Of a stretch of DNA of 64,000 nt, positions 1-64,000 are shown piece after piece. The notes under the pieces were generated by a model. It saw nothing but the letters and a program-made list of their open reading frames with translations. It had not been told where the DNA came from and did not search any database. The stretch comes from Actinomycetes bacterium (GTDB lineage Bacteria > Actinomycetota > Acidimicrobiia > Acidimicrobiales > Microtrichaceae). The DNA is taken from NCBI GenBank assembly GCA_024222295.1, contig JAAEPF010000017.1, positions 124,001 to 188,000 on the forward strand, given 5' to 3'. How positions within the stretch are numbered: position 1 is the stretch's first letter; every line of letters begins with the position of its first letter. The translations under genes and the position numbers were made by a program.

Positions 1-324
1 GGCTACTTCCTCGCGGGTGGCGCCACCGGTGTCCACCTCGACTGTTGCTAGCGCGTAGCCGGTCGCTGCTTCGAACGGCTCCGGATTGCCTTGCGGCCGG
101 CTGTCGGTGGACCGCGAAATGACGGCCGTCACGCCCAGGACGAGTGCGGCCAGCACGACCATCACCACGACCATGTGGAACCCGCGGCTGCGGTCGGCCC
201 TCTGGCGTCCCTGCAGGCCTACTTCGCTCGGGTGTCTCCAGGTCCGGTGTCCCGCAGCGGGCGGTGCGGCAAGCGCGTCCTGATCGTCTGACCCGTCCGG
301 CTGGACACGACCATCTCCTTCCAT
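1..324 (-). CDS. HtrA-like serine protease/PDZ protein, N-terminal part (runs off the window)
   Basis: The reading frame stays open from an ATG at 324 down to base 1 (108 codons), so only the N-terminus is present. It shows a short acidic cytoplasmic segment, a TWRHPSEVG motif at residues 29-37, a basic stretch, then one membrane segment at about residues 50-70 (MVVVMVVLAALVLGVTAV) leading outward. The (T)W.HPSE motif before a single anchor is typical of actinobacterial membrane-anchored trypsin/PDZ proteins, so a periplasmic HtrA-like domain is expected to follow; that domain lies outside the window and the family call is inference. It is divergent from moaE, with about 130 bases between the two starts. 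Confidence 0.55.
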   Translation of the reverse strand, partial: MEGDGRVQPDGSDDQDALAAPPAAGHRTWRHPSEVGLQGRQRADRSRGFHMVVVMVVLAALVLGVTAVISRSTDSRPQGNPEPFEAATGYALATVEVDTGGATREEVA

Positions 325-449
325 GGAACAGAAGATACTGACGTTTGCGCGGTGCTGGATCGCGGCCAGCGGGCCCTGCGGGCGATCGTCTGGCAGGGTG
401 TCGTCACGAATCTGTCACCGTTCGTCTGTCCGCGGACGTTCCTCTTACC

Positions 450-455
450 TACGAT
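450..455 (+). promoter_or_regulatory. -10 hexamer TACGAT of a probable leaderless moaE promoter
   Basis: TACGAT ends seven bases before the GTG at 463, which places the expected transcription start on or next to that codon. The hexamer overlaps the alternative ATG at 454, which argues against that ATG. No clear -35 box is seen. Confidence 0.45.
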
Positions 456-462
456 GGTGCCT

Positions 463-963
463 GTGACCGCCGAGCTGGCCCCGCCCCCGGGCAACGAGTG
501 GATCGGGCTTTGCCCCCAGGAGCTGGATCCGTCGGCCGCGCACGAATGGCTGGTGCGGCCGGACTGCGGTGCCGTCGTCGTCTTCACGGGCAACGTCCGC
601 GACCATGCAGGCGAGCGCAGTGGCGTCGAGCTGCTCACCTACGAGGCCTGGGAAACCGAGGCGGGGGCGCGCCTCGAAGCGGTTGCTGCCGAGCTGCGCC
701 GGCGCTGGCCGGAAGCAGGCCGCGTGGCGCTGCTGCACCGAACCGGCGACGTTGCGCTGAGCCGACCCGCAGTGGTCGTGGGTGTGTCCGCCCCCCACAG
801 GGCAGCAGCGTTCGAGGCAGCTCGCTTCGGCATAGACGCCGTCAAGGCTGCGGTGCCGATCTGGAAGCGAGAGCGCTGGGCGGGCGGCGAGGACTGGGGC
901 CTCGACGGCGCGGAACTGGTCGACCCCGCACAGGTTGTCTCGGCCACGGGCAGGGCAGTCTGA
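463..963 (+). CDS. moaE: Molybdopterin synthase catalytic subunit MoaE
   Basis: MoaE is the large subunit of molybdopterin synthase, which moves sulfur from thiocarboxylated MoaD onto precursor Z in molybdenum-cofactor synthesis. The family signatures are present in order: GAVVVFTGNVRD near the N-terminus, LTYEAWETEA, HRTGDVALSRPAVVVGVSAP, HRAAAFEAARFGID and the active-site KAAVPIWKRE. The length of about 166 residues fits the family. The GTG at 463 is chosen because a -10-like TACGAT sits seven bases upstream; ATG at 454 and a longer form from 352 are possible. Its stop overlaps the next start (TGATG). No moaD or other moa gene is next to it, so the partner is encoded elsewhere. Confidence 0.9.
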   Translation: MTAELAPPPGNEWIGLCPQELDPSAAHEWLVRPDCGAVVVFTGNVRDHAGERSGVELLTYEAWETEAGARLEAVAAELRRRWPEAGRVALLHRTGDVALSRPAVVVGVSAPHRAAAFEAARFGIDAVKAAVPIWKRERWAGGEDWGLDGAELVDPAQVVSATGRAV

Positions 964-1148
964 TGCCGGCTCTCGTGTTCCTTGCTCTTGCGGTGTCCGT
1001 GAGCGTGATCGGCACACTCATCCTGTGGGCACGGCACCGCCAGCCCGACACACCCGATGCGTCGATCGAGGAGTTCCGCTCGAAGATGGCAGCCCTCGGC
1101 GACGAGGACCCATCACAGGGCCGCGGCGTCGGCAGGCCGGGAGTCTGA
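963..1148 (+). CDS. Small single-pass membrane protein of unknown function
   Basis: A 61-residue protein whose ATG overlaps the moaE stop (TGATG), so it is probably translated by coupling. Residues 2-23 form one hydrophobic segment (PALVFLALAVSVSVIGTLIL) followed by a basic WARHR stop-transfer and a polar cytoplasmic tail. It recalls other small actinobacterial membrane proteins encoded between enzyme genes, but I recognise no family. Its stop lies just ahead of the mreB start and its last codons carry the GGGAG used as ribosome binding site for mreB. Tight packing with both neighbours is the main evidence that it is real. Confidence 0.6.
   Translation: MPALVFLALAVSVSVIGTLILWARHRQPDTPDASIEEFRSKMAALGDEDPSQGRGVGRPGV
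1139..1143 (+). promoter_or_regulatory. Ribosome binding site GGGAG that supports a CTG start for mreB
   Basis: GGGAG lies seven bases before the CTG at 1151, ideal Shine-Dalgarno spacing. No ATG, GTG or TTG occurs in this frame between 1025 and the conserved N-terminus of MreB, so this site decides the start. Confidence 0.55.
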
Positions 1149-1150
1149 CC

Positions 1151-2155
1151 CTGGCCCGCGACCTGGCGATCGACCTCGGTACGGCCAACACGTTGGTATA
1201 CGCGCGGGGCGAGGGCATTGTGCTCAACGAGCCCTCGGTGATCGCCCTCAACGACCGTTCGGGCACGGTGCTGGAGTTCGGCCGCGACGCCTGGAAGATG
1301 ATCGGCCGCACCCCGAGCTACATCGTGGCGGTACGCCCGTTGCGCGGCGGGGCGATCACCGATTTCGAGGTCACCCAGGAGATGATCCGCATCATCCTCA
1401 AGGAGGTGGGGGTCAACCGCCGCAACCGCCCTCGTGTGGTCATCTGCGTGCCCTCGGCGATCACGGCGGTGGAGAAGCGAGCCGTGACCGAGGCGGCCCG
1501 CAAGGCAGGTGCCGTCGAGGCACAACTGATCGACCAGCCGATGGCGGCGGCGATCGGTGCCGGGCTCCCGATCAACGAACCGCTGGCAAACATGGTCGTC
1601 GACATCGGCGGCGGCACGTCGGAGACGGCGCTCATCTCCCTGGGTGGGGTCGTGGCGCTCGAGGCGGTGCGCGTGGGGTCGTTCGACATCGACGCGGCGA
1701 TCATCCACTACATCCGTCGCGAGTACGGCATTGCGATCGGCGAGCAGACAGCCGAGGAGATCAAGATCCTCGTTGGTTCCGCCCATGAGACGCCCGACGA
1801 GGTGCGGGCCGAGGTGCGGGGCCGCGAGCTGATGTCGGGCCTCCCCAAGAACGTCATCCTGTCTGCCCCGGAGGTGCGCGAGGCGATCGCGGATCCGGTC
1901 AACGCAATCGTCGATTCGGTGCTCTCGTGTGTCGCCGAGGCTCCCCCGGAGTTGGCCCAGGACCTGATCGAACAGGGCATCAACCTCGTCGGTGGCGGGT
2001 CGCTCCTCAAGGGTCTCGACCTTCGGCTGTCACGCGAGACCGAGGTGCCGGTACGGCTGGTGCGCCAGCCGCTCGAGGCCGTGGTGCTGGGTGCAGGCCG
2101 GATGGTCGAGAACTACGAAGAGCTGGCCGACATGTTCATGGCCAGCGGACGCTGA
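1151..2155 (+). CDS. mreB: Rod-shape determining protein MreB/Mrl family (CTG start)
   Basis: A bacterial actin that polymerises under the membrane and guides cell-wall synthesis. Starting at CTG 1151 gives 334 residues beginning MARDLAIDLGTANTLVYA, which matches the standard MreB N-terminus without any overhang; the family is normally 330-350 long. The phosphate-binding loops DLGTANTLVY and VVDIGGGTSE, the LIDQPMAAAIGAGLPI stretch and the adenosine motif GINLVGGGSLLKGLD are all present. Canonical starts in frame occur only far upstream inside moaE and the small membrane-protein gene (GTG 1025, TTG 935). It follows those two genes in one tight unit; no mreC or mreD follows. Confidence 0.9.
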   Translation: MARDLAIDLGTANTLVYARGEGIVLNEPSVIALNDRSGTVLEFGRDAWKMIGRTPSYIVAVRPLRGGAITDFEVTQEMIRIILKEVGVNRRNRPRVVICVPSAITAVEKRAVTEAARKAGAVEAQLIDQPMAAAIGAGLPINEPLANMVVDIGGGTSETALISLGGVVALEAVRVGSFDIDAAIIHYIRREYGIAIGEQTAEEIKILVGSAHETPDEVRAEVRGRELMSGLPKNVILSAPEVREAIADPVNAIVDSVLSCVAEAPPELAQDLIEQGINLVGGGSLLKGLDLRLSRETEVPVRLVRQPLEAVVLGAGRMVENYEELADMFMASGR

Positions 2156-2227
2156 GCCGAAGCCGTCCCCGTATTCGTCCACAACACCGCGGAGCACGGT
2201 TAGTGTTGCCCGTCACAGCTGCCTCAC

Positions 2228-2243
2228 GTCGCCGCAAGGCGAC
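2228..2243 (+). other. GNRA-type hairpin in the leader of the branched-chain amino-acid operon
   Basis: GTCGCC-GCAA-GGCGAC forms a perfect six-pair stem with a GCAA tetraloop 32 bases before the first ABC gene. A TAGTGT at about 2203 could be the -10 box of the operon, which would put the hairpin in the 5' leader. A role in regulation or mRNA stability is only a guess. Confidence 0.35.
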
Positions 2244-2275
2244 CCAACCAACAGCGGCCCGGGAGCCCACCAATC

Positions 2276-3037
2276 GTGTCCTTGCTCGAGATCGACGACA
2301 TCGGCGTCCGCTTCGGCGGTGTCAACGCGCTCGATGGCCTCAGCTTCGGAATCGAAGGCGGGCAGATCGCGGCGCTGATCGGCCCGAACGGGGCCGGCAA
2401 GACAACGTTGTTCAACGTCGTGTCGCGCATCTACCAGCCGACGCAAGGCACGGTGCGCTTCGAGGGGTCGGACCTGCTGGAGGTGCCGGCGCACCGGATC
2501 AGCGACCTGGGTGTCGGGCGGACCTTCCAGAACCTGGCACTCGTGCCGGGCCTGAGCGTGCTCGAGAACGTCATGGTCGGAGCGCACGCACGCAGTACCG
2601 GCGGATTCTGGTCGTCCGCGCTGCGGGTCACCCAGATGGCCGAGGAACGTCGCGTGGCCGATCGAGCCGAGTCGATCCTCGAACGCCTCGACCTGCACCA
2701 TCTGTCGTCGCGCCCCTGCGATGGCCTGCCCTTCGGCACGCTCAAGAGGATCGAGTTCGCGAGGGCCCTGGCCGGTGAGCCGAAGCTTCTCATGCTGGAC
2801 GAACCCGCATCCGGGCTCACCCACGGTGAGGTCGACGAGTTGGCAGCGCTCATCCAGCAGATCCGTACCGAGTTCGCCCTCACGGTGCTGCTCGTGGAGC
2901 ACCACATGTCGATGGTGATGGCGATCTCGGAGAACATCGTGGTGATGGACCTCGGCCGCAAGATCGCCGAGGGCACCCCCGACGTGGTCCGCAATGACCC
3001 GAAGGTGATCTCCGCCTACCTGGGAGCAGCCGAATGA
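2276..3037 (+). CDS. livG: Branched-chain amino-acid ABC transporter ATP-binding protein LivG-like
   Basis: One of two ATPases that power a branched-chain amino-acid (HAAT family) importer at the inner face of the membrane. The 253-residue protein has Walker A GPNGAGKTTLFN at about residue 40, the long insertion typical of LivG after it, and Walker B LLMLDEPASGL followed by the switch histidine in LLVEHHMSMVM. The usual LSGGQ signature is replaced by LPFGTLKRIEFARAL, close to the LPYGxQR form of LivG proteins. GTG is the start. It opens a five-gene operon and overlaps livF by four bases (ATGA). Confidence 0.9.
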   Translation: MSLLEIDDIGVRFGGVNALDGLSFGIEGGQIAALIGPNGAGKTTLFNVVSRIYQPTQGTVRFEGSDLLEVPAHRISDLGVGRTFQNLALVPGLSVLENVMVGAHARSTGGFWSSALRVTQMAEERRVADRAESILERLDLHHLSSRPCDGLPFGTLKRIEFARALAGEPKLLMLDEPASGLTHGEVDELAALIQQIRTEFALTVLLVEHHMSMVMAISENIVVMDLGRKIAEGTPDVVRNDPKVISAYLGAAE

Positions 3038-3741
3038 GCCTTCTCAGTGTGTCGGGCCTCAGAGCCGGCTACGGGATCGTGGAGGTCCTCTTCGGCATCG
3101 ACCTTGAGGTCGACGAAGGCGAACTGGTGGTGGTGCTCGGTGCCAATGGTGCCGGCAAGACGACCACGCTGCGGGCGATCTGCGGGATGATCCCGTCCAC
3201 CGGCTCGATCCAGTTCGACGGCCAGGACATCCGCGGCAAGCGCACCGACCGGATCCTGGCGGCGGGTGTCGCCCACGTACCCCAGGGCCGCGGCACGATC
3301 ACGGCGCTGACGGTGGAGGACAACCTGCGCCTTGGCGCCTATCAGCGCTCGGGGCCCGAGGTCGACGAAGACCTGGCGATGTGGCTGGAGGCGTTTCCCC
3401 GACTCGGCGAGCGACGCACCCAGCAGGCAGGTTCGATGTCGGGCGGTGAGCAGCAGATGCTGGCGATCGCCCGGGCCTTCATGAGCCGCCCTCGCCTGCT
3501 GCTGCTCGACGAGCCGTCACTCGGGTTGGCGCCCCTCGTGACCCGCGAGGTGTTCGATCGCCTGCGCGATGTCACCCGCGACACCGGCACCGCAGTGCTG
3601 TTGGTCGAGCAGAACGCGAACCTGGCGCTCGACTTTGCCGGCCGCGCCTACGTGCTGGAGGCGGGGGGCATCGTGGCTTCCGGGCCGGCCGAGCAGCTGC
3701 AGCACGACGAGACCATCCAGAAGGCGTACCTGGGCCTGTGA
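3034..3741 (+). CDS. livF: Branched-chain amino-acid ABC transporter ATP-binding protein LivF-like
   Basis: Second ATPase of the importer. At 235 residues it is the standard LivF length. Walker A is GANGAGKTTTLRAI, the signature is MSGGEQQMLAIARAF, Walker B is LLLLDEPSLGL and the H-loop region reads LLVEQNANLAL, with glutamine at the usual LivF position. The ATG start overlaps the livG stop (ATGA), indicating coupled translation and a heterodimeric ATPase pair with livG. Confidence 0.92.
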   Translation: MSLLSVSGLRAGYGIVEVLFGIDLEVDEGELVVVLGANGAGKTTTLRAICGMIPSTGSIQFDGQDIRGKRTDRILAAGVAHVPQGRGTITALTVEDNLRLGAYQRSGPEVDEDLAMWLEAFPRLGERRTQQAGSMSGGEQQMLAIARAFMSRPRLLLLDEPSLGLAPLVTREVFDRLRDVTRDTGTAVLLVEQNANLALDFAGRAYVLEAGGIVASGPAEQLQHDETIQKAYLGL

Positions 3742-3776
3742 CCCCCGCGACCGAACCCCCGTCCCGCATCAGCGGC

Positions 3777-3792
3777 ACCCACCGGTGTGGGT
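3777..3792 (+). other. Hairpin between livF and livH
   Basis: ACCCAC-CGGT-GTGGGT makes a six-pair stem in the only real gap (100 bases) inside the operon. No T-run follows, so it is more likely an mRNA processing or stability element, or chance, than a terminator. Confidence 0.3.
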
Positions 3793-3841
3793 TTACCCGA
3801 GGTCAGGTCGCGGCCGGTGTGCCGCGGCGGAGGGTATCAGC

Positions 3842-4726
3842 ATGAGCAACTTCATCCAGATCGTCCTCGTGGGGCTCGCTGACGGCGCTGTCTATGCGAT
3901 GTTGGGCCTCGGCCTGGTGATCATCTTCCGCTCCACAGGCCTGCTGAACTTCGCGCAGGGTGAGCTGGCCATGTTCTCCACCTTCATCGTGTGGACCATC
4001 TGGAACGCAGGAGTCCCGATGTGGCTGGCCGTTCTGGGCGGCATGCTCGGCGGGTTCCTGATCGGGGTGATCCTCCACGGCGTCGCGGTCGCGCCGCTAG
4101 GAGACCCGCACCAGAACCCGCTCGCGGTGGTGATCGTGACCATCGGCTTGTTCCTCGCGATCAACGGTGCCGCCCAGCTCATCTGGGGCACCGTCGACAA
4201 GCGACTGGACCCGCTTTTCGGGGACGGTCAGATCACCATCGGCGATGTCGCGATCCAGTACCAGAAGATCGGCATCTGGCTGGTGCTGGCGGCGCTGGTG
4301 GCAGGGTTCTCCGTGCTGTTCCAGCGCACCAAGGTGGGCCTCGGGATGCGGGCGGTGGCCTCCAACTCCGAATCGGCCGGCCTCTGCGGCGTGCCCGTGC
4401 CACGGATCCTCATGCTGGGCTGGGGTCTGGCAGCCGCCGTGGGCACCCTTGCCGGCGTCCTCACCGCCGACCGGGCCGGCGTCGGCACCAACCTGATGCA
4501 GCTCGTGCTGATCTTCGCCTTCGCTGCGATCACTCTGGGTGGATTCGACTCCATTGCGGGTGCCGTGGTCGGCGGACTCCTGGTCGGGGTCCTCTCTGCT
4601 GTGGTGCCCGCCTATGTGTCGGCGTTCGAGAAGATGCCCCTTGCGCCGGCCTTCGTGCTCATCCTCGCCGTGCTGCTGTTCCGGCCTGAGGGATTGTTCG
4701 GGTCCAAGCAGGTGCAGCGCGTATGA
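3842..4726 (+). CDS. livH: Branched-chain amino-acid ABC transporter permease LivH-like
   Basis: Integral membrane subunit of the importer, 294 residues, almost entirely hydrophobic with about eight membrane segments. The N-terminus MSNFIQIVLVGLADGAVYAM and the following GLVIIFRSTGLLNFAQGELA are hallmark LivH sequences, as is FDSIAGAVVGGLLVGVLS near the C-terminus. The ATG at 3842 is chosen because GGAGGG lies eight bases upstream and the preceding frame has no membrane character. The stop overlaps livM (ATGA). Confidence 0.92.
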   Translation: MSNFIQIVLVGLADGAVYAMLGLGLVIIFRSTGLLNFAQGELAMFSTFIVWTIWNAGVPMWLAVLGGMLGGFLIGVILHGVAVAPLGDPHQNPLAVVIVTIGLFLAINGAAQLIWGTVDKRLDPLFGDGQITIGDVAIQYQKIGIWLVLAALVAGFSVLFQRTKVGLGMRAVASNSESAGLCGVPVPRILMLGWGLAAAVGTLAGVLTADRAGVGTNLMQLVLIFAFAAITLGGFDSIAGAVVGGLLVGVLSAVVPAYVSAFEKMPLAPAFVLILAVLLFRPEGLFGSKQVQRV

Positions 4727-5799
4727 AGTCCAACGCGCCCCCATGGCTCCGTTGGGGCTGCCTCGGCGTTCTGTTGGTCGTACTGCTGCTCCTGCCCATG
4801 CAATTCAGTGCGTTCAGGGTGGAGCAGTTCATCGGCTGGATGACCATCGCTGTTGCGGCGGCCGGTCTGAACCTGCTCACCGGCTACAACGGCCAGATCT
4901 CGGTGGGTCACGGTGCCCTCTACGGTCTCGGCGCCTACGCATCCGCATTGCTCGTGGTGGAGAGCTCCTGGCCGTTGCTGTTGACCATTCCGGCTGCCGC
5001 TGTCGTCTGCTTCGTGGCCGGCGTCGTCATCGGCCTGCCGGCACTGCGGATCCGTGGTTTCTACCTGGCGCTGGTGACCCTGTCGGTCGCAGTGCTGTTC
5101 CCGCAGATCATCGAGCAGTTCTCCAGCCTCACCGGCGGCCGCAGCGGCCTGCGAATGGTGGTGCCCCAGGAAGGTTGCCCGAGGGGCCGCCCGGAATGTC
5201 CCGTGAAGTGGGAGGCCCCGGTCGACGGCCTGGAGCCCGACCAGTGGAAGTACTACATCTTCCTGACGGTCACGATCATCGTGTTCGTGGTGCTGTCCAA
5301 CCTCGTGCGCTCCCGGGTCGGCCGCAGCCTCGTCGCCATCCGTGACAACGAGACTGCCGCCGCGGTGTCCGGTATCAACGTGTCTCGTACCAAGATCATC
5401 ACCTTCGGAGTGTCGGCGGCGGTCGCCGGCGTCGGCGGGGCGATGTTCGCCCTCAACGAGGGCCAGGTGAACCCGAGTTCGTTCACCCTGCTGGTGTCGA
5501 TCTACCTGCTGGTGGCCGTGGTCGTGGGTGGACCGGCCACGGTCATGGGTCCGGTGGTCGGTGCAATCATCTACGGGCTGTTCAACGATGTGATCGGCCC
5601 CGCCCTGCCAGGTCGGTTCGAGAACGCGGCGCCGGTGATCCTCGGTGTGCTTCTCGTGATTCAGATGCTGATCGCGCCCAACGGCGTCGTGGGCCAGTTC
5701 AAGGATCTGATGGGCCACATTCAGGCTCGTCATGCAGGGGGTGCCCCGGAGGGGCAGACTGTCGGTAGTTCGGAAAATCAGGAGGAATCTGAGACATGA
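4723..5799 (+). CDS. livM: Branched-chain amino-acid ABC transporter permease LivM-like
   Basis: Second permease subunit, 358 residues, with about nine membrane segments. Family motifs are GLNLLTGYNGQISVGHGALY, IGLPALRIRGFYLALVTLS and, in the large cytoplasmic loop, SRVGRSLVAIRDNETAAAVSGI, the coupling loop that contacts the ATPases. An insertion with two cysteines at about residues 147-165 (QEGCPRGRPECPVKW) in the loop before the fifth or sixth segment is not typical and could form an extracytoplasmic disulfide. Overlaps both neighbours by four bases. Confidence 0.9.
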   Translation: MKSNAPPWLRWGCLGVLLVVLLLLPMQFSAFRVEQFIGWMTIAVAAAGLNLLTGYNGQISVGHGALYGLGAYASALLVVESSWPLLLTIPAAAVVCFVAGVVIGLPALRIRGFYLALVTLSVAVLFPQIIEQFSSLTGGRSGLRMVVPQEGCPRGRPECPVKWEAPVDGLEPDQWKYYIFLTVTIIVFVVLSNLVRSRVGRSLVAIRDNETAAAVSGINVSRTKIITFGVSAAVAGVGGAMFALNEGQVNPSSFTLLVSIYLLVAVVVGGPATVMGPVVGAIIYGLFNDVIGPALPGRFENAAPVILGVLLVIQMLIAPNGVVGQFKDLMGHIQARHAGGAPEGQTVGSSENQEESET

Positions 5800-7178
5800 G
5801 TGCAAAGTGGAAGCAACTGGCCGCCCTGTTCCTGGCCGTGGTGCTGGTAGCAGCGGCATGCGGCCGCGATGACGACTCCGGATCCTCATCTGACGATTCC
5901 GGTTCCTCCTCGGAGGACTCCGGGGACTCCGACAGCGGCTCGGAAACCGCCGGTGCGTTCATCGATCCGTCGATCGACTGCGCCGACTACCAGCCCACCG
6001 AGGGCATCGAGGGTGACACGATCAAGATCGGCACCATCCGCCCGGCGACGGGCAACTTCGCCATCTACGACCAGGTGACCACGGGCCTCGAGGCATGGAC
6101 GAAGTCGGTCAACGACGCCGGCGGCGTCAAGGCCGGTGACGGCAACACCTACAAGATCGAGTTGGTCAAGGAAGACGACGCCTATGACCCGGCGAAGACC
6201 CCGAACCTCGCCAAGAAGCTGGTCGAGGAAGACGGTGTGTTCGCGATCGTGGGTGCCATCGGCACCGAGAACAACCTGGCGATCCGCGACTACCTCAACG
6301 ACAACTGCGTGCCGAACATCGCGCTGGCGACGGGTTCCACCAACTGGGGCGACGCTGACCAGTACCCCTGGTACATCTCGGGCCTGCCCTCCTATGCGCT
6401 CGAGGCAAACTTCTGGCTCGACTACATCGCCGAGACCAACCCGGAGGCCAAGATCGCCCTGCTGTACCAGGACGACGACTTCGGCCAGGCCTACAAGGGG
6501 GCGCTGGAGAAGGCGATCGAGCGGTCCAACAACGACGACGGAACCTCGATCGAGATCGTCGGTGAGCAGGGCTACAACCCGACTGCCGAGCCCACCACCG
6601 AGTCCAAGACGGTGCAGCTCGCAGGCAGTGGCGCGGACACCTTCATCGTCGGCATCGGCGGCACTCCGTGTCCCGCGACGCTGACCTTCATCCCCGAGAC
6701 CTGGACGCCGACGACATTCATCTCGGTCACCTGCGCCGGCAACACCGCCATGAGCATCGCCGGTGACTCCGCTGTCGGTGTCATCCAGGCCCAGGCCACG
6801 CTCGACCCGGCCGATCCGGCCGACGCCGACCAGCCCGCGGTCCAGGAGTTCCTCACCAAGGGTGCCGCCGCAGGCCTCGACGAGGGGCAGCTCAAGGGTG
6901 GCATCACGTCGATCGGCTGGGGCTTCGGCAACTTCTTCGGCATGGGTCTCGAGAACACCGAGAAGGTGGAGCGGGCGGAGATCATGAACTCCCTGTTCGC
7001 CTTGGACACCTCGGCATTCGGCCTGGTGCGGCCCGAGATCGAGGTCATCACCGACAACGCCGAGGATCCGTGGGCCCTCGAGGGCTTCCGGATCGCGCAG
7101 CGCAACGCCAACGGTGGTTGGGACGAGCTGTCACCGGTGAAGAACCGCAACGGCGAGTCCAATGAGCTCGCCGGCTGA
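5796..7178 (+). CDS. Substrate-binding lipoprotein of the branched-chain amino-acid ABC transporter
   Basis: A 460-residue type I periplasmic binding protein (Peripla_BP_6/LivK class) that captures substrate and delivers it to the LivHM permease. The signal peptide ends in VLVAAAC with lipid-modified Cys22, followed by a long Ser/Asp/Glu linker to about residue 50. The mature domain starts with IKIGTIRPATGNFAIYDQVT and contains ELVKEDDAYDPAKTPNLAKKL and ALLYQDDDFGQAYKGALEKA, matching the family. It is the last gene of the operon, coupled to livM by ATGA and closed by a strong terminator. The ligand cannot be read from sequence; such proteins may take amides or other small acids. Confidence 0.9.
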   Translation: MSAKWKQLAALFLAVVLVAAACGRDDDSGSSSDDSGSSSEDSGDSDSGSETAGAFIDPSIDCADYQPTEGIEGDTIKIGTIRPATGNFAIYDQVTTGLEAWTKSVNDAGGVKAGDGNTYKIELVKEDDAYDPAKTPNLAKKLVEEDGVFAIVGAIGTENNLAIRDYLNDNCVPNIALATGSTNWGDADQYPWYISGLPSYALEANFWLDYIAETNPEAKIALLYQDDDFGQAYKGALEKAIERSNNDDGTSIEIVGEQGYNPTAEPTTESKTVQLAGSGADTFIVGIGGTPCPATLTFIPETWTPTTFISVTCAGNTAMSIAGDSAVGVIQAQATLDPADPADADQPAVQEFLTKGAAAGLDEGQLKGGITSIGWGFGNFFGMGLENTEKVERAEIMNSLFALDTSAFGLVRPEIEVITDNAEDPWALEGFRIAQRNANGGWDELSPVKNRNGESNELAG

Positions 7179-7197
7179 CCGGTCACATTCCTGAATC

Positions 7198-7229
7198 GAA
7201 GAGGCCGGCCCTTCGGGGCCGGCCTCTTC
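7198..7229. terminator. Strong UUCG-loop terminator between convergent genes
   Basis: GAAGAGGCCGGCCC, loop TTCG, then its exact complement: a 14-pair perfect stem with the most stable tetraloop. It lies 20 bases after the ABC operon stop and 28 bases from the stop of the convergent HEAT gene, so it probably serves both directions. No T-run follows. Confidence 0.85.
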
Positions 7230-7256
7230 GCGTATGGGGATGCCTGGCTCGGTCGG

Positions 7257-7880
7257 TCAGGTCGCCTCGCCCCGCTCGATGCCCAGTAGGTCCTCTGCTG
7301 CCTGGCGCACCTGCAGGTCGCGGTCCGCCGTCAGGCGCTCGAGCATCGAGGAGACCTCTTCGCCGTCGAAGGCGGCGAGGGCCAACACCGCGCGACGTCG
7401 CACGGTGGCGCGGTCGGTGCACCCGTGCAGCACTGCATCCAGGCCGCGAGGGTCACCCAGTGAACCCAGGGCCGCCACGGCTGCCTCGCGGCACAACGAG
7501 TCGTCATGTGTCAGCGCCATCGCGGCCAGGGCGTCGATGACGTTGGTCGCTTCACTCGGAGGTGGCCGGGACTCACCGAGTGCAAACGCCGCGTTCTCTG
7601 CAACCCCGGGCTCATCGTCAAGCGCCTCCACGAGGGCAGTTGCCAGCGACGGCCGGCCCGCAGCCACCTTCGTGGCGCGTAGGCGCACGGCCACGTGGCC
7701 ATCGCGAAACGCGGCGCGGATCGTGTCGTCGCCGAGCGCGCCCATGCGGTCGAGGGAACCCAGCGCGGCCGCCCGCGCCCTCGGGTCCTGATCCTCGAGC
7801 CCGGAGCGCGCGACGGTCTCGTCGCCGGCGTGTCCGGCGACCACGATTGCATGCACCCTGTCGTGGTGGGTTCTGTTCAT
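7257..7880 (-). CDS. HEAT-repeat protein
   Basis: A soluble 207-residue all-helical protein built from about six HEAT/PBS-lyase-type repeats, seen as recurring patterns such as DPRARAAALGSLDRM, HVAVRLRATKVAA, SLCREAAVAALGSLGD and DLQVRQAAEDLLGIE. Such proteins act as scaffolds and binding platforms; some bind cyclic cofactors or partner enzymes, but no substrate can be named here. ATG at 7880 is taken as start, with GTG at 7886 as an alternative. It is divergent from the gene at 7928 and convergent with the ABC operon. Confidence 0.75.
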   Translation of the reverse strand: MNRTHHDRVHAIVVAGHAGDETVARSGLEDQDPRARAAALGSLDRMGALGDDTIRAAFRDGHVAVRLRATKVAAGRPSLATALVEALDDEPGVAENAAFALGESRPPPSEATNVIDALAAMALTHDDSLCREAAVAALGSLGDPRGLDAVLHGCTDRATVRRRAVLALAAFDGEEVSSMLERLTADRDLQVRQAAEDLLGIERGEAT

Positions 7881-7927
7881 CAGCACCTACACTGACCGGA
7901 CCGAAGCAGTCCAGGAGGACGGTTGCA

Positions 7928-8413
7928 GTGTCACACATGGTGATCTTCCAGGCGCCGGGTGGTAGCCCCGGTTACAACCAATTCGAGTCGTTGGAGGAGG
8001 CGGTTGCCTTCGTGGAGTCGCTCCGCAACGAAAAGGATGTCACTAACGCCCGGATGTTCGCGCTCGAGGAGATCAAGTTCGACCTCAAGCCGTACTTCAA
8101 GGTGGAGCTACAGGCGTTGACCGCTGGATCACCGGCCCCGGCGCCGGAGCCAGACCCGGCGCCCGAACCGCCGGCAGAGCCAGTCGCTGAGCCGGTGGCC
8201 GATGCCGCGCCCGAGGCGGCGCCGGTCGACCCCGCTGCTGCACCGCCGCCACCGGTGGCCGAGCCCGCTCCCGCAAGCACCTTCGGAGCGTTCAGTGACC
8301 AGCAGCCGGCGCCTGCGCCGGCACCGGCACCACCGCCTCCCGACGCCGTGCCGGCGCCTGAGGCCGCACCCGAGCCGGAGCAGCCGGCGCGACGCGGCCT
8401 GTTCGGCCGCTGA
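7928..8413 (+). CDS. Small acidic protein with conserved head and long Pro/Ala/Glu tail, unknown function
   Basis: 161 residues, GTG start with an AGGAGG ten bases upstream. The first 65 residues look folded (SHMVIFQAPGGSPGYNQFE, then ALEEIKFDLKPYFKVELQAL), with a pattern suggesting a small alpha/beta unit. The rest is a low-complexity tail of Pro, Ala and Glu (about residues 67-152) ending in a basic RRGLFGR, which looks like a retained docking motif. No family is recognised. The tail is probably extended and flexible, so a role as an adaptor or tethered cytoplasmic protein is plausible but unproven. Confidence 0.65.
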   Translation: MSHMVIFQAPGGSPGYNQFESLEEAVAFVESLRNEKDVTNARMFALEEIKFDLKPYFKVELQALTAGSPAPAPEPDPAPEPPAEPVAEPVADAAPEAAPVDPAAAPPPPVAEPAPASTFGAFSDQQPAPAPAPAPPPPDAVPAPEAAPEPEQPARRGLFGR

Positions 8414-8475
8414 GCAGCCGATTCCGCTGACCTGAGCGGGGTTGGGTCCTCGGAACCGGCCTGGCTGAGGGTTTG

Positions 8476-8859
8476 CTAGGCGATAACCAGCACGGCGCTG
8501 ACCACGAGGATGCTCACGATCGCGCCGATCAGCATTGCAGTTCCGAACACGCTGACTGCCAGAAGCACCGCGGCGCGGATCCGACGGCCCAACGAGACAC
8601 GCACATCCGAGGCCTTGAGGTGAATCGGCTCATCGGGAGCCTGCACGAGCACGGGGGTGTCGATGCCGGAGATGTGTGCGACGGTCAGTTCCCCGCCGGG
8701 GAACCGGCTGGGCGCGGTCTCAGCCCCGGCCACCCCGTCGAGGGACGAAACGGCGCCCGCCATGGCAGGCTGAGGTATCGGGCGCCTGCCGAACAGCGCC
8801 AGCCCGAACAGGGCTGCGGAGCCCACGACGACCACCAAGCCGATGAGTAGTGCTGACAT
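8476..8859 (-). CDS. Membrane protein of unknown function, two membrane segments
   Basis: 127 residues with an N-terminal membrane segment (MSALLIGLVVVVGSAALFGLA), a central polar domain of about 60 residues (GGELTVAHISGIDTPVLVQA and surroundings) and a C-terminal segment (AAVLLAVSVFGTAMLIGAIV with a short tail). The ATG at 8859 is chosen because it begins directly with the first segment; TACACT lies 10 bases upstream on this strand as a probable -10 box. Its start codon shares bases with the start of the protease gene on the other strand (CATG). Family not recognised. Confidence 0.6.
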   Translation of the reverse strand: MSALLIGLVVVVGSAALFGLALFGRRPIPQPAMAGAVSSLDGVAGAETAPSRFPGGELTVAHISGIDTPVLVQAPDEPIHLKASDVRVSLGRRIRAAVLLAVSVFGTAMLIGAIVSILVVSAVLVIA

Positions 8860-10057
8860 GACCCCCGGAAGTGTATCGCCGTCTCCAGAGGAGCCGGTTG
8901 GCGCGCCGGGGGACCAGGCGACAGTCGACGCACCGGACGCGTCGCAACCGAAGCGCCGTCGTCGCTGGTGGTTGTGGGGAATGGCAGGCGTGCTGGTCGT
9001 GGGTGCCGTGCTCGGCTTCCTCTTCGTGCCCACGCCCTATGTGCTCATCCAACCCGGAGCCGTGCGCGCCGCCGAGGATCGCATAGAGGTGAGTGGGGCG
9101 CAGAGCTACGACGACGACGGGCAGATCCTCTTCACCACCGTCTACGTGGACCAGGCGACCCTGTTCGGGCTGATGCGCGGCTCGTTCGACGACGCCATCG
9201 AGGTGCGTACCCAGGATGAGGTCTACGGCAAGCGAGGCAAGGACGAGACCCGCGAGATCAATCGCCAACAGATGGACCTGTCGAAGCTGGTGGCAACGAT
9301 GGCGGCACTCGACGAGCTCGGCTACGCCACGCGTTTCGCCGCCGAGGGCGCGCACGTGCTCGAGGTCACCGACAGCGCTCCCGTTTCGTCGCAGATCCTC
9401 CCGGGCGACGTGATCGTCGGAGTCGACGGCATCGAGGTGACGTTGCCGGCGGACCTGCGAGCCGCCCTCTTGGACAAGTCACCCGGTGACGAGGTGACGG
9501 TCTCGGTCCGCCGCGCGGTGGCCCCCACAGGCGAGTCCGCGTCGGGTGAGGGAGCCGATTTGGAGCTCCTGGAAGTGACGACGGAGCTTGCAGCTGCAGA
9601 CGAGACAGGCGTCGAGGCCGATCAGGGTGTCGAGGAGCCCGACGCGCCCCGTGCGGTGCTCGGCGTGAGCGTCGAGCCCTGGAACCCGAGCGTGCAGTCC
9701 GATGTGGAGGTCGAGATCGACTCGGGCACCGTCACGGGGCCCTCAGCCGGCCTCGCGTGGGCGCTGGCGGTCATCGACACCCTCACACCCGGCTCGCTGA
9801 CCGGCGATCGCAACGTTGCGGTGACCGGCGAGATCCTCGCGGACGGATCGATAGGAGTCATCGGCGGCATTCCGCAGAAGGTCGCCACGGTGGCACGCAA
9901 CGGCGTGACCGTGTTCCTCTATCCGGCGGACACCCCGGCTGAGGAGCAGGAGGAGATGCGCCGCATTGCCGGCGACGACGTCGAGTTGGTGCCCGTGGCG
10001 AAGCTCGCCGATGCCGTCGAGTACCTGGCACCCGACGGGCTGCCCGGCGCCGACTGA
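8858..10057 (+). CDS. YlbL-type membrane-anchored PDZ/Lon-domain protease
   Basis: A membrane-tethered protease with extracytoplasmic PDZ and S16 (Lon-like) domains, as in YlbL/LonBA-type proteins, probably involved in envelope quality control. Residues 1-34 are polar and basic, followed by one membrane segment (LWGMAGVLVVGAVLGFLFV). The PDZ core (SSQILPGDVIVGVDGIEV) lies near residues 180-200. In the C-terminal domain the catalytic serine sits in GTVTGPSAGLAWAL and the lysine in IGGIPQKVATV, so the Ser-Lys dyad is intact. About 50 acidic residues between PDZ and Lon are unusual. ATG 8858 is preferred; ATG 8843 is possible. The final ATP-independent YlbL length is about 340-400. Confidence 0.85.
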   Translation: MTPGSVSPSPEEPVGAPGDQATVDAPDASQPKRRRRWWLWGMAGVLVVGAVLGFLFVPTPYVLIQPGAVRAAEDRIEVSGAQSYDDDGQILFTTVYVDQATLFGLMRGSFDDAIEVRTQDEVYGKRGKDETREINRQQMDLSKLVATMAALDELGYATRFAAEGAHVLEVTDSAPVSSQILPGDVIVGVDGIEVTLPADLRAALLDKSPGDEVTVSVRRAVAPTGESASGEGADLELLEVTTELAAADETGVEADQGVEEPDAPRAVLGVSVEPWNPSVQSDVEVEIDSGTVTGPSAGLAWALAVIDTLTPGSLTGDRNVAVTGEILADGSIGVIGGIPQKVATVARNGVTVFLYPADTPAEEQEEMRRIAGDDVELVPVAKLADAVEYLAPDGLPGAD

Positions 10058-10135
10058 GCACTCCCGGGGCCACCCGGCCCGCGGAATCGGACTGTTGGGC
10101 TTCGATATGTCCGCCACGGGCACCGGGTGGTTCCC

Positions 10136-10141
10136 TACGAT
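10136..10141 (+). promoter_or_regulatory. -10 hexamer TACGAT, leaderless start of the DivIVA-like gene
   Basis: TACGAT is followed by six bases and then the ATG at 10148, with no ribosome binding site. This fixes the start downstream of the alternative GTG at 10127. Confidence 0.5.
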
Positions 10142-10147
10142 CGACCC

Positions 10148-12556
10148 ATGAGCGATGCCCTTCCCGACATTCCGGACCTCGATGCTTCCAAGGTTTCCGG
10201 CGCGAGTTTCGGCCGGTCGCGAAAGGGCTTCGAACCCACCGAGGTCCGCAAGCTGCTTGGCCGCGTGGCTGATGCGCTGCGTGTCTACGAGCAACGCGAT
10301 GGCCAGCTGGTGGCGCGGGTCGAGGACCTGAGCCGACGCCTTGACGAGGCCGAGGAGTTCGACGAGGACCGGGTGACCGAGATTCTCGGCGCCGAGACCG
10401 CCCGGATCGTCGCAGCGGCGCGCTCGGCGGCAACGGAGATGCGCGGCGAGGCCGAGCGGGAGTCCAAGGAGCTGCTCGACACAACCCGCGCCGAAGCCGA
10501 GGAGACGGCCGCGGACCTGGTTGCCGAGGCATCGCAGGACCGCGAAGCAGCCGGCAGGGCGCGCTCCGAGGCGGAGTCGGCTGCAGCGGAGATCGTGTCG
10601 GAGGCCACCGAGTCGGCCGAGAAGGCCATGGCCTCGGCAACAGCCGAGGCCGAGGAGACCCGCACCAGTGCCACCGCCGAGGCCGAATCCCTCACGAGTG
10701 CTGCAAAGGAAGAGTCGGAGCGACTCCGTTCGGATGCCCAGAGCCGGCACGACGAGATGATCGAAGCAGCCTCGAGTGTGCTGGGAGAGCGCACCGCCGA
10801 GGCGCAGGAGGCTGCCGACGCGCTTCGCGAGAAGGCCGAAGCGGCTCTGGCTGACGCCGAGGAACGAGCGGCCACCGAGCTGGACAACGCTCGCACCGAA
10901 GCGCAGCGTCTGGTTGCCGAGGCCAGGGACACTGCGGCCATAGAGGTGGAACAGGCGCGCGAGAAGGGCCGCGAGATGGTGGCTGAGGCCCGCGAGGTGC
11001 GACAGCGCATGCTGCGGGACCTGGCCGAGAAGAGCCGTGCGGGTCGCCAGAAGGTCGAAGCGGCCAAGGCGGCGCGTGCTGGAGTGGTCGACGCGATCCG
11101 CGGCGTCGTGGGCAACCTGGAGCAGACCCTCGGGGGGCTCGACGACGGGGACCGGGACCTCAAGCGCCTCGCCGATGCCGCTGCGGCCGGCGTGCCCGAC
11201 GACGTGGACACCGTGGCTCGCGAGCTCGAGGCGGCGCTCGAGGGTGCATCCGATGTCGATTCCGGGGTCGGTGCGGGTGCGGAGCCGGACGATCAGTCCG
11301 CCGAGGAGGCCGAGGAATCCCCCGACGAGGTGGCGCCGGACGCACAGGATGCAGATTCCCCCGACGAGGCCGAGGACGACACGCAGGCATCCGCCGAGTC
11401 CGGGCCGGACGAGGTCGTCACCGAAGATGCGGACCTCACCGAAGAAGTCGGGGCAGATGATGCTGGCGCAGATGAGGCGGACGGGACCGCTGCGGTGCCC
11501 GGGTCCGGGGCAGGCACCACTGACGGGACCGACAGCGACGACAGCGGCGTGTCGACCGCAACGTCATCAGGTGATGCCAACGGCGGAGACGGGCCGGCAC
11601 GGGGCATGGCAACTGCCGGTGCGGGGAGCCAGATGGCCTCGGTGCACGACCTCTTCGAGAAGCTGCGCTCCGACGATGATGCGCCGGACGTCGCGGCTCA
11701 CCCTGCGGGCGCCGAGGGCGCGATCGACCTGACCGAAGACGATGCCGAACCCTCGGCGGACAGCGCCGTGGCTGACGGCAATGCCGCGACTTCCCCGGTC
11801 GTGGCTGGCGATGCCACCGACACCTCGGTGGAGCCGGAGTCGACCGGCAACCTCGCACTCGCCACCGAAGCCGGGGAGCAGAGCCTTCTCGACCGTCGTG
11901 ACGAGCTGCTTGCCCCCGCCGAGAGGCTGCTGGCCCGCAACCTGAAGCGCCTGGTGGGCGACGAGCAGAACGAGGTGCTCGACCGGGCCCGCCGGATCAA
12001 GCGCGGTCGCGCCGAGCTCGAAGACCTGCTCAGCGAGGACGCCTCCACGACGTTCGTGGAGGGCCTGGCCGAGCCCTACCTGCTGGCAGCAGCGGCGGGT
12101 GCGCAGATGTGGTCGGAACTGTCCGTCGCCGACCTGGTCGAGCCGGCAGCGCCCGACGTACAGGATCGCCTCGCCAAGCAGGTCGCGGAGCTCCTGGAAC
12201 TCCGGCGGGTGCATGTGCGCGAGGCCCTCGAGCAGCACGACCGGGCGGGAGCCGACCCCTCGGAGCTGGTCGACGAGATGCGCGCCGCCTACCGCGAGCT
12301 CAGGGCCACCAGCGTGCCGGAGCTTGCCGCCGACCTTGCGTCGGGCGGGTTCAACAGCGGGATTTCGACCGCTGCCGGCGACGATGCAACGTGGAAGTGG
12401 ATCCCCGACAACGGTGGCCTGCCGTGTGCCGACGCAGAAGACAATGCCCTGCAGGGCCCGATCGCGTGCGGCGCCGATTTCCCCACGGGCGACTCCCTGC
12501 CGCCCGCACACCCGGGCTGCCGCTGCATCTTGGTGCCCGAGAGCGCCGATCAGTGA
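10148..12556 (+). CDS. Giant DivIVA-like coiled-coil protein with phage-head-type HPGCRC C-terminus
   Basis: 802 residues in four parts. Residues 10-45 (FGRSRKGFEPTEVRKLLGRV) match the DivIVA membrane-curvature domain. Residues 45-345 are a long Ala/Glu/Arg coiled coil. Residues 375-590 are highly acidic and disordered. Residues 600-802 are helical again and end with WKWIPDNGGLPCADAEDN and PPAHPGCRCILVP, the Cys/His pattern normally found at the C-terminus of Mu gpF-like minor head proteins of phages. DivIVA proteins organise polar growth and division in actinobacteria, so a cytoskeletal scaffold is the likely role; the meaning of the phage-like end is unknown. It sits between the YlbL protease and UPF0182 genes in the same direction. 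Confidence 0.75.
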   Translation: MSDALPDIPDLDASKVSGASFGRSRKGFEPTEVRKLLGRVADALRVYEQRDGQLVARVEDLSRRLDEAEEFDEDRVTEILGAETARIVAAARSAATEMRGEAERESKELLDTTRAEAEETAADLVAEASQDREAAGRARSEAESAAAEIVSEATESAEKAMASATAEAEETRTSATAEAESLTSAAKEESERLRSDAQSRHDEMIEAASSVLGERTAEAQEAADALREKAEAALADAEERAATELDNARTEAQRLVAEARDTAAIEVEQAREKGREMVAEAREVRQRMLRDLAEKSRAGRQKVEAAKAARAGVVDAIRGVVGNLEQTLGGLDDGDRDLKRLADAAAAGVPDDVDTVARELEAALEGASDVDSGVGAGAEPDDQSAEEAEESPDEVAPDAQDADSPDEAEDDTQASAESGPDEVVTEDADLTEEVGADDAGADEADGTAAVPGSGAGTTDGTDSDDSGVSTATSSGDANGGDGPARGMATAGAGSQMASVHDLFEKLRSDDDAPDVAAHPAGAEGAIDLTEDDAEPSADSAVADGNAATSPVVAGDATDTSVEPESTGNLALATEAGEQSLLDRRDELLAPAERLLARNLKRLVGDEQNEVLDRARRIKRGRAELEDLLSEDASTTFVEGLAEPYLLAAAAGAQMWSELSVADLVEPAAPDVQDRLAKQVAELLELRRVHVREALEQHDRAGADPSELVDEMRAAYRELRATSVPELAADLASGGFNSGISTAAGDDATWKWIPDNGGLPCADAEDNALQGPIACGADFPTGDSLPPAHPGCRCILVPESADQ

Positions 12557-12632
12557 GCCACGGATCACCGTTGCAGATGCCCGCCGACCCCGCTTGAGGG
12601 CAATGCGAACCTGCGGGTGGCCCGCCACGCTC

Positions 12633-12638
12633 TAACCT
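12633..12638 (+). promoter_or_regulatory. -10 hexamer TAACCT before the UPF0182 gene
   Basis: TAACCT lies eight bases before the GTG at 12647. No Shine-Dalgarno sequence is present, suggesting a leaderless transcript and supporting GTG over the ATG at 12665. Confidence 0.45.
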
Positions 12639-12646
12639 GAGCGATC

Positions 12647-15600
12647 GTGCGGTACCCATCGGACATGCCGAAACGCTCCAAGGAGCCCCGCGAAAGGAAC
12701 CCCCGTCGCGGGCGGGTGATCGCAGCGGTCGCGCTGGCGGTTATAGCGGTGCTCGCCCTGTCGATGCGCGCGATCGCCACTTTCTGGACCGACTGGCTCT
12801 GGTTCGACGACCTCGAGCGTGGCTCGGTGTGGACGAGCCTGCTGTCAGCCAAGGTCAGCCTGGCCGTTGTCGCCACGCTGGGGTTCTTCCTGATCGCGTG
12901 GATCAATCTGATGGTGGCCGAGCGCCTCTCACCGTCGCTGGGCGCACTCTCCATCCAGGACGAAGTGCTCGAGCGCTACCAGTCGGCTGTTGCAGGCCGC
13001 CAACGGTTGTTGCTGTTCGTCGTGTCGCTGGCTGTCGCCCTGGTGCCGGGCATCGGCGCCGGCGGCGAGTGGAAGACCTGGCTGCTATTCCGCTTCGGTG
13101 GTTCTTTCGGCGTCGACGACCCCCAATTCAACACCGACATCGGGTTCTACATCTTCAAGCTGCCGTTCCTGTCGCTCGTGGTCGACTGGGTGTTCGGGTT
13201 CCTGCTCGTAACCCTCATCTTGGTGGTGGCGCTTTACTACCTCAACGGTTCGATCCGCATGCAGGCCCAGGGTGAGCGGATCTCGGGCAGCGCCAAGGCC
13301 CACCTGTCGGTGATCCTGGCCCTGCTCGCCATCGTCAAGGCGGCCGACTATTGGCTGCAGCGCTACGAGCTGACCCTCCAGCAGCGCGACTCGTTCGACG
13401 GTGCCGGCTACACGGCGGTCAACGCCACGCTGCCGGCACTGCAGTTGTTGATTCTCGTGGCCCTGTTCGCCGCGTTGCTGTTCGTGATCAACATCCGCCG
13501 ACGCGGCTGGGTGTTGCCGGCGATTGCGATAGCGCTCTGGGCCATCACTTCGGTGGTGCTGGCGGGGCTCTACCCGGCGTTCGTGCAGCGCTTCCAGGTG
13601 TCGCCCGCCGAGCTCAACAAGGAGGAGCCGTTCATCGAGCGCAACATCGAGGCCACGCGCACGGCGCTCGGAGTGGACTCGGTCGAGACCAACGACCTCA
13701 ACTACGACGAGAACCTCACAGTCGAGGAGATCGCGGGACAGCGCGCCAACATCGACCTGGCCCGGGTCATGGATCCGTCCGCGCTCGACCAGACGTTCCA
13801 GACCCTCGAGTTCGGCCGCCCCTACTACGAGTTCCGCGACATCGACGTCGACCGCTACGTGCTCGGCAACCAGCCGCCCACAGTCGCCGACGTAGGCAAC
13901 GCGGAGGTCGAGGAGGAGGCCCAGGAGGAGATCGAGGAAGTCCAGGAATCGGGTGACCTCGACGTGTCCAAGAATCCCGACGGCCCGACGCCGGTGGTCA
14001 TCGCGACCCGCGAGCTCCAACCCGAGGGCATCGCCGAGCCGCGCACCTGGGAAAAGGAGCACCTGGTCTTCACGCATGGCTATGCGGGTGCCCTTGCCCC
14101 GGCCAACCAGGCCAACGACAGCGGCCAGCCCAACTTCATCCTCAGTGGCATCCCGGCCATCACCACCTTCCTGCCTCCGCTCGACCGACCCGAGATCTAC
14201 GTCGGTGAGGGAATGGATGGCTACGCGATCGTCGACACGTCCCAGACCGAGCTCACCGAGGATTCGCTCGAGGCCGAGTACAACGGCACCACCGGCGTCA
14301 ACATCAACAACTTCTGGCGCAAGGCCGCGTTCTCCCTGAGGTTCTCCGAGATCGACCCCTTGATCTCCGACCTGCTCACCGACGAATCGCGGATCATCTA
14401 CAACCGCGACGCGGTGCAGCGCGTGGAGCTGCTCGCCCCCTACCTGCTGCTCGACCCTGATCCGTATCCGGTGCTGCTCGACGGTGGGATCAAGTACGTG
14501 GTCGACGGCTACACCACGTCGGGCAAATACCCCTACGGCGAGAGCTTCATCGCAGCGGACCTCGACCCCGATGCCACCGGCGAGTCGTTCAACTACGTGA
14601 GCAACTCGGTGAAGGCGGTTGTGGACGCCTACGACGGCACGGTGGAGCTCTACCTGTCGGACACACTCTACGGAGGCGAGGACCCCATCATCAGGGCATA
14701 CGCGCAGGCCTTCCCCGACCTCTACAAGGAAACCCTGCCGGCCGGATTGATGGATCACCTGCGCTACCCGGAGCTGCTGTTCAAGATCCAGACCGAGGTA
14801 TGGGCTCGTTATCACCAGGAAAGCCCCTCGACGTTCTTCAACAACTCCGACGAGTGGGCCATTGCCCAGAACCCGCCTTCGGATGCCACCGCGGCGGCTC
14901 CCACACTGGACGCCGCGGGCGTGCCCACCCAGGGCTTCGGCAGGATCGAGCCCTACTTCCAGATGATGCAGCTAACGCCGGAGCGCGAGCCGGAGTTCCT
15001 TCTCACCAGGCCGTTCGTGCTTGCGTCGGCCAACGACAGCGCGCGAAACCTCACCGCGGTGATGGTGGCCAGCAACGACGCCGAGTCCTACGGCCGCCTC
15101 GAGGAAGTGGTCATCCAGGCCAGTGGTGGAGGTGAGGGGGGAGCGACCGACAACCTCGTCGATGGCCCGCTGCAGGCGGCGGAGCGCATCTCCATCTATC
15201 AGCCGGTCTCGGAGTACCAGACTCTGGTCGGCCGCAGCGGTTCGAGCGTGCAGTTCGGCAACCTCCTGATCCTGCCGTTCGGCGACTCTCTGCTGTACCT
15301 GCGGCCGGTTTATGCCCGCCAGGAGAGCAGCGGTGTCAACACCCTCCAACGCATAGCGGTCACCACCGGCGATTCCGTCGGCTTCGGTGAGACGGTCGAC
15401 GAGGCGTTGGCGGACCTGGTTGACGGCTACGAAGCACCCGAAACCGGCACCGAGGAGCCGACCGACGGAGGTGAGCCCTCCGAAGGTGGCGGTGAGACCC
15501 CCGCGGTCGACCAATCCACAGAGGAACTCCTGGCCGAAGCGGACCAGCTCTTCAACGAGGCGGATGCGGCGCTCGAGGCCCGCGATCTTGCCGGATACGA

Positions 15601-15778
15601 GGAGAAGGTCAACGAGGCCCGCGAACTGCTCGAGGAAGCTCTCACGGACCTCCTCGGTCCTGGGGCTGTGGGTGAGGGCGACGCGGCCGATGATCAGTCG
15701 GGAGCCGACGCATCGGCCGGCGGCACCGACGGGGCGGGCGCCGAGTCGCCCACCACGACGGTTGCCGGCGAGACCTGA
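12647..15778 (+). CDS. UPF0182 family large membrane protein
   Basis: 1043 residues, a large envelope protein of the UPF0182 family, widespread in actinobacteria and without known function. The N-terminal third carries seven membrane segments (first about residues 25-43, RVIAAVALAVIAVLALSM); the family motif FWTDWLWFDDL follows the first one. The rest is a large extracytoplasmic domain containing NWVNRHLVYTHG-like sequence (here TWEKEHLVFTHGYAGALAPA). A glutamate-rich insertion near residues 418-436 and a C-terminal tail from about 930 (acidic linker, helical EELLAEADQLFNEADAALEA, then Thr-rich end) go beyond the core. The GTG start fits the -10 hexamer; no operon partner is seen. Confidence 0.9.
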   Translation: MRYPSDMPKRSKEPRERNPRRGRVIAAVALAVIAVLALSMRAIATFWTDWLWFDDLERGSVWTSLLSAKVSLAVVATLGFFLIAWINLMVAERLSPSLGALSIQDEVLERYQSAVAGRQRLLLFVVSLAVALVPGIGAGGEWKTWLLFRFGGSFGVDDPQFNTDIGFYIFKLPFLSLVVDWVFGFLLVTLILVVALYYLNGSIRMQAQGERISGSAKAHLSVILALLAIVKAADYWLQRYELTLQQRDSFDGAGYTAVNATLPALQLLILVALFAALLFVINIRRRGWVLPAIAIALWAITSVVLAGLYPAFVQRFQVSPAELNKEEPFIERNIEATRTALGVDSVETNDLNYDENLTVEEIAGQRANIDLARVMDPSALDQTFQTLEFGRPYYEFRDIDVDRYVLGNQPPTVADVGNAEVEEEAQEEIEEVQESGDLDVSKNPDGPTPVVIATRELQPEGIAEPRTWEKEHLVFTHGYAGALAPANQANDSGQPNFILSGIPAITTFLPPLDRPEIYVGEGMDGYAIVDTSQTELTEDSLEAEYNGTTGVNINNFWRKAAFSLRFSEIDPLISDLLTDESRIIYNRDAVQRVELLAPYLLLDPDPYPVLLDGGIKYVVDGYTTSGKYPYGESFIAADLDPDATGESFNYVSNSVKAVVDAYDGTVELYLSDTLYGGEDPIIRAYAQAFPDLYKETLPAGLMDHLRYPELLFKIQTEVWARYHQESPSTFFNNSDEWAIAQNPPSDATAAAPTLDAAGVPTQGFGRIEPYFQMMQLTPEREPEFLLTRPFVLASANDSARNLTAVMVASNDAESYGRLEEVVIQASGGGEGGATDNLVDGPLQAAERISIYQPVSEYQTLVGRSGSSVQFGNLLILPFGDSLLYLRPVYARQESSGVNTLQRIAVTTGDSVGFGETVDEALADLVDGYEAPETGTEEPTDGGEPSEGGGETPAVDQSTEELLAEADQLFNEADAALEARDLAGYEEKVNEARELLEEALTDLLGPGAVGEGDAADDQSGADASAGGTDGAGAESPTTTVAGET

Positions 15779-15811
15779 TCGGTCCGGCGCGCTCACAGGC
15801 CGGTCTGTGGC

Positions 15812-15841
15812 TTGACTCAGCTGCTTGTGAACGACTGAACT
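15812..15841 (+). promoter_or_regulatory. Possible promoter of the H+-pyrophosphatase gene
   Basis: TTGACT at 15812-15817 and TGAACT at 15836-15841 are separated by 18 bases. The -35 box is good but the -10 box is weak. It lies in the only gap (138 bases) before the gene. Confidence 0.3.
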
Positions 15842-15916
15842 TGCTCCGCAACCCGATCCGAATGGATCCCCCCGGCGCGCCCGGGCAGGGATCGTCATCA
15901 CCTCCAGGGAACCCAG

Positions 15917-18238
15917 ATGCTGCACATGCTCGCCGAAGGCGGCTACCAGGAATTCACACTCGACAGCCAGGAGTGGTTCTGGCTGATCTTCTGCGCCGCG
16001 ATGGCGGTAATCGCCCTCGTCGTGGGCTGGATCATGATGCGCGGCGTCTTGGCGGCCGAAGCGGGCAACGAGAAGATGAACGAGATAGCCGGGGCCGTTC
16101 AGGAAGGCGCAATGGCCTACATCAAGCGCCAGTTCCGCACCATTCTCGTGATCGTGGTGCCCCTCGCGGTGGTGGTGTTCGTGACCTCTGCCGAGGTGCT
16201 GTCGCCGACCGGAGAAGGTCTGAGCAAGTGGGAGTCCGGAGGCTGGCGCACCCTGGCGTTCCTCGGCGGCGCCCTGTTCTCCGGCTTCATCGGCTACCTG
16301 GGCATGTGGCTTTCGACCCGCGCCAACGTGCGCACGGCGGCCGCTGCGCAGCGCGGCTCCATGAACGACGCCATGCAGGTCGCCTTCCGCTCCGGTGGAA
16401 CCGTTGGCCTGTTCACCGCGGGCCTTGGACTGCTGGGTGCGACCGCCATCGTGATGGTCTTCCAGAACACCGCCTCGGCGATCCTCGTGGGCTTCGGCTT
16501 CGGTGGTTCGCTGCTCGCCCTGTTCCTGCGTGTCGGCGGCGGCATCTTCACCAAGGCTGCTGACGTGGGCGCGGACCTCGTGGGCAAGGTGGAAGCGGGC
16601 ATCCCCGAGGATGATCCCCGCAACCCGGCCACGATCGCCGACAACGTGGGCGACAACGTCGGTGACTGCGCGGGCATGGCCTCTGACCTCTTCGAGTCCT
16701 TCGGCGTGGTGCTGGTCGCCAACATCATCCTCGGAGTAACGGCCTTCAATGCGATCGGCATCGAGGGCGATGAGGCGGTCAAGGGCCTGATCTTCCCGCT
16801 CGCGATGATGGGTGTGGGCCTGCTCGCCTCGATCGTGTCGATCTACCTGGTGAAGGCCAGGGAGGGCGAGACCGATGCCCTCAAGCCGATCAACCGGGGC
16901 CTCAACATCGCATCGCTGATCATGCTGGTCGGCGCGGCGGTGATTGCGTTCACCTACGTCGGAAACCCCGAGGGCCTCGGCCCTGACTCGATCTCGGGCG
17001 TCGGTGCCCGGATGTTCGCTGCGATCGTGGTGGGCGTGATTCTCGGTCAGGTTGCCAGCCGCATCACCCAGTACTTCACCTCGAGTTCCTTCAAGCCCGT
17101 GCGTGACATCGCGGAGTCGGGCAGGACCGGCCCGGCGACGGTCATCCTCTCCGGAATCTCCTCCGGAATGGAATCAGCGGTCTGGGCAGTGGTCGCCGTT
17201 GCGGTCGCGATCCTCGTGGGCCTGGGCCTCGGCGGCGGCAGCGTCCTGTTCGCCGTCTACCTCGTCGCTCTCACCGGCATCGGCATGCTGTCGACCACCG
17301 GCATCGTGGTCGCAGAGGACACCTTCGGACCGATCGCCGACAACGCCCAGGGAATCGCCGAGATGAGCGACATCCTCGAAGGCGAGACCGAGCAGATCCT
17401 CGATGGCCTCGACACGGTGGGCAACACCACCAAGGCAGTCACGAAGGGCTTCGCCATCGGATCCGCGGTCATCGCCGCGGTCGCCCTGTTCGCATCGTTC
17501 CGCGAGACCATCGCTGAAGAGACCGGCGACCTGTTCGGTGACATCGCGATCAACATCGCCGACCCGAAGACGTTCGCAGGCGGCCTCGTCGGTGGCACCG
17601 TGGTCTTCCTGTTCGCCGCCCTGGCGATCCTGGCGGTGAGTCGAACGGCCGGCATCGTGGTGCAGGAGGTGCGCCGCCAGTTCCGCGAGAAGCCCGGCAT
17701 CATGGACTACACCGAGAAGCCCGACTACGGCCCGGTCATCGACATCTGCACCGGCGCTGCGCTGCGCGAGCTCGCCACGCCGGCCCTGCTGGCAGTGTTG
17801 ATGCCGATCGTGATCGGTTTCGGCCTCGGGGCCCTGGCTCTGGGCGGTTACCTCGCAGCCATCATCATCGTGGGTGCGCTCATGGCCAACTTCCTGTCCA
17901 ATGCAGGTGGCGCATGGGACAACGGCAAGAAGTACATCGAGGAGGGCAACCTCGGTGGCAAGGGCAGCGACGTCCACACCGCCGTGGTGATCGGCGACAC
18001 CGTCGGTGACCCCTTCAAGGACACGGCCGGCCCGGCGATCAGCCCTCTCATCAAGGTCATGAACCTGGTGTCGCTGCTGGTGCTGCCGGCCATCATCAGC
18101 CTCGATGACAACAATTGGCGTTTCGTGGTCGCGGGGGTCGCCCTGGTGATCATCCTGGCGAGCGTGATCTTCTCCAAGTCCCAGGCTACGAGCTTCGGTG
18201 ACGACGAAGAGGCGGCCGTGGAGTCACAGACCGCCTGA
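15917..18238 (+). CDS. hppA: Membrane-bound K+-independent H+-translocating pyrophosphatase
   Basis: A 773-residue membrane pyrophosphatase that couples hydrolysis of PPi to proton export. About 16 membrane segments. The pyrophosphate site motif DVGADLVGKVEAGIPEDDPR and the acidic motif NVGDNVGDCAGMASDLFE are intact, as is the C-terminal AVVIGDTVGDPFKDTAGPAI. At the K+-determining site the sequence reads GNTTKAVTKG; lysine and threonine there (instead of Ala and Gly) mark the K+-independent H+-pumping class. The ATG at 15917 has AGGGA upstream; ATG 15926 is possible. A polyphosphate-binding CHAD gene follows 45 bases later, which fits phosphate energy metabolism. Confidence 0.95.
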   Translation: MLHMLAEGGYQEFTLDSQEWFWLIFCAAMAVIALVVGWIMMRGVLAAEAGNEKMNEIAGAVQEGAMAYIKRQFRTILVIVVPLAVVVFVTSAEVLSPTGEGLSKWESGGWRTLAFLGGALFSGFIGYLGMWLSTRANVRTAAAAQRGSMNDAMQVAFRSGGTVGLFTAGLGLLGATAIVMVFQNTASAILVGFGFGGSLLALFLRVGGGIFTKAADVGADLVGKVEAGIPEDDPRNPATIADNVGDNVGDCAGMASDLFESFGVVLVANIILGVTAFNAIGIEGDEAVKGLIFPLAMMGVGLLASIVSIYLVKAREGETDALKPINRGLNIASLIMLVGAAVIAFTYVGNPEGLGPDSISGVGARMFAAIVVGVILGQVASRITQYFTSSSFKPVRDIAESGRTGPATVILSGISSGMESAVWAVVAVAVAILVGLGLGGGSVLFAVYLVALTGIGMLSTTGIVVAEDTFGPIADNAQGIAEMSDILEGETEQILDGLDTVGNTTKAVTKGFAIGSAVIAAVALFASFRETIAEETGDLFGDIAINIADPKTFAGGLVGGTVVFLFAALAILAVSRTAGIVVQEVRRQFREKPGIMDYTEKPDYGPVIDICTGAALRELATPALLAVLMPIVIGFGLGALALGGYLAAIIIVGALMANFLSNAGGAWDNGKKYIEEGNLGGKGSDVHTAVVIGDTVGDPFKDTAGPAISPLIKVMNLVSLLVLPAIISLDDNNWRFVVAGVALVIILASVIFSKSQATSFGDDEEAAVESQTA

Positions 18239-18283
18239 GCCCACCGTGCTGACATCTGACCGCCCCGGTGGCAGGCTTGCCTG

Positions 18284-19216
18284 ATGGGGAGCCGCGGGCA
18301 GCGCAATCAAGAGGTAGCCCTCGTTGCCGTCGCCCGGGTGCTGGCCGAGTACCGCGACATGGCCATCGACAACCTGCCGGCCGTTCTGGACGGCGGGGTC
18401 GAGGACCTGCACCAGTTCAGGGGGTCGATGCGCCGGGCACGCAGTGTGCTCGGGGTCGCCGAGGGCGTGTTGCCGGATCATGAGCGCCTGGGGGCCAGCA
18501 GGGCCCTCCGTTCGATGGCAAGGCTCAGTTCACCGGTGCGTGACCTCGACGTATACATCGCTGACCTGCCGGGGCTCTGCGATGGCGTCGGCGACCCGGC
18601 CGACCCTGCGGCGGCAGCCACCCTCGTGGAGCTGGCGGTGGCGATGCGGGAACAGCCATCTGTGAGCTTCGAGTGGGCGCTTCGTGGGCCCGACGGCAAG
18701 TCGATGTTCGACTCATGGTCGATGGTCTCGAGCCCCACCCCGATGGGGGCCGGTGAACCGGGCCCGTTGGCAACGCTGCCGGCTCTCGAGCTCGTCGACG
18801 GCTGGACGCGCAAGGCGTTCAAGCAGACCCGGCGCAAGGGCCGCCGGGCGCTCGAGTCAGACGACCTGGAGCACTGGCACGACCTGCGCAAGGCGCTCAA
18901 GAAGTTGCGCTACCTGGTGGCCGCGTTTGCCTCACAGCACGACCCCGGCGATCTGCGGCGCGTGCGCCGGCACCTGCGTCGACTCCAGGACCACATCGGC
19001 CTGCTCCAGGACCTGCGCGTGCAACAGGAGCTCACCTCCGAGTTGCTCGGGCGGGCCCGGCGCGCTGGTCTGGTCCGTGGTGCCGAACTCGCCTCCACAC
19101 TCGATTCGGTGTTGGCGGAGCGACTGCTGGGTGCCCAGGGGAGGTGCACCGGTGCATGGGAGGACTTCGACACACCCGCCACGCGCAAGGCGGTCCGTCG
19201 TCTCACTTCCGGTTGA
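18284..19216 (+). CDS. CHAD domain protein
   Basis: A 310-residue helical protein of the CHAD family, which binds inorganic polyphosphate through conserved histidines and basic residues. Signatures are LHQFRGSMRRARSVLG near residue 45, SPVRDLDVYIADL near 87, and HWHDLRKALKKLRYLV plus LRRLQDHIGLLQDL in the second half, so both helical repeats of the domain are complete. No CYTH (triphosphatase) domain is attached. Its position just downstream of the membrane pyrophosphatase suggests a shared link to PPi/polyphosphate; this is inference. ATG start, no clear ribosome binding site. Confidence 0.88.
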   Translation: MGSRGQRNQEVALVAVARVLAEYRDMAIDNLPAVLDGGVEDLHQFRGSMRRARSVLGVAEGVLPDHERLGASRALRSMARLSSPVRDLDVYIADLPGLCDGVGDPADPAAAATLVELAVAMREQPSVSFEWALRGPDGKSMFDSWSMVSSPTPMGAGEPGPLATLPALELVDGWTRKAFKQTRRKGRRALESDDLEHWHDLRKALKKLRYLVAAFASQHDPGDLRRVRRHLRRLQDHIGLLQDLRVQQELTSELLGRARRAGLVRGAELASTLDSVLAERLLGAQGRCTGAWEDFDTPATRKAVRRLTSG

Positions 19217-19264
19217 GAACGCTCGGAATCGAACCGATGGTCGGCCCGGCACGGGTGGGACCAC

Positions 19265-20806
19265 TCAGGCGCGGCGCATGAGGCGCAGGCCGCGACGTAC
19301 GCGGCCGGCGCGACGGTCGGCGGAGTCGAGCGTGTAGACCACCGCGCGTTCACGTCGGCCGCGCACGTCGATGCGTCCGGCCGGCTTCCATCCGTCCTTG
19401 GTGTCGGCACGCTTGACCGAGGTGGCCGATACGAGCACTCCCCCGGGCCGTGACTTCGCCTCGTCGCAGAGGCGGGATGCGAGGTTCACGACGTCACCTA
19501 TGACCGTGTACTCGTGGCGTTCCGGCGTGCCGACGAACCCGGCCAGTACCTCGCCGCTGGCCACGCCGATGCCCGCGGCGAGCGGGCCGCCATCGCGTTC
19601 GAGCTGCCGAGGCAGGGAGCGGGCGGCCCGCATGGCTCGCAGGGCGTGATCGGGTTGGTGGGCCGGCGCACCGAAGATGCACAGTGCCGCGTCGCCCTCG
19701 AACTTGTTGACCCACCCACCCTCACGGTTGACCACAGCCACCACCGCACCGAAGAACCGGTTGAGCATCTCCACCACCTCGCCGGGGTCGTGACGCTCCG
19801 CGAACTGGGTGTAGCCCTTCAGGTCCACGAACAGCACGGTCACATCGCGGCGTTCCCCGCTGTTGTGGGGGCCCGCCTCGGCCAGGTCGGCCAGGCCGGC
19901 GAGGCCGACCTGACGGTGGAAGGTCTCGCGCAACTCCTCGCGCTCGCGTATGCCTGCGGCCAGGTGGTTGACGCCCTGGGTGAGCCGGCCGATCTCACCG
20001 AGGTCGTCGACGGGCAGGTCCACGTCGAGTTCGCCCTCCTCGACCTTGCGCAGCCCGTCGCGCACCCTCACTATCGGCCGCACCACCGACCGTGCCGCCA
20101 GGGCCATGACAACTCCGCCGGCCACGAGGGAGGCCAATCCCACCCATGCGAGTCGGGTGGAGTCCAGCGGTGCCGGCGCGATGTTGGATCCGAGCGAGAT
20201 GGACAGCAGGGGTATGCCGCTTCCCAACAGCCAGGCGAACATGAGCCGCGGTCCGATGTCCCGTCGTGACTCCGGTAGCTCGGCATCGGTGAGCGCCATG
20301 GCGAACAAGGGGCGGAAGTGTCCCTCGAGCAGCAGGTACAGAAGTGTGCACGTGACCACGCCGGCGAGTGCGATGCCCACCGACACGCGCTGCACGTCGG
20401 AGTTGATGACACCGAACAGCACGGCAGCGGCGAACCACGACACGAGTGCGGTACCGGTTTCGACCGCCGGCAGGGAAAACAGGAGCTTGCGTTCCTTGAC
20501 CGTGGGCTGGCGGTCCTCGGCGACCCACGACACCGCGCGCCGCAGCAGCACCGCGCTGATCGGCAGGCCCACCAGGATCATCAGCGCCAGGTAGATGCCG
20601 AACACCCACAGGTTCAGGGTCTCGTTGTTGAGGGACTCCTCGACGGCCTCGGGAAACAGGAAGCGGAAGTAGAGCGCAACGACCAATACGCCGAGCCCAT
20701 TGGCAACGACCTGCAGCCGCACGACGCCGCGAACAGCCGCGCGGTGCTTCACCAGTGGCTTGCCCGTCCGTATGGGACGCCTGGAGCGGCGGACGGGTCC
20801 GTTCAC
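19265..20806 (-). CDS. Membrane adenylate cyclase, HAMP plus class III catalytic domain
   Basis: About 513 residues with six predicted membrane segments in the first half, a HAMP linker (RPIVRVRDGLRKVEEGELDV) and a class III nucleotide cyclase domain at the C-terminus, the same layout as the mycobacterial Rv1318c-type cyclases. Metal-binding aspartates are in TVLFVDLKGYTQFAER and KFEGDAALCIFG, the purine-specifying Lys and Asp in VNKFEGD and YTVIGDVVNLASRL, and the transition-state Asn/Arg in that same motif, so the active site is complete and adenylate-type. GTG at 20806 begins one base after the msrA stop (TGACGTG), implying coupled translation. Confidence 0.85.
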   Translation of the reverse strand: MNGPVRRSRRPIRTGKPLVKHRAAVRGVVRLQVVANGLGVLVVALYFRFLFPEAVEESLNNETLNLWVFGIYLALMILVGLPISAVLLRRAVSWVAEDRQPTVKERKLLFSLPAVETGTALVSWFAAAVLFGVINSDVQRVSVGIALAGVVTCTLLYLLLEGHFRPLFAMALTDAELPESRRDIGPRLMFAWLLGSGIPLLSISLGSNIAPAPLDSTRLAWVGLASLVAGGVVMALAARSVVRPIVRVRDGLRKVEEGELDVDLPVDDLGEIGRLTQGVNHLAAGIREREELRETFHRQVGLAGLADLAEAGPHNSGERRDVTVLFVDLKGYTQFAERHDPGEVVEMLNRFFGAVVAVVNREGGWVNKFEGDAALCIFGAPAHQPDHALRAMRAARSLPRQLERDGGPLAAGIGVASGEVLAGFVGTPERHEYTVIGDVVNLASRLCDEAKSRPGGVLVSATSVKRADTKDGWKPAGRIDVRGRRERAVVYTLDSADRRAGRVRRGLRLMRRA

Positions 20807-20807
20807 G

Positions 20808-21470
20808 TCAGCCGCCGGTGTCGAGCCCGACCGGACACGACACGCCGGTGCCGCCCAGCCCGCAGTAGCCCCCGGGGTTCTTCGACAGGTACTGCTGATG
20901 CTCCGGCTCGGCGTACCAGAACTCGCCGGCCGGCTCGATCTCCGTTGTGATCGTGCCGTATCCGGCACGATCCAGTTCGGCCTGGAACACGTCGCGGGAG
21001 TGTTCCGCGGCGCGCAGCTGCTCGTCGGAGGTTGCGTAGATGGCGGAGCGGTACTGGGTGCCGCGGTCGTTGCCCTGGCGCATGCCCTGGGTGGGGTCGT
21101 GGCCTTCCCAGAACACTGTCAGGAGCTGCTCGTAGCTCACCTGGTCCGGGTCGAACACCACGAGCACCGCCTCGGCGTGGTTGGTACGGCCGGAGCAGGC
21201 TTCGCGGTAGTTGGGGTTGGGCGTCTGCCCACCGCTGTAGCCGACGGAGGTGCTGTACACGCCCTGGGTCTGCCAGAAGGCCCGCTCGGCGCCCCAGAAG
21301 CAGCCCATCGCGAACACCGCGGTCTGCATTCCATCGGGCCACGGGCCCTGCAGTGGTGTGCCGAGGGCATGGTGGCTCTCGGGCACGACCATGGCTTCCG
21401 AGCGCCCGGGCAGCGTGTCAGCCGGGTCGAGCAGCTCTGCGTCTGGTCCGGAGAAGAACGAGAATCCCAT
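20808..21470 (-). CDS. msrA: Peptide methionine sulfoxide reductase MsrA
   Basis: Repairs methionine-S-sulfoxide in proteins. 220 residues; the catalytic Cys57 is in [17 protein letters not shown], followed by [18 protein letters not shown] and [13 protein letters not shown]. The C-terminus [16 protein letters not shown] carries two resolving cysteines, so the enzyme should recycle through disulfides with thioredoxin. A 45-residue N-terminal extension has no signal peptide. A TAGGCT six bases before the ATG indicates a leaderless start. Cotranscribed with the adenylate cyclase immediately downstream. Confidence 0.93.
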
Positions 21471-21476
21471 CTGCAG

Positions 21477-21482
21477 AGCCTA
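21477..21482 (-). promoter_or_regulatory. -10 hexamer TAGGCT, leaderless start of msrA
   Basis: TAGGCT, six bases, then ATG at 21470 on the minus strand; no ribosome binding site is present. Confidence 0.5.
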
Positions 21483-21570
21483 CGCCTGCTTGCGGGCACT
21501 GGGGATTCGACCCATGCCCAAAAGAGCCGTGGGGCTGGCCCTCGGGGGCAATGGGCGCGAATCTTGGTGC

Positions 21571-22854
21571 ATGGCGGCGCGGGGAGACCGTGCGGTGCTG
21601 GGAGCACCGGACGTAGAACAGCTACGAGCGCGATTACGCATGGCTGATCCGATCGTTCGCGCCTCTGCTGTGGCTGAACTCCGCTCCTGGCAGGGCAGCG
21701 TGCTGTCCGAGGGCGTCGCAGAGTTCGTGTTGCGCGCAGCGACGGTGGGCTATCCGTGGGTCTCGGAATCGCCTGACGACATCGGTGAGTTGCTGATACA
21801 GCTGCTGTGGCCCAATCCGGGCGCGGTGGAGGTGGCGGAACTCGAGCGGGCCTTCGTGTTCTGTGCCGAGCGGGCACGCCGGGCGATCCTTCGCGCGCTG
21901 GCCCTGCGCGGCGACGACGAGGGCGTGCACTCCGTGGCGGGTCTGCTCGGACTCGACGGCCCGTCCGACCTGTTGCCGGTGCCCACGAACGACCTGCTGC
22001 ACCCGCTGCTGGAGGCACCTGACGTGCGGGAGCTGGTGGCGCCCCTGATCTCGGTCGCCTGGCGGCGCGGTTGGGCACCGGCGGCGGCGGACCTGCTGCG
22101 CGAGATGGCGAGGAAGGGCCGGCTCGAGCCCCCGGATGCGCAGCTCATCACCGATGGTCTTGCCCCACTGGTCGTTTCGCTGGTCGACACCTGCGACCGC
22201 GCCGCCTCGACGAGCGACCGCGGGCCGCTGGTGAGGGTTGACCGTGAACGGCTGGCCGCGCTGATGCCGTTGTTGGCGGAACTCGACTCCGACGGGGCGA
22301 CCGAACTGCTGCGCCGGGTGCTGGCTTCGGCCGACCCGCGGGTGGCGGCCTCCGCGATCGTTGCCCTGGCCCGCAAGGGCGAATTGGTGGGCGAGGACAG
22401 GGTCGCCCTCGTGGCGAAGGATCCGCAGGCGCGGGCCCTGCTGATCGATGGGCTGACTCCGTTGGGTAGGGGATTCGAGTTGCCGGAGTCGATGCGCAGT
22501 TCGGTCGCAGTGGCCGAGGCCGAGGCGGTCTCGTGGCTGGCGGGCCGCACGCAGCTCGGATCGGCACCCGACGAGATCGAGCACAGGGGAGTGGTGCCCG
22601 CACCTCCTGGCTGGGGTCGAGGCCTCCTGCACGTGTTCGGTTTCCGGGTACGACCCCCGCACTGGTCCTCGGAGAGGGGATGGATGGTGTTGGCCGCAGG
22701 TCCGTTCGATCCGTCTGCGGAGCTGATGCCACGCCGTGCTGAAGGTTTCGAGGTGTGCTCGCTCTACGAGAGCGAGACCGGCCTCGACCTGCCGCGGCAC
22801 GTGCTGGCCATCTCCGAAGCCGTGCTGGCGGCCCGCGGTGAAGAAGCCGCCTGA
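21571..22854 (+). CDS. HEAT/armadillo-like repeat protein of unknown function
   Basis: 427 residues, soluble, helical through most of its length with degenerate HEAT-like repeats (for example DPIVRASAVAELRSWQGS and DPRVAASAIVALARKGEL). The last 90 residues differ and look like an alpha/beta cap containing WGRGLLHVFGFRVRPPHWSS and DLPRHVLAISEAVLA. No catalytic motif is visible. ATG 21571 is chosen from frame statistics; ATG 21640 is an alternative. Divergent from msrA, 100 bases between starts. Confidence 0.65.
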   Translation: MAARGDRAVLGAPDVEQLRARLRMADPIVRASAVAELRSWQGSVLSEGVAEFVLRAATVGYPWVSESPDDIGELLIQLLWPNPGAVEVAELERAFVFCAERARRAILRALALRGDDEGVHSVAGLLGLDGPSDLLPVPTNDLLHPLLEAPDVRELVAPLISVAWRRGWAPAAADLLREMARKGRLEPPDAQLITDGLAPLVVSLVDTCDRAASTSDRGPLVRVDRERLAALMPLLAELDSDGATELLRRVLASADPRVAASAIVALARKGELVGEDRVALVAKDPQARALLIDGLTPLGRGFELPESMRSSVAVAEAEAVSWLAGRTQLGSAPDEIEHRGVVPAPPGWGRGLLHVFGFRVRPPHWSSERGWMVLAAGPFDPSAELMPRRAEGFEVCSLYESETGLDLPRHVLAISEAVLAARGEEAA

Positions 22855-22902
22855 CCCCCGCCCGGCCCGCAGGGGTCGGCGAGTGGTCTGCGGATCAGCG
22901 GT

Positions 22903-23460
22903 TCAGTAGGTGGTGACTGCCCGGCCGATCTTGTCGATGCCGCGCAGCAGGCCGGGGCGTCGGGCGATCTGGTGGTAGATCCGCTCGGAGATCTCCGAGT
23001 CGTCTCGTTCCTCGAGCGCTTCGCCGTAGGACGACGAGAACTGCGCGGCTATGCGCGCCAGCGCCTCATTCTCCTCAGCTGATGGCGGGGCGTCGGGAAG
23101 GTCCAGCGGCAGCTCTTCGAGTTCGCCGGTGTCGAACCAGATGAACCGGTTGTCGAGGTCCACGTCGAGTTCGACCGCGCCGAGGTCCTCGGTGTCGCCC
23201 TGCTCGCCCTCGGCCGCTTCGTCGAGGTCCCAGGGAAGGGTGAAGCGGACCATGGGTGGCCCGCCGAACGGGCTGCGCAGCGGCCCCCTTGGGGCATTGC
23301 GCGCCAACTCCCAGAGCCGGTCCATTTCGTCGTTCTGGAGCCGTCCGTGGGCTTCGGAGAGGGTCATGGCAAGGCCGTGCATGCGCGGGCAGGACCACCA
23401 GTCGACGTCGCCCTCGGCGCCGCGGTCGAGTTGGGAGCCGCAGTGGGGGCAGCTCGGCAT
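22903..23460 (-). CDS. Zinc-ribbon protein of unknown function
   Basis: 185 residues beginning MPSCPHCGSQLDRGAEGDVDWWSCPRMHG; the two cysteines near the start plus C and H after WWS form a zinc-ribbon-like site of the TFIIB/DUF type. The middle is acidic (about residues 75-125) with a beta-rich pattern, and the C-terminus is helical and basic (IYHQIARRPGLLRGIDKIGR). ATG 23460 is preferred because it starts directly at the ribbon. Convergent with the HEAT-like gene. The family is not recognised. Confidence 0.65.
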   Translation of the reverse strand: MPSCPHCGSQLDRGAEGDVDWWSCPRMHGLAMTLSEAHGRLQNDEMDRLWELARNAPRGPLRSPFGGPPMVRFTLPWDLDEAAEGEQGDTEDLGAVELDVDLDNRFIWFDTGELEELPLDLPDAPPSAEENEALARIAAQFSSSYGEALEERDDSEISERIYHQIARRPGLLRGIDKIGRAVTTY

Positions 23461-23575
23461 GGTCACGCCTTGCATCGGGATATTCGGTGCGCTCACGCAG
23501 AACCACGGTATCGACAGACGGCCGGTTTGCGGTCCGCCACCGCGCCCTTTGCTCAGCGGCCCGCTGCCGGCCCGT

Positions 23576-23620
23576 TCTGTTGGCGCTGAATCACGCCAGG
23601 CATGATTCAGCGCCAACAGA
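23576..23620. repeat. 18-bp perfect palindrome downstream of the phosphotransferase gene
   Basis: Left arm 23576-23593 (TCTGTTGGCGCTGAATCA) and its exact complement at 23603-23620, with a nine-base loop. On the minus strand it starts 16 bases after the stop of the phosphotransferase gene, a terminator position, but it lacks a T-run. It is clearly related to the palindrome at 29050. Confidence 0.75.
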
Positions 23621-23635
23621 GCAGCGATTCCACGG

Positions 23636-24760
23636 TCAGGAGATCATCTCGCGGAGGCGGTTGCGGTGCAGGATCGCCTCTTGCGGGTCGTCTGCCGGCT
23701 CGGTGTCACCGAAGTGGACCTGGCGGTCGATGACCCTCACCATGATTGCGCCGTGGCGGTATGCGCAATAGGTGCGGAACCAGTGCAGGTCCTCGATGTC
23801 GAGCCCCGAGGCCTGCCGGTAGCGCTCGGCCACGTCTTCGGCATCCATGAAGTCGGGCATTCCGGGCAGTCCGAGGTCGACGGTGATGTCCTGGAAGAAC
23901 GTGTGCAGGAATGACATCCAGCCGAGGTCGACCTCGACCGGAGCGAGGGCGGCCATCTCCCAGTCGAACACGGCCACCGGCTCCACACCGTCGAACATCA
24001 TGTTGCCGATCCGCGCGTCGCCCCACGACAGGGCGGGGTCGCGGGCATCGGCCGCCTCGGGCCAGTTGGCCTCCAGCCACGCCTCGGCTTCGTCCAGCAG
24101 CGGTATCGAGCGTCCCTGGCGGGCGAAGGTGGCATATTGCTTCCAGTGGTTGACGTGCCGGCGCAACACCGTGTCGCCCGGCTGGTCGTACTCGAGGAAT
24201 GCCGTGTGCTCGCCGACCGGTGTGCGGTGGATCTCGGCGAGCACGTCCACGCTCGCGTCTTGCAGTTGGCGCTGTTCTTCGGCGGACCTCTCGAGCAACG
24301 AGCTCTCGATCGGGTAGGGCATCACATCGGGGGGAACCTCGCCGTGCGCCCGGTCCATCACGAAGAAGGGTGAGCCGATGACCGACGGGTCGGTCTCCAA
24401 CCAACGCAGCCGGGGCACCGGCGCCTCGGTGTGCCGGCCGACGAGCTCGATCGTCTTCCACTGCAGTTCGAGGTCGTAGGTGGGAAACACCGGCACGGCG
24501 TCCTCCGCAGCAGCGAGGCGGGCGACGAGCTCCGCGCCGACCGTCTCGCCGCCTTGTGTCCAGGACGCGCCAAACAGCACCGTCTCCGATGACATGCCGT
24601 TGTCCGGCACGCCGAGCTCGGTGATCTCGGCGTCTTCTACCTTCGTTGACAGCCACCCGCGTAGCTGCTCCCGCAACTCGTCGTGATCCCGTGTCGTGCG
24701 TGTGATTTCCGGGGTTTCGCCCTGTTCCACTTGCTGCCTCACTGTCCGTTCTCGTGCCAT
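23636..24760 (-). CDS. Phosphotransferase family (APH/ACAD10-like) kinase
   Basis: 374 residues with the aminoglycoside-phosphotransferase fold. The catalytic loop is LSWGDARIGNMMFD (the Asp and Asn of the Brenner motif HGDxxxxN, with Trp replacing His) and the metal-binding Asp is in AVFDWEMAALAP. The N-lobe has PRLRWLETDPSVIGSPFFVM as in ACAD10-like kinases of actinobacteria, many of which act in lipid or hydroxyacyl-CoA metabolism rather than drug resistance. ATG 24760 is the start. It is divergent from the DUF35/thiolase pair, which hints at acyl-CoA metabolism. Confidence 0.85.
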   Translation of the reverse strand: MARERTVRQQVEQGETPEITRTTRDHDELREQLRGWLSTKVEDAEITELGVPDNGMSSETVLFGASWTQGGETVGAELVARLAAAEDAVPVFPTYDLELQWKTIELVGRHTEAPVPRLRWLETDPSVIGSPFFVMDRAHGEVPPDVMPYPIESSLLERSAEEQRQLQDASVDVLAEIHRTPVGEHTAFLEYDQPGDTVLRRHVNHWKQYATFARQGRSIPLLDEAEAWLEANWPEAADARDPALSWGDARIGNMMFDGVEPVAVFDWEMAALAPVEVDLGWMSFLHTFFQDITVDLGLPGMPDFMDAEDVAERYRQASGLDIEDLHWFRTYCAYRHGAIMVRVIDRQVHFGDTEPADDPQEAILHRNRLREMIS

Positions 24761-24877
24761 TGCGCCACGGCTCGCATAGGCGCCAGCGCGCAGCAGGCTA
24801 CAGCCGTACTAGCGTCCGCGTTGGCGGCCGACGGGGTGTCGGCCCACGATGACGTCCTTGCGGACACAGGGGGACCC

Positions 24878-25288
24878 ATGAGCGGCCAGATTCCGCTTGT
24901 CGACTACCTGGTGTTGGGCGATGAGCCCCACCTCGAGGCATCCGAGTGCACCAGCTGTGGAGCGCGCTACTTCGATCGACGCAACGCGTGTGCGAGCTGC
25001 GGTGCGGCCGGCGAGGACCAGTTCCGCAGTGTGGCCGTGCCCAACGAGGGTCAACTGAAGGCCTTCACGATCGTGTCGTTCGCCGCTCCGGGGGTTCCCG
25101 TGCCGTTCGTGGCCGGGGTGATCGACTGCGCAGGCACGTCGGTGCGAGGAAATGTGGTCAACGTGGAGCCCGACGCCGACCACGTCCGTCTCGGTATGAA
25201 GGTGCGCCTCACCACGTTCGCCATCGGCGAGGACGGCGAGGGCACCGAAGCGATCGGGTACGGCTACGAGCCGATGGAGGCAGCATGA
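24878..25288 (+). CDS. DUF35 OB-fold/zinc-ribbon partner of a thiolase
   Basis: 136 residues with a rubredoxin-like zinc ribbon CTSCGARYFDRRNACASCGA at about residues 23-42, then an OB fold, the standard DUF35 arrangement. These proteins form channelling complexes with thiolases or HMG-CoA synthases and bridge acyl-CoA intermediates. The GGGGGA five bases before the ATG supports the start. Its stop overlaps the thiolase start (ATGA), fully in line with a stoichiometric complex. Confidence 0.88.
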   Translation: MSGQIPLVDYLVLGDEPHLEASECTSCGARYFDRRNACASCGAAGEDQFRSVAVPNEGQLKAFTIVSFAAPGVPVPFVAGVIDCAGTSVRGNVVNVEPDADHVRLGMKVRLTTFAIGEDGEGTEAIGYGYEPMEAA

Positions 25289-26487
25289 GTGAGGACATCT
25301 GGATCCTCGGGATCCACATGACGAAGTTCGGCAAGCGCCCTGAGTCCGATGTGGTCGACCTCGCGGCCGAGGCGGCGCTCGGTGCGCTGTCCGACGGCGG
25401 GGTCACCATGGGCGAGATGGGGGTGTTGGCCGCCGGCAACCTCATGGGTGCCGCCACGGGGGTGGGCCAGATGCTCCAGAAGCAGATCGGCCAGACCGGC
25501 ATCCCGGTGTACAACGTGGCCAATGCGTGCGCCACGGGTGCCACGGCGCTGCGTACCGCGATCATGGCGGTGCGCGCCGGTGAGTGCGACATGGGCCTTG
25601 CCGTCGGTGTCGAGAAGCTCGCGGGAGCAGGACTGCTCTCCGGTGGATCGCGCAAGAAGGACTCCGACACGTGGGAGCCCAGTGGCCGTTACGGTGCAGT
25701 GGCACCGCTCGACGGCCGTGTCGGCACCGAGACCATGCCCGGCGTGTTCGCCCAGATCGGCATGGAGTACGGCCACACCTACGGGGGCACCGACTTCGAG
25801 CTCTTCGCCCGCATCAGCGAGAAGAACCACATGCATTCCACGCTCAACCCGCTGGCGGCGTACACCAAGGCGATGAGCCTCGAGCAGATCATGGGCGACG
25901 TGATGATCGCCTACCCCAACACGCGGCCGATGTGTTCGGCCAACTGCGACGGTGCTGCTGCTGCGGTGGTCGTGAGCGACTCGAAGCTGAAGACGATGTC
26001 GCTGGAGCAGCAGCGCCGCGCGGTCAAGGTGGCTGCCTCAGTTCTCACCACGGATCCGTGGGAGGAGGCGTGCCAGATCCTGCCGGACGTCAACACGCTC
26101 ACCCGCAACGCCGCCACCCAGGCCTACGAGCAGGCCGGGGTAGGTCCCGATGACCTCGACCTGGTGGAACTCCACGACTGCTTCGCCACAGCGGAGTTGG
26201 TGCACTACGACAACCTGATGCTCTGCGAGCAGGGCGGTGCGGTCGACTTCTTCGAGTCGGGCGCACCGTTCCGGGACGGCCCGAAGCCGGTCAACGTGTC
26301 GGGAGGCCTGGAGTCGAAGGGCCATCCCATCGGGGCGACGGGCATCGCCAACATCTGGGAGGTCTGCCACCACCTGCGCGGTGAGGCCGGGGACCGCCAG
26401 ATCGACGGCGCCCAGGTCGGCCTGGCACATGTGATCGGGCTCGGGTCGGCGTGCGGAGTGCACATCCTGGAGAAGGCCGCCGCCTGA
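25285..26487 (+). CDS. Thiolase family protein (SCP-X/acetyl-CoA acetyltransferase-like)
   Basis: 400 residues of the thiolase superfamily, SCP2-thiolase type. The nucleophile is Cys82 in NVANACATGATALR; the second motif HDCFATAEL and the GHPIGATG motif supply the catalytic histidines. The usual second catalytic Cys (CxG near the C-terminus) appears in GLGSACGVHI. Together with the DUF35 partner this suggests retro-Claisen or condensation chemistry on steroid side-chain or long acyl-CoA substrates, but the substrate is inferred only from family. Coupled to the upstream gene. Confidence 0.88.
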   Translation: MSEDIWILGIHMTKFGKRPESDVVDLAAEAALGALSDGGVTMGEMGVLAAGNLMGAATGVGQMLQKQIGQTGIPVYNVANACATGATALRTAIMAVRAGECDMGLAVGVEKLAGAGLLSGGSRKKDSDTWEPSGRYGAVAPLDGRVGTETMPGVFAQIGMEYGHTYGGTDFELFARISEKNHMHSTLNPLAAYTKAMSLEQIMGDVMIAYPNTRPMCSANCDGAAAAVVVSDSKLKTMSLEQQRRAVKVAASVLTTDPWEEACQILPDVNTLTRNAATQAYEQAGVGPDDLDLVELHDCFATAELVHYDNLMLCEQGGAVDFFESGAPFRDGPKPVNVSGGLESKGHPIGATGIANIWEVCHHLRGEAGDRQIDGAQVGLAHVIGLGSACGVHILEKAAA

Positions 26488-26588
26488 CCGAGACCGGGCC
26501 CGCTGACGCGGGTATAGGACGACGGACTGCGAGCGCAGGTCAAGGCACTCATCGGCCCGCGCCCGACCGCGCGCGTGATGGTGCGGTG

Positions 26589-27713
26589 TCAGTCGCAGCG
26601 CGTGAGGCGCACGCTGGTCACCGTCGGCATCTCCACGAGCGCCCCGCTGTGAAGCGCCCCCCAGGCCGACAGCGCATTGGCCACATCGACGGCCGCACCG
26701 TTGGAGTCCCACTCGGTGTCCAAGCGGATGCAGGGCGACCCTGTCGACTCCCACGTGGTGTAGGTGCCGCCGGCCCAACCTGCTGTGAGCGGGTCGAGGG
26801 CGTCGAGCACGATTCCCTCGCGCAGCACCAGGCTGAGCAGGAACGGTCCGAACGGGCCGCTGCGCACGGTTGCGGCCCCACCGTCGGTGGGTGGTGCCGC
26901 AACGGCCACCTCGGCCTCGTCGGCCAGGTACTTGGAGGTGTCGAAGCCCTGTTCGGTGTTGGCCGGGTAGCGAGTGAGCGTCTGGTCGGGGCCGGCCGGG
27001 TTGCCCAGCGCCGCAACCACCTCGTTCTGGAACTGGCCGCCGCGCAGGTAGGGCGCCGTGGTGAGGGTGAGCAGCGTGATGGGCACGGTGAGCAGGTCCG
27101 GGTCGCCGCCGGCATTGAGCTGTTCCTGCAGGCTCTGGGCCTGCTCGAGCGGGCTCATGGAGCCGTAGTACGCCGCGCGTACCCGCTCTGCACTGCCTTC
27201 GATCGCGATGAGCTTCGAGATGTAGTCGGCGTCGAGCAATCCGTTTCTGCTCAGCCCGGACAGGTCGTGGATCTGGTCGTCGAGGGCGTGGACCAACTCG
27301 TGAGCGATGACCTCGCGCCGGTAGGGCGTGAGCGAGGTGCCGCGCACCTTGAGCACGTCGGAGTCGGGGTCATAGAAGCCGACCACGCCTCCGCCGTAGG
27401 CCTTGCGGAACTCCGTGATGAGGTCCTGGGAGCCATCCATCCAGTCCAGTGCCTTGAACGCAGCCTCATCGGGAGCGATGGACGCCTCTTCGAGTGCGAG
27501 GTTGGCCAGCACCTCGGCTTCGAACGCGACCGGGTCCACGAATTCGACCACCGGGTCGGCCACGAACTGGTGGCCGCGCACTGCCTCGACAAAGGAGATC
27601 AGGGCGTTGACCTGTTGCTCCGGCGTCTGTGTCGGCGTGGTTGTGCACGCGCCGGCGAGGATTGCAACGGCCGCGCCGATCGCCCAGAGTCCGCGGATGG
27701 TGAGTCGTCGCAT
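26589..27713 (-). CDS. Secreted zinc-metallopeptidase-like lipoprotein
   Basis: 374 residues with a lipoprotein signal peptide ending ILAGAC (Cys23). A zincin motif HELVHALDDQ lies near residue 140, and AIEGSAERVRAAYYG about 30 residues later offers the third ligand Glu in gluzincin spacing, so this is probably an active envelope peptidase. The C-terminal half (from about 230) is beta-rich without recognised domain. GAGGGGGA upstream of the ATG is a good ribosome binding site. Convergent with the thiolase, divergent from the next lipoprotein. Confidence 0.75.
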   Translation of the reverse strand: MRRLTIRGLWAIGAAVAILAGACTTTPTQTPEQQVNALISFVEAVRGHQFVADPVVEFVDPVAFEAEVLANLALEEASIAPDEAAFKALDWMDGSQDLITEFRKAYGGGVVGFYDPDSDVLKVRGTSLTPYRREVIAHELVHALDDQIHDLSGLSRNGLLDADYISKLIAIEGSAERVRAAYYGSMSPLEQAQSLQEQLNAGGDPDLLTVPITLLTLTTAPYLRGGQFQNEVVAALGNPAGPDQTLTRYPANTEQGFDTSKYLADEAEVAVAAPPTDGGAATVRSGPFGPFLLSLVLREGIVLDALDPLTAGWAGGTYTTWESTGSPCIRLDTEWDSNGAAVDVANALSAWGALHSGALVEMPTVTSVRLTRCD

Positions 27714-27934
27714 CGAATCCCCCTCGAGTGGCCACCTGCCGTTGGGCCGGTCACCAGACGGTAGCTGGTGTGAGGTCCCCGGGCCGATGAGTCACCAGGT
27801 GCCGGCTCCTGCCCCCGGCACAGGACTGACCTCGCCCTGCGTCGTGGGCGCGCACCCTGGGGCAGTACCCGCATCGGTCCGGCCACCCGCTACCTTTGGC
27901 GCTGCGACGAACGCCCCCTCATTCCGGAGAAGAG

Positions 27935-29038
27935 ATGAAACGCCTGTTCGCCATACTCACCGCCGCGCTGCTGATCGCGTCCGCATGCTCGAGTGACGAT
28001 TCCGAGACGAAGGAATCCGACGACAAGTCGACCACGACGACCCTGCCCGACGTCGAGGGTGCCTTCTCGGCGTTCTGTGAGTCGGCCACCACGCTGGTCG
28101 ACGACCTCGAGGAGTACACCGGGCTCTTCTCACAGGGTTCGACCAGCCTGACCGTTGGCCAGGTCAAGGCCGGTAGCGAGGACCTCAAGGCGGCCCGTGG
28201 GCAGGTGGAGCAGGATGCCACCGCGCTGCAGGACTCCATCGATGACTTCAACTCCATCCAGGAGCAGAACGCGAAGGACCAGGAGGAGCAGACGGGCACG
28301 ACGTCGACCACCGTGGTCGAGCTGCCGGTGGACGACGCAACCATCGAGCGGGTCGTGCAGGCCGAAAACGACTTCGACGACGCCGTCACCGGCATCGACG
28401 ACGACACGCCGCTGAGCGAGGCCGAGGTCGAGTTCCAGTCTGCCGCCTATGCACTGCAGGTGTCATGGTCGGTGCTGCTGTCCGAGGCCGGTTGCCTCGA
28501 TGAGGACCAGCAGACCCTCGACCAGATCCGCCAGTACACGGCGGGTCTGCAGACGGACCTGCAGACGCTGGGTTACTACAACGGCAAGGTCGACGGCATC
28601 TACGGCCCGGAGACGGTGGACGCCATGCAGGCCTTCCAGGCCGAGGTCGGCCTTCCCCAGACCGGCCTTCCCGATCCAGCCACACAGAAGGCCCTCAACG
28701 AGAAGCTCGCAGCCCAGAAGGCAGTCAACGTGTCGGCCCTGCAGGGGCTGTTGGCGGGTCTGGGGCTGTATGACGGGCCCATCGACGGCATCTACAACGA
28801 CCAGCTGACCGAGGCGGTCAAGGAACTGCAGGCCCAGCTCGGCGTGCCCCAGACGGGTGTGATGGACCCCGCCACGTGGGAGGCCTACGCCAACCGCCGC
28901 GCGGGTCTCGAGGAGCTGCTCAGGCAGGCCGAGGCGAACGCGACCAGCACCACGACCGAGGCTCCGACCACCGAGGCGCCCACCACGGCTGCGCCCACCA
29001 CCGAGGCGCCCGAGACCACAACCACGGCCGCGCCCTGA
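27935..29038 (+). CDS. Peptidoglycan-binding lipoprotein with two PG_binding_1 domains
   Basis: 367 residues; signal peptide with lipobox IASAC (Cys18), an Asp/Thr-rich linker, a helical region (about residues 45-190), then two peptidoglycan-binding repeats (LQTLGYYNGKVDGIYGPETV and LLAGLGLYDGPIDGIYNDQL) each ending in a GLPQTG/GVPQTG..DPAT motif. The C-terminus is a Thr/Glu/Pro repeat (TTEAPTTEAPTTAAPTTEAP), probably an extended wall-spanning tail. It likely anchors to the outer leaflet and grips the wall. ATG 27935 follows GGAGAAG. A TACCTT at about 27890 may be the -10 box. Confidence 0.85.
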   Translation: MKRLFAILTAALLIASACSSDDSETKESDDKSTTTTLPDVEGAFSAFCESATTLVDDLEEYTGLFSQGSTSLTVGQVKAGSEDLKAARGQVEQDATALQDSIDDFNSIQEQNAKDQEEQTGTTSTTVVELPVDDATIERVVQAENDFDDAVTGIDDDTPLSEAEVEFQSAAYALQVSWSVLLSEAGCLDEDQQTLDQIRQYTAGLQTDLQTLGYYNGKVDGIYGPETVDAMQAFQAEVGLPQTGLPDPATQKALNEKLAAQKAVNVSALQGLLAGLGLYDGPIDGIYNDQLTEAVKELQAQLGVPQTGVMDPATWEAYANRRAGLEELLRQAEANATSTTTEAPTTEAPTTAAPTTEAPETTTTAAP

Positions 29039-29049
29039 CCACTCGCTTT

Positions 29050-29088
29050 GCTGGTGCTGGATCACGAAGAGCGTTATCCAGCACCAGC
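29050..29088. repeat. Palindrome downstream of the peptidoglycan-binding gene
   Basis: GCTGGTGCTGGAT at 29050-29062 pairs with 29076-29088; three more pairs (ACG/CGT) form after one mismatch, leaving a five-base loop. It starts 12 bases after the preceding stop, so it may act as terminator. Related to the palindrome at 23576, see findings. Confidence 0.7.
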
Positions 29089-29267
29089 GAAACCCCGTGA
29101 GCTGCCGCGCTCGTTCAGTGCCGGCCAGCTTCGGGTGACGTCGCCGCAGAATCTGAAGTAGTCAAGACCGTCTCAACAACTGGTGCTTTCGTTCTGGTGG
29201 CATACAGGATTGTCTCAATTCCCAGGACGATCCTCAACCGTGGGCGTGATCGCTCCGAGTAACTGCC

Positions 29268-30593
29268 ATGCCTCGTGCTGCCCCCACCAGTGCCGAGATG
29301 GCAGAGCTTTCCTACAGCGCCCTGGGTGAGATCTTCTCGATCGCCGTGGTGCTGCTCGCACCTGACCTGTCGATCCGATGGCACAATCCGGCCGCGCCCA
29401 GGGTTCTCCAATGGCCCGAGGGCGAACTGCTCGGTCGCAACGCAGCTGACTTCATCCACGTCGACGACCTCGAGAACATCGTGCCGGTGGCCGGCGAGAT
29501 GGCAGAGCTGGCTGAGGAGTCAGACGAGCCTCCCAAGCCATCGACGCCCGTGGAGCTGCCATGTCGCATCCTGCGCTCCGACGGTGGTTGGACCCCCATG
29601 AACGTGACCGGCCGGGTACTCGACAATGACGGCCAGATGCTCGCGGTTGTGCGACCAGCGGCCGAGCGACACGCACTGCATGCAGTGCTCGACGGGCTCG
29701 GCAGCGGTGTGCCGCTAGAGCGGATGCTCCAAACCCTCGCCGGGCTCATCAGGGCCCAGTTCGGCACAGATCACGCGTGGGTTGTGCACGACATCGATGA
29801 CACCGCTTCGGTTGTCTCCTGTGACGGCGAGCGGTTGTCGTTGAGTCCTGCAGAAGTTCTCGCCCAGCTTCGGGCTCTCTCGGAGCGACCCGAAGTCCTT
29901 GTGAGCGGCGATCTCTGGATCGTGCCCGTGACGAGCGAGGATGACCGGCGGGTGTTCGGGGCCATGGTCGTGCCCGAGTCGCGTATCGGCGGCCCCAGTC
30001 CGTGGGACGAGCTGATCGCCCACAGAAGCGCCAACCTCGCGTCGGTCGCGTTCACCCGCGACCAGAGCGACCGCCTGCTTCACCAGGCCGCGACTACCGA
30101 CGACCTGACCGGTGTGATGAATCGTCGCGAGTTCGAGCGGGCCCTGCACGAGGCCTCGAAGGTCTCGCTGCCGGCGACGCTGTACTTCCTCGATCTGAAC
30201 GACTTCAAGGAGGTCAACGACGAGCTGGGTCACCTTGCAGGCGATGCCGTGCTGATGACGGTGGCCCGCCGGCTCCAGAGCTCGGTGCGTGCACTGGACC
30301 ACGTCGGTCGCCTGGGGGGCGATGAGTTCGTCGTGTTCTGTCCGCGCCTCGCGGAGGTGGACGTGGAGCCGACCAGGCAACGAATCGCAGACGTGGTCGA
30401 GCAGCCGGTTTCCCTGGAAGGTCTGTCGGTCTCGGTGTCTGCGAGTGTCGGTGTCGCCCGCGCATTCAACTCCGAGCAGGTCATGACTCTCATCACCCGC
30501 GCCGACTCCGACATGTTCGAGCGCAAGCGAGCACGCGGGTCCGGCCGCCCCGCTGTGCCGGTGGCCGTCAGGCGTGCCTCACACCTGAGGTGA
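29268..30593 (+). CDS. PAS-GAF-GGDEF diguanylate cyclase
   Basis: 441 residues, soluble. A PAS domain (about residues 20-125, with VVLLAPDLSIRWHNPAA and LLGRNAADFIHVDDL), a GAF-like segment (about 135-265) and a GGDEF domain (about 285-430). The active site reads GRLGGDEFVVF and the inhibitory I-site RALD stands five residues before it, so the enzyme should make c-di-GMP and be feedback inhibited. DDLTGVMNRREFE opens the domain as usual. The 3' end overlaps the convergent MFS gene by 26 bases. Confidence 0.9.
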   Translation: MPRAAPTSAEMAELSYSALGEIFSIAVVLLAPDLSIRWHNPAAPRVLQWPEGELLGRNAADFIHVDDLENIVPVAGEMAELAEESDEPPKPSTPVELPCRILRSDGGWTPMNVTGRVLDNDGQMLAVVRPAAERHALHAVLDGLGSGVPLERMLQTLAGLIRAQFGTDHAWVVHDIDDTASVVSCDGERLSLSPAEVLAQLRALSERPEVLVSGDLWIVPVTSEDDRRVFGAMVVPESRIGGPSPWDELIAHRSANLASVAFTRDQSDRLLHQAATTDDLTGVMNRREFERALHEASKVSLPATLYFLDLNDFKEVNDELGHLAGDAVLMTVARRLQSSVRALDHVGRLGGDEFVVFCPRLAEVDVEPTRQRIADVVEQPVSLEGLSVSVSASVGVARAFNSEQVMTLITRADSDMFERKRARGSGRPAVPVAVRRASHLR

Positions 30594-32175
30594 CCGCAGC
30601 CGGCACGGCGTGTGTCGGTGCTCCCGGTGCGTCCGGGTGGTGCCCTGGCGCACCTTCGGTGGAGTCCTGATCACCGGACCGGGTACCCCGCAGGAGCCAT
30701 AGGGCTGCAACCGCAGCGACTGCGAGGCCCATCGCACCGATCCTGAACGCATCGGCCACACCGCTTGTGAATACCTTCGCAGCGTGTCTCGCGTCCGCTG
30801 CGCCGGCGGCTTTGCGAACCGCCTCGAAGTCACCGGCAACCACCTTGGGCCGCAGCGCAAGCAGCTCCTTGCTGTGGTCTGCGGCGGCATCCCACGTGGC
30901 CCCGATGCGAGACATCGCGATCGATCCGATGATGGCGATGCCGAGCACCGAAGCGACCTGTGCCGCGAGGTTCAGCGCACCCGATGCGCTGCCGGCTGCG
31001 TCTTTGTCCACCGCCGACATGGTCGCCGCTGACACAGCGGGCATTGCTGTGCCGAGCCCAGCGCCAAGTACCCCAAGGTCCAGCGCGATGGTGATCGCCG
31101 CGGTGGAGTCGTCGACGCGGGAGAGCAAGAGCATGCCGAGTGAGGCCAGCGCAAGGCCGATGAACGTGAGCCGCCCAAGGCCGATCTTGTTGGCGAACTT
31201 GCCCGACAGCGGAGACAGCACGATGAACGACACCGTTGCGCCGACCGTGATCAGCCCGCATTCGGCGGGAGAGAAGCCGAGGGCGTTCTGCAGCAGGAGG
31301 GTGAGCTGGAACAGCGAGCCCGACAGTGCGAGCCCCAGCAGCATCGACAGCACGAGGGCGGCGGGTACGGGCCGCCGGCGCAGCTGGCTCCAGTCGAGCA
31401 TCTTGTTGTCGGTGCTGCGCTGCTGGATTGCGGCCACGGCCACCACCGCGATGCCGATCACGACCGGGATCACCACCCGACTCGACAGGAAGCCGACCTT
31501 CTCGGCGTTGTTGAGCCCGAGCGACACAGAGATCAGGGCGACCGTGAGCAGCGCGGACCCGACCCACTCGAGCTTTCCCGCGACGCGCACTTCCTTGCCC
31601 GGCAGCTTCGCCGCTGCGACCACCAGCACCCCGACAGCCAGAGGCACGTTGATGCCGAACACCCAGCGCCAGCCGATGCTCTGCACGAGCAGGCCGCCGA
31701 TCAGCGGCCCCAGCGCCATCGCCGCGGTGGACACTGCGGTCCACATGCCCACGACCGCACCGATTGCGTCCTTCGGCACTGCCGTGGTGAGCATCGCGAG
31801 GGCGAGTGAGCCGAGCGCAGCAGCACCGATCCCTTGGACCGCTCGGGCCCCGATCAGCAAGGTCATCGAAGGGGCCAGCGCCGAGGCGAGAGAGCCGACG
31901 GCGAAGATCCCGGCGCCGATCACGTAGAGTTTCTTGCGGCCTACGCGGTCTCCGAGGGCACCCACGGGCAGGGCCAGCGCCGCACCCGCCACCACGTAGG
32001 CCATCAGCACCCACTGGAGCTGGGGTGCGGTGGCATCCAGGTCGCGCTGGATCCGCGGCAGTGCGACGGTGGCAACGCTGGCGTCGAGCCCCACGAGGAA
32101 CTGGCCTGCAGCGAGGGCTGCGACGACCACGACGGGGAGTTTGGCTAAGGACTTGTGTTGTTCGGTCTCGGTCAT
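30568..32175 (-). CDS. MFS transporter, DHA2 (EmrB/QacA) family
   Basis: About 535 residues with 14 predicted membrane segments. Diagnostic motifs are LDASVATVALPRIQRDLDA in segment 1, the loop GALGDRVGRKKLYVIGAGIF between segments 2 and 3, and RAVQGIGAAALGSLALAM in segment 4. This family exports drugs or lipophilic metabolites by proton antiport. ATG 32175 is preferred since the sequence becomes family-like there; ATG 32202 adds nine residues. No regulator gene adjoins it. The C-terminus overlaps the diguanylate cyclase gene on the other strand. Confidence 0.88.
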   Translation of the reverse strand: MTETEQHKSLAKLPVVVVAALAAGQFLVGLDASVATVALPRIQRDLDATAPQLQWVLMAYVVAGAALALPVGALGDRVGRKKLYVIGAGIFAVGSLASALAPSMTLLIGARAVQGIGAAALGSLALAMLTTAVPKDAIGAVVGMWTAVSTAAMALGPLIGGLLVQSIGWRWVFGINVPLAVGVLVVAAAKLPGKEVRVAGKLEWVGSALLTVALISVSLGLNNAEKVGFLSSRVVIPVVIGIAVVAVAAIQQRSTDNKMLDWSQLRRRPVPAALVLSMLLGLALSGSLFQLTLLLQNALGFSPAECGLITVGATVSFIVLSPLSGKFANKIGLGRLTFIGLALASLGMLLLSRVDDSTAAITIALDLGVLGAGLGTAMPAVSAATMSAVDKDAAGSASGALNLAAQVASVLGIAIIGSIAMSRIGATWDAAADHSKELLALRPKVVAGDFEAVRKAAGAADARHAAKVFTSGVADAFRIGAMGLAVAAVAALWLLRGTRSGDQDSTEGAPGHHPDAPGAPTHAVPAAVTSGVRHA

Positions 32176-32305
32176 CGGGGGGGTTGCGACCGTCCACGCC
32201 ATGGGGCCGCTCAGAGGATGCCCATCACGGTACCGGGAGGTGGGGCGACTTCCGCGGAACGCGGTGCTGCGCCGCGCGGCCGACGGCAGTGGCGACTACG
32301 GCGTG

Positions 32306-33055
32306 TCAGGCGAAGGTGCGCACCAGCTCGAGCACCGCGGCTGCATCGGGGCCGTCGCCGCGCAGTGAGCTGTCCGCTGCATCCCGTCGCTGCGCCGCCA
32401 CCTCGCACAGTTCGATGGTCGCGCCCGTGATGACGGTTGCCGCGTCGTCATCACCGAAGCTCCACTGGTCACCCGCCGGTGACCGGAGGTGGAACGCCAC
32501 GGTTCCGACCATCGGGCGCTCTGCCCGCAGGAAGGCGTAGGGGAGTGTCCGGTGGGCGAGCCGAGCGATGTGCCACAGCCGGTCGGTGGGTTGGAGGTCG
32601 ATGCCCAGCCCGAAGGCCACGTCGCCGGAGTGGATCCACGTCTCGGACAGTCGGGTCGTGGCCAGCGTGCGCGCGGCCAGCTCACCGGCCACCCACTGGA
32701 CCCGCACCCCGGGGTCGCATTCCTCGAATGCCCGCAGCTGGGCATCGGCACTGGCCTTCCAGCGGTCGCGGATCGCATCGAGATCGTCGGTGCGTTCGGC
32801 GGCGACCACCTCGGCCGCCCATTGGTCGACGTCACCGACCGCGCCGACCTGGGGCCCGGACTCAACCGATTCCTCGAGTTCGCCCCGGGTGCTTGCGACC
32901 GCGAACTCGTTGGTCTGCGCGACATGGAGCAGCACGTCGGCGATGCTCCAGCCGTCGCATCGGCTCGGCAGTGCCAGCATCGCACCGTCCAGCGGATCGA
33001 CCATCGACGCGAGCCGCTGCTGCTCGGCTGCAAGCGCCTCGTTGATATCGCTCAT
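32306..33055 (-). CDS. TIGR03084-type metal-binding protein (DinB/MDMPI superfamily)
   Basis: 249 residues. The N-terminal domain has the four-helix DinB/mycothiol-dependent maleylpyruvate isomerase pattern: PSRCDGWSIADVLLHVAQTN supplies the first metal-ligand His and ETWIHSGDVAFGLGI the later one. The C-terminal half (HIARLAHRTLPYAFLRAERP onward) matches the TIGR03084 extension. Such proteins bind a divalent metal and may use mycothiol; the reaction is unknown. AGGAG is placed five bases before the ATG at 33055. Confidence 0.78.
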   Translation of the reverse strand: MSDINEALAAEQQRLASMVDPLDGAMLALPSRCDGWSIADVLLHVAQTNEFAVASTRGELEESVESGPQVGAVGDVDQWAAEVVAAERTDDLDAIRDRWKASADAQLRAFEECDPGVRVQWVAGELAARTLATTRLSETWIHSGDVAFGLGIDLQPTDRLWHIARLAHRTLPYAFLRAERPMVGTVAFHLRSPAGDQWSFGDDDAATVITGATIELCEVAAQRRDAADSSLRGDGPDAAAVLELVRTFA

Positions 33056-33170
33056 CATCACTCCTGATGGCTCCGTCGCCGGGTGGCGTGGGCCTCCTCG
33101 GGTGCAAGCTAGTTCTGGTTCAGGCACAGCAGCACGGGTCGCGATGCCGCCAGTGCGGCCGGGCTGCGCC

Positions 33171-34541
33171 TCAGGAGCCGCGTAGGTGCCAGGCCTTTGG
33201 CCTGGTGAACGACCGGATGCCGGAGTGCGAGAGTGTCGACCCCACACCGGAATGCCGCCGCCCTGACCATGGCAGCGTGGGGCTCACGCGATCGCAGCAG
33301 TTCCAGTAGGCCGAGCCCACGTCGAGTTTGGCCAGCAGTGACTCGGCGCGCTCCTGTGATGGAGTGAACACCCCCGCGGTGAGCCCGAAGTCGGTGTCGT
33401 CCATCAGGGCAACGGCCTCGTCGTCATCGGCAACCTTGTGGATGCCGATGATCGGCCCGAACGACTCCTCGCGCATCACGGCCATCTCGTTGTCGACCCC
33501 GGTGAGCACGGTCGGTTCGAACCATGCACCGGGGCCAGGCAGCTTCTTGCCGCCGCGCAGCAGTGCGGCTCCCGCGCCCACAGCCTCGCCGGCCTGCCCG
33601 GCCAGCACGTCGGGCTGCTCCGGTCGCGTCAGCGGCCCCAGGTACGTCGTGTCGTCGAGCGGGTCGCCCATCACCATGGAGTCGACTGCGCCCACGAATG
33701 CGTCCACGAACGCGTCGTGGATCGAGGTGTGCACGTAGATGCGCTCGACCGAGCAACAGCTCTGCCCGTTGTTGTAGAACGCGCCGTCTGCCAGAGCCGC
33801 TGCCGACGTGGCCGGGTCCGCGTCGTCCGCCACGTACGCGGGGTCCTTGCCGCCCAACTCCAGTTGCAGCACACCGAGATGACCGGCGTATCTCTCCGCG
33901 ATGCGCATGCCGGTTCGGTGGGAGCCGGTGAAGAACAGGCCGTCGGGGCCCTCCTCCACGAGGTGGGCGCCGAGGTCGCCCCCGCCGATGAGCGCGGTGA
34001 ACACGTCGGTTGGAACGCCGGCCTCCGCCAGCAGTTCCGCGATCGCAAGACCCGTCAGCGACGCCAGCTCGGATGGCTTGTAGAGCACGGCATTGCCGGT
34101 GATCAGCGCGGGCACGATCACGTTGGTGCCGACGAACCACGGGTAGTTCCAGGCTGAGATGTTGCCCACCACGCCGAGTGGCTCGTGGGTGATCCGCTCG
34201 GCCGTGCCCGTGGCCTCCCCGCTCTCAACCGCCTCGTCGGCCACGGCGGCCGGGGCGGCTTCGATGAAGAAGTCGAGGCGCGGCAGGGTACCTGCGAGCT
34301 CGTTGCGGGCCTGCGTGATCGGCTTGCCGGTCTCGAGGCTGAGGGTGTGCGCCAGGTCCTCGGAGCGCTCGTCAACAAGGTCGCGGAATCGGGTTGCCAC
34401 CGCGATGCGTTCGTCGAGGCGGGCGGCGGCCCACCCGCTCTGGGCGGCGCGGGCAGTAGCGATCGTGGCACCGAGGGTCGAAGGTTCTGTCGGTTCGAGG
34501 TCGGTGATCGTCTCATCGGTCGCGGGATTGCGGACGAGCAC
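33171..34541 (-). CDS. Aldehyde dehydrogenase, last gene of a gamma-glutamyl amino-alcohol operon
   Basis: 456 residues, NAD(P)+-dependent aldehyde dehydrogenase. Catalytic Cys262 is in NNGQSCCSVER and general base Glu228 in LQLELGGKDP; the cofactor motif FFTGSHRTG and SAWNYPWFVGTN are intact. GTG at 34541 overlaps the TAG of the hydrolase gene (TAGTG) and has AAGGAG seven bases upstream. In context it would oxidise a gamma-glutamyl-aminoaldehyde to the acid. The C-terminus (PWSGRRHSGVGSTLSHSGI, then SFTRPKAWHLRG) is standard. Confidence 0.92.
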   Translation of the reverse strand: MLVRNPATDETITDLEPTEPSTLGATIATARAAQSGWAAARLDERIAVATRFRDLVDERSEDLAHTLSLETGKPITQARNELAGTLPRLDFFIEAAPAAVADEAVESGEATGTAERITHEPLGVVGNISAWNYPWFVGTNVIVPALITGNAVLYKPSELASLTGLAIAELLAEAGVPTDVFTALIGGGDLGAHLVEEGPDGLFFTGSHRTGMRIAERYAGHLGVLQLELGGKDPAYVADDADPATSAAALADGAFYNNGQSCCSVERIYVHTSIHDAFVDAFVGAVDSMVMGDPLDDTTYLGPLTRPEQPDVLAGQAGEAVGAGAALLRGGKKLPGPGAWFEPTVLTGVDNEMAVMREESFGPIIGIHKVADDDEAVALMDDTDFGLTAGVFTPSQERAESLLAKLDVGSAYWNCCDRVSPTLPWSGRRHSGVGSTLSHSGIRSFTRPKAWHLRGS

Positions 34542-35371
34542 TAGCTGTCTCCTTGCGGTGCATGGGCGGCGTTGCGCGCCCGGCACGCCGCGAGGAACTC
34601 GGCCAGCACGACCGCGTTGTCGAACACCGGTGCGCCACCGAGTGGCTCGCCGCGCAGGGTGTCGAAGAACTCGGGGTGCCACTGCACGCCCATCACCCAC
34701 GGCCCGGACCCGGCGCGCAGGGCCTCGACCACACCATCATCCGCGGACAGCGCTTGCACGACCAGTCCATCGGCAACGGTGGCGACTCCCTGGTGGTGGA
34801 TGCTGTTGACCGTCGCTCTGCACGGCCCATCCAGGAGAGCCGAGAGACCTGTGGAGTCCAGGATGTCGACCTCGTGAACGTTCAGGTCGTAGGTGGCGGC
34901 GTCCCTGTGGGCCCGGTCGGTGACCTGCTGGTGGACGAGATCCTGGTGAAGCGTGCCGCCGAGGGCGACATTGAGGACCTGCATCCCGCGGCAGATCCCG
35001 AGCACGGGCTTGCCGACTTCGCAGAACTTCCCGAACAGTTCGATCTCGTAGCGATCCCGGATGGCATCTCCGCTCCACTCGGGCCGCAGCGGTTCCTCTC
35101 CGTAGGACTGCGGTGCCACATCCGCGCCGCCGTGCAGCACCAGCCCGTCGAGGTCGGCAACCCAAGTGTCGATCTCGGGCCCACCGGGCGGTGCGGTCGG
35201 GATCGGGTAGACGATGGCACCACCCGAGGCGACCCACTGGATCATCGACTGCTCGACATAGAGCAGGGTCTTGCCGGTGAACAACGCACGGCTGGGGTCC
35301 GCGTGGTCGAAGCACGAACTGAGCCCGATCCGGGGCAGCCGCCCAGCGCCGTGCGGACTTGGCCCGGTCAT
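34541..35371 (-). CDS. Class I glutamine-amidotransferase-like gamma-glutamyl hydrolase (PuuD type)
   Basis: 276 residues of the peptidase C26/PuuD group, which cleaves gamma-glutamyl amides to glutamate plus the amine or amino acid. Nucleophile Cys127 is in LGICRGMQVLN, the catalytic His and Glu in GVQWHPEFF, and LVLHGGADVAPQSYGEEP shapes the pocket. In this operon it would release glutamate from the oxidised gamma-glutamyl intermediate. ATG overlaps the dehydrogenase stop (ATGA); its own stop overlaps the aldehyde dehydrogenase start. Confidence 0.9.
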   Translation of the reverse strand: MTGPSPHGAGRLPRIGLSSCFDHADPSRALFTGKTLLYVEQSMIQWVASGGAIVYPIPTAPPGGPEIDTWVADLDGLVLHGGADVAPQSYGEEPLRPEWSGDAIRDRYEIELFGKFCEVGKPVLGICRGMQVLNVALGGTLHQDLVHQQVTDRAHRDAATYDLNVHEVDILDSTGLSALLDGPCRATVNSIHHQGVATVADGLVVQALSADDGVVEALRAGSGPWVMGVQWHPEFFDTLRGEPLGGAPVFDNAVVLAEFLAACRARNAAHAPQGDS

Positions 35372-36513
35372 CCGTAGGCCCTGGCGAAGATGTCCGCGAA
35401 GTCGGCCGCGCCCACCGGCCTTGGATTGTTGGCGTGGCAGGGGTCCTCGGTGGCAAGTCGGGTCAGTTCGGCTGCCAGGGCACCGTCGAGTCCGTGATCT
35501 CTGAGCGTTGCAGCCACGCCGACCTCTGCCTTCAGCGCAGCGAGCCAGTCGAGGAACGCCTCCGCCGTCGGGTCCAACCCGACAACCAGCGCGAGGTGTT
35601 CGAGCCGGTCAGCGGAACTCTCCACGTTGAAGCGCAGCGCGTGGTCGATCATCAGCCCGTTGGCCAGTCCGTGGTGCACGTCGGCCGCCGTGCCGAGGGC
35701 GTGGGCGCACGAGTGCACCAGCCCGAGGCCCTTCTGGAACGCCACTGCGCCCATCATCGAGGCGACGAGCATCGCCGAGCGGGCTTCGATGTCGGATCCG
35801 TCTGCAACGGCGTTGGCCAGGTTGGCCGCGCAGAGGCGTACGCCTTCCACGGCGATGCCGTCACACAGAGGGTTGAAGCCCTTGGCGAGGTAGGCCTCGA
35901 TGTTGTGGGTGAGTGCGTCGATCCCCGTGGCTGCGGTGATGTGGGGTGGCAGCCCGACGGTGAGCGCCGGGTCGGCGAACACGACGCGAGCGAGCAGGTG
36001 CGGCGAGTAGATGATCTTCTTGATGTGGGTGTCGTCATCGGCAATGACGGCGCTGCGGCCGACCTCGCTGCCGGTGCCGGCGGTGGTCGGGATCGCCACG
36101 AACCAGGGAAGTGGTGCCTGTTCGATCGGGCGGGCACCCGGCATCTCGTCCTCGTAGTCGAAGAGGTCGCCGGGGTGGGTAGCCATCAAGGCGACCGCCT
36201 TCGCCACATCCAGCGCGGCTCCGCCGCCGAGTCCCACGACCGCGTCGGCACCGTGTTCGCGGTATGCGGCCACGCCATGGGTGACCTGTGACTCGACCGG
36301 GTTGCCCCACACGCCGGAGAACGATGCCGCCTCCAGGCCGGCACCCTGCATCGAGGCCAGCAGGTTCTGGTGGAAGTCGAGCTCGGCGACCCCGCGGTCG
36401 GTGACCACGATCGGCCTGCTGACGCCCTGCTTGTGAAGGTGGGCCGGCACTTCCCCGGCGGCACCGACACCGAAGCGAATGGCCGTGGGGAAGTCGAAGC
36501 TGGTGGCGGTCAT
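35368..36513 (-). CDS. Iron-containing (group III) alcohol dehydrogenase
   Basis: 381 residues. NAD-binding GLGGGAALDVAKAVAL and AIPTTAGTGSEVGRSAV, and the metal ligands in GIDALTHNIEAYL and GLVHSCAHALG plus HHGLANGLMIDHALRFN are all present. Family members oxidise short alcohols or hydroxyacids. Placed between a glutamine-synthetase-like gene and a gamma-glutamyl hydrolase, it is best explained as oxidising the hydroxyl group of a gamma-glutamylated amino alcohol to the aldehyde. It starts 45 bases after the ligase stop and overlaps the hydrolase by four bases. Confidence 0.9.
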   Translation of the reverse strand: MTATSFDFPTAIRFGVGAAGEVPAHLHKQGVSRPIVVTDRGVAELDFHQNLLASMQGAGLEAASFSGVWGNPVESQVTHGVAAYREHGADAVVGLGGGAALDVAKAVALMATHPGDLFDYEDEMPGARPIEQAPLPWFVAIPTTAGTGSEVGRSAVIADDDTHIKKIIYSPHLLARVVFADPALTVGLPPHITAATGIDALTHNIEAYLAKGFNPLCDGIAVEGVRLCAANLANAVADGSDIEARSAMLVASMMGAVAFQKGLGLVHSCAHALGTAADVHHGLANGLMIDHALRFNVESSADRLEHLALVVGLDPTAEAFLDWLAALKAEVGVAATLRDHGLDGALAAELTRLATEDPCHANNPRPVGAADFADIFARAYG

Positions 36514-36558
36514 CGAGTTACTCCGTGGTCGAGGGCAGCGCTCAGCATCGCCGACGAC

Positions 36559-37941
36559 TCACACGATCTCGAAGTAGCGCTGCAGTTCCCAGTCGGTCAC
36601 AGCGCTGAGGGACTGGTTCCACTCCCACCGACGGCTCGTGGCGAAGTGGTCGACGAACTCGTTGCCGAGCATCGACCGTGCCGTTTCCGAGGCGGTGAAC
36701 CGTTCGGTGGCCTCTGCGAGGGTCGCGGGATAGCGGTTCACGTCGGCGTCGTAGCCGGAGCCGGACACGGCCTCCGTGTCGAGCTCCAGTCCGTCAGCGA
36801 TGCCGCGCAGGCCCGCTGCGAGGCAGGCGGCCACGCTCAGGTACGGGTTCACGTCGGAACCGGGCAGCCGGGTTTCGAGCCTGGTCGACTTCTCACTGCC
36901 GGGGATCACACGAAGGGCGACCGTGCGGTTGTCGACACCCCATGTTGGGCGGGTCGGCGCCCAGTACCCCTCGACGAGGCGCTTGTAGCTGTTGACCGTG
37001 GGGGCGAGCAGCGGAAGGAGGTCGCTGAGGTGGGCGAGCTGGCCGGCGACATATGAGCGGAACGTGGTGCTCATCGAGTCGGCGTCGCTGCTGTCGTGGA
37101 ATGCCGACTCGCCGGAGCCCACCTTCAGCAGGCTCTGGTGGTGGTGGCCGGAGCAGCCTGGGAGGTCAGATGAGATGCGTGCCATGAACGTGGGCAGGAT
37201 CCCGGTGCGGGCACCGATCTCCTTCGTCGCCGTCTTGAACAGAATCGCGCGGTCAGCGGCTTCCAGCGTGCCGGAGTGCAGGATCGCCGCTTCGAGCACG
37301 CCCGGGCCCGTTTCGGTGTGCAGACCCTCCAGCGGGATGCGGTACTTGCGCAACTGGCCCATCAGGGCTTCGAGGAACTCGGCGTTGTGGCTGTGGCGGA
37401 TCACGCTGTATCCGAACATCCCGGGGCTGATCGGATCGAGGTCACGGTGGCCCTTGGCAGTCGCGGAGTCGGGTGTCTCCGCGAAGTTGAACCACTCGAA
37501 CTCGAGGCCGAACACAGGGTCGAACCCCATGTCGTTCGCCTGGCCGACAATCCGCTTCAGCAACTGCCGGGGGCAGATGGCGAGTGGGGCTCCGTCGTCC
37601 CGCTCGAAGTCTCCGAGGAAGAACGGGCGGTCGCCCTCCCACGGGATGCGGCGGTAAGTGCCCAGATCGATGCGCACGTTCTGGTCGGGGTAGCCGGTGT
37701 GCCACCCGGTGAAGGCGGCGTCGTCGTAGCACTCGTCGCCCATGTCCCAGCCGAGCACCACGTTGCACATGCCGAAGCCGTCCTCGGCGGAGCCCAGGAA
37801 CTTGTCCTTTGCCATGTACTTGCCGCGCAGGATTCCATCCGCGTCGGTGACGGCCACTTTGACGTAGTCACCCTCCCAGGCGCGCACCTCTGCGAGTGCC
37901 GCATCGGATCCACCGTCGTCGTTGCTGTGCTCTGCGCTCAC
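36559..37941 (-). CDS. Glutamine-synthetase-family gamma-glutamyl amine ligase
   Basis: 460 residues of the GlnA superfamily, in the branch that ligates glutamate to amines (PuuA, IpuC, GlnA3/GlnA4 types) rather than ammonia. Family signatures are LEFEWFNFAETP (metal ligands), LHTETGPGVLEAAI, CSGHHHQSLLK where GlnA has a GSGMHVHQS-type motif, NSYKRLVEGYWAPT and NRTVALRVIPG. The adenylylation region of GlnA is absent. It is the promoter-proximal gene of the operon; the substrate, by the company it keeps, is probably an amino alcohol such as ethanolamine. GTG start, TACACT eight bases before. Confidence 0.9.
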   Translation of the reverse strand: MSAEHSNDDGGSDAALAEVRAWEGDYVKVAVTDADGILRGKYMAKDKFLGSAEDGFGMCNVVLGWDMGDECYDDAAFTGWHTGYPDQNVRIDLGTYRRIPWEGDRPFFLGDFERDDGAPLAICPRQLLKRIVGQANDMGFDPVFGLEFEWFNFAETPDSATAKGHRDLDPISPGMFGYSVIRHSHNAEFLEALMGQLRKYRIPLEGLHTETGPGVLEAAILHSGTLEAADRAILFKTATKEIGARTGILPTFMARISSDLPGCSGHHHQSLLKVGSGESAFHDSSDADSMSTTFRSYVAGQLAHLSDLLPLLAPTVNSYKRLVEGYWAPTRPTWGVDNRTVALRVIPGSEKSTRLETRLPGSDVNPYLSVAACLAAGLRGIADGLELDTEAVSGSGYDADVNRYPATLAEATERFTASETARSMLGNEFVDHFATSRRWEWNQSLSAVTDWELQRYFEIV

Positions 37942-37949
37942 GGCCGGTG

Positions 37950-37955
37950 AGTGTA
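37950..37955 (-). promoter_or_regulatory. -10 hexamer TACACT, leaderless promoter of the gamma-glutamyl operon
   Basis: TACACT, eight bases, then GTG at 37941 on the minus strand. It is the only obvious promoter for the four genes that run to 33171. Confidence 0.5.
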
Positions 37956-38180
37956 GGGGTCCGGCGAAGGTCCGTCTCAGGGATCGGCCCGGACATCTCG
38001 GTTGGCGTGGCGGGCCCAGTCGTCGATGATCGACTCGACCGTGCTCAGGTGACGGGCGATGGCGAGCGCGTCGGGCACCTCCGCGAGGACTTGCTCATAC
38101 CGGCGAACCGGACGCGCGGTCTCGCCCTGGCCGATCAGCTTGGCGGTGTGAGTCGCGTGTGTTCGGGGCAGACTGTGGGG

Positions 38181-38864
38181 ATGCGAGTACTGATAGTCGA
38201 GGATTCTCCCGAGGTGATCGAGCTGCTACGGCCTGTTCTCACCGCGGACGGGCACGAGGTTGAGGTGGTGCAGGACGGTGAAGCCGGACTCGCCTTGGCG
38301 GCCGAGTTCGATCCGGAGGTCGTGCTGCTGGACGTCGTGCTGCCGGGCCTCGACGGCATCGAGGTCTGCCGCCGCCTGCGTCAGAGTTCCGATGCCTACG
38401 TGATGATGCTGACCTCGAAGGACGACGAGGTGGACCGGGTGGTCGGCCTGTCCGCGGGGGCGGACGACTATGTCACGAAGCCGTTCTTTCCCCGCGAAGT
38501 GTCGGCGCGTATCTCGGCCATGGCGCGCCGGCCGAGGGCACCGCAGTCGCAGGAGAGTGGGACCGAGGCCATCACGGTGGGTGACCTCGAGGTCGAGCCG
38601 GAGACCCGTCGAGCGACCATCGCCGGTGAGGAGCTGGCACTCACCAAGAAGGAGTTCGACCTGCTGGAGCTCCTGGTCTCGCGTCCCAGGGTCGTGCACA
38701 CCCGAGAGATGCTCCGCGAGCACTTGTGGGGACCCGACTGGTTCGGCGACGACCACGTGGTGGATGTCCACATGGGCAACCTCCGCAAGAAGATCGATGC
38801 CGGACGCAAGCCCAGCAGGATCCAGACGGTACGGGGCGTCGGCTTCCGCATGGCTGACGCCTAG
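38181..38864 (+). CDS. OmpR-family response regulator
   Basis: 227 residues: receiver domain (phosphoacceptor Asp51 in EVVLLDVVLPGLDG, acidic pair near the start in VLIVEDSP, Lys in DDYVTKPFFP) and a winged-helix DNA-binding domain (ALTKKEFDLLELLVSRP and DVHMGNLRKKI). No kinase gene is directly coupled; it ends 30 bases from the convergent H-NOX cassette, which could supply phosphate, but this is only positional. CAGACT six bases before the ATG resembles the leaderless pattern. Confidence 0.92.
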   Translation: MRVLIVEDSPEVIELLRPVLTADGHEVEVVQDGEAGLALAAEFDPEVVLLDVVLPGLDGIEVCRRLRQSSDAYVMMLTSKDDEVDRVVGLSAGADDYVTKPFFPREVSARISAMARRPRAPQSQESGTEAITVGDLEVEPETRRATIAGEELALTKKEFDLLELLVSRPRVVHTREMLREHLWGPDWFGDDHVVDVHMGNLRKKIDAGRKPSRIQTVRGVGFRMADA

Positions 38865-38894
38865 TGCCGACTGGGGTGTCCGAAGGCGGTCAGC

Positions 38895-39593
38895 TCAGCC
38901 GGCGGACAGCTCCACGGCCACGCCACCCGACTCGGAGCGTGCCAGACGCAGCTCGAGCACGGCGTCATCCGATTCCGACAGGTCGGTGATGGCGTCCATG
39001 ACAGTGCTGTCAAGCGCCTCGGGGTCAGGTGTGGCGAGGTCAGCAGAGCCCGGCGCCAGGTCGACCATCAGCAGCTTGCCGGCCTGCGCCGCTGCCAGCT
39101 GCCAGCGCTCCTCGTGCTCTTCGAGCACGCTCGACAGACTGGCAACCTGCCGACGACCGGTTGCGGACGGGGCGGGTTCCCCGCGGGGTGCGCGCCGATC
39201 GGGCACGGCAGCGTCGAACGCCCTCTCGTCGAGGGCGTCCCTCATCTCGGCGAGAGCCTGCGCCATCGCTGCCAACCGGCGCTCGCCCATCGGTTCGTCG
39301 GCGGAGAGCGATTCGAGTTCGAAGAACAGTGCCGACAACGAGGTCCTGAGGCTGTGCGACAACTCTGAGAGCACTCGCTCACGGTCCGATGCCGCATCGG
39401 TGGCTGCATCGCGGGCCGCCTGCAACTCCAGTGTGCGGGCCTCGAGTCTTTCCTGCAGCATCTGGCGCTGGTCCCATCGATCCGTGGTGAGGCGCTCCGC
39501 GATCGTCTCGGCCTCCTGCCGGGCCGCCCTCTCGCGGGCCACGCGTCTCTCGAGGCGTCGGATCCGCTCCAGGGACTCGTCGCCGGAGCTCAC
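38895..39593 (-). CDS. Coiled-coil protein with kinase-like H-box and truncated ATPase region
   Basis: 232 residues, third gene of the H-NOX cassette, GTG start overlapping the H-NOX stop (GTGA). Residues 5-75 are a continuous coiled coil (RLERRVARERAARQEAETIA), followed by an H-box-like SELSHSLRTSLSALFFELES with His80. The last 70 residues resemble the first part of a HATPase_c domain (DPEALDSTVMDAITDLSES at the N-box position, but the asparagine is missing) and end before the G-boxes. It cannot be an ATP-using kinase by itself; it could be a phosphotransfer or signalling helix dimer partner of the hybrid kinase. Confidence 0.75.
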   Translation of the reverse strand: MSSGDESLERIRRLERRVARERAARQEAETIAERLTTDRWDQRQMLQERLEARTLELQAARDAATDAASDRERVLSELSHSLRTSLSALFFELESLSADEPMGERRLAAMAQALAEMRDALDERAFDAAVPDRRAPRGEPAPSATGRRQVASLSSVLEEHEERWQLAAAQAGKLLMVDLAPGSADLATPDPEALDSTVMDAITDLSESDDAVLELRLARSESGGVAVELSAG

Positions 39594-40126
39594 ACGGCAC
39601 CCTCGATGCGAATGGTGCAGCGGCTGTCCCCACGGTGCTTGCAGGACGTCTGGTGCACGCTCACGGACTCGCCGAAGTGGTCTGCCGAGCCCAGCACCAA
39701 CCCTTCGGCGAGCATGCAGAGGTCCCTGACGGACTCATAGTCCATCTCGAGGGTGCCACCGTCGTCACGTAGGGCGAACCGCGGCACCGACGCGCCGGGG
39801 TAGAGCTTGAGCACCTCGGGATGGATCATCCCGTTGACCCTCGGCAGGAACTCCCGCAGCGACGAGGCGTCGTCGGCGAAATCGGGGTAGCGCCGGATGA
39901 GCGGAGTGAAGCTGAGCCGACCGAGGACCCGCAGGACGTCCTCGACGGGCGCACCGAGCCTGCTGGACGCGGCTCCCGCGACCTCTACCAGTTCGGCGTC
40001 GGGGTAGTTGCCCACGGCGGTGTAGGCGCCCTCGAGGTCGCAGTCCTCGACCAGGTCGTCCCACATGTCGTCCCCCCACTCGCCGGAGACGGCTTCCTCG
40101 AGCACATTCATCAGTAGGCCCGTCAT
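39590..40126 (-). CDS. H-NOX heme-based nitric oxide sensor
   Basis: 178 residues, the full length of a stand-alone H-NOX. Proximal heme ligand His102 is in NGMIHPEVLKLYPGA, Pro115 in GASVPRF matches the residue that distorts the heme, and the heme-propionate motif Y.S.R is YESVR at 130-134. The distal pocket stretch around residue 140 (RDLCMLAEG) has no tyrosine, so NO rather than O2 binding is expected. Its ATG overlaps the kinase stop (ATGA). In known systems H-NOX inhibits its partner kinase when NO is bound. Confidence 0.92.
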   Translation of the reverse strand: MTGLLMNVLEEAVSGEWGDDMWDDLVEDCDLEGAYTAVGNYPDAELVEVAGAASSRLGAPVEDVLRVLGRLSFTPLIRRYPDFADDASSLREFLPRVNGMIHPEVLKLYPGASVPRFALRDDGGTLEMDYESVRDLCMLAEGLVLGSADHFGESVSVHQTSCKHRGDSRCTIRIEGAV

Positions 40127-42129
40127 GGGACCTCCTCGGGGTCCTGGATCGCTTGTCGGATGTGGTTGCGGAGATGCGTCGTGGTCGCCGACATGAGGCC
40201 TTCCAGCTCGACCGTCGTCGAGGCCGCCACCGGATCGGTTGCGTGCTCGACTTCTCGCAGGGCCTCAGCGAGGGCCGATGCGCCGAGCATCGCGCTCGGC
40301 GACCGAAGGGCGTGGACACTGCGGCGCGTCGCCTCAGCATCCCCTTGGACTGCGGCCCGGCGGATCTCCGCCAGCCGGCCCGGCGCCTCGGACATGTAGG
40401 TGGCGGCGACCCTGGAAACGGAGTCCGCTCCCAGCTCGTCGACCAATCGCGTGAACCTCTCGGGGTCGATTGTCGGGTCCTGTGGGCCGGACGCCTCAGC
40501 GGTCCCGGACCGGACGGGTTCGGCGGCCGTGTCTCGGTGGTGATGAGAGTCGGGCACTGCGGTGTGGAGGCCTTCGGCCAGGGCCGACAGCACCACCGGC
40601 TTGGCTAGGAATCCGTCCATGCCGGCCCGTTCACACGCCTCCCGTGTGGAGCTGAGCGCGGATGCGGTCAGCGCCAGGATCGGCAGCCTGCGACCGGTGC
40701 CCCGTTCCCCCATGCGGATCATCCGTGCGGTCTCGAACCCGTCCATGTCCGGCATGTTGCAGTCCATCAGCACGACATCGATGGTGTCAGATCCCACACG
40801 TTCGATGGCTTCAGCCCCTCCTTCGGCCAGTACGCACCGGCAGCCCAGCCTCATCAGCTGCGCTTCGACCAGCAGCCGGTTGGTGGCGTTGTCGTCGACG
40901 ACGAGCACGTTCAGTCCGACCGGTCCGCTGGCGTCTCGCTGAGCCGGCGCATCACCGGGCTCCCTGGTGAGGGGCAGCGGCAGTTCGAAATGGAACGTAG
41001 ATCCATGACCCTCGAGGGTGCTCACGTCCAGCCGGTTGCCTCCCATCGCCTCGACCAATCTCGCCGAGATGGGCAGGCCGAGACCGCTCCCGCGGGTGGC
41101 GTCGATGCTCGCCGCCTGTCTGAACGGCTCGAAGATGCCGGTGACCTCGTCGGGGGGTATGCCGGGGCCGGTATCGGTGACGGAGAATCGCACCCACTCG
41201 GTGGAACGTGTGGCGGCGCCCGGGGCAACCTCGATGTCCACCCGGCCTTCGCTCGTGAACTTGATCGCGTTGGTGACCAGGTTGAGCAGGACTTCGTAGA
41301 GCCTGTCCCGGTCACCGCTGCGCCAGTCCGAGACCCATGGGTCGATGGAGGCGTCCAGGCGGAGTCCGCGCTGCTCGGCCCTCATGCGAGCGACTTCCAT
41401 GACTTCGCCGATCACCTCGCGCAGCTGGAATGGCTCAGACCTGATGGAAGCCCGGCCTGCGTCGAGGCGCGCGAGGTCGAGCAGGTCGTCGATCATGCGG
41501 GCGAGCCTTTCGGCCTCTCCGCGGATACGGGCCGACCAGCTCGCTGCTTCGGTCTGGTCGGGATCGTCGAGCTGGTTCTCCAACAGTTCTGCGAATCCGA
41601 GGATCGAATGCAGCGGAGCGCGGATTTCGTGACTGACGATCGCCGCGTAGTCGGACTTCGCCTCTGCCAGCTGGAGCGCCGATTCCCGCGCCGACACCAG
41701 TTCTTCCTCCGCGTGCTTGTGCTGTGAGACGTTGCGGGTGGTCACAACTATGCCGAGCAGGTCTGGATCATCGAGCTGGTTCACCGCGCTCAGCGCTACC
41801 CACTCGTAGTGCCCATCTGCGTGCCGCACCCGCACCTCGGCCTGGAACTCCTCGCCGGGATGCCCGAGCACGTCGGCCAGCATCCTGGTGCCGAGTTCCA
41901 AGTCGTCGGGGTGGGCGAGGTCCGCCATGCTCCGCCCGACCCACCACTCCGAGGGGTATCCCAGCACGGCCTGCCCGGTGGCGGTGGAGCTCGAGACCTT
42001 GCCTTCCGCGTCGAACACCGTGACCGTGTGGGAGGCGCTCAGCAGCAGCTTCTGCAGCGTGCGGCAGTAGCGCTCCAAGTCCATGGGTGGATCGGCCGTC
42101 GAAATGTCCGGGCCGTGGTCGCTGCTCAT
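40123..42129 (-). CDS. Hybrid sensor histidine kinase (PAS-HisKA-HATPase-REC-HPt), H-NOX partner
   Basis: 668 residues, no membrane segment. PAS domain at about 25-135 (TVTVFDAEGKV, LAHPDDLELG), phosphoacceptor His167 in AAIVSHEIRAPLHSILG, ATPase boxes NLVTNAIKFT, DTGPGIP and GSGLGLPI, a receiver with Asp in VVLMDCNMPDMDGFE, and a C-terminal HPt domain with His in SVHALRSPSAMLGA. A complete four-step phosphorelay is thus in one chain, needing only an outside response regulator. It precedes and is coupled to the H-NOX gene, so cytoplasmic NO is the probable signal. Confidence 0.93.
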   Translation of the reverse strand: MSSDHGPDISTADPPMDLERYCRTLQKLLLSASHTVTVFDAEGKVSSSTATGQAVLGYPSEWWVGRSMADLAHPDDLELGTRMLADVLGHPGEEFQAEVRVRHADGHYEWVALSAVNQLDDPDLLGIVVTTRNVSQHKHAEEELVSARESALQLAEAKSDYAAIVSHEIRAPLHSILGFAELLENQLDDPDQTEAASWSARIRGEAERLARMIDDLLDLARLDAGRASIRSEPFQLREVIGEVMEVARMRAEQRGLRLDASIDPWVSDWRSGDRDRLYEVLLNLVTNAIKFTSEGRVDIEVAPGAATRSTEWVRFSVTDTGPGIPPDEVTGIFEPFRQAASIDATRGSGLGLPISARLVEAMGGNRLDVSTLEGHGSTFHFELPLPLTREPGDAPAQRDASGPVGLNVLVVDDNATNRLLVEAQLMRLGCRCVLAEGGAEAIERVGSDTIDVVLMDCNMPDMDGFETARMIRMGERGTGRRLPILALTASALSSTREACERAGMDGFLAKPVVLSALAEGLHTAVPDSHHHRDTAAEPVRSGTAEASGPQDPTIDPERFTRLVDELGADSVSRVAATYMSEAPGRLAEIRRAAVQGDAEATRRSVHALRSPSAMLGASALAEALREVEHATDPVAASTTVELEGLMSATTTHLRNHIRQAIQDPEEVP

Positions 42130-42284
42130 GCTGCGGGCACGAACCGTTGTTCCTCGCTCATGGGTACAGTTTGCCCGGTAACGTCGTGTTTTTGCATGCG
42201 TCCCGGTGCCACGAAGCGGCCGAGGTCGGTCTGGTGGATGGTCTCCCCGGCCCCGGGGCTATCGGCAAGGAGCAGGTTCACCAC
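42126..42284 (-). CDS. Possible 52-codon small ORF coupled to the hybrid kinase
   Basis: In the 170-base gap before the kinase there is an open frame from GTG 42284 that ends in a TGA overlapping the kinase ATG (ATGA). The peptide ends TVPMSEEQRFVPAA. A shorter form from ATG 42161 (11 residues) has CAAACT six bases upstream, similar to the CAGACT before the response regulator, so this may instead be a leaderless mini-ORF. The same frame is open back to the stop of the upstream lipoprotein gene. No homolog is recognised; it could be a leader peptide that couples translation. Confidence 0.3.
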   Translation of the reverse strand: MVNLLLADSPGAGETIHQTDLGRFVAPGRMQKHDVTGQTVPMSEEQRFVPAA

Positions 42285-42335
42285 GACGCTGCGCAGGCGC
42301 CCTTCGACCGCGAAGCTGGTCAGGGCGGCGGAGGG

Positions 42336-43367
42336 TCAGGGTTCGAAGGAGAGCACCCGGCCGGAGCGGTGCTCGCTGACCAGGACCTCGCCGTCGTCGC
42401 GGGCAAGCACGGTGTGCGGTCCATCCAGGCCGTCCAGCACCTGTGTGGAGGCCGCCGGCTCGTCGCCCTCCATCCAGTCGGCCAGGTCGACCTCGACCAG
42501 TGAGCCGGTGACGAACAGCGCCACAAGGGCCCGGCTGTCGACCACGGCGACTCCGGTCGGTGTCGCACCAGCAGGGAACGTCGCCACCGGGCCACTCACA
42601 CCGGGGCACCGCTGGGGAGGCGGGCATCCGGGCCACCCGCCGTCGGGAGCCGGGTCGCGGTCCGGTTCGCCGCCCTCGGCCGGGCTGAACAGTTGCAGTT
42701 CATCGGGCGGAGGGTCGGCGATGTTGTCGCCGATCTCGGTGACCAGGAGGGACCCGTCGGGCAGGGTCGCGTGTGCGTAGGCGTTCTTGAGACCTGTGGC
42801 GAACGGCTCCGACTCGCCGGTCGCCGGGTCGAATGACCACAACGTCCCACTGCCATCGACCACCTCGCCCCCGCGGACCGAACCCGAGGTCTCGTAGAGG
42901 ATCCGGCCGTCGGGGAGGGCGGTGAGGGTTCCCTCGCTTCGCCCGTTGAAGGGAAGGTCTTGCAGCAGCACCTCCTTCGGGCCTGCGTCGCCGGTGCCGT
43001 CCCAGTCCGCGCTCGCCAGACTGCGGCGTTCCATCACCCACAGCCGGTCGTCGAGCCACAGCACGCCCGTTGGTGTGTCGAGTCCGTCCAGCAACACCCG
43101 TTGTTCACCCGACTCGAGGTCGACCTCCAGCACCTGGCCGTTCGGCTCGCCCTCCGGCCCGTTCAGCTGGGCGACGAGCAGTCGGCCGTCCGGGCCCTCT
43201 GCGATCTGGGTCGGGCCCGCAAGCCCGTCCACCACGACCGTCGCGCCGACCGGGCCATCGGGGTCGGCATCGGGGGAGTCATCCGGGTTTCCGCAAGCCG
43301 ACATGGCAACCACCACAGCGGCGGCGCCCAGCGCAAGTGACCTGCGCAAGCGGCGCGACTTCGACAT
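42336..43367 (-). CDS. Secreted beta-propeller lipoprotein (ScyD/SMP-30-like)
   Basis: 343 residues with a lipoprotein signal ending VVAMSAC (Cys25) and an acidic linker. The mature part has repeating propeller blades such as GLAGPTQIAEGPDGRLLVAQ, TPTGVLWLDDRLWVMERRS and TGLKNAYAHATLPDGSLLVT, the style of ScyD/ScyE, sorbosone dehydrogenase-like and SMP-30 proteins. An insertion GGWPGCPPPQRCPG carries two cysteines that may bond. No catalytic residues can be assigned. ATG 43367; divergent from selO with 75 bases between. Confidence 0.75.
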   Translation of the reverse strand: MSKSRRLRRSLALGAAAVVVAMSACGNPDDSPDADPDGPVGATVVVDGLAGPTQIAEGPDGRLLVAQLNGPEGEPNGQVLEVDLESGEQRVLLDGLDTPTGVLWLDDRLWVMERRSLASADWDGTGDAGPKEVLLQDLPFNGRSEGTLTALPDGRILYETSGSVRGGEVVDGSGTLWSFDPATGESEPFATGLKNAYAHATLPDGSLLVTEIGDNIADPPPDELQLFSPAEGGEPDRDPAPDGGWPGCPPPQRCPGVSGPVATFPAGATPTGVAVVDSRALVALFVTGSLVEVDLADWMEGDEPAASTQVLDGLDGPHTVLARDDGEVLVSEHRSGRVLSFEP

Positions 43368-43429
43368 GGGCCCATCATTGCAGTGCCGCAGTGGGCACCT
43401 GCCGCGGCTTGCCCCTGGGGTCGCGGCCC

Positions 43430-43435
43430 TAAGGT
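43430..43435 (+). promoter_or_regulatory. -10 hexamer TAAGGT, leaderless start of selO
   Basis: TAAGGT, seven bases, then ATG at 43443; no ribosome binding site. TTGCCC at about 43409 could be the -35 box, with a short spacer. Confidence 0.5.
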
Positions 43436-43442
43436 CGACCCC

Positions 43443-44954
43443 ATGGCACTTGTACGGCCCGGCGAAGGCGATGCCCCCGAGCATCCGGTGGCGCCCTGGG
43501 ACGACCTGCAGATGACCTATGCGGAGGATCTGCCGGAGCTCGTGCTCTGGTGGCAGGGCGACGAAGTTCCCAGGCCCGAGCTTGCCGTGCTCAACGAGGA
43601 CCTTGCCGCCGAGCTCGACATGTCCGTCGAAGCCCTGCGCTCAGACGATGGGGTCGGAATCCTGTCGGGTTCCAGGGCCATCGAGGGAACCGGGAGCGCA
43701 GCCCTCGCCTACGCAGGTCACCAGTTCGGCCAGTACTCACCCAGGCTGGGCGACGGACGCGCGCTCCTGCTCGGAGAGCTCGTCGGTCCCGACGGCCGAC
43801 GGCTCGACCTGCACCTGAAGGGATCCGGTCGCACACCGTTCGCCAGGGGAGGGGACGGCAAGGCGACCATCGGCCCGATGCTGCGTGAATACGTGATCGC
43901 AGAGGCGATGCACGCCCTCGGCGTGCCCACCACCCGGAGCCTCTCGGTGTGCACCACCGGCGAATCGATCCCACGCGACCGCGTCGAGCCAGGGGCTGTG
44001 CTCGCCCGCACCGCGGCCAGCCACATACGGGTCGGCACCTTCGAGTACGCCGTGCGTGTCGGCGGCGACGAACTGGTGCGCAGGCTCGCCGACTACTCGA
44101 TCGTGCGGCACCATCCCCTCGCCGCACAGGAACAGGAGCCGTACCGCGCCTTCCTTGCGGCGGTGGTCGAGGCTCAGGCCGCGCTGATCTCACGGTGGAT
44201 GCTCATCGGGTTCGTGCACGGCGTCATGAACACCGACAACATGACGATCTCCGGTGAGAGCATCGACTACGGCCCGTGTGCGTTCGTGGACCGGTACGAC
44301 CCCGACACCGTGTTCAGCTCCATCGACCACGGTGGCCGCTACCGCTTCGGCAACCAACCATCGGTCGCGCTGTGGAATCTGAGCCGGCTGGCGGAGACCC
44401 TGCTCGGCCTGCTCTCCGATGATGAGGAGGAGGCCGTCGAGGTTGCCACCGCGGAGCTGCGGCGGTTCCCGGAGTTGTACGAGTTGCAGTGGCGGACGGG
44501 CCTGGCCGCCAAGATCGGCTTCGGGTCGGCACCCGTTGACGGGCCCCTTCTGGAGGACCTGCTCGAGGTCATGAAGGCAGATGGCCTCGACTGGACCTCG
44601 ACGTTCAGGCTGCTGGCCGACGAGCTGCGCCAGGCCGACGAGCAGCTGGTGTCGGTCAGCACCGGCGAGCCGATACTCGACTGGAAGGCCCGGTGGATCG
44701 AGGCGTTGGAGGCCGAGGGTCGACCGCTGCGTGAGGCGGCTGACGCGATGGATGCGGTGAACCCGCTGTACATCCCGCGCAACCACCTGGTCCACGAGGC
44801 GCTCGAGGCGGCAAACGAGGATGACCTGGCACCGTTCGGCGAACTGGTCGAGCGGGTGACCCACCCGTTCACGCCGGTGCCTGGCGCGGATCGCCATGCA
44901 GCCCCGGCACCCGAGGAGTTTGCGTCGGTGTTCCGCACCTTCTGCGGGACTTAG
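43443..44954 (+). CDS. selO: Protein adenylyltransferase SelO/YdiU (UPF0061)
   Basis: 503 residues of the SelO pseudokinase family, which transfers AMP from ATP to Ser/Thr/Tyr of target proteins and takes part in the redox stress response. Present are YAGHQFGQYSPRLGDGRA, the lysine motif LHLKGSGRTPFARGGDGK, RVGTFEYAV, the metal/catalytic motif GFVHGVMNTDNM and DYGPCAFVD. The C-terminus ends in FRTFCGT; the cysteine there is the usual non-selenocysteine form. Leaderless start; no partner gene. Confidence 0.93.
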   Translation: MALVRPGEGDAPEHPVAPWDDLQMTYAEDLPELVLWWQGDEVPRPELAVLNEDLAAELDMSVEALRSDDGVGILSGSRAIEGTGSAALAYAGHQFGQYSPRLGDGRALLLGELVGPDGRRLDLHLKGSGRTPFARGGDGKATIGPMLREYVIAEAMHALGVPTTRSLSVCTTGESIPRDRVEPGAVLARTAASHIRVGTFEYAVRVGGDELVRRLADYSIVRHHPLAAQEQEPYRAFLAAVVEAQAALISRWMLIGFVHGVMNTDNMTISGESIDYGPCAFVDRYDPDTVFSSIDHGGRYRFGNQPSVALWNLSRLAETLLGLLSDDEEEAVEVATAELRRFPELYELQWRTGLAAKIGFGSAPVDGPLLEDLLEVMKADGLDWTSTFRLLADELRQADEQLVSVSTGEPILDWKARWIEALEAEGRPLREAADAMDAVNPLYIPRNHLVHEALEAANEDDLAPFGELVERVTHPFTPVPGADRHAAPAPEEFASVFRTFCGT

Positions 44955-45016
44955 TCCGCCGAAGGAGCGCCCGTTGCCCGACAAGGGGGCGAGCCACGTT
45001 GTGCCTCAAGTCTCGC

Positions 45017-45022
45017 TACGGT
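45017..45022 (+). promoter_or_regulatory. -10 hexamer TACGGT before the LLM oxidoreductase gene
   Basis: TACGGT, seven bases, then ATG at 45030. Excludes the GTG at 45021, which would overlap the hexamer. Confidence 0.5.
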
Positions 45023-45029
45023 GCCGCGC

Positions 45030-45794
45030 ATGGCACTTCGAGTCGGCGTACAGCTGCACCCACAGGCGACAACTGTCGAGGACCTGCGATCCGCGTGGAG
45101 CGCGGCGGACGAGATGGGCGCCGACTCCATCTGGTTGTGGGACCACTTCTACCCGCTCTACGGCGATCCCGAGGCCGAGCATTTCGAGGCCTGGACGCTG
45201 ATGGCGGCCATGGCAGTGGATACGACCAATGCCCGCCTGGGGACTCTCGTGACCGGGAACAGCTACCGGAATCCGGAGCTGCTCGTCGACATGGCCCGCA
45301 CCGCTGACCACATCTCGGGCGGCCGGCTCTACTTGGGTGTTGGCTCGGGCTGGTTCGAGCGGGACTACGAGGAGTACGGGTATGACTTCGGCACCGCCAT
45401 CGGGCGCCTACGCCAGCTGGGGGACGACCTGCCCCGCATGAGGAACCGGCTGGCCAAGCTGAACCCGCCGCCCATGGGCGAGCTCCCCCTGCTGATCGGC
45501 GGGTCGGGGGAGAAGGTCACCCTGCGCCTGGTCGCCGAGTACGCGAACGCCTGGAACACCTTCGGTCCACCGGATCACTTCGCGGCGAAGAACGCGATCC
45601 TCGATGAGTGGTGCTCGCGGACCGGCCGGGACCCGGCCGAGATCGAGCGAACGGTGGCGGTGAATGCCGACGACGTGGACGACGTGGGTCGTTACGTTGA
45701 GGCGGGGGCCGGCCACGTCATCGTGATGATCGGCCCGAAGTTCGACCTGGACCCGCTCGCCACGCTGATCGGTCAACGCAGCGAGTTCGCCTAG
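45030..45794 (+). CDS. LLM-class (probably F420-dependent) oxidoreductase
   Basis: 254 residues of the luciferase-like TIM barrel. Typical sequences are GADSIWLWDHFYPLYGD near residue 30, LGTLVTGNSYRNPELLVDMA, the signature HISGGRLYLGVGSGWFERDY and LPLLIGGSGEKVTLRLVAEYA. At this length and in an actinobacterium it most likely uses coenzyme F420 rather than FMN. Substrate unknown. It stands alone between selO and a convergent PNPOx-like gene. Confidence 0.88.
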   Translation: MALRVGVQLHPQATTVEDLRSAWSAADEMGADSIWLWDHFYPLYGDPEAEHFEAWTLMAAMAVDTTNARLGTLVTGNSYRNPELLVDMARTADHISGGRLYLGVGSGWFERDYEEYGYDFGTAIGRLRQLGDDLPRMRNRLAKLNPPPMGELPLLIGGSGEKVTLRLVAEYANAWNTFGPPDHFAAKNAILDEWCSRTGRDPAEIERTVAVNADDVDDVGRYVEAGAGHVIVMIGPKFDLDPLATLIGQRSEFA

Positions 45795-45812
45795 TCATCG
45801 CACCCGACGGTG

Positions 45813-46265
45813 CTACATGCGCTGGGTGTAGTCCCAGCTCGAGACCCTGAGGTCGGTGATGCCGATGGCCACCTCGTTGTCGAGCCTGGACTGCAGCCAG
45901 TCGGCGAGTGAAGAGTTGTCCTCGCCGAGGTAGCGGTCGATCAGGTGGTTGAGCAGATCGGCTGCCTTCTCCGGGTGGAACTCGGCCACACCGTGCCCTC
46001 GCACCCCGCAGTATGGAGGTGAGTCGGCGGCGACCTCGAACCCGCAGGCGTTGTCGTTGCGCAGTCGTCGGGCCAGCAGCGAGTCGGCCTGGGTGGCACA
46101 CCAGATCGTGGAGCCGTCGAAGCTGAACCACACGGACTGAACCAGCGGGTGCTCCCGCCCCCGCGTCGCAAGGCGGATCGGTATGGCCGCATTGCTGAGG
46201 AACTGCGACACCTCGTCGGCGTCCCACGGACCGGAGATCAACTCGGGTGCCGGTTCGTAGGCCAT
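45813..46265 (-). CDS. Pyridoxamine-5'-phosphate-oxidase-like split-barrel protein
   Basis: 150 residues of the FMN/F420-binding split-barrel superfamily: IPIRLATRGREHPLVQSVWF at the start and FDGSTIWCATQADSLLARRL after it match the cofactor-binding strands, with VRGHGVAEFHPEK in the middle. It is too short and lacks substrate residues for a true PdxH; such proteins in actinobacteria are often F420-linked reductases or heme-handling proteins. ATG 46265 lies five bases before the stop of the upstream gene, so they form a pair. Confidence 0.75.
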   Translation of the reverse strand: MAYEPAPELISGPWDADEVSQFLSNAAIPIRLATRGREHPLVQSVWFSFDGSTIWCATQADSLLARRLRNDNACGFEVAADSPPYCGVRGHGVAEFHPEKAADLLNHLIDRYLGEDNSSLADWLQSRLDNEVAIGITDLRVSSWDYTQRM

Positions 46266-46269
46266 CGCC

Positions 46270-47223
46270 TCATTCTCCCCCTCGACCGGAGGCGGCGCGG
46301 CCATCCTCAGCGGCGAGGACCGGTCGCGCCGAGTCCGGCAGCGGCTGCTTGAACAGGCCGGGAGGTATGGGCTCCCCGCACCGCACAAGGGAGATGTGCC
46401 AGGAGGGCGATGAACCGAGCGCCCAGCGCAGCCCGCCCACGGCGACGCGACCGACGTGCTCGCTCGATGGCGGCACGTGTATCCCAAGGGTGCTGCGGAC
46501 GTTCGGCGACACCGTCGAGGCAGCGGCGTTGAACAGCACCGCGTAGGGCAGCTTCACGGCGATCGGCAGGGGTGGTCGCCGCAGGAAGCGCAGCGCCCTT
46601 GCCTGCGCGTCCGAGTGCTCGATGCCGGGGTGGTCGTCGACCCAGCGCTCGAGGTCCGCTGCGGTCCTCGGCAGGGGGCGGGCTCCGAGCAGGGATCCGA
46701 TGCGAGACTGTTCCTCCACGAACCGGTCGGCGTCCTCGTCCGACAGTGGCTGGGGCCCGAAGTCGCGGTATGCCGACAGGAACGACTCGGTGAGCGCGTT
46801 GTGGACCCACGCTGCCAGGGCCGGGTCACCTGCGCTGTACGTGCGGGAGCGCTCCGAGGTGCCCGTCACGCCGCGGTGTGCACCACGCACCATCGCGACT
46901 GCCTCCTCCACCTCCGGCTGTGACCCGAAGGTGGTCGAGGTGACGTAGTGGGCGGTTCGGGAGAGACGCCCGAGTGGATCCTTGCGGTAGCGCGAGTGCT
47001 GGTCGACCCCGGCGACCACCTCGGGGAGCGCCGTCTGCACCAGCAGAGCGCGGATGCCGCCCACGAATGCGGTCACGTCGCCTATCACCCTCCAGGAGAC
47101 CGACCCGGGACCTATCAGACCCGGGTCGCCCCGGTGCTGGAGGGTCTGTTCGAGGGGTTGCGGCCCGTGGCTGAACAGGTCCGTTGTTGAGCCGATGGCC
47201 CGCTGTCGGATGAAGCTGAGCAT
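46270..47223 (-). CDS. Oxygenase MpaB family (DUF2236) protein
   Basis: 317 residues. The N-terminal GLIGPGSVSWRVIGDVTAFVGGIRALLVQTALPEVVAGVD... pattern, AAWVHNALTESFLSAYRDFG and the histidine-containing RLSRTAHYVTSTTFG are typical of DUF2236, the family of the mycophenolate oxygenase MpaB and latex-clearing protein, which bind heme b through conserved His. The reaction here is unknown. Upstream of, and nearly overlapping, the split-barrel gene at 45813. Confidence 0.82.
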   Translation of the reverse strand: MLSFIRQRAIGSTTDLFSHGPQPLEQTLQHRGDPGLIGPGSVSWRVIGDVTAFVGGIRALLVQTALPEVVAGVDQHSRYRKDPLGRLSRTAHYVTSTTFGSQPEVEEAVAMVRGAHRGVTGTSERSRTYSAGDPALAAWVHNALTESFLSAYRDFGPQPLSDEDADRFVEEQSRIGSLLGARPLPRTAADLERWVDDHPGIEHSDAQARALRFLRRPPLPIAVKLPYAVLFNAAASTVSPNVRSTLGIHVPPSSEHVGRVAVGGLRWALGSSPSWHISLVRCGEPIPPGLFKQPLPDSARPVLAAEDGRAASGRGGE

Positions 47224-47335
47224 GGGGTGCCTGCGACCTTCTGGGCTTCGCCCTTCACCCTGCTTTTCGGCCCCGGCCCGTTCGCCGGATGCGCAGCCGG
47301 CTCAGCGGCGCCGGTCACCGGAGTCCGGAGTCGGC

Positions 47336-47791
47336 TCAGCCGGCCGGTCGCTCGGTGCGTTCGCCTTCGAGCACCCGGATCAATCCCTCGGCAGCCTTGT
47401 CGCCGATCCGCTTGAAGGCGAGCCCGAGGAAGGGCTCGAACGCCCGCCAGGCCCCCTTGAGAGTCAGTTCGGCATCGTAGGTCACGACCGTTCCGGAGGC
47501 GGTCGACTCGATCGTCATCTTGTCGAGCGACACGAGCATCCCGCTCTCCGCGCGGGCCACGACCGTGTCGGGACGGTCGAAGTCCGTGACGTGGTAGCAC
47601 AACGTGATCGTGCGTCCGGCGGTCCGGACCGCCACGTCGAATGCCGTGCCCGGACCTGGGCCGTCGCCCTCGGCCTGCTCCACGCCATGTACCCCCGGGT
47701 CCCACTCCGCGAAGTTCGACAGGTCCGCCATGTAGTCGAAGGCCTCCTGCTGGGACTTCGGGGACAGGACGGAGACGACGTATCGGGCCAT
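47336..47791 (-). CDS. SRPBCC family protein (polyketide cyclase/CoxG-like)
   Basis: 151 residues with the START/Bet v1-like pattern: VLSPKSQQEAFDYMADLSNFAEWDPG at the start, alternating strands, and a long C-terminal helix (AWRAFEPFLGLAFKRIGDKA) closing a hydrophobic pocket. Such proteins bind lipids or other hydrophobic ligands. A TAGAAA six bases before the ATG marks a leaderless start. Ligand unknown. Confidence 0.8.
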   Translation of the reverse strand: MARYVVSVLSPKSQQEAFDYMADLSNFAEWDPGVHGVEQAEGDGPGPGTAFDVAVRTAGRTITLCYHVTDFDRPDTVVARAESGMLVSLDKMTIESTASGTVVTYDAELTLKGAWRAFEPFLGLAFKRIGDKAAEGLIRVLEGERTERPAG

Positions 47792-47797
47792 GGGCCG

Positions 47798-47803
47798 TTT
47801 CTA
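47798..47803 (-). promoter_or_regulatory. -10 hexamer TAGAAA before the SRPBCC gene
   Basis: TAGAAA, six bases, then ATG at 47791 on the minus strand; no Shine-Dalgarno sequence. Confidence 0.4.
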
Positions 47804-47850
47804 GTCCATCGAGTTGCGCGGGTCGTCGAGTTCTGGCTGTCGGGCCCGCG

Positions 47851-49074
47851 TCAGTCGTGCCACTCGAAGCGCATTCCGGCGTGGGCCTCCAAGCGCTCGA
47901 CGAGGCGGTCGCCCAGCGCCGAGGCCGGGGTCCAGAACCCTCCGCCGCGCTCCTCCCGGGGCAGGTCGAGCAGGGCGACGGCCGTCTCGCCGAGCATCCT
48001 CGCCGTTGCCCCGTAGCCGGGGTCTCGGTCGCCGGTCACACGGGTGCGGACCCGCTGACCGGACGCCGTGAGGCCCGAGAAGCGCAGGTCGAAGAACCCG
48101 GCCATCTGTGCCTCGGGGTCGGGACCGTCGCCAGGCTTGGGAAGCACGCGCTTGGCGAGGTTGCGGGTGGGCCCGAATGCCAGGGCGCCCATGCCCGCTC
48201 CGAGTCCGGCCATGAGTCCGGTGGCCTTGGCCGCTCCGAGGGGACCGGTGCCCATGTCCATGGCCTCGTCGTAGAGGAAGTCCGGTCCCCACGGTCGACC
48301 GAGCAGTGCGTGGGTGCGCTGCACCACCCGGGTGTTGACTGCGGCCATCACGAACGGCGCCAACCACTCGCCGGTGTCGGGATCCCGGGTGGGTCGGGTC
48401 GTGTCCGGCTGTCGGGGTCCCGTTCGCAGGTCCGGTGGGTTGAGCGCGTAGGGATCGGCAAGGAGCCGCCGCAGGCCCGGATCCTTGGCCGCCTCCTCCA
48501 CGATGTTGACCATCGAGGCGATGGTGCCGCCACTGGCCCCACCCTTCGCGCCGTGTACGCGCATCGAGATCCGTTCGCACGGCTCGCCCAGGTGCTGCTC
48601 GGCCTGTTGCTGGGTGAACCAGACGCCCAGGTCGGACGGGATGGAGTCGAACCCGCATGAATGCACGACGCGGGCGCCCGAGGCCTCCGCGTCCCCCTGG
48701 TGGGTGTCGATCATGCGCCGGATCCAGTGGGTCTCACCGGTGAGGTCGCAGTAGTCAGTGCCTGCGGCGCTGACTGCGGCGACGAGGGGAGAGCCGTAGA
48801 GGTCGTAGGGGCCCACCGTCGAGATCACGACACGGGCGGAACCCGCCATTTCCGCGAGGGCCCCTTCGTCGGAGGCGTCAGCCACGATCCGCTCGACGTC
48901 TGCCCCCGTCGAGCGCGCCACCTCGTCGAGCTTGGGCGCGGACCGGCCGGCGATCGCCCATCGCAGGGGGCCATCAGCACCGTGCCGCTCCACCAGGTGG
49001 CGACAGGTGATCTGCCCCACGAAGCTCGTGGCCCCGAACACCACCACGTCGAATTGCCTGTCTTCGTCAGTCAC
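47851..49074 (-). CDS. Saccharopine-dehydrogenase-family protein (trans-acting enoyl reductase type)
   Basis: 407 residues. The Rossmann start FDVVVFGATSFVGQITCRHL, then PLRWAIAGRSAPKLDEVARS, VVISTVGPYDLYGSPLVAA and GTDYCDLTGETHWIRRMID match the saccharopine-dehydrogenase-like trans-acting enoyl reductases (Rv2449c/Rv2953 type) that act on lipids or polyketides. GTG at 49074 is chosen because it starts right at the fold and has TAGCGT seven bases upstream; the frame is open further but that part lacks family character. Confidence 0.85.
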   Translation of the reverse strand: MTDEDRQFDVVVFGATSFVGQITCRHLVERHGADGPLRWAIAGRSAPKLDEVARSTGADVERIVADASDEGALAEMAGSARVVISTVGPYDLYGSPLVAAVSAAGTDYCDLTGETHWIRRMIDTHQGDAEASGARVVHSCGFDSIPSDLGVWFTQQQAEQHLGEPCERISMRVHGAKGGASGGTIASMVNIVEEAAKDPGLRRLLADPYALNPPDLRTGPRQPDTTRPTRDPDTGEWLAPFVMAAVNTRVVQRTHALLGRPWGPDFLYDEAMDMGTGPLGAAKATGLMAGLGAGMGALAFGPTRNLAKRVLPKPGDGPDPEAQMAGFFDLRFSGLTASGQRVRTRVTGDRDPGYGATARMLGETAVALLDLPREERGGGFWTPASALGDRLVERLEAHAGMRFEWHD

Positions 49075-49081
49075 GGCCGGC

Positions 49082-49087
49082 ACGCTA
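49082..49087 (-). promoter_or_regulatory. -10 hexamer TAGCGT before the saccharopine-dehydrogenase-like gene
   Basis: TAGCGT, seven bases, then GTG at 49074 on the minus strand; decides the start against longer forms. Confidence 0.5.
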
Positions 49088-49243
49088 TCGGGTCGTCGTC
49101 GAGGATTCGCCGTGCGATGTTCCGGCGCAGTCGCCGCTCTCCAGTCGTACCGGCCCGGCGGTTCGGGTCGGCCGCACAGCCCGAAGAAGCTGTGGCAGGC
49201 TGATTCCATCCCCGCGACGCGTCGGGGCAGAACGGGGGTCGTC

Positions 49244-49588
49244 GTGGCAGATCATGGGACAGTCGAGCAGACCGAAGTCTGCGGGGAAGAGGAAGCGCTC
49301 GCGGCGGTGGCCGAGATGGGACTGCACGGGATCGCCATGGACATGGTCGGAGCGCAGGAGGACTTCCACTTCCACGAGTTCGACGCGGTCCTGTTCGTGC
49401 TGAGCGGCAAGGCCGCCGCCGAGTACCCCGATGGGGAGGTACTCGAGGCGGTGCCCGGCACGGTGGCGAAGGTTTCCGCGGGCACAGTTCACCGCGATGT
49501 GCCCGGCTCGGAGTACCGGGGGGTGTTCGGGTTCAGCATCGACCCTGCGGAGATGACGCAGCCGATCAACAAGCCTGTCCCCGCGTAA
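49244..49588 (+). CDS. Small cupin-domain protein
   Basis: 114 residues, a single cupin barrel: DFHFHEFDAVLFVLSGKAAA gives the first metal-binding motif (His, His, Glu) and PGTVAKVSAGTVHRDVPGSE the second, with His. Likely binds one divalent metal; function unknown. GTG 49244 follows a GGGGG; the preceding frame overlaps the divergent gene and lacks cupin character. Confidence 0.75.
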   Translation: MADHGTVEQTEVCGEEEALAAVAEMGLHGIAMDMVGAQEDFHFHEFDAVLFVLSGKAAAEYPDGEVLEAVPGTVAKVSAGTVHRDVPGSEYRGVFGFSIDPAEMTQPINKPVPA

Positions 49589-49634
49589 CCAAAATCGAGC
49601 GTTGCCCCAGCCGGCGATGTGGTGAGATGTAGGC

Positions 49635-49904
49635 ATGATCGGCGCAATCATCCTGGGTCTGCTCGCTGGAGGCCTGGCCCGACTCATCGTGCCGGGCGAC
49701 AACAATGTCGAGGGCTGCCTGCCCACCCTGCTTCTCGGGCTGGCCGGGGCGCTCGTGGGATGGTTCTTCTTCACGAAGCTGATCGGCATCGGCGACAGCG
49801 ACGTGTTCGACCTAGGCGGAATCATCGGGGCGGTGATCGGCGCGGCGGTCCTGCTGGCCGCGTGGGGTGCGATCACCGCAAGAGCAGGCGGTCCGAAAGG
49901 CTGA
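49635..49904 (+). CDS. GlsB/YeaQ/YmgE family stress-response membrane protein
   Basis: 89 residues with three membrane segments: IGAIILGLLAGGLARLIVPG, LLGLAGALVGWFFFTKLIGI and GGIIGAVIGAAVLLAAWGAI. The Gly-rich pattern and the first-loop motif GGLARLIVPGDNN are the family signature (transglycosylase-associated protein). Often induced by envelope or general stress. ATG start; GAGATG six bases upstream is a poor -10 candidate. Confidence 0.88.
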   Translation: MIGAIILGLLAGGLARLIVPGDNNVEGCLPTLLLGLAGALVGWFFFTKLIGIGDSDVFDLGGIIGAVIGAAVLLAAWGAITARAGGPKG

Positions 49905-50051
49905 TCCGCCATCAACGTGGGCTTCGGTGTGCCCTGGGTCGCCGCTCCCTACCTGGGGGTGTGTCGCGTGGCGCTGCGCCGCACGCACGAGATCGTGGAT
50001 GGCCTGGCGGGCTGACCGCACGCCGGAACTGGACGCGTCCAGCTGCTCGGC

Positions 50052-50576
50052 TCAGTCCTTCAGCGCGAGGAGTACCTCGTTGTGCCGGAGGAACCAGGGC
50101 TTCCAGGGCGGGTCGTAGCGCGCCCAGATCGGCTCGCCCTCGGTGTCCAGCCCCTCGCGGTCGAGCGTTCTGCGGAGTTCGCGCAGGTTCCGGTCGTGCA
50201 GCCCCTTGGACCAGCTGCCCCGGTAAGGGAGCGCGGCCAGCCGCTGCGCCCCGACCTCCTCGAGGGTCACGCGGTCATCGTTCGGCGTGGGCAGCGACTC
50301 GGAGGTGAAGTCGTGCGGCATCATGAAACGCACGGTGAAGCTCTCCTCATCCGGAACCTGGATGACCGGAGTGGTCATGGCGATCTTTGTGCTGCTGCCG
50401 TCGCCCGAGTCGTTGGCCCCGAAGATGTAGCGGGCGAGTATGCCGAAGCCGGCGTTGCCGGCACCCTGCAGCGATCCGCTCACCCTGGTGGAAGCCACCA
50501 GGTATGGCTCGTACTTTCGAACCTCCACGCTGCCGATGGTTCGCTCGAGTTGGTAGTCGGGGCTGTCCAGGGCCAT
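50052..50576 (-). CDS. SOUL heme-binding family protein
   Basis: 174 residues. The SOUL/HEBP core is evident: YQLERTIGSVEVRKYEPYLV at the start, STKIAMTTPVIQV in the middle, FTVRFMMPHDF, and ALPYRGSWSKGLHDRNLREL followed by a C-terminal YDPPWKPWFLRHNEV. Members bind heme or tetrapyrroles loosely; the function in bacteria is unsettled. ATG 50576 fits the fold; no signal peptide. Divergent from a DUF2071 gene, 57 bases between the starts. Confidence 0.88.
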   Translation of the reverse strand: MALDSPDYQLERTIGSVEVRKYEPYLVASTRVSGSLQGAGNAGFGILARYIFGANDSGDGSSTKIAMTTPVIQVPDEESFTVRFMMPHDFTSESLPTPNDDRVTLEEVGAQRLAALPYRGSWSKGLHDRNLRELRRTLDREGLDTEGEPIWARYDPPWKPWFLRHNEVLLALKD

Positions 50577-50633
50577 GGGCAGAGTGTCGCGCGGAGTTGG
50601 AACACGCAGACACCGCGCGTCGTTGTCGTAGAC

Positions 50634-51410
50634 ATGAGCGCACTGATGGAACACCGGAGCACACCCATCTCGCGTTCAGCGCCGGAGAGCGTGCAGCGGC
50701 CGGTGATGGTGCAGTACTGGACCGACGTGGTCTTCATCCACTGGCCACTTCCCCCCGAAGAGGTCCAGGCGCTGCTGCCGGACGGGGTTGAGGTCGACAC
50801 GTTCGACGGCAACGCGTGGGTCGGCCTGGTTCCATTCAGAATGGAGGGCCTTGGGCTGCCCGGCCTGGCGCCGCTACCGATGGTGGGGAGCTTTCCGGAG
50901 GTGAATGTGCGGACCTACGTGCGCAGCGGCCCCCGGAGGGGCGTCTGGTTCTTCTCACTCGACGTCGACCGGCTGCTGCCAGCGCTCGTGGCACGCGCCG
51001 CCTATGCCCTTCCTTACTGCAAGGGCGACACATCTCACCACAGGATGGCGGAAACCGTCTCCAGCTCGGTGCGCCGCACTTGGCCCGGTGGCCGAGGCGG
51101 TCCTGCCGCAATGGCGGAGCTCGTCGTTCACACGGGTGACCCGATTGACGTCGGCCCGGGCCTGGAGAGCTTCCTGACTTCCCGTTGGGGTTTGGTGTCA
51201 GCGAGTCGTGGCGGGCGGCTCCGCTGGGCGCCGGTGGAGCATCCGAAGTGGCCGCTGTTCTCCGGCGAGCTGGCGCAGCTCGACGAAACCCTGCTCGCGG
51301 CGGCCGGTCTGGACCGCCCGGCACAGGCGCCGCACGTCATGTGGTCACCGGGTGTTCCGGTGAGGGTCGGCCGCCCGGTGTCGCTCAGTCGAGTTGCGCA
51401 ACGCCGCTGA
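50634..51410 (+). CDS. DUF2071 (YqjF-like) protein
   Basis: 258 residues. Diagnostic sequences are VVFIHWPLPPEEVQALLPDG, AWVGLVPFRMEGLGLPGLA and FPEVNVRTYV, followed by RGVWFFSLDVDRLLPALVAR and LPYCKGDTSH, all characteristic of DUF2071. The fold is an acetoacetate-decarboxylase-like beta cone; no reaction is known. ATG 50634 is taken, ATG 50646 is possible. The last 26 bases overlap the convergent renalase-like gene. Confidence 0.88.
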   Translation: MSALMEHRSTPISRSAPESVQRPVMVQYWTDVVFIHWPLPPEEVQALLPDGVEVDTFDGNAWVGLVPFRMEGLGLPGLAPLPMVGSFPEVNVRTYVRSGPRRGVWFFSLDVDRLLPALVARAAYALPYCKGDTSHHRMAETVSSSVRRTWPGGRGGPAAMAELVVHTGDPIDVGPGLESFLTSRWGLVSASRGGRLRWAPVEHPKWPLFSGELAQLDETLLAAAGLDRPAQAPHVMWSPGVPVRVGRPVSLSRVAQRR

Positions 51411-52395
51411 GCCTCGCGATTGCCGCGGCAGCTGCGAGACCGGAAAGCACTGCGCCCTCCACCCTTGGCTCGCCGAATGCGTCACCGGCCAGCACCAACG
51501 GGGGAAGCCCTGACGCCACCAGGCAGCGGTCGGGGTGGGACACGACGGGGCGCGCATAGCGCCAGCGTTGCACCTGTGAAGCTCCGGCGATGGGTGGGGA
51601 ATCGAGCTCGGCGGCGCCCAGGAGTGATGAGAGCACGGCCTCGTCGGGTGACCTCCACAATCGCCGACTCTCTTCGGCGCTTGCGTGGATCGTCACCGCA
51701 GGTGATTCGGACACACCCTTGGTTTGGTTGTCCGCCATCCAGTCGATGGGCCCGCTGGCTGGGTCGACGGCACCGGGCTCGGGCAGCCCCGAGGGTCCGC
51801 TGAGCGGCACGAGCGCAGCAAGGCACGGGTCGTAGGCGATCGCGTCCAGGGCCTCTCGGTCGCTGCGGGCGAGTTGCACCTGTCCCGCTTCGATCATTTG
51901 CAGGGACTGCGGCACAGGTGCGGTGAGGATGACTGCGTCCACGTGCGTTTCGTAGCTGGCCGCCCGCAGTCGCCACGCGCCGTCCACGATGCTCACGGAC
52001 TCGACCCGCTGCTCCCTGCGCACGTCGCTGCCCCCCGCGAGGTGCTTTGCGATGTCGTTCATGGAGCGCACACCGCGATAGCGGATGTGGCCGTCTGCGA
52101 CTTCGGGTGCTTGGTCCTCCAATCCCCGGGTTCCCACCCTGGCGGAGAACCAGGGGGTGGCGATGCCCTCGGCCTCCCAGTGCCCGACCATCTCGGTGAA
52201 CCGACCGGTGTGGGTGGTCAGGAACTGGGCGCCGTGGTCGATTGTCGCTTCGCCGATCCTCCGCGTGGCCATCCGACCCCCCACGCCACGCGCCTTGTCG
52301 AGTACGACCACGTCACAACAGCTGCGCAAGGTCCTCGCTGAGGTCAGCCCTGTGATTCCTGCGCCGACTATTGCGACACTCGGCCGATCACCCAT
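51385..52395 (-). CDS. Renalase-like FAD-dependent NAD(P)H oxidase/amine oxidase
   Basis: 336 residues. FAD-binding GXGXXG is VAIVGAGITGLTSARTL, followed by VLDKARGVGGRMATRR and DHGAQFLTTHTGRF, which together are the renalase signature; the C-terminal flavin contact is PLVLAGDAFGEPRVEGAVLSG. Bacterial renalases reoxidise isomeric NAD(P)H forms that would inhibit dehydrogenases. A leaderless -10 hexamer precedes the ATG. Confidence 0.87.
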   Translation of the reverse strand: MGDRPSVAIVGAGITGLTSARTLRSCCDVVVLDKARGVGGRMATRRIGEATIDHGAQFLTTHTGRFTEMVGHWEAEGIATPWFSARVGTRGLEDQAPEVADGHIRYRGVRSMNDIAKHLAGGSDVRREQRVESVSIVDGAWRLRAASYETHVDAVILTAPVPQSLQMIEAGQVQLARSDREALDAIAYDPCLAALVPLSGPSGLPEPGAVDPASGPIDWMADNQTKGVSESPAVTIHASAEESRRLWRSPDEAVLSSLLGAAELDSPPIAGASQVQRWRYARPVVSHPDRCLVASGLPPLVLAGDAFGEPRVEGAVLSGLAAAAAIARLSGVAQLD

Positions 52396-52401
52396 CGGCG
52401 C

Positions 52402-52407
52402 AAGCTA
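52402..52407 (-). promoter_or_regulatory. -10 hexamer TAGCTT before the renalase-like gene
   Basis: TAGCTT, six bases, then ATG at 52395 on the minus strand. Confidence 0.5.
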
Positions 52408-52520
52408 CCCCTGGCGCAGCGGTCGGGACGGTCGGCCCGACGCGCTGGCTGCGGACGAGTTCCGGGATTTCCCGTGAGTTGCTCATCCAACGGCACGGGC
52501 GCGGGCGAATCACTCTCCGT

Positions 52521-53714
52521 ATGGGTGAAAGCATCGACACCAGGGACGGCGTGATTGTCGTGGGCGGCGGCTACGCGGGTCTTCATGCAGTGCGGGCGGT
52601 GGCCAGCCGTTCGGTCCCCGTGACGCTCGTGGATCGGGAAGGCCGACATGATTTCGTGACCCGCCTCGCATCCGTCGCCGGCGGCACCGCACCGTTGGGT
52701 GACGCCGGCAGGCCGATTGGAGAGTTCGCCTCCGACGTGGAGCGCGCCGCGGTGGCAGAGGTCGGCGACGGCTGGGTGCGGCTGGTCGACGATCGGATCC
52801 TCTCAGCTGATGCGGTCGTCGTGACAACCGGTGCCGAGGTCTCACGGCCTCCGATTGAGGGCATAGAGCATGCGTACGGACTTCGCAACGCACAGGATGC
52901 TGCGTGGCTACGGTCGGCGATAGCCGAGGCTGAGTCCCTCGTGATCATCGGTGGTGGCGCCACAGGGGTGCAGCTCGCCGGAGCGGCATCCATCGCCCAT
53001 CCCGGGCTTCGCATCGAGCTACTCGAGGCAGAGCACAGGTTGCTGGCTGGTCTGCCCGCCGAGCTGGCCTCGGGCGCGCGGCGGATCCTCGGTGACAGGG
53101 GCGTGGTGGTTCGTCTCAGCCACAGCGTCGAGCGAATCACCACCGCTGGAGTGGAGACCGCCTACGGCTCGGTCGACGGCATCGTCGTCTGGGCCGGCGG
53201 CTTCGAGGCCGACACGTCGGGCATCGGGCTGCCCACCGCCGAGGACGGGCGGATTCTTGTTGACGACCGGCTCCGGGTGCGCGACTTCGAGCGCACGTTC
53301 GCGGCCGGCGACGTGGCAGCCCACGTCGACGGCCGCGGCGACCGGCTCCCGATGTCGGCCCAGGTTGCCGTGGGTGCAGGCTCGGCCGCCGGCGCCAACG
53401 CAGCCCGTCTGGTGCGCGGCCGAGATCTGCAACGGGTCCGACTGTCACAGATCGGCTGGGTGCTCGATCTCGGAGGTCGCCGGGGAGTCGCCCGGGTGGG
53501 CCCGTTCTCGCTGAGCGCTCCGTTCCTGGACCAGTTCGCTCCGGTCATTCACGACTTGATCGACCTCAAGAACCTCTTGGAGATCGGCGGCGCCGCAGGC
53601 CTACGGTTCGCGCCTTCGTCGGTCACGGGTCCGCTCGGCTGTGTGTCGCCAGACGTGCCCGACGCAGGTGTGCGTCCGAGGCTGGCTTCCGACCGGCGTT
53701 CAGCCGACCGGTGA
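52521..53714 (+). CDS. NDH-2-like FAD-dependent pyridine-nucleotide oxidoreductase
   Basis: 397 residues of the type II NADH dehydrogenase/ferredoxin-reductase fold. FAD motif GVIVVGGGYAGLHAVRAV, NAD motif SLVIIGGGATGVQLAG, an ATG-like motif VVVTTGAEVSRPPIEG, and the second FAD contact TFAAGDVAAHVD. The NDH-2 glutamine/alanine quinone-site motif is roughly matched by SAQVAVGAGSAAGANAARL. No C-terminal amphipathic anchor is obvious, so a soluble disulfide or quinone reductase is also possible. ATG start lacks a ribosome binding site. Confidence 0.8.
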   Translation: MGESIDTRDGVIVVGGGYAGLHAVRAVASRSVPVTLVDREGRHDFVTRLASVAGGTAPLGDAGRPIGEFASDVERAAVAEVGDGWVRLVDDRILSADAVVVTTGAEVSRPPIEGIEHAYGLRNAQDAAWLRSAIAEAESLVIIGGGATGVQLAGAASIAHPGLRIELLEAEHRLLAGLPAELASGARRILGDRGVVVRLSHSVERITTAGVETAYGSVDGIVVWAGGFEADTSGIGLPTAEDGRILVDDRLRVRDFERTFAAGDVAAHVDGRGDRLPMSAQVAVGAGSAAGANAARLVRGRDLQRVRLSQIGWVLDLGGRRGVARVGPFSLSAPFLDQFAPVIHDLIDLKNLLEIGGAAGLRFAPSSVTGPLGCVSPDVPDAGVRPRLASDRRSADR

Positions 53715-53970
53715 TCACAACCCGGCTCTGGGTGGACACACCACCCGAGGCGCGGCACGTGTTCCGGTCAAGGTCGATTCGTGGGTCTCGGCGGCTCACG
53801 TCGTGTCCGTGGAGGCCGAACAATGGTGGCGAGCGCGTGGCATCGCGGGACCGCCCGCCAAGCCGTTGGAGAGGCGGTATCGGGTGGGCCCGCAGGCTGT
53901 GACTCTCGCTTGGGCGGCACCCATCTCGCTTTCTTCCTTGGACGGATCTGCAGTAACGTGATCTTCACGC
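53715..53970 (+). other. 256-base gap before the initiator tRNA, no gene seen
   Basis: Only short overlapping frames with no family character. The right end should hold the tRNA promoter. Confidence 0.4.
53954..53959 (+). promoter_or_regulatory. -10 box TAACGT of the initiator tRNA
   Basis: TAACGT ends 11 bases before the tRNA gene. A TTCTTC 17 bases upstream is a weak -35 candidate. Confidence 0.4.
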
Positions 53971-54098
<128 letters not shown>

Positions 54099-54272
54099 GG
54101 CAGACACCGGAGCCGGCGTCAAACCGATGTCAAACGAATCGGCGCGGACACACCGAGTCCCAGCAGGATTGGGTTCGTTTCGCGCGGCTAGCTGTCGCAC
54201 CCGGGAGGCTTCCCAGAATCCCTTTTCAAGAACCCGGAATAGGGCGCAGGGAAACAGGCGTACCAACACGGA

Positions 54273-54650
54273 CTAGTTGGTGTTGGCCAATCGAATTGGC
54301 CCCCGCGCTGTTGAGGCATCGACCGGTCTTCCGTCCTGCAGTATCTGAATCCGTCCCTTTGCGTGCAGGCGTCTGGCCGCCGCACGAGCGGGTTCGACGA
54401 GAGACCTCCATTGTTCAGAGCCAACCAGTCGGGCGGCGTCGGTGGGACAGATGGAGCCGTTTCTGTCCGTCTCAGACAACAGTCCCAAGATGGCATCCTC
54501 GAGCTTGCGGTCGACGGGGCGCCGTCGCCGCTTCCGACAGCCAGCCGAGCAGTACCTGACTTCGTCCCAGTTGCGCTCCCAGGCCTTGCGCCAGACCATG
54601 CGTCGACCGCAAACGGCGCAGGTCTTTGACCGTTGAGGGGATCGGCTCAT
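54273..54650 (-). CDS. DUF2256-DUF3253 fusion protein
   Basis: 125 residues. The N-terminal DUF2256 unit is a small zinc-finger-like motif: [20 protein letters not shown] then [12 protein letters not shown], with four cysteines. The rest is DUF3253, a winged-helix-like domain: [40 protein letters not shown] and a C-terminal RGPIRL. Both domains occur next to photolyase/cryptochrome genes in other bacteria. ATG overlaps the photolyase-like stop (ATGA), so both products are made together. Suggests a DNA- or RNA-binding helper of light-dependent repair (inference). Confidence 0.85.
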
Positions 54651-55852
54651 GTCGGCTCCTCGACGCTTCGGCGCCAAGTCGAAAACGAGTTGACCCGAGC
54701 GCCTCCTGGCGGACATAGCCATTGCCATGGATGCGTCTCGCTGACCTTCAGCTTCGAGATCAGGCGGGCGAACCTCGGCACCGGTGCATGGGTTACTGAA
54801 AGAGACAGCCCAGCCAATTCCTCAAGTGGGTCTCCCAACCGGAGTACGAGTTTTCGGCGAGTTCCCAGGTCGGCCAGTGTCTCTGTCAGGAACACGAGCC
54901 GCTTGGAAGACAGCTGTAGGCGGCTGAGCAAAGGTGCGTCGAACACGAATACGGCTGGCAGTTCCGGATTGGCCGACATGGCCGGATCGTTCCCGAGTGA
55001 CTCGGCGGTCAACCACAACCATTCGGAGGGGCCTTGCTTTTGGACCTCGGTGGGTCCGAACAGCCCAGGGCTGTCCATCCTCTGGTATTCCGGCTGCTCG
55101 GCGTAGGCGGGCTCTGTTGGGAAGTCCTCGATTGGGCACGCCTGATTGTGTGGACAGGTGGAACACAACCCCGGAGCGCGCTTGTCCACCTGCCAGCGAC
55201 TGAATCCGTAGGGCTTCGCTGACCCGACGCCGGTCACCCACTGCCAACCCAAGCGGTTAGCAGCACGCGAACCGTCAAGAAGATGCCGGAAGAACTCGTC
55301 TTCCCCACGGCGCCAGTCGAAGCCGTTGCGAACCGACCAATGGCTGGCCAGCCACATGCGCTGCTGGTTAACGAGCCAACCGTCTGTGTGGAGCTCGTCG
55401 ATCGCGGTCGAGACGCATGCAAGATCACGGTCCCAGCCTTCCCCGTCGCGGGCAACCACCATCTCGCGCCTGACCCCGCGACCTGTTCGGGAGCCATGGG
55501 TCGCGTACCAATGTCTCGAGTACTCCTGCCAGAGCAACTCGTCACGGAAGCGCCGCACGTCCTTCTCGGGTCCACCTTCGACTGAGTTCCAAACGCGTTG
55601 AAGTGAGAGCAGGCCATGACGGATGTAGGGAGACAACCGCGAGGCGCCCCGCGAATCTGGCGGCAGAACCTCGTTGCGAGTCCGGGCGTAGCCGCGGACC
55701 TCGAAAGAAGCGAGCGCCGATTCCGCTGCTGTGGCGCCACCGCGCACTGAGCCAGAGCCACGCACATCGTCACTGCACAAGTGCGCCAGACGCGCCGACA
55801 CGAACTCCTCGGCTGCGGCGCGGCCGGTCTCTGGGAGCCGAAGCTCAGTCAT
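54647..55852 (-). CDS. Photolyase/cryptochrome-like flavoprotein with reversed domain order
   Basis: 401 residues. Residues 40-225 are the helical FAD-binding domain of the photolyase family: [75 protein letters not shown] and [19 protein letters not shown] linker has [11 protein letters not shown] (Cys230, 233, 239), a possible metal or Fe-S site. Residues 275-400 resemble the Rossmann-like antenna domain that is N-terminal in ordinary photolyases: [45 protein letters not shown]. So the two halves are swapped. Start ATG 55852. Function: probably light-driven DNA repair or signalling. Confidence 0.8.
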
Positions 55853-56125
55853 GATGGTCGTTTCTGGGCATGTGCAGATAAAGAAGTCGTGGCTGGAGGT
55901 GAGTGACACGGGTCAACGGCGAACAGGGAAAAGTCTTGGTTGGAGCGGCGACGGTCGTCTTCATTGCCCTGTGCCCGGCTGTCTAATCGTGGTCGGTCCT
56001 GCCGCTCGGGACCACCAATAGTGTGCGATGGCAGCGGCGAGCGTCCCGCGCCGCCTGAGGTGGTGAACAGTTGCCCGTCCGTCAAGAGGTTCATGGATGC
56101 GATGCCAGCGCCGGGTCGCCGAGAT
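55853..56125 (+). other. Gap upstream of the photolyase-like gene, no gene seen
   Basis: About 270 bases, lower in GC than the flanks, without a supported ORF; should hold the promoter of the minus-strand pair. Confidence 0.35.
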
Positions 56126-56420
56126 GACCCGCCCGTGCAACGACGCGATCCCCCGGCAACAACTCGAATCGGTGGCCGAGGTAGAGCCGGACCTCGTGGT
56201 GGCGATGTCGAGTTTGGAGATGACCAACCGGGAGGTCGACGGTGTCTGGTACAACTTCGGTTCGCCCGAATCGGACGAAGTCCTGCTCGGCCTCTTCGGT
56301 GAGACAGTGAACCGGCTGACATCGACGGGAGCCAAGGTTGCGCTGGTGCTGATGCCGGAGGTCGTGGCAGGCACGGAGCGGGGCGTTGGGCCTGAGGAGG
56401 TTGCGCGGGCCGAAACCTGA
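56126..56420 (+). pseudogene. Fragment of an SGNH/acyltransferase C-terminal domain
   Basis: The frame reads TRPCNDAIPRQQLESVAEVE, PDLVVAMSSLEMTNREVDGV, then TSTGAKVALVLMPEVVAG, which looks like the middle of the SGNH domain found at the C-terminus of OafA-type acyltransferases. The GDS nucleophile motif and the final DxxH motif are both missing, so this is a remnant of about 95 codons. It lies just inside the right edge of the tRNA-bounded interval. Confidence 0.45.
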
Positions 56421-56429
56421 ACGATCTTT

Positions 56430-56502
56430 TGGAGCAGGTCGCGCAGCCATCTCCGGGTTCGCAACCCGGGGGTCGCAGGTTCAAATCCTGCCCCCGCCAC
56501 CA
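56430..56502 (+). pseudogene. Degenerate initiator-tRNA copy (right end of the island)
   Basis: Matches tRNA-fMet from the D-arm (GGAGCAG) to CCA, but the 5' acceptor strand is lost (GATCTTT in place of CGCGGGG), the D-stem cannot close and the anticodon loop reads TTCGCAA instead of CTCATAA. The anticodon stem (CCGGG/CCCGG) and T-stem (GCAGG/CCTGC) still pair, with compensatory changes against the intact gene. Not a functional tRNA. Confidence 0.75.
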
Positions 56503-56553
56503 ACGAAACCCGTGTGACAGCAGGCCTCCGGGCCTGCTGTTGTGGTTCGGGGC
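56463..56553 (+). repeat. Direct repeat copy B, partner of 54008-54098
   Basis: Right copy of the 91-base repeat (about 88 percent identical by eye), attR-like. A further GTCAAACGAA occurs about 40 bases downstream of both copies, so the duplicated stretch may be longer. Confidence 0.8.
56517..56540 (+). terminator. Hairpin after the tRNA remnant
   Basis: ACAGCAGGCC, loop TCCG, GGCCTGCTGT: 10 pairs, same core as the terminator at 54059 with three outer pairs lost. Confidence 0.6.
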
Positions 56554-56650
56554 GCCTTGTCGCCGCCGCGCCGAACCTGTGTCAAACGAACTCAGACGCG
56601 CATTGGTAGCGAACTGTCGTCGATCTCTCGCCGGTAGCATCGGGCCACAC

Positions 56651-56989
56651 ATGGTCCTCTTGGTGCTGGCGCTCGTTTCGGGACTGTCGTTCCTTCGCTA
56701 CGGCTTCGAAGTCCTGTTCCGGGTTCGGCTGAAAGACGAGTTCACGCGATACGGGATGCCCGGAATCCGCACCTTCGTCGGCGTGATGGAGATCCTCGGT
56801 GGCACGGCGGTCCTGCTGGGACTCGCCTTCCCGACTCTCGGGGCACTCGCGGCTGCCAGCCTCACCATCTTGATGGTCCTCGGGCTAGTCGTCCGCGTCA
56901 AGGTCCACGACCCACTGCGACTGATGTTGCCCGCTGCCTTGCTGGGCGTTCTCAACGCGGTGCTGGTCGCGCTCTTTCTCAGGTCGTAG
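56651..56989 (+). CDS. DoxX-like small membrane protein
   Basis: 112 residues with four membrane segments. MVLLVLALVSGLSFLRYGFE, then FTRYGMPGIRTFVGVMEILG, GGTAVLLGLAFPTLGALAAA and MLPAALLGVLNAVLVALFLR follow the DoxX pattern, including the RYGMP...GVMEILGG core. Function of such proteins is varied (thiosulfate:quinone oxidation partner, redox defence). ATG 56651; TAGCAT 11 bases before it may be the -10 box. Its 3' end overlaps the next DoxX-like gene on the other strand by 11 bases. Confidence 0.75.
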   Translation: MVLLVLALVSGLSFLRYGFEVLFRVRLKDEFTRYGMPGIRTFVGVMEILGGTAVLLGLAFPTLGALAAASLTILMVLGLVVRVKVHDPLRLMLPAALLGVLNAVLVALFLRS

Positions 56990-57398
56990 CTGCCGCTTCC
57001 AGTTCCATGCCGCTCGGTTCCGACTTAGGGGTTCCGCTCAGGATCGCCGAAGTCGTTGCAAGCGAGAAGACCGATAGCGCGGGCAGGTAGCGCTTGAAGG
57101 GATCGCCGACCTTGAGGTGCATGCCTATGGCACCAAGCATGAAGGCGGCCAGGCCGACCGAGGCGGGGCGGGTCACCCTTGGCTTGAAGAGTCCGACCAA
57201 CATCAAGCTGGCAAGGCTCACCTTCGCCGCGCCCACCGCGTACATGGCGTTCTCCGAGAACCCGTACTCCTCGAACTCTTCCTTCATGTTGGTCGCGTCG
57301 CCGCCTCGGTAGCCGGTGTCCTTGTTGAACCGGTTGAACCAGACATTGAGGATCCACAGAGCAGCAGCGGCCTGGGCCAATTTTCCAAGATATTTCAT
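56979..57398 (-). CDS. DoxX-like membrane protein
   Basis: 139 residues, four membrane segments: LAQAAAALWILNVWF, then AMYAVGAAKVSLASLMLVGL, VGLAAFMLGAIGMHLKVGDP and YLPALSVFSLATTSAILSG. The loop GGDATNMKEEFEEYGFSENA before the second segment matches DoxX-like proteins of the DUF417/DoxX group, and VGAAKVSLASLMLVG is the family core. ATG 57398 starts at the first membrane helix; ATG 57463 would add a tail. Tail-to-tail with the other DoxX-like gene. Confidence 0.72.
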   Translation of the reverse strand: MKYLGKLAQAAAALWILNVWFNRFNKDTGYRGGDATNMKEEFEEYGFSENAMYAVGAAKVSLASLMLVGLFKPRVTRPASVGLAAFMLGAIGMHLKVGDPFKRYLPALSVFSLATTSAILSGTPKSEPSGMELEAAATT

Positions 57399-57495
57399 GA
57401 GCGATGGAAGCCTTCCGTTCGGCAGTCGTAGGAACAGTATGACGTTGCTGCTAGCCGCATTCATCTCGCCGCGGCCCCGTTGAGAGGAACGTTCG

Positions 57496-58953
57496 ATGTC
57501 CACCCCGCAGCCCGGCTGGTACCTGGATCCATGGTCAACAACCCATTGGAGATGGTTCGACGGCACCGACTGGACCGGGCACACGGAACCCATGCGGCAG
57601 CCGGCGGCCAGCCAGGCACCTGCTGCGCCGATGGCTGTGGTCGATGTGGAAACGACCGGCTTGGGAGCAGCGGACCGGATCGTGGAGATCGCTGTCGTGT
57701 CAATCGACGCGACCACTGGGCAGGTGCTTGACGAGTTCGAAACGCTCATCAATCCGCGACGCGACGTCGGGCCGACCAGCATCCATGGTGTCACCGCCTC
57801 GATGGTCACCGACGCCCCCGAATTCGGTGACATCGCAGGGATCATCGCTGAACGATTCGACGGCACCGTGATCGCTGCCCACAACCTCGGGTTCGAGCGG
57901 CGAGTTCTCGGCTCCGAGTTCGACAACTGTGGTGTGGCGTTGGACTGGGGTGCAGGGTTCTGCACCTATGCCGCCACAGGGCTAAAGCTGTCCGAGGCGT
58001 GCTGGGTTCGCGGAATCGAACTCACAGGCGCGCACACCGCTCTCGGTGACGCCCGGGCAACAGCACAGCTCGCATATCAGGTGTGGGGCGACGACGACCC
58101 GGCCGGCTACGTTCAAGCGGCGGTCTCCCGTGCACCGCGCATTGCCGGTACCCGGCTCGCTACCCGATCAAGTGGACGCGACACGGTCGATGCCAGCACG
58201 CAACGGGGTTTCGTGGCGGCCATCGCCAAGAAGGTGACCGGCCCCGGGGACCGCACCGGTCACGAGAACGCCGAGGCGTCCTACTTCGAGCTGATCGACA
58301 GCGTTGTCGAAGACTTCCAAGTCACTGGCGAGGAACGCACAGCATTGACTGAGCTGGCCGACAACCTCGACCTGGACGAGCCGACCGTGCGCGTGCTGCA
58401 CCGCATGTTCGTCAACGAGTGCGTCAACGTCGCAGTTGACGACGACATTGTCACCGACGACGAACTCGAAGCGCTCCTTCGTGTCGCAGCGCTGCTTGAC
58501 GTTCCCGCTGACGTCGTTGCCCAACGTGTCGACAGCTACAGGGCGATGGATGTGGAAGTGGACCTGGTCGAGGGCCTCGAGGTGGGCTTCACCGGCGAAG
58601 CAGTCATCCAAGTGGACGGCACGGACGCTGTGCTCGAACGCGAGGACTTCGAGGACCTGTGTAGCGCCGCCGGCCTGGTGCCGTTGTCCAAGAGCGTGCG
58701 CAAGAAGTCCACGGGCCTACTCGTCGCCGCCGACCCGGAATCACGTTCCGGCACGGCTGGCAAGGCACGCAAGTTCGGGATCCCGATCACGACATCGCAG
58801 GCAATGTTCTCCGCCATCCAATCCGGCCAGCCGTCGGTTCCAGCTCGAGTAATGACCGCCGACCACCTAGCGCTCGTTTGCACAGCGTGCGGAACATCGT
58901 GGCTGGCCAAGAGGCGGCAATCGGAACCGCTGTGCAACAGCTGCAAGTCCTAG
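57496..58953 (+). CDS. DEDDh exonuclease with DUF2510, BRCT and zinc-ribbon parts
   Basis: 485 residues. Residues 1-30 are DUF2510 (PGWYLDPWSTTHWRWFDGTD WTGH), a short Trp-rich unit. Residues 45-195 are a DnaQ-like 3'-5' exonuclease: Exo I VVDVETTGLG, Exo II AHNLGFERRVL, Exo III HTALGDARATAQL, so all catalytic acids and the His are present. Residues 230-365 are helical and acidic (TerB-like). Residues 365-450 look like BRCT (EVGFTGEAVIQVDGTDAVLE, then KKSTGLLVAADPESRSGTAG). The end LVCTACGTSWLAKRRQSEPL and C..C form a zinc ribbon. Suggests DNA repair processing. GAGAGGAA precedes the ATG. Confidence 0.82.
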   Translation: MSTPQPGWYLDPWSTTHWRWFDGTDWTGHTEPMRQPAASQAPAAPMAVVDVETTGLGAADRIVEIAVVSIDATTGQVLDEFETLINPRRDVGPTSIHGVTASMVTDAPEFGDIAGIIAERFDGTVIAAHNLGFERRVLGSEFDNCGVALDWGAGFCTYAATGLKLSEACWVRGIELTGAHTALGDARATAQLAYQVWGDDDPAGYVQAAVSRAPRIAGTRLATRSSGRDTVDASTQRGFVAAIAKKVTGPGDRTGHENAEASYFELIDSVVEDFQVTGEERTALTELADNLDLDEPTVRVLHRMFVNECVNVAVDDDIVTDDELEALLRVAALLDVPADVVAQRVDSYRAMDVEVDLVEGLEVGFTGEAVIQVDGTDAVLEREDFEDLCSAAGLVPLSKSVRKKSTGLLVAADPESRSGTAGKARKFGIPITTSQAMFSAIQSGQPSVPARVMTADHLALVCTACGTSWLAKRRQSEPLCNSCKS

Positions 58954-60060
58954 TGCCCCACCAAACGCGCCGTGTCCGCTGAGCCGGCAGTCTGTCGGTC
59001 TGGCCCTAACTGGGCTTGTCTCTATTCCAGGCTCCGTTGGTCGCGTGGGAGGCGACCCGCTATCTGGGGGTGTCTACTCGTCTTCGCCTGGGAGGTTTCC
59101 ATCCAGCTCGCCGTCTGCCGGATTCACGTGAACCTCTGCCACGTTGCCTCGTTGCTCGATTGAGGAGGCCAAGCCGTTCTTGGTCACGCCACTTGGCAGC
59201 TCGCACTCCAGCTCCACGTACACCAGGTCGAAGCGGAGACACTGCGCGCCCCGGTCGGCAACCGGGCAACATCTTGACGACACGCTTGATTGGTGGGAGC
59301 TGTTTGCCGGCCGGCGCGATGGTCTGTCCGAGAGATGGTGGTCGTTCTGATCCTCGAGGAGAGCGGCAACGAGCGAGAAGACACCGGGCCCTCGATTCTC
59401 ATGCAGGCGTTCGGTTCCCGTTGTCAGCGAAGTAGGTTTCATCGCCAGTCATGGCCAGCGACGGAAGCTCAGCGCAGACACAGGACCGTGGTGAAGACGT
59501 CGTCACGTAGGCGGAGGCGGCTCGCCGACTCGGGCAGAATGGGGTGTACATCCTTTTTGGTGCGAGGGCACTTGGACCAGGCCTGCATGCCGAGCGGCTT
59601 CATGGGCGTGACCGTTGAGTCAGTCGAACGGGAGCTCCGCTGGCGCGAGGAACACGGCTGGGTGGGCCGCGTTCGACGGGGACTCATCGACATCGCGAAG
59701 CTCTTCTCAGGACTGACGTACCCGTGAGACGGCACGTACCTCTGAAGCCGTAGAGCGACGGGGTAGGCGCATGGACTCGAGGCATGCATGGTCATCGACA
59801 GCTGCGCGCCTCGATTTGACCTTGCTTGCGCAGGTTCGGCGACCAGAATTGGTTCGTGAGTTGCGAGGGACAGCTACAAAGCCGCCGAGGGGCCGACTCT
59901 CAAGATGGAGCGTGTCGTAGCTGATGGGACCATCGCTCTGGCGGCCGGCCGACGCGACGTTGCGAACGCAGCATGACGCAGCGCTCGAGGCCCAACTGAC
60001 ACTTCTGAACGCCTCCGCTCCTGGTCTGCGGCACTTCACCCATTCGACGGACTTGGGTGA
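58954..60060 (+). other. 1.1-kb stretch without a supportable gene
   Basis: GC content and codon patterns are irregular and frames on both strands are short. The longest candidates (59290-59727 on plus; 59074-59442 on minus) show no family motif, no ribosome binding site and mixed composition. One minus-strand piece ending LASSIEQRGNVAEVHVNPAD looks protein-like but has no believable start. Probably decayed or foreign DNA. Confidence 0.4.
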
Positions 60061-60075
60061 CTTCTCGTTGCCGCG

Positions 60076-60630
60076 TTGGCCACGGCTGCTCTAGCAGCAG
60101 CCTGCGCACCACCACAGTCACCACCACCGGCTGCGTCAGGAGACCCCGGTGCTGCGGTGTGGGTGACCGGCGACTCGATCGCCTGGGCGACCGGCTGGCG
60201 GATGGACAACGTGTTCAGCATCGCCCAGGGTGGAGCCCGCTTCACAAGAACCGACGCCGTCCCCGACGGTGGCCCGATGTTGGAATCGATCGGAACCCGC
60301 ATCGACGCGGTGCTTGAGGCAACCGGCCGGCATCCCGACACGATCCTGATCCTGGGAGGCGCGAATGACGTGTTGCAGGGTTGGGGAAACCCGATCGCTG
60401 CAGCGGTGTCGGTTCATGACCGTCTCGAAGCGGATGGGATCGACGTTCGTTTCGTGACCGAACCCTTCGAGCTGGCAGCACCCTGGCTCGGCTACTTCAA
60501 CGACGACCTCCGCGACCGGTTCGCGGACACGATCGACTGCGAGTCAGACGGCTACCCGCTGTCGGATCGGATTCACCCCACCCTTGGCGCCTACGAGGCG
60601 TACGCAGACTGTGTGCAGGGGGCACTGTGA
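60076..60630 (+). CDS. SGNH/GDSL-type hydrolase lipoprotein, 5' end doubtful
   Basis: 184 residues from TTG 60076. The SGNH fold is clear: VWVTGDSIAWATGW (nucleophile Ser), a Gly in NVFSIAQGGARF, TILILGGANDVL (Asn) and LSDRIHPTLGAYEAY (Asp/His pair). Upstream of the TTG the frame gives LLVAALATAALAAACAPP, a good lipoprotein signal, but it is cut by a TGA at 60058, so the gene has lost its start or carries a one-base error there. Likely an esterase acting on envelope sugars. Its stop overlaps the next start (GTGA). Confidence 0.6.
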   Translation: MATAALAAACAPPQSPPPAASGDPGAAVWVTGDSIAWATGWRMDNVFSIAQGGARFTRTDAVPDGGPMLESIGTRIDAVLEATGRHPDTILILGGANDVLQGWGNPIAAAVSVHDRLEADGIDVRFVTEPFELAAPWLGYFNDDLRDRFADTIDCESDGYPLSDRIHPTLGAYEAYADCVQGAL

Positions 60631-60944
60631 ACAGCATTGCCGCCACCATCTGCGTGTCGATTGTCATCTTCGTCGCGTCGCTGTGCGTGTCCGTAGCGGT
60701 AGGTGCCATGTTGGCCCGCCGCGACGGGCTCCGCAGCTTCGTCGCACAAGGTTGCGTCTCGCTGCGACACACGGTGCCGACTCCCAAAGTCCTATCAGCG
60801 GGGTCGCTATCTTGCAGCGCATGGCTTTCCCCGGATGGTGAACGTGAGGCGTTCAGAGGAGCCCGAGCTCGCGGGCCGCTTGGACCGCGGGCTTGCGGCC
60901 CTCGACATCGAGCTTCCGGTAAATGGCCTTGCAGTGCGTCTTGA
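60627..60944 (+). CDS. Small membrane protein coupled to the SGNH gene, possibly truncated
   Basis: 105 residues from GTG 60627 (GTGA overlap). One strong membrane segment (ATICVSIVIFVASLCVSVAV) follows the first four residues; the rest loses protein character after about residue 45 and overlaps the convergent LuxR remnant from 60853 on. The true product may be shorter or broken. No family recognised. Confidence 0.3.
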   Translation: MNSIAATICVSIVIFVASLCVSVAVGAMLARRDGLRSFVAQGCVSLRHTVPTPKVLSAGSLSCSAWLSPDGEREAFRGARARGPLGPRACGPRHRASGKWPCSAS

Positions 60945-61480
60945 CCGTGTTGAGCGACACGTACAGCTCGCCCGCGATCTCGCGTTGTGACAGCTCCGAC
61001 GGCAGGTACCGCAGGACCGAGAGCTCGCGCTGGGTGAGTCCGTCGGCGGGACCATCCACCTGCGGTCGTTCGGCGCGCCCGTGGCGGGCTTCGATCCTGG
61101 CGAGGTAGCGGCCGGCGATCCCGGGGTCGACGCACCGTCCGGCGATCGACTTCGCTTCGGCAAGCAGCGCCTCGGCGTCGGGGTGCCCCTGGGCGAACGC
61201 TACGTCAGCTGCGCTCGCAAGGGCGTAGGTGAGCATCACGTACTCGGGTGAGCGGCGGGCGAGCTGCACTCCGCGTAGCGCTGCGGGCCAGGACGCTGTG
61301 GGCGAGGGCCATCTGGGGTGCCTCGCCGATCCGGTGCTCATCCTTCGTGGGATCGGCCCGCTCGGAGCTCGCCGCCACCACGACCTTCGACGTCTAGTCG
61401 AGGCGCACCTCGTCGCGCGCTGCGTCGAGGTCGTCGTGGACATGCACGGCATGCTCCCGGAGGGCTTCCCCCTTCTGCGG
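60853..61480 (-). pseudogene. Remnant of a LuxR/MalT-type transcription regulator
   Basis: The C-terminal 140 residues are good: a helical repeat part (VMLTYALASAADVAFAQGHP) and a complete LuxR helix-turn-helix (GLTQRELSVLRYLPSELSQ, then REIAGELYVSLNTVKTHCKA). Upstream of about 61290 the frame turns to nonsense, while another frame at 61394-61480 carries a matching helical piece (EIAPQKGEALREHAVHVHDD). So at least one frameshift or deletion removed the start and the ATPase part. It might still make a DNA-binding fragment if a start exists. Confidence 0.55.
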
Positions 61481-61590
61481 GGCGATCTCCGGGGTCGGGA
61501 TGCCATGCCCAGTCCAGCGACTCGCCGGGGTCGCCGCGGGCATCCCCGTGCGATGGTGGCCGTTCAGGTTCGGATCAACGGTCGGCGCCG

Positions 61591-62634
61591 TCAGATCTCG
61601 CCGTTGGCGACCAAGTCGAACCACTGGTCCAGAGCCGCCGAGTTGACACCACACATGCAAACGTGGTTTCGGCACGATGGATCGCCGGTCGTCACCTTGT
61701 CAAACCAAACGCGCTCACTTGGAACCCCTGCCTGATCGGCTTTGGACACGAACTCCTCGGATTGCGATACCGGCACGATCCCATCCTGGTCGCCATGAGC
61801 TATGAAGCCCGGTGGGTCGGCGGCTTCGACGTGGTCCACCGGGGATGCGTCAAAGGTTGCATTTGGGTCCAAGCTGGAACCGAGCCAGCCTCGATTTGCA
61901 TCATCCATGGATGGGCTTGCGAAGTCCATGATCGCAGCAAATGAGACGTAGCCATCTACTTCGACATCGGGAGCATTGGTCCAGCTCTCGCTTGTAGCCA
62001 CACCAGCGAGCGTCGCCAGCGTAGCCCCAGCGGAATGGCCGGCAACGATGAGGGTGTCAACATTCAGGTTGTACGTGGAAGCGTTGGCGCGCACCCAGTT
62101 GATTGCTTTGGCAGTGTCCTCAACCGCTGCCGGGAACGGATTCTCGGCACCATCCGTGTGGCGGTATTCGATGTTCACGATGGCGAAACCGCGGTCAAGC
62201 TGTTTGACGATTGGCCCAAACCACTCCGTCATCATGGATCTGTCACCACCGACGAAACCGCCACCATGAATGGCGACGATCGTACCCCTGGAGGGTGATG
62301 ACTCAGCGGGGTAGATATCGAGTTCCTGGGCTGGATCAGAACCGTAAGAAATGTTGGCGAACTCCGGTTGAAGGCCTTCCTTCCATATGAGTGGACTCTG
62401 CTCATCCGGGTTCGGAGTGGGCACGAGACAGCCCGACCCCGAGGTCGGATCACACATGATCGAGATATCCGCTCTGGCCAGGCTCGTGGATGTCGTCGAC
62501 ACCGCGTCGGTTGACGAGGAGGTGTATTGGCCTGTGCCCTGGGCCGCGACGCCTTGATCGGTAGTCCCGGCGCATGATGCCAGTGGGAACATCACGGACA
62601 GCGCTATTGCAGCCAAGAAAGAACGATCAGGCAC
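61591..62634 (-). CDS. Secreted alpha/beta-hydrolase lipoprotein (esterase/lipase, BD-FAE type)
   Basis: 347 residues with lipobox FPLASC (Cys21) and a Ser/Thr linker to about 55. Oxyanion-hole motif IVAIHGGGFVGGDRSMM, nucleophile in LIVAGHSAGATLATLAG, acid in IAHGDQDGIVPVSQSEEF; the C-terminus has a Cys-rich CRNHVCMCG whose His may complete the triad. The pattern matches hormone-sensitive-lipase/feruloyl-esterase-like carboxylesterases. GC is visibly lower than the average of the window, which hints at transfer. ATG start. Confidence 0.82.
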   Translation of the reverse strand: MPDRSFLAAIALSVMFPLASCAGTTDQGVAAQGTGQYTSSSTDAVSTTSTSLARADISIMCDPTSGSGCLVPTPNPDEQSPLIWKEGLQPEFANISYGSDPAQELDIYPAESSPSRGTIVAIHGGGFVGGDRSMMTEWFGPIVKQLDRGFAIVNIEYRHTDGAENPFPAAVEDTAKAINWVRANASTYNLNVDTLIVAGHSAGATLATLAGVATSESWTNAPDVEVDGYVSFAAIMDFASPSMDDANRGWLGSSLDPNATFDASPVDHVEAADPPGFIAHGDQDGIVPVSQSEEFVSKADQAGVPSERVWFDKVTTGDPSCRNHVCMCGVNSAALDQWFDLVANGEI

Positions 62635-62748
62635 GGACCGATGCTCACACGGGGTATGCGACCTCGCAAATTTCTGCTCAAGTTCGGCGCTCGGACCGAG
62701 GGGCCTACCGGTCGGACCCTCACGTCGACCGAACCGGCTCGGGTCTGC

Positions 62749-63639
62749 TCAGGACGCTTCGTTCACGAATGCATCGGCGAAGTTCCGACCCGCGGCCCGG
62801 ATCCCGTCGGGAGTCCAGTGGATGCCATCGCCCAGCACCGGGAGGTCCCGATGGACCACGGCGTGCACCCCGGGCCGCTCCGCCTGCACGTTCCACTGCT
62901 CAACCGACACATGAACTGCGAAGGGCCGGTCCGGGGCGGGAGATGGAATCGAGTCCGGGTCGAGTCCCGTGAGGTCATCGGGGATCGAACCCGTTCGGTA
63001 CGTGCCGTGCAGGAACGGCATGTCGTCAGGAACCTGGGGCGTGCCACGCAGGTAGTCGACGATCGACAGGTAGTCGTCGCCCCAACTCTCCGCCCGCTCG
63101 CGGGTGTGCATGTCTGCACCGCCCTGCTGGAAGAGGAACCCCTCGAATGACAGCCCTGGGCGGGCCTGCCAAGCTGCCGTGATCTTCGACTCGAGGGTGG
63201 ATCCGTGCAGGGCCCCGGGCACCCACAGGTCGATGGAGGTTCCTCCGACCGCATACTTGATGAACCCGATGTCCGAGTCCGGACATGCGGCGTGCATCGT
63301 CCATGCGAACGCGATCTCGGGGCCCCACTTGCCCGACGCGGGGATGCCCAGGCGCTTCCATGTCCCGCCGTCGAACATCTGCAGTCGGTCGGTGCCGGCC
63401 CGGTAGGCGGCGGGGAAGGTCTCGGGTATGCCTCCTGCAGCGACCATGTTCGACTGTCCCGACACGATGAACGTCCGCATCCCCGGGTCCGACTCGTCCC
63501 AGGGACACTCGAGGGTCGAACCGAGCTGCGCCTCGGGTTCGGTCGCCGGTGAACCCGAGCCGCCCGGCGCCGCGCATGCGACGGCGAGCAACGCGACAAC
63601 GACGCTCGTCACGACCGTCGACGATGGAACTCTCAGCAT
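62749..63639 (-). CDS. Sialate O-acetylesterase-like (SASA/SGNH) lipoprotein
   Basis: 296 residues; signal peptide ending LLAVAC (Cys22). The SASA-type nucleophile is in TFIVSGQSNMVAAGG, followed by KWGPEIAFAWTMHAACPDSD, FIKYAVGGTSIDLWVPG, FLFQQGGADMHTRERAESWG and the catalytic Asp/His pair LGDGIHWTPDGIRAAG. Removes acyl groups from sugars outside the cell in characterised relatives. ATG 63639 begins the signal peptide; the frame extends upstream without character. Same direction as the next partial gene, 19 bases after its stop. Confidence 0.8.
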   Translation of the reverse strand: MLRVPSSTVVTSVVVALLAVACAAPGGSGSPATEPEAQLGSTLECPWDESDPGMRTFIVSGQSNMVAAGGIPETFPAAYRAGTDRLQMFDGGTWKRLGIPASGKWGPEIAFAWTMHAACPDSDIGFIKYAVGGTSIDLWVPGALHGSTLESKITAAWQARPGLSFEGFLFQQGGADMHTRERAESWGDDYLSIVDYLRGTPQVPDDMPFLHGTYRTGSIPDDLTGLDPDSIPSPAPDRPFAVHVSVEQWNVQAERPGVHAVVHRDLPVLGDGIHWTPDGIRAAGRNFADAFVNEAS

Positions 63640-63658
63640 CCCATTGCCACCTGGCTGA

Positions 63659-64000
63659 TCAGAGGCCACAGGCTGCGGCTCCGCCGGATTCGAAGGTAGC
63701 CGTCGGGCATGTGACTGACACCGGTGCGAAGTCACCCATCGTGGTGGATGCCGCATCGCCGGCGGGTACCGAGAACACGCTTTGGGTGAAGCCCGGGTCC
63801 GGCAGCATGTGGCGCAGGATCAGCAACATGTCCTGGTTCGTGGAGCCCCAGTCCAGCCAGAGAACGCCGTCTCCCAACGTGGCGTTCGAGGGTCGGTCAG
63901 CGGCGGTCGAGGCGACGATGGTGTACTCGTCGTTGGCGTCGAGCGGGATCTGGGCGTCATAGGCACAGTCGGTCATGGGGTAGGGCTTGCGGTACTCGTT
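63659..64000 (-). CDS. Unrecognised protein, C-terminal part (runs off the window)
   Basis: The frame is open from base 64000 to a stop at 63659 (113 codons); an internal ATG at 63976 is not likely to be the start, as NEYRKPYP before it continues smoothly. The piece is beta-rich and carries ANDEYTIVASTAADRPSN, DGVLWLDWGSTNQDMLLILR and a late pair of cysteines (TCPTATFESGGAAACGL), suggesting a secreted protein. I do not recognise the family. Probably cotranscribed with the esterase. Confidence 0.55.
   Translation of the reverse strand, partial: NEYRKPYPMTDCAYDAQIPLDANDEYTIVASTAADRPSNATLGDGVLWLDWGSTNQDMLLILRHMLPDPGFTQSVFSVPAGDAASTTMGDFAPVSVTCPTATFESGGAAACGL

Follow-up and report, generated by a model that had tools for sequence, protein, structure and literature searches.

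A reversed-domain photolyase-like protein of an actinobacterium, with predicted iron-sulfur cluster ligands and a coupled DUF2256-DUF3253 gene

Does this locus encode a photolyase whose two halves have changed places, would such a protein hold a metal cluster, on which lesion would it act, and what might the small gene coupled to it contribute? The original prediction, made from the letters of the sequence, had proposed a swapped, possibly metal-containing enzyme with a nucleic-acid-binding helper on a mobile island, forming a new repair or defence module. We examined these proposals in the whole stretch of DNA analysed, 64,000 nucleotides long and hereafter called the window. The features on which the argument turns are the following:

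54647..55852, minus strand, reversed-domain photolyase-like protein of 401 residues, ATG start at 55852
55178..55735, minus strand, FAD-binding (catalytic) domain, about residues 40-225 (Pfam, 1tez profile match, hhalign)
54653..55045, minus strand, shortened Rossmann-like antenna domain, about residues 270-400 (model, VIA-align, hhalign)
55415..55417, minus strand, Cys146, predicted fourth cluster ligand
55136..55165, minus strand, Cys230, Cys233 and Cys239 (C-x2-C-x5-C-P), predicted cluster ligands
54273..54650, minus strand, DUF2256-DUF3253 protein of 125 residues from the ATG at 54650 (Pfam; ATGA overlap with the photolyase stop)
54531..54632, minus strand, DUF2256, four-cysteine finger (Pfam PF10013, E 9.8e-15)
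54285..54509, minus strand, DUF3253, winged helix (Pfam PF11625, E 8.1e-25; 2ns0 fold match)
53971..54047, plus strand, tRNA-Met (CAT) (ARAGORN)
53999..54138, plus strand, left repeat copy, comprising the 3' half of the tRNA-Met and the sequence after it (repeat search)
56454..56590, plus strand, right repeat copy, 86% identical over the first 101 bases and 80% over the whole (repeat search)

The antenna domain comes first in most photolyases, and classic photolyases and cryptochromes have the order opposite to the one proposed here. Pairwise, profile and fold tests agree in confirming, at the level of sequence and structural model, that the 401-residue protein begins with a photolyase FAD domain and ends with a shortened antenna domain. 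Ten of 11 conventional photolyases align to the window protein in two swapped pieces, and of the eleventh, which is the host's own, only the FAD part aligns. In a search of 296 genomes, the C-terminal part of the query matched two other photolyases upstream of their FAD part. Profile-profile comparison with hhalign pairs the N-terminal half with the conventional C-terminal domain (99.8%, E 7e-28) as opposed to the conventional N-terminal domain (0.4%), and the C-terminal half with the conventional N-terminal domain (94.2%, E 1.1e-7) as opposed to the C-terminal one (0.2%).

For the catalytic half, Pfam reports FAD_binding_7 at residues 147-213 (E 1.1e-10), and a search of the PDB with the family profile returned the class I CPD photolyase 1tez at E 5.7e-23, with PhrB (4dja) far behind at E 0.0017. 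Homologues align from the same N-terminus. The DNA_photolyase family PF00875 was not found by Pfam in the window protein and was matched by one of 22 relatives only (E 0.014), so that the antenna assignment rests on pairwise alignment, profile-profile comparison and fold. None of the NCBIfam models scored above its cut-off, and none of 22 family members matched the PF04244 N-terminal domain at E<=1. A match of one of these 22 members to PF10576, the endonuclease III cluster family, was set aside as too weak (E 0.28).

The AlphaFold model of the 401-residue protein exceeds pLDDT 50 over any length only at residues 1-31 and about 265-378, and its FAD half lies mostly below 50. This poor half is probably why a plain Foldseek search with the whole-protein model returned nothing at E<=0.001. 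With residues of about 267-386, the best VIA-align match is E. coli photolyase (1dnp_A) at its residues 1-164 (Z 8.4, 125 residues, 3.2 Å), and 47 of 50 among the matches listed, many of which are repeat entries of the same protein, are photolyases or cryptochromes aligned at their N-terminal domain. Since a Z of about 8 is middling when taken alone, the weight is carried by the consistent family and position of these matches. Both halves having been compared by profile and the C-terminal one also by structure, the C-terminal half shows an antenna fold, and the exchange of halves, with FAD first and antenna last, is borne out by the pairwise, hhalign and VIA-align results.

Near full-length relatives, all at E 4.5e-114 or better, occur in 20 of the 296 Actinomycetota genomes, host included, and are spread over nine families; other photolyases follow far below in the same search and match at the FAD half. 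Eleven of 33 genomes from the family of the host hold the protein, in two of them in pieces. The host itself has a reversed, a PF04244-type and a conventional photolyase; at three other loci (L011, L049, L056), a PF04244-type gene adjoins the reversed one. The reversed photolyase was also found among Deinococcus plasmid matches; on the plasmid of Deinococcus sp. QL22 (L039), the two domains are separate overlapping genes (4001-4774 and 4771-5292), the second of which is annotated only as hypothetical, a split layout like that of phr4/phr5.

Would such a protein carry a metal cluster? FeS-BCP photolyases bind a [4Fe-4S] cluster through a set of four cysteines. The original prediction had singled out Cys230, Cys233 and Cys239 and missed Cys146; all four are present in every one of the 30 aligned rows, which come from 29 distinct contigs because L046 lies on the same contig as L008 (L012, which ends at a contig end, was dropped). 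The same columns are cysteine in eight of nine PF04244-type proteins and in none of the 11 conventional photolyases, and both aligned Deinococcus plasmid relatives (L038 and L039) have them; relatives from Asticcacaulis (L040) and Persicobacter (L041) are without the cluster cysteines. Because these four cysteines are the FeS-BCP ligand set, a [4Fe-4S] cluster in the 401-residue protein is likely. The likeness to FeS-BCP proteins (PF04244; Agrobacterium PhrB, 4dja) extends to a K/R-x-Y motif before the cluster region, but these proteins have the conventional domain order, a PF04244 antenna domain, and His, Leu, Met and Pro where the window protein has Asn, Met, Trp and Trp. Class I CPD photolyases, such as E. 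coli Phr and the Anacystis enzyme, resemble the window protein in FAD-domain sequence and lesion-site residues and differ in their opposite domain order and in lacking the cluster cysteines.

The swapped photolyase had been put forward as new, yet its layout has been in print since 2022 for Synechococcus and Cyanobium: the available parts of Haney et al. (PMC9426592) describe reversed order and four cysteines in Phr6 and Phr4/Phr5 of these picocyanobacteria. Judged by its sequence, the window protein is an actinobacterial member of this already described layout. The FAD domain is first and the antenna domain last in both, encoded in one gene (Phr6) or two (Phr4 and Phr5), and the cysteine spacing is nearly the same, at 84, 3 and 6 here and at 85, 3 and 6 in RS9916 Phr4 (cysteines 169, 254, 257 and 263; PMC9426592, in part). 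The two differ in phylum, and they are likened by domain order and by printed cysteine positions as opposed to a sequence alignment. A coupled DUF2256-DUF3253 gene is present here, whereas the available parts of PMC9426592 mention no such gene beside phr4/5. What the window protein and its relatives add is an actinobacterial branch, a CPD-type site beside cluster cysteines, and a recurrent DUF2256-DUF3253 neighbour.

In the same parts of that paper, a cyanobacterial phr4 mutant survives UV-C 20 to 30 times less well and is unaffected by the UV-B dose used; phr4/phr5 protect E. coli from UV-C, with light and dark not significantly different, and give it no protection from UV-B (PMC9426592). Light-independent protection from UV-C together with the lack of a UV-B effect makes a poor fit to plain photoreactivation. 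Phr7, composed of an FAD domain and a Z-domain, likewise has the FAD domain first and a short C-terminal part; it is reported to be the nearest relative of Phr4/Phr6 in a FAD-domain tree, and it differs in being described, in the parts available, without cluster cysteines (PMC9426592). We infer that Phr7 and the short photolyase-like (SPL) group described in PMC9178010, also available in part, are one group, which would include L040 and L041. In Asticcacaulis (L040), the FAD-domain protein is preceded by a gene that carries an NAD(P)-binding protein annotation.

To ask which lesion the active site would fit, residues were mapped to E. coli Phr and compared among the 30 rows, the 11 conventional photolyases and the nine PF04244-type proteins. 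Positions are given in what we take to be the E. coli Phr numbering, in which W277, N341, M345 and W384 are presumably the CPD lesion-site residues. The window protein has all four of these. Across the family, every one of the 30 rows keeps W277, N341, W359, N378, W382 and W384, and 27 of them have Met at position 345. The position of N341 is Asn in all 11 conventional proteins and His in all nine of the PF04244 type, which also have Leu at M345, Pro at W359 (9/9) and Met at W382 (9/9). E274, also counted as CPD-typical, is non-discriminating because seven of the 11 conventional proteins have Gln there. Two flavin-site positions depart from every other group compared (R278 to Gln and D374 to Ser, each in 30 of 30 rows), and W306, the outermost Trp of the triad, is Trp in only two of the 30 rows, within a gappy stretch. 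Because the seven positions named above are kept, as opposed to the His, Leu, Pro and Met of the PF04244 type, the lesion site of the reversed-domain family looks to be of CPD type as opposed to (6-4) type, a reading against which the changes at R278, D374 and W306 count.

This assignment has to be weighed against the possibility that the Fe-S cluster marks (6-4) activity, as the available parts of Haney et al. suggest from the cysteines for Phr4/5 and Phr6 (PMC9426592). The same cysteines in nearly all PF04244-type proteins speak for it. The Asn that is invariant in the reversed-domain rows, and shared with all conventional proteins where the PF04244 type has His, speaks against it, as does the gene content of the hosts: a PF04244 gene is present in 18 of the 20 genomes with a reversed photolyase, host included, versus 19 of the 276 others, so that such hosts have no obvious need of a second (6-4) enzyme. 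We consider a (6-4) photolyase unlikely, and an enzyme acting on cyclobutane pyrimidine dimers remains the favoured reading.

The downstream gene had been described as a four-Cys finger plus a winged-helix-like domain in a frame that overlaps the photolyase by ATGA, and Pfam, the overlap itself and the 2ns0 fold all uphold this description. Its longest frame spans 54273-54728 on the minus strand (151 residues), and the start is likely the internal ATG at 54650, which is preceded by GAGGAG. The model of the partner has a mean pLDDT of 87, and its DUF3253 part matches the Rhodococcus structure 2ns0 (Foldseek E 9e-8; VIA Z 15.1 over 83 residues); after 2ns0, the VIA rows drop to Z 8-9 and consist largely of Z-DNA-binding domains with a winged helix. 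Given how widespread this fold is, it indicates no function for DUF3253. The partner also hit a PHROG with the label HNH endonuclease (E 3.3e-5); part of this match falls on the finger, and it was set aside as too weak. In full-text literature searches we found two papers that name DUF2256, none that names it together with photolyase and none that names DUF3253.

A survey of the pair, which had been suggested as a check, covered 36 photolyase loci, namely the window, 10 of 11 and 18 distinct of 19 from two sets, and seven more, with L012 left out; flank lengths differ between the sets, and several loci are closely related to each other. The DUF2256-DUF3253 gene adjoins the photolyase in 16 of the 36, in both gene orders: after it in the window, L003, L004, L005, L009, L013, L044, L048 and L050, and before it in L006, L007, L008, L010, L118, L119 and L121. 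Stop and start overlap in 12 of the 13 junctions read, as ATGA in nine (window, L003, L004, L005, L009, L013, L006, L007, L010) and as GTGA in three (L008, L048, L050); at the L044 junction, no in-frame start was found within the 60 bases examined. Among the 20 genomes that have a reversed photolyase, 15 carry DUF2256 above its cut-off, versus 18 of the 276 others; these co-occurrence counts, and Fisher tests run on them, take no account of shared ancestry and serve as description only. DUF2256 also adjoins a PF04244-type gene at two loci (L064 and L075).

A strict link between DUF2256 and Fe-S photolyases was rejected. DUF2256 occurs with neither a reversed nor a PF04244 photolyase in 13 of the 296 genomes, all under one family label (f24; L077-L081), where three of the 13 matches hold an internal stop, and a photolyase gene was present in three of the 12 plasmid DUF2256 neighbourhoods inspected, out of 53 records. 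On a Sphingobium plasmid (L113, 2974-3458), DUF2256 and DUF3253 are two neighbouring genes that are not fused.

A coupled winged-helix protein could also be the DNA-binding output of a cryptochrome-like light or redox sensor that performs no repair. The two substituted flavin-site positions and the lost third Trp are compatible with such a role, as is the light-independent protection conferred by the cyanobacterial phr4/5 in the available parts of that report (PMC9426592). The lesion-contact positions are nevertheless kept, 20 of the 36 loci have no adjacent partner, and DUF2256 stands also beside other genes annotated as photolyases, and we regard a sensor as quite unlikely when compared with a CPD-repairing enzyme.

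It remains to consider how the pair came to its present position. The two repeat copies are 2,455 bases apart, enclosing a segment of about 2.45 kb with the photolyase pair between them, and are the only two found in the genome. The segment has a G+C content of 63.2% versus 67.3% for the window, and the right flank is equally low. In the tree, L011 and the L003 group form a cluster with the window copy (support 95), which then joins L042 and L043 (support 93); the seven copies from the host's family that were included fall elsewhere, and support is below 70 at many deeper nodes. No integrase or transposase family was matched by any of the eight ORFs scanned from 50 to 59 kb, and the ORF at 56097-56420 had no Pfam match. 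A search for a tRNA insertion site common to 29 photolyase loci revealed tRNAs for Leu, Ser or Thr at nine of them and tRNA-Met at none. Of the proposed mobile island, then, the tRNA-Met repeats, the low G+C and the tree placement stand, and an integrase is missing among the scanned ORFs; horizontal arrival of the pair is plausible, and mobility of the segment weakly supported. Just left of the tRNA-Met lie four ORFs at 51385-52395 (minus), 50052-50654 (minus), 50082-51410 (plus) and 52371-53714 (plus), which encode two oxidoreductases, one a flavin amine-oxidoreductase and one of the pyridine-nucleotide type, together with a SOUL heme-binding protein and a DUF2071 protein.

That the pair might be a defence or mobile-element module is suggested by the flanking tRNA-Met-derived repeats, its patchy presence within the host's family and its placement in the tree away from same-family copies. 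PADLOC, however, yielded no family at E<=0.01 for either protein, which leaves the proposed defence role without footing. Moreover, none of the 40 viral-contig stretches that matched one of two peptide patterns encoded a relative, phage matches were partial (eight records, none over 80% of the query), and no tRNA-Met occurs at the other photolyase loci scanned. We hold a defence or mobile-element module to be very improbable.

Based on the above data, we propose, with a probability of roughly 0.68, that the locus encodes an actinobacterial reversed-domain iron-sulfur photolyase that is light-dependent, probably acts on CPDs, and has a DUF2256-DUF3253 partner. The 401-residue protein would bind FAD and a [4Fe-4S] cluster, and its antenna domain would fold back to lie against the FAD domain, as the two do in ordinary photolyases. 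Absorption of blue or near-UV light could then drive the transfer of an electron from reduced FAD to UV-damaged DNA, where the lesion would most likely be a cyclobutane pyrimidine dimer. The DUF2256-DUF3253 protein may be a partner of Fe-S photolyases that binds DNA or helps in assembly.

A bolder proposal, which we put forward tentatively and consider rather doubtful, is that reversed-domain Fe-S photolyases are CPD enzymes with a dedicated DUF2256-DUF3253 partner, and together form a two-component bacterial photorepair system. The partner would present DNA or help to mount the cluster, and the substrate would perhaps be single-stranded or otherwise exposed DNA; if true, this would undo the assumption that an Fe-S cluster goes with (6-4) repair.

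The present analysis extends a photolyase layout of picocyanobacteria to Actinomycetota and, from plasmid matches, to Deinococcus. Two ideas become directly testable: a CPD-type active site may coexist with an Fe-S cluster, and the DUF2256-DUF3253 protein, as yet uncharacterised, may partner photolyases. Because most photolyases have the antenna domain first, the reversed-domain family also lends itself naturally to testing what the joining of antenna and catalytic domains requires.
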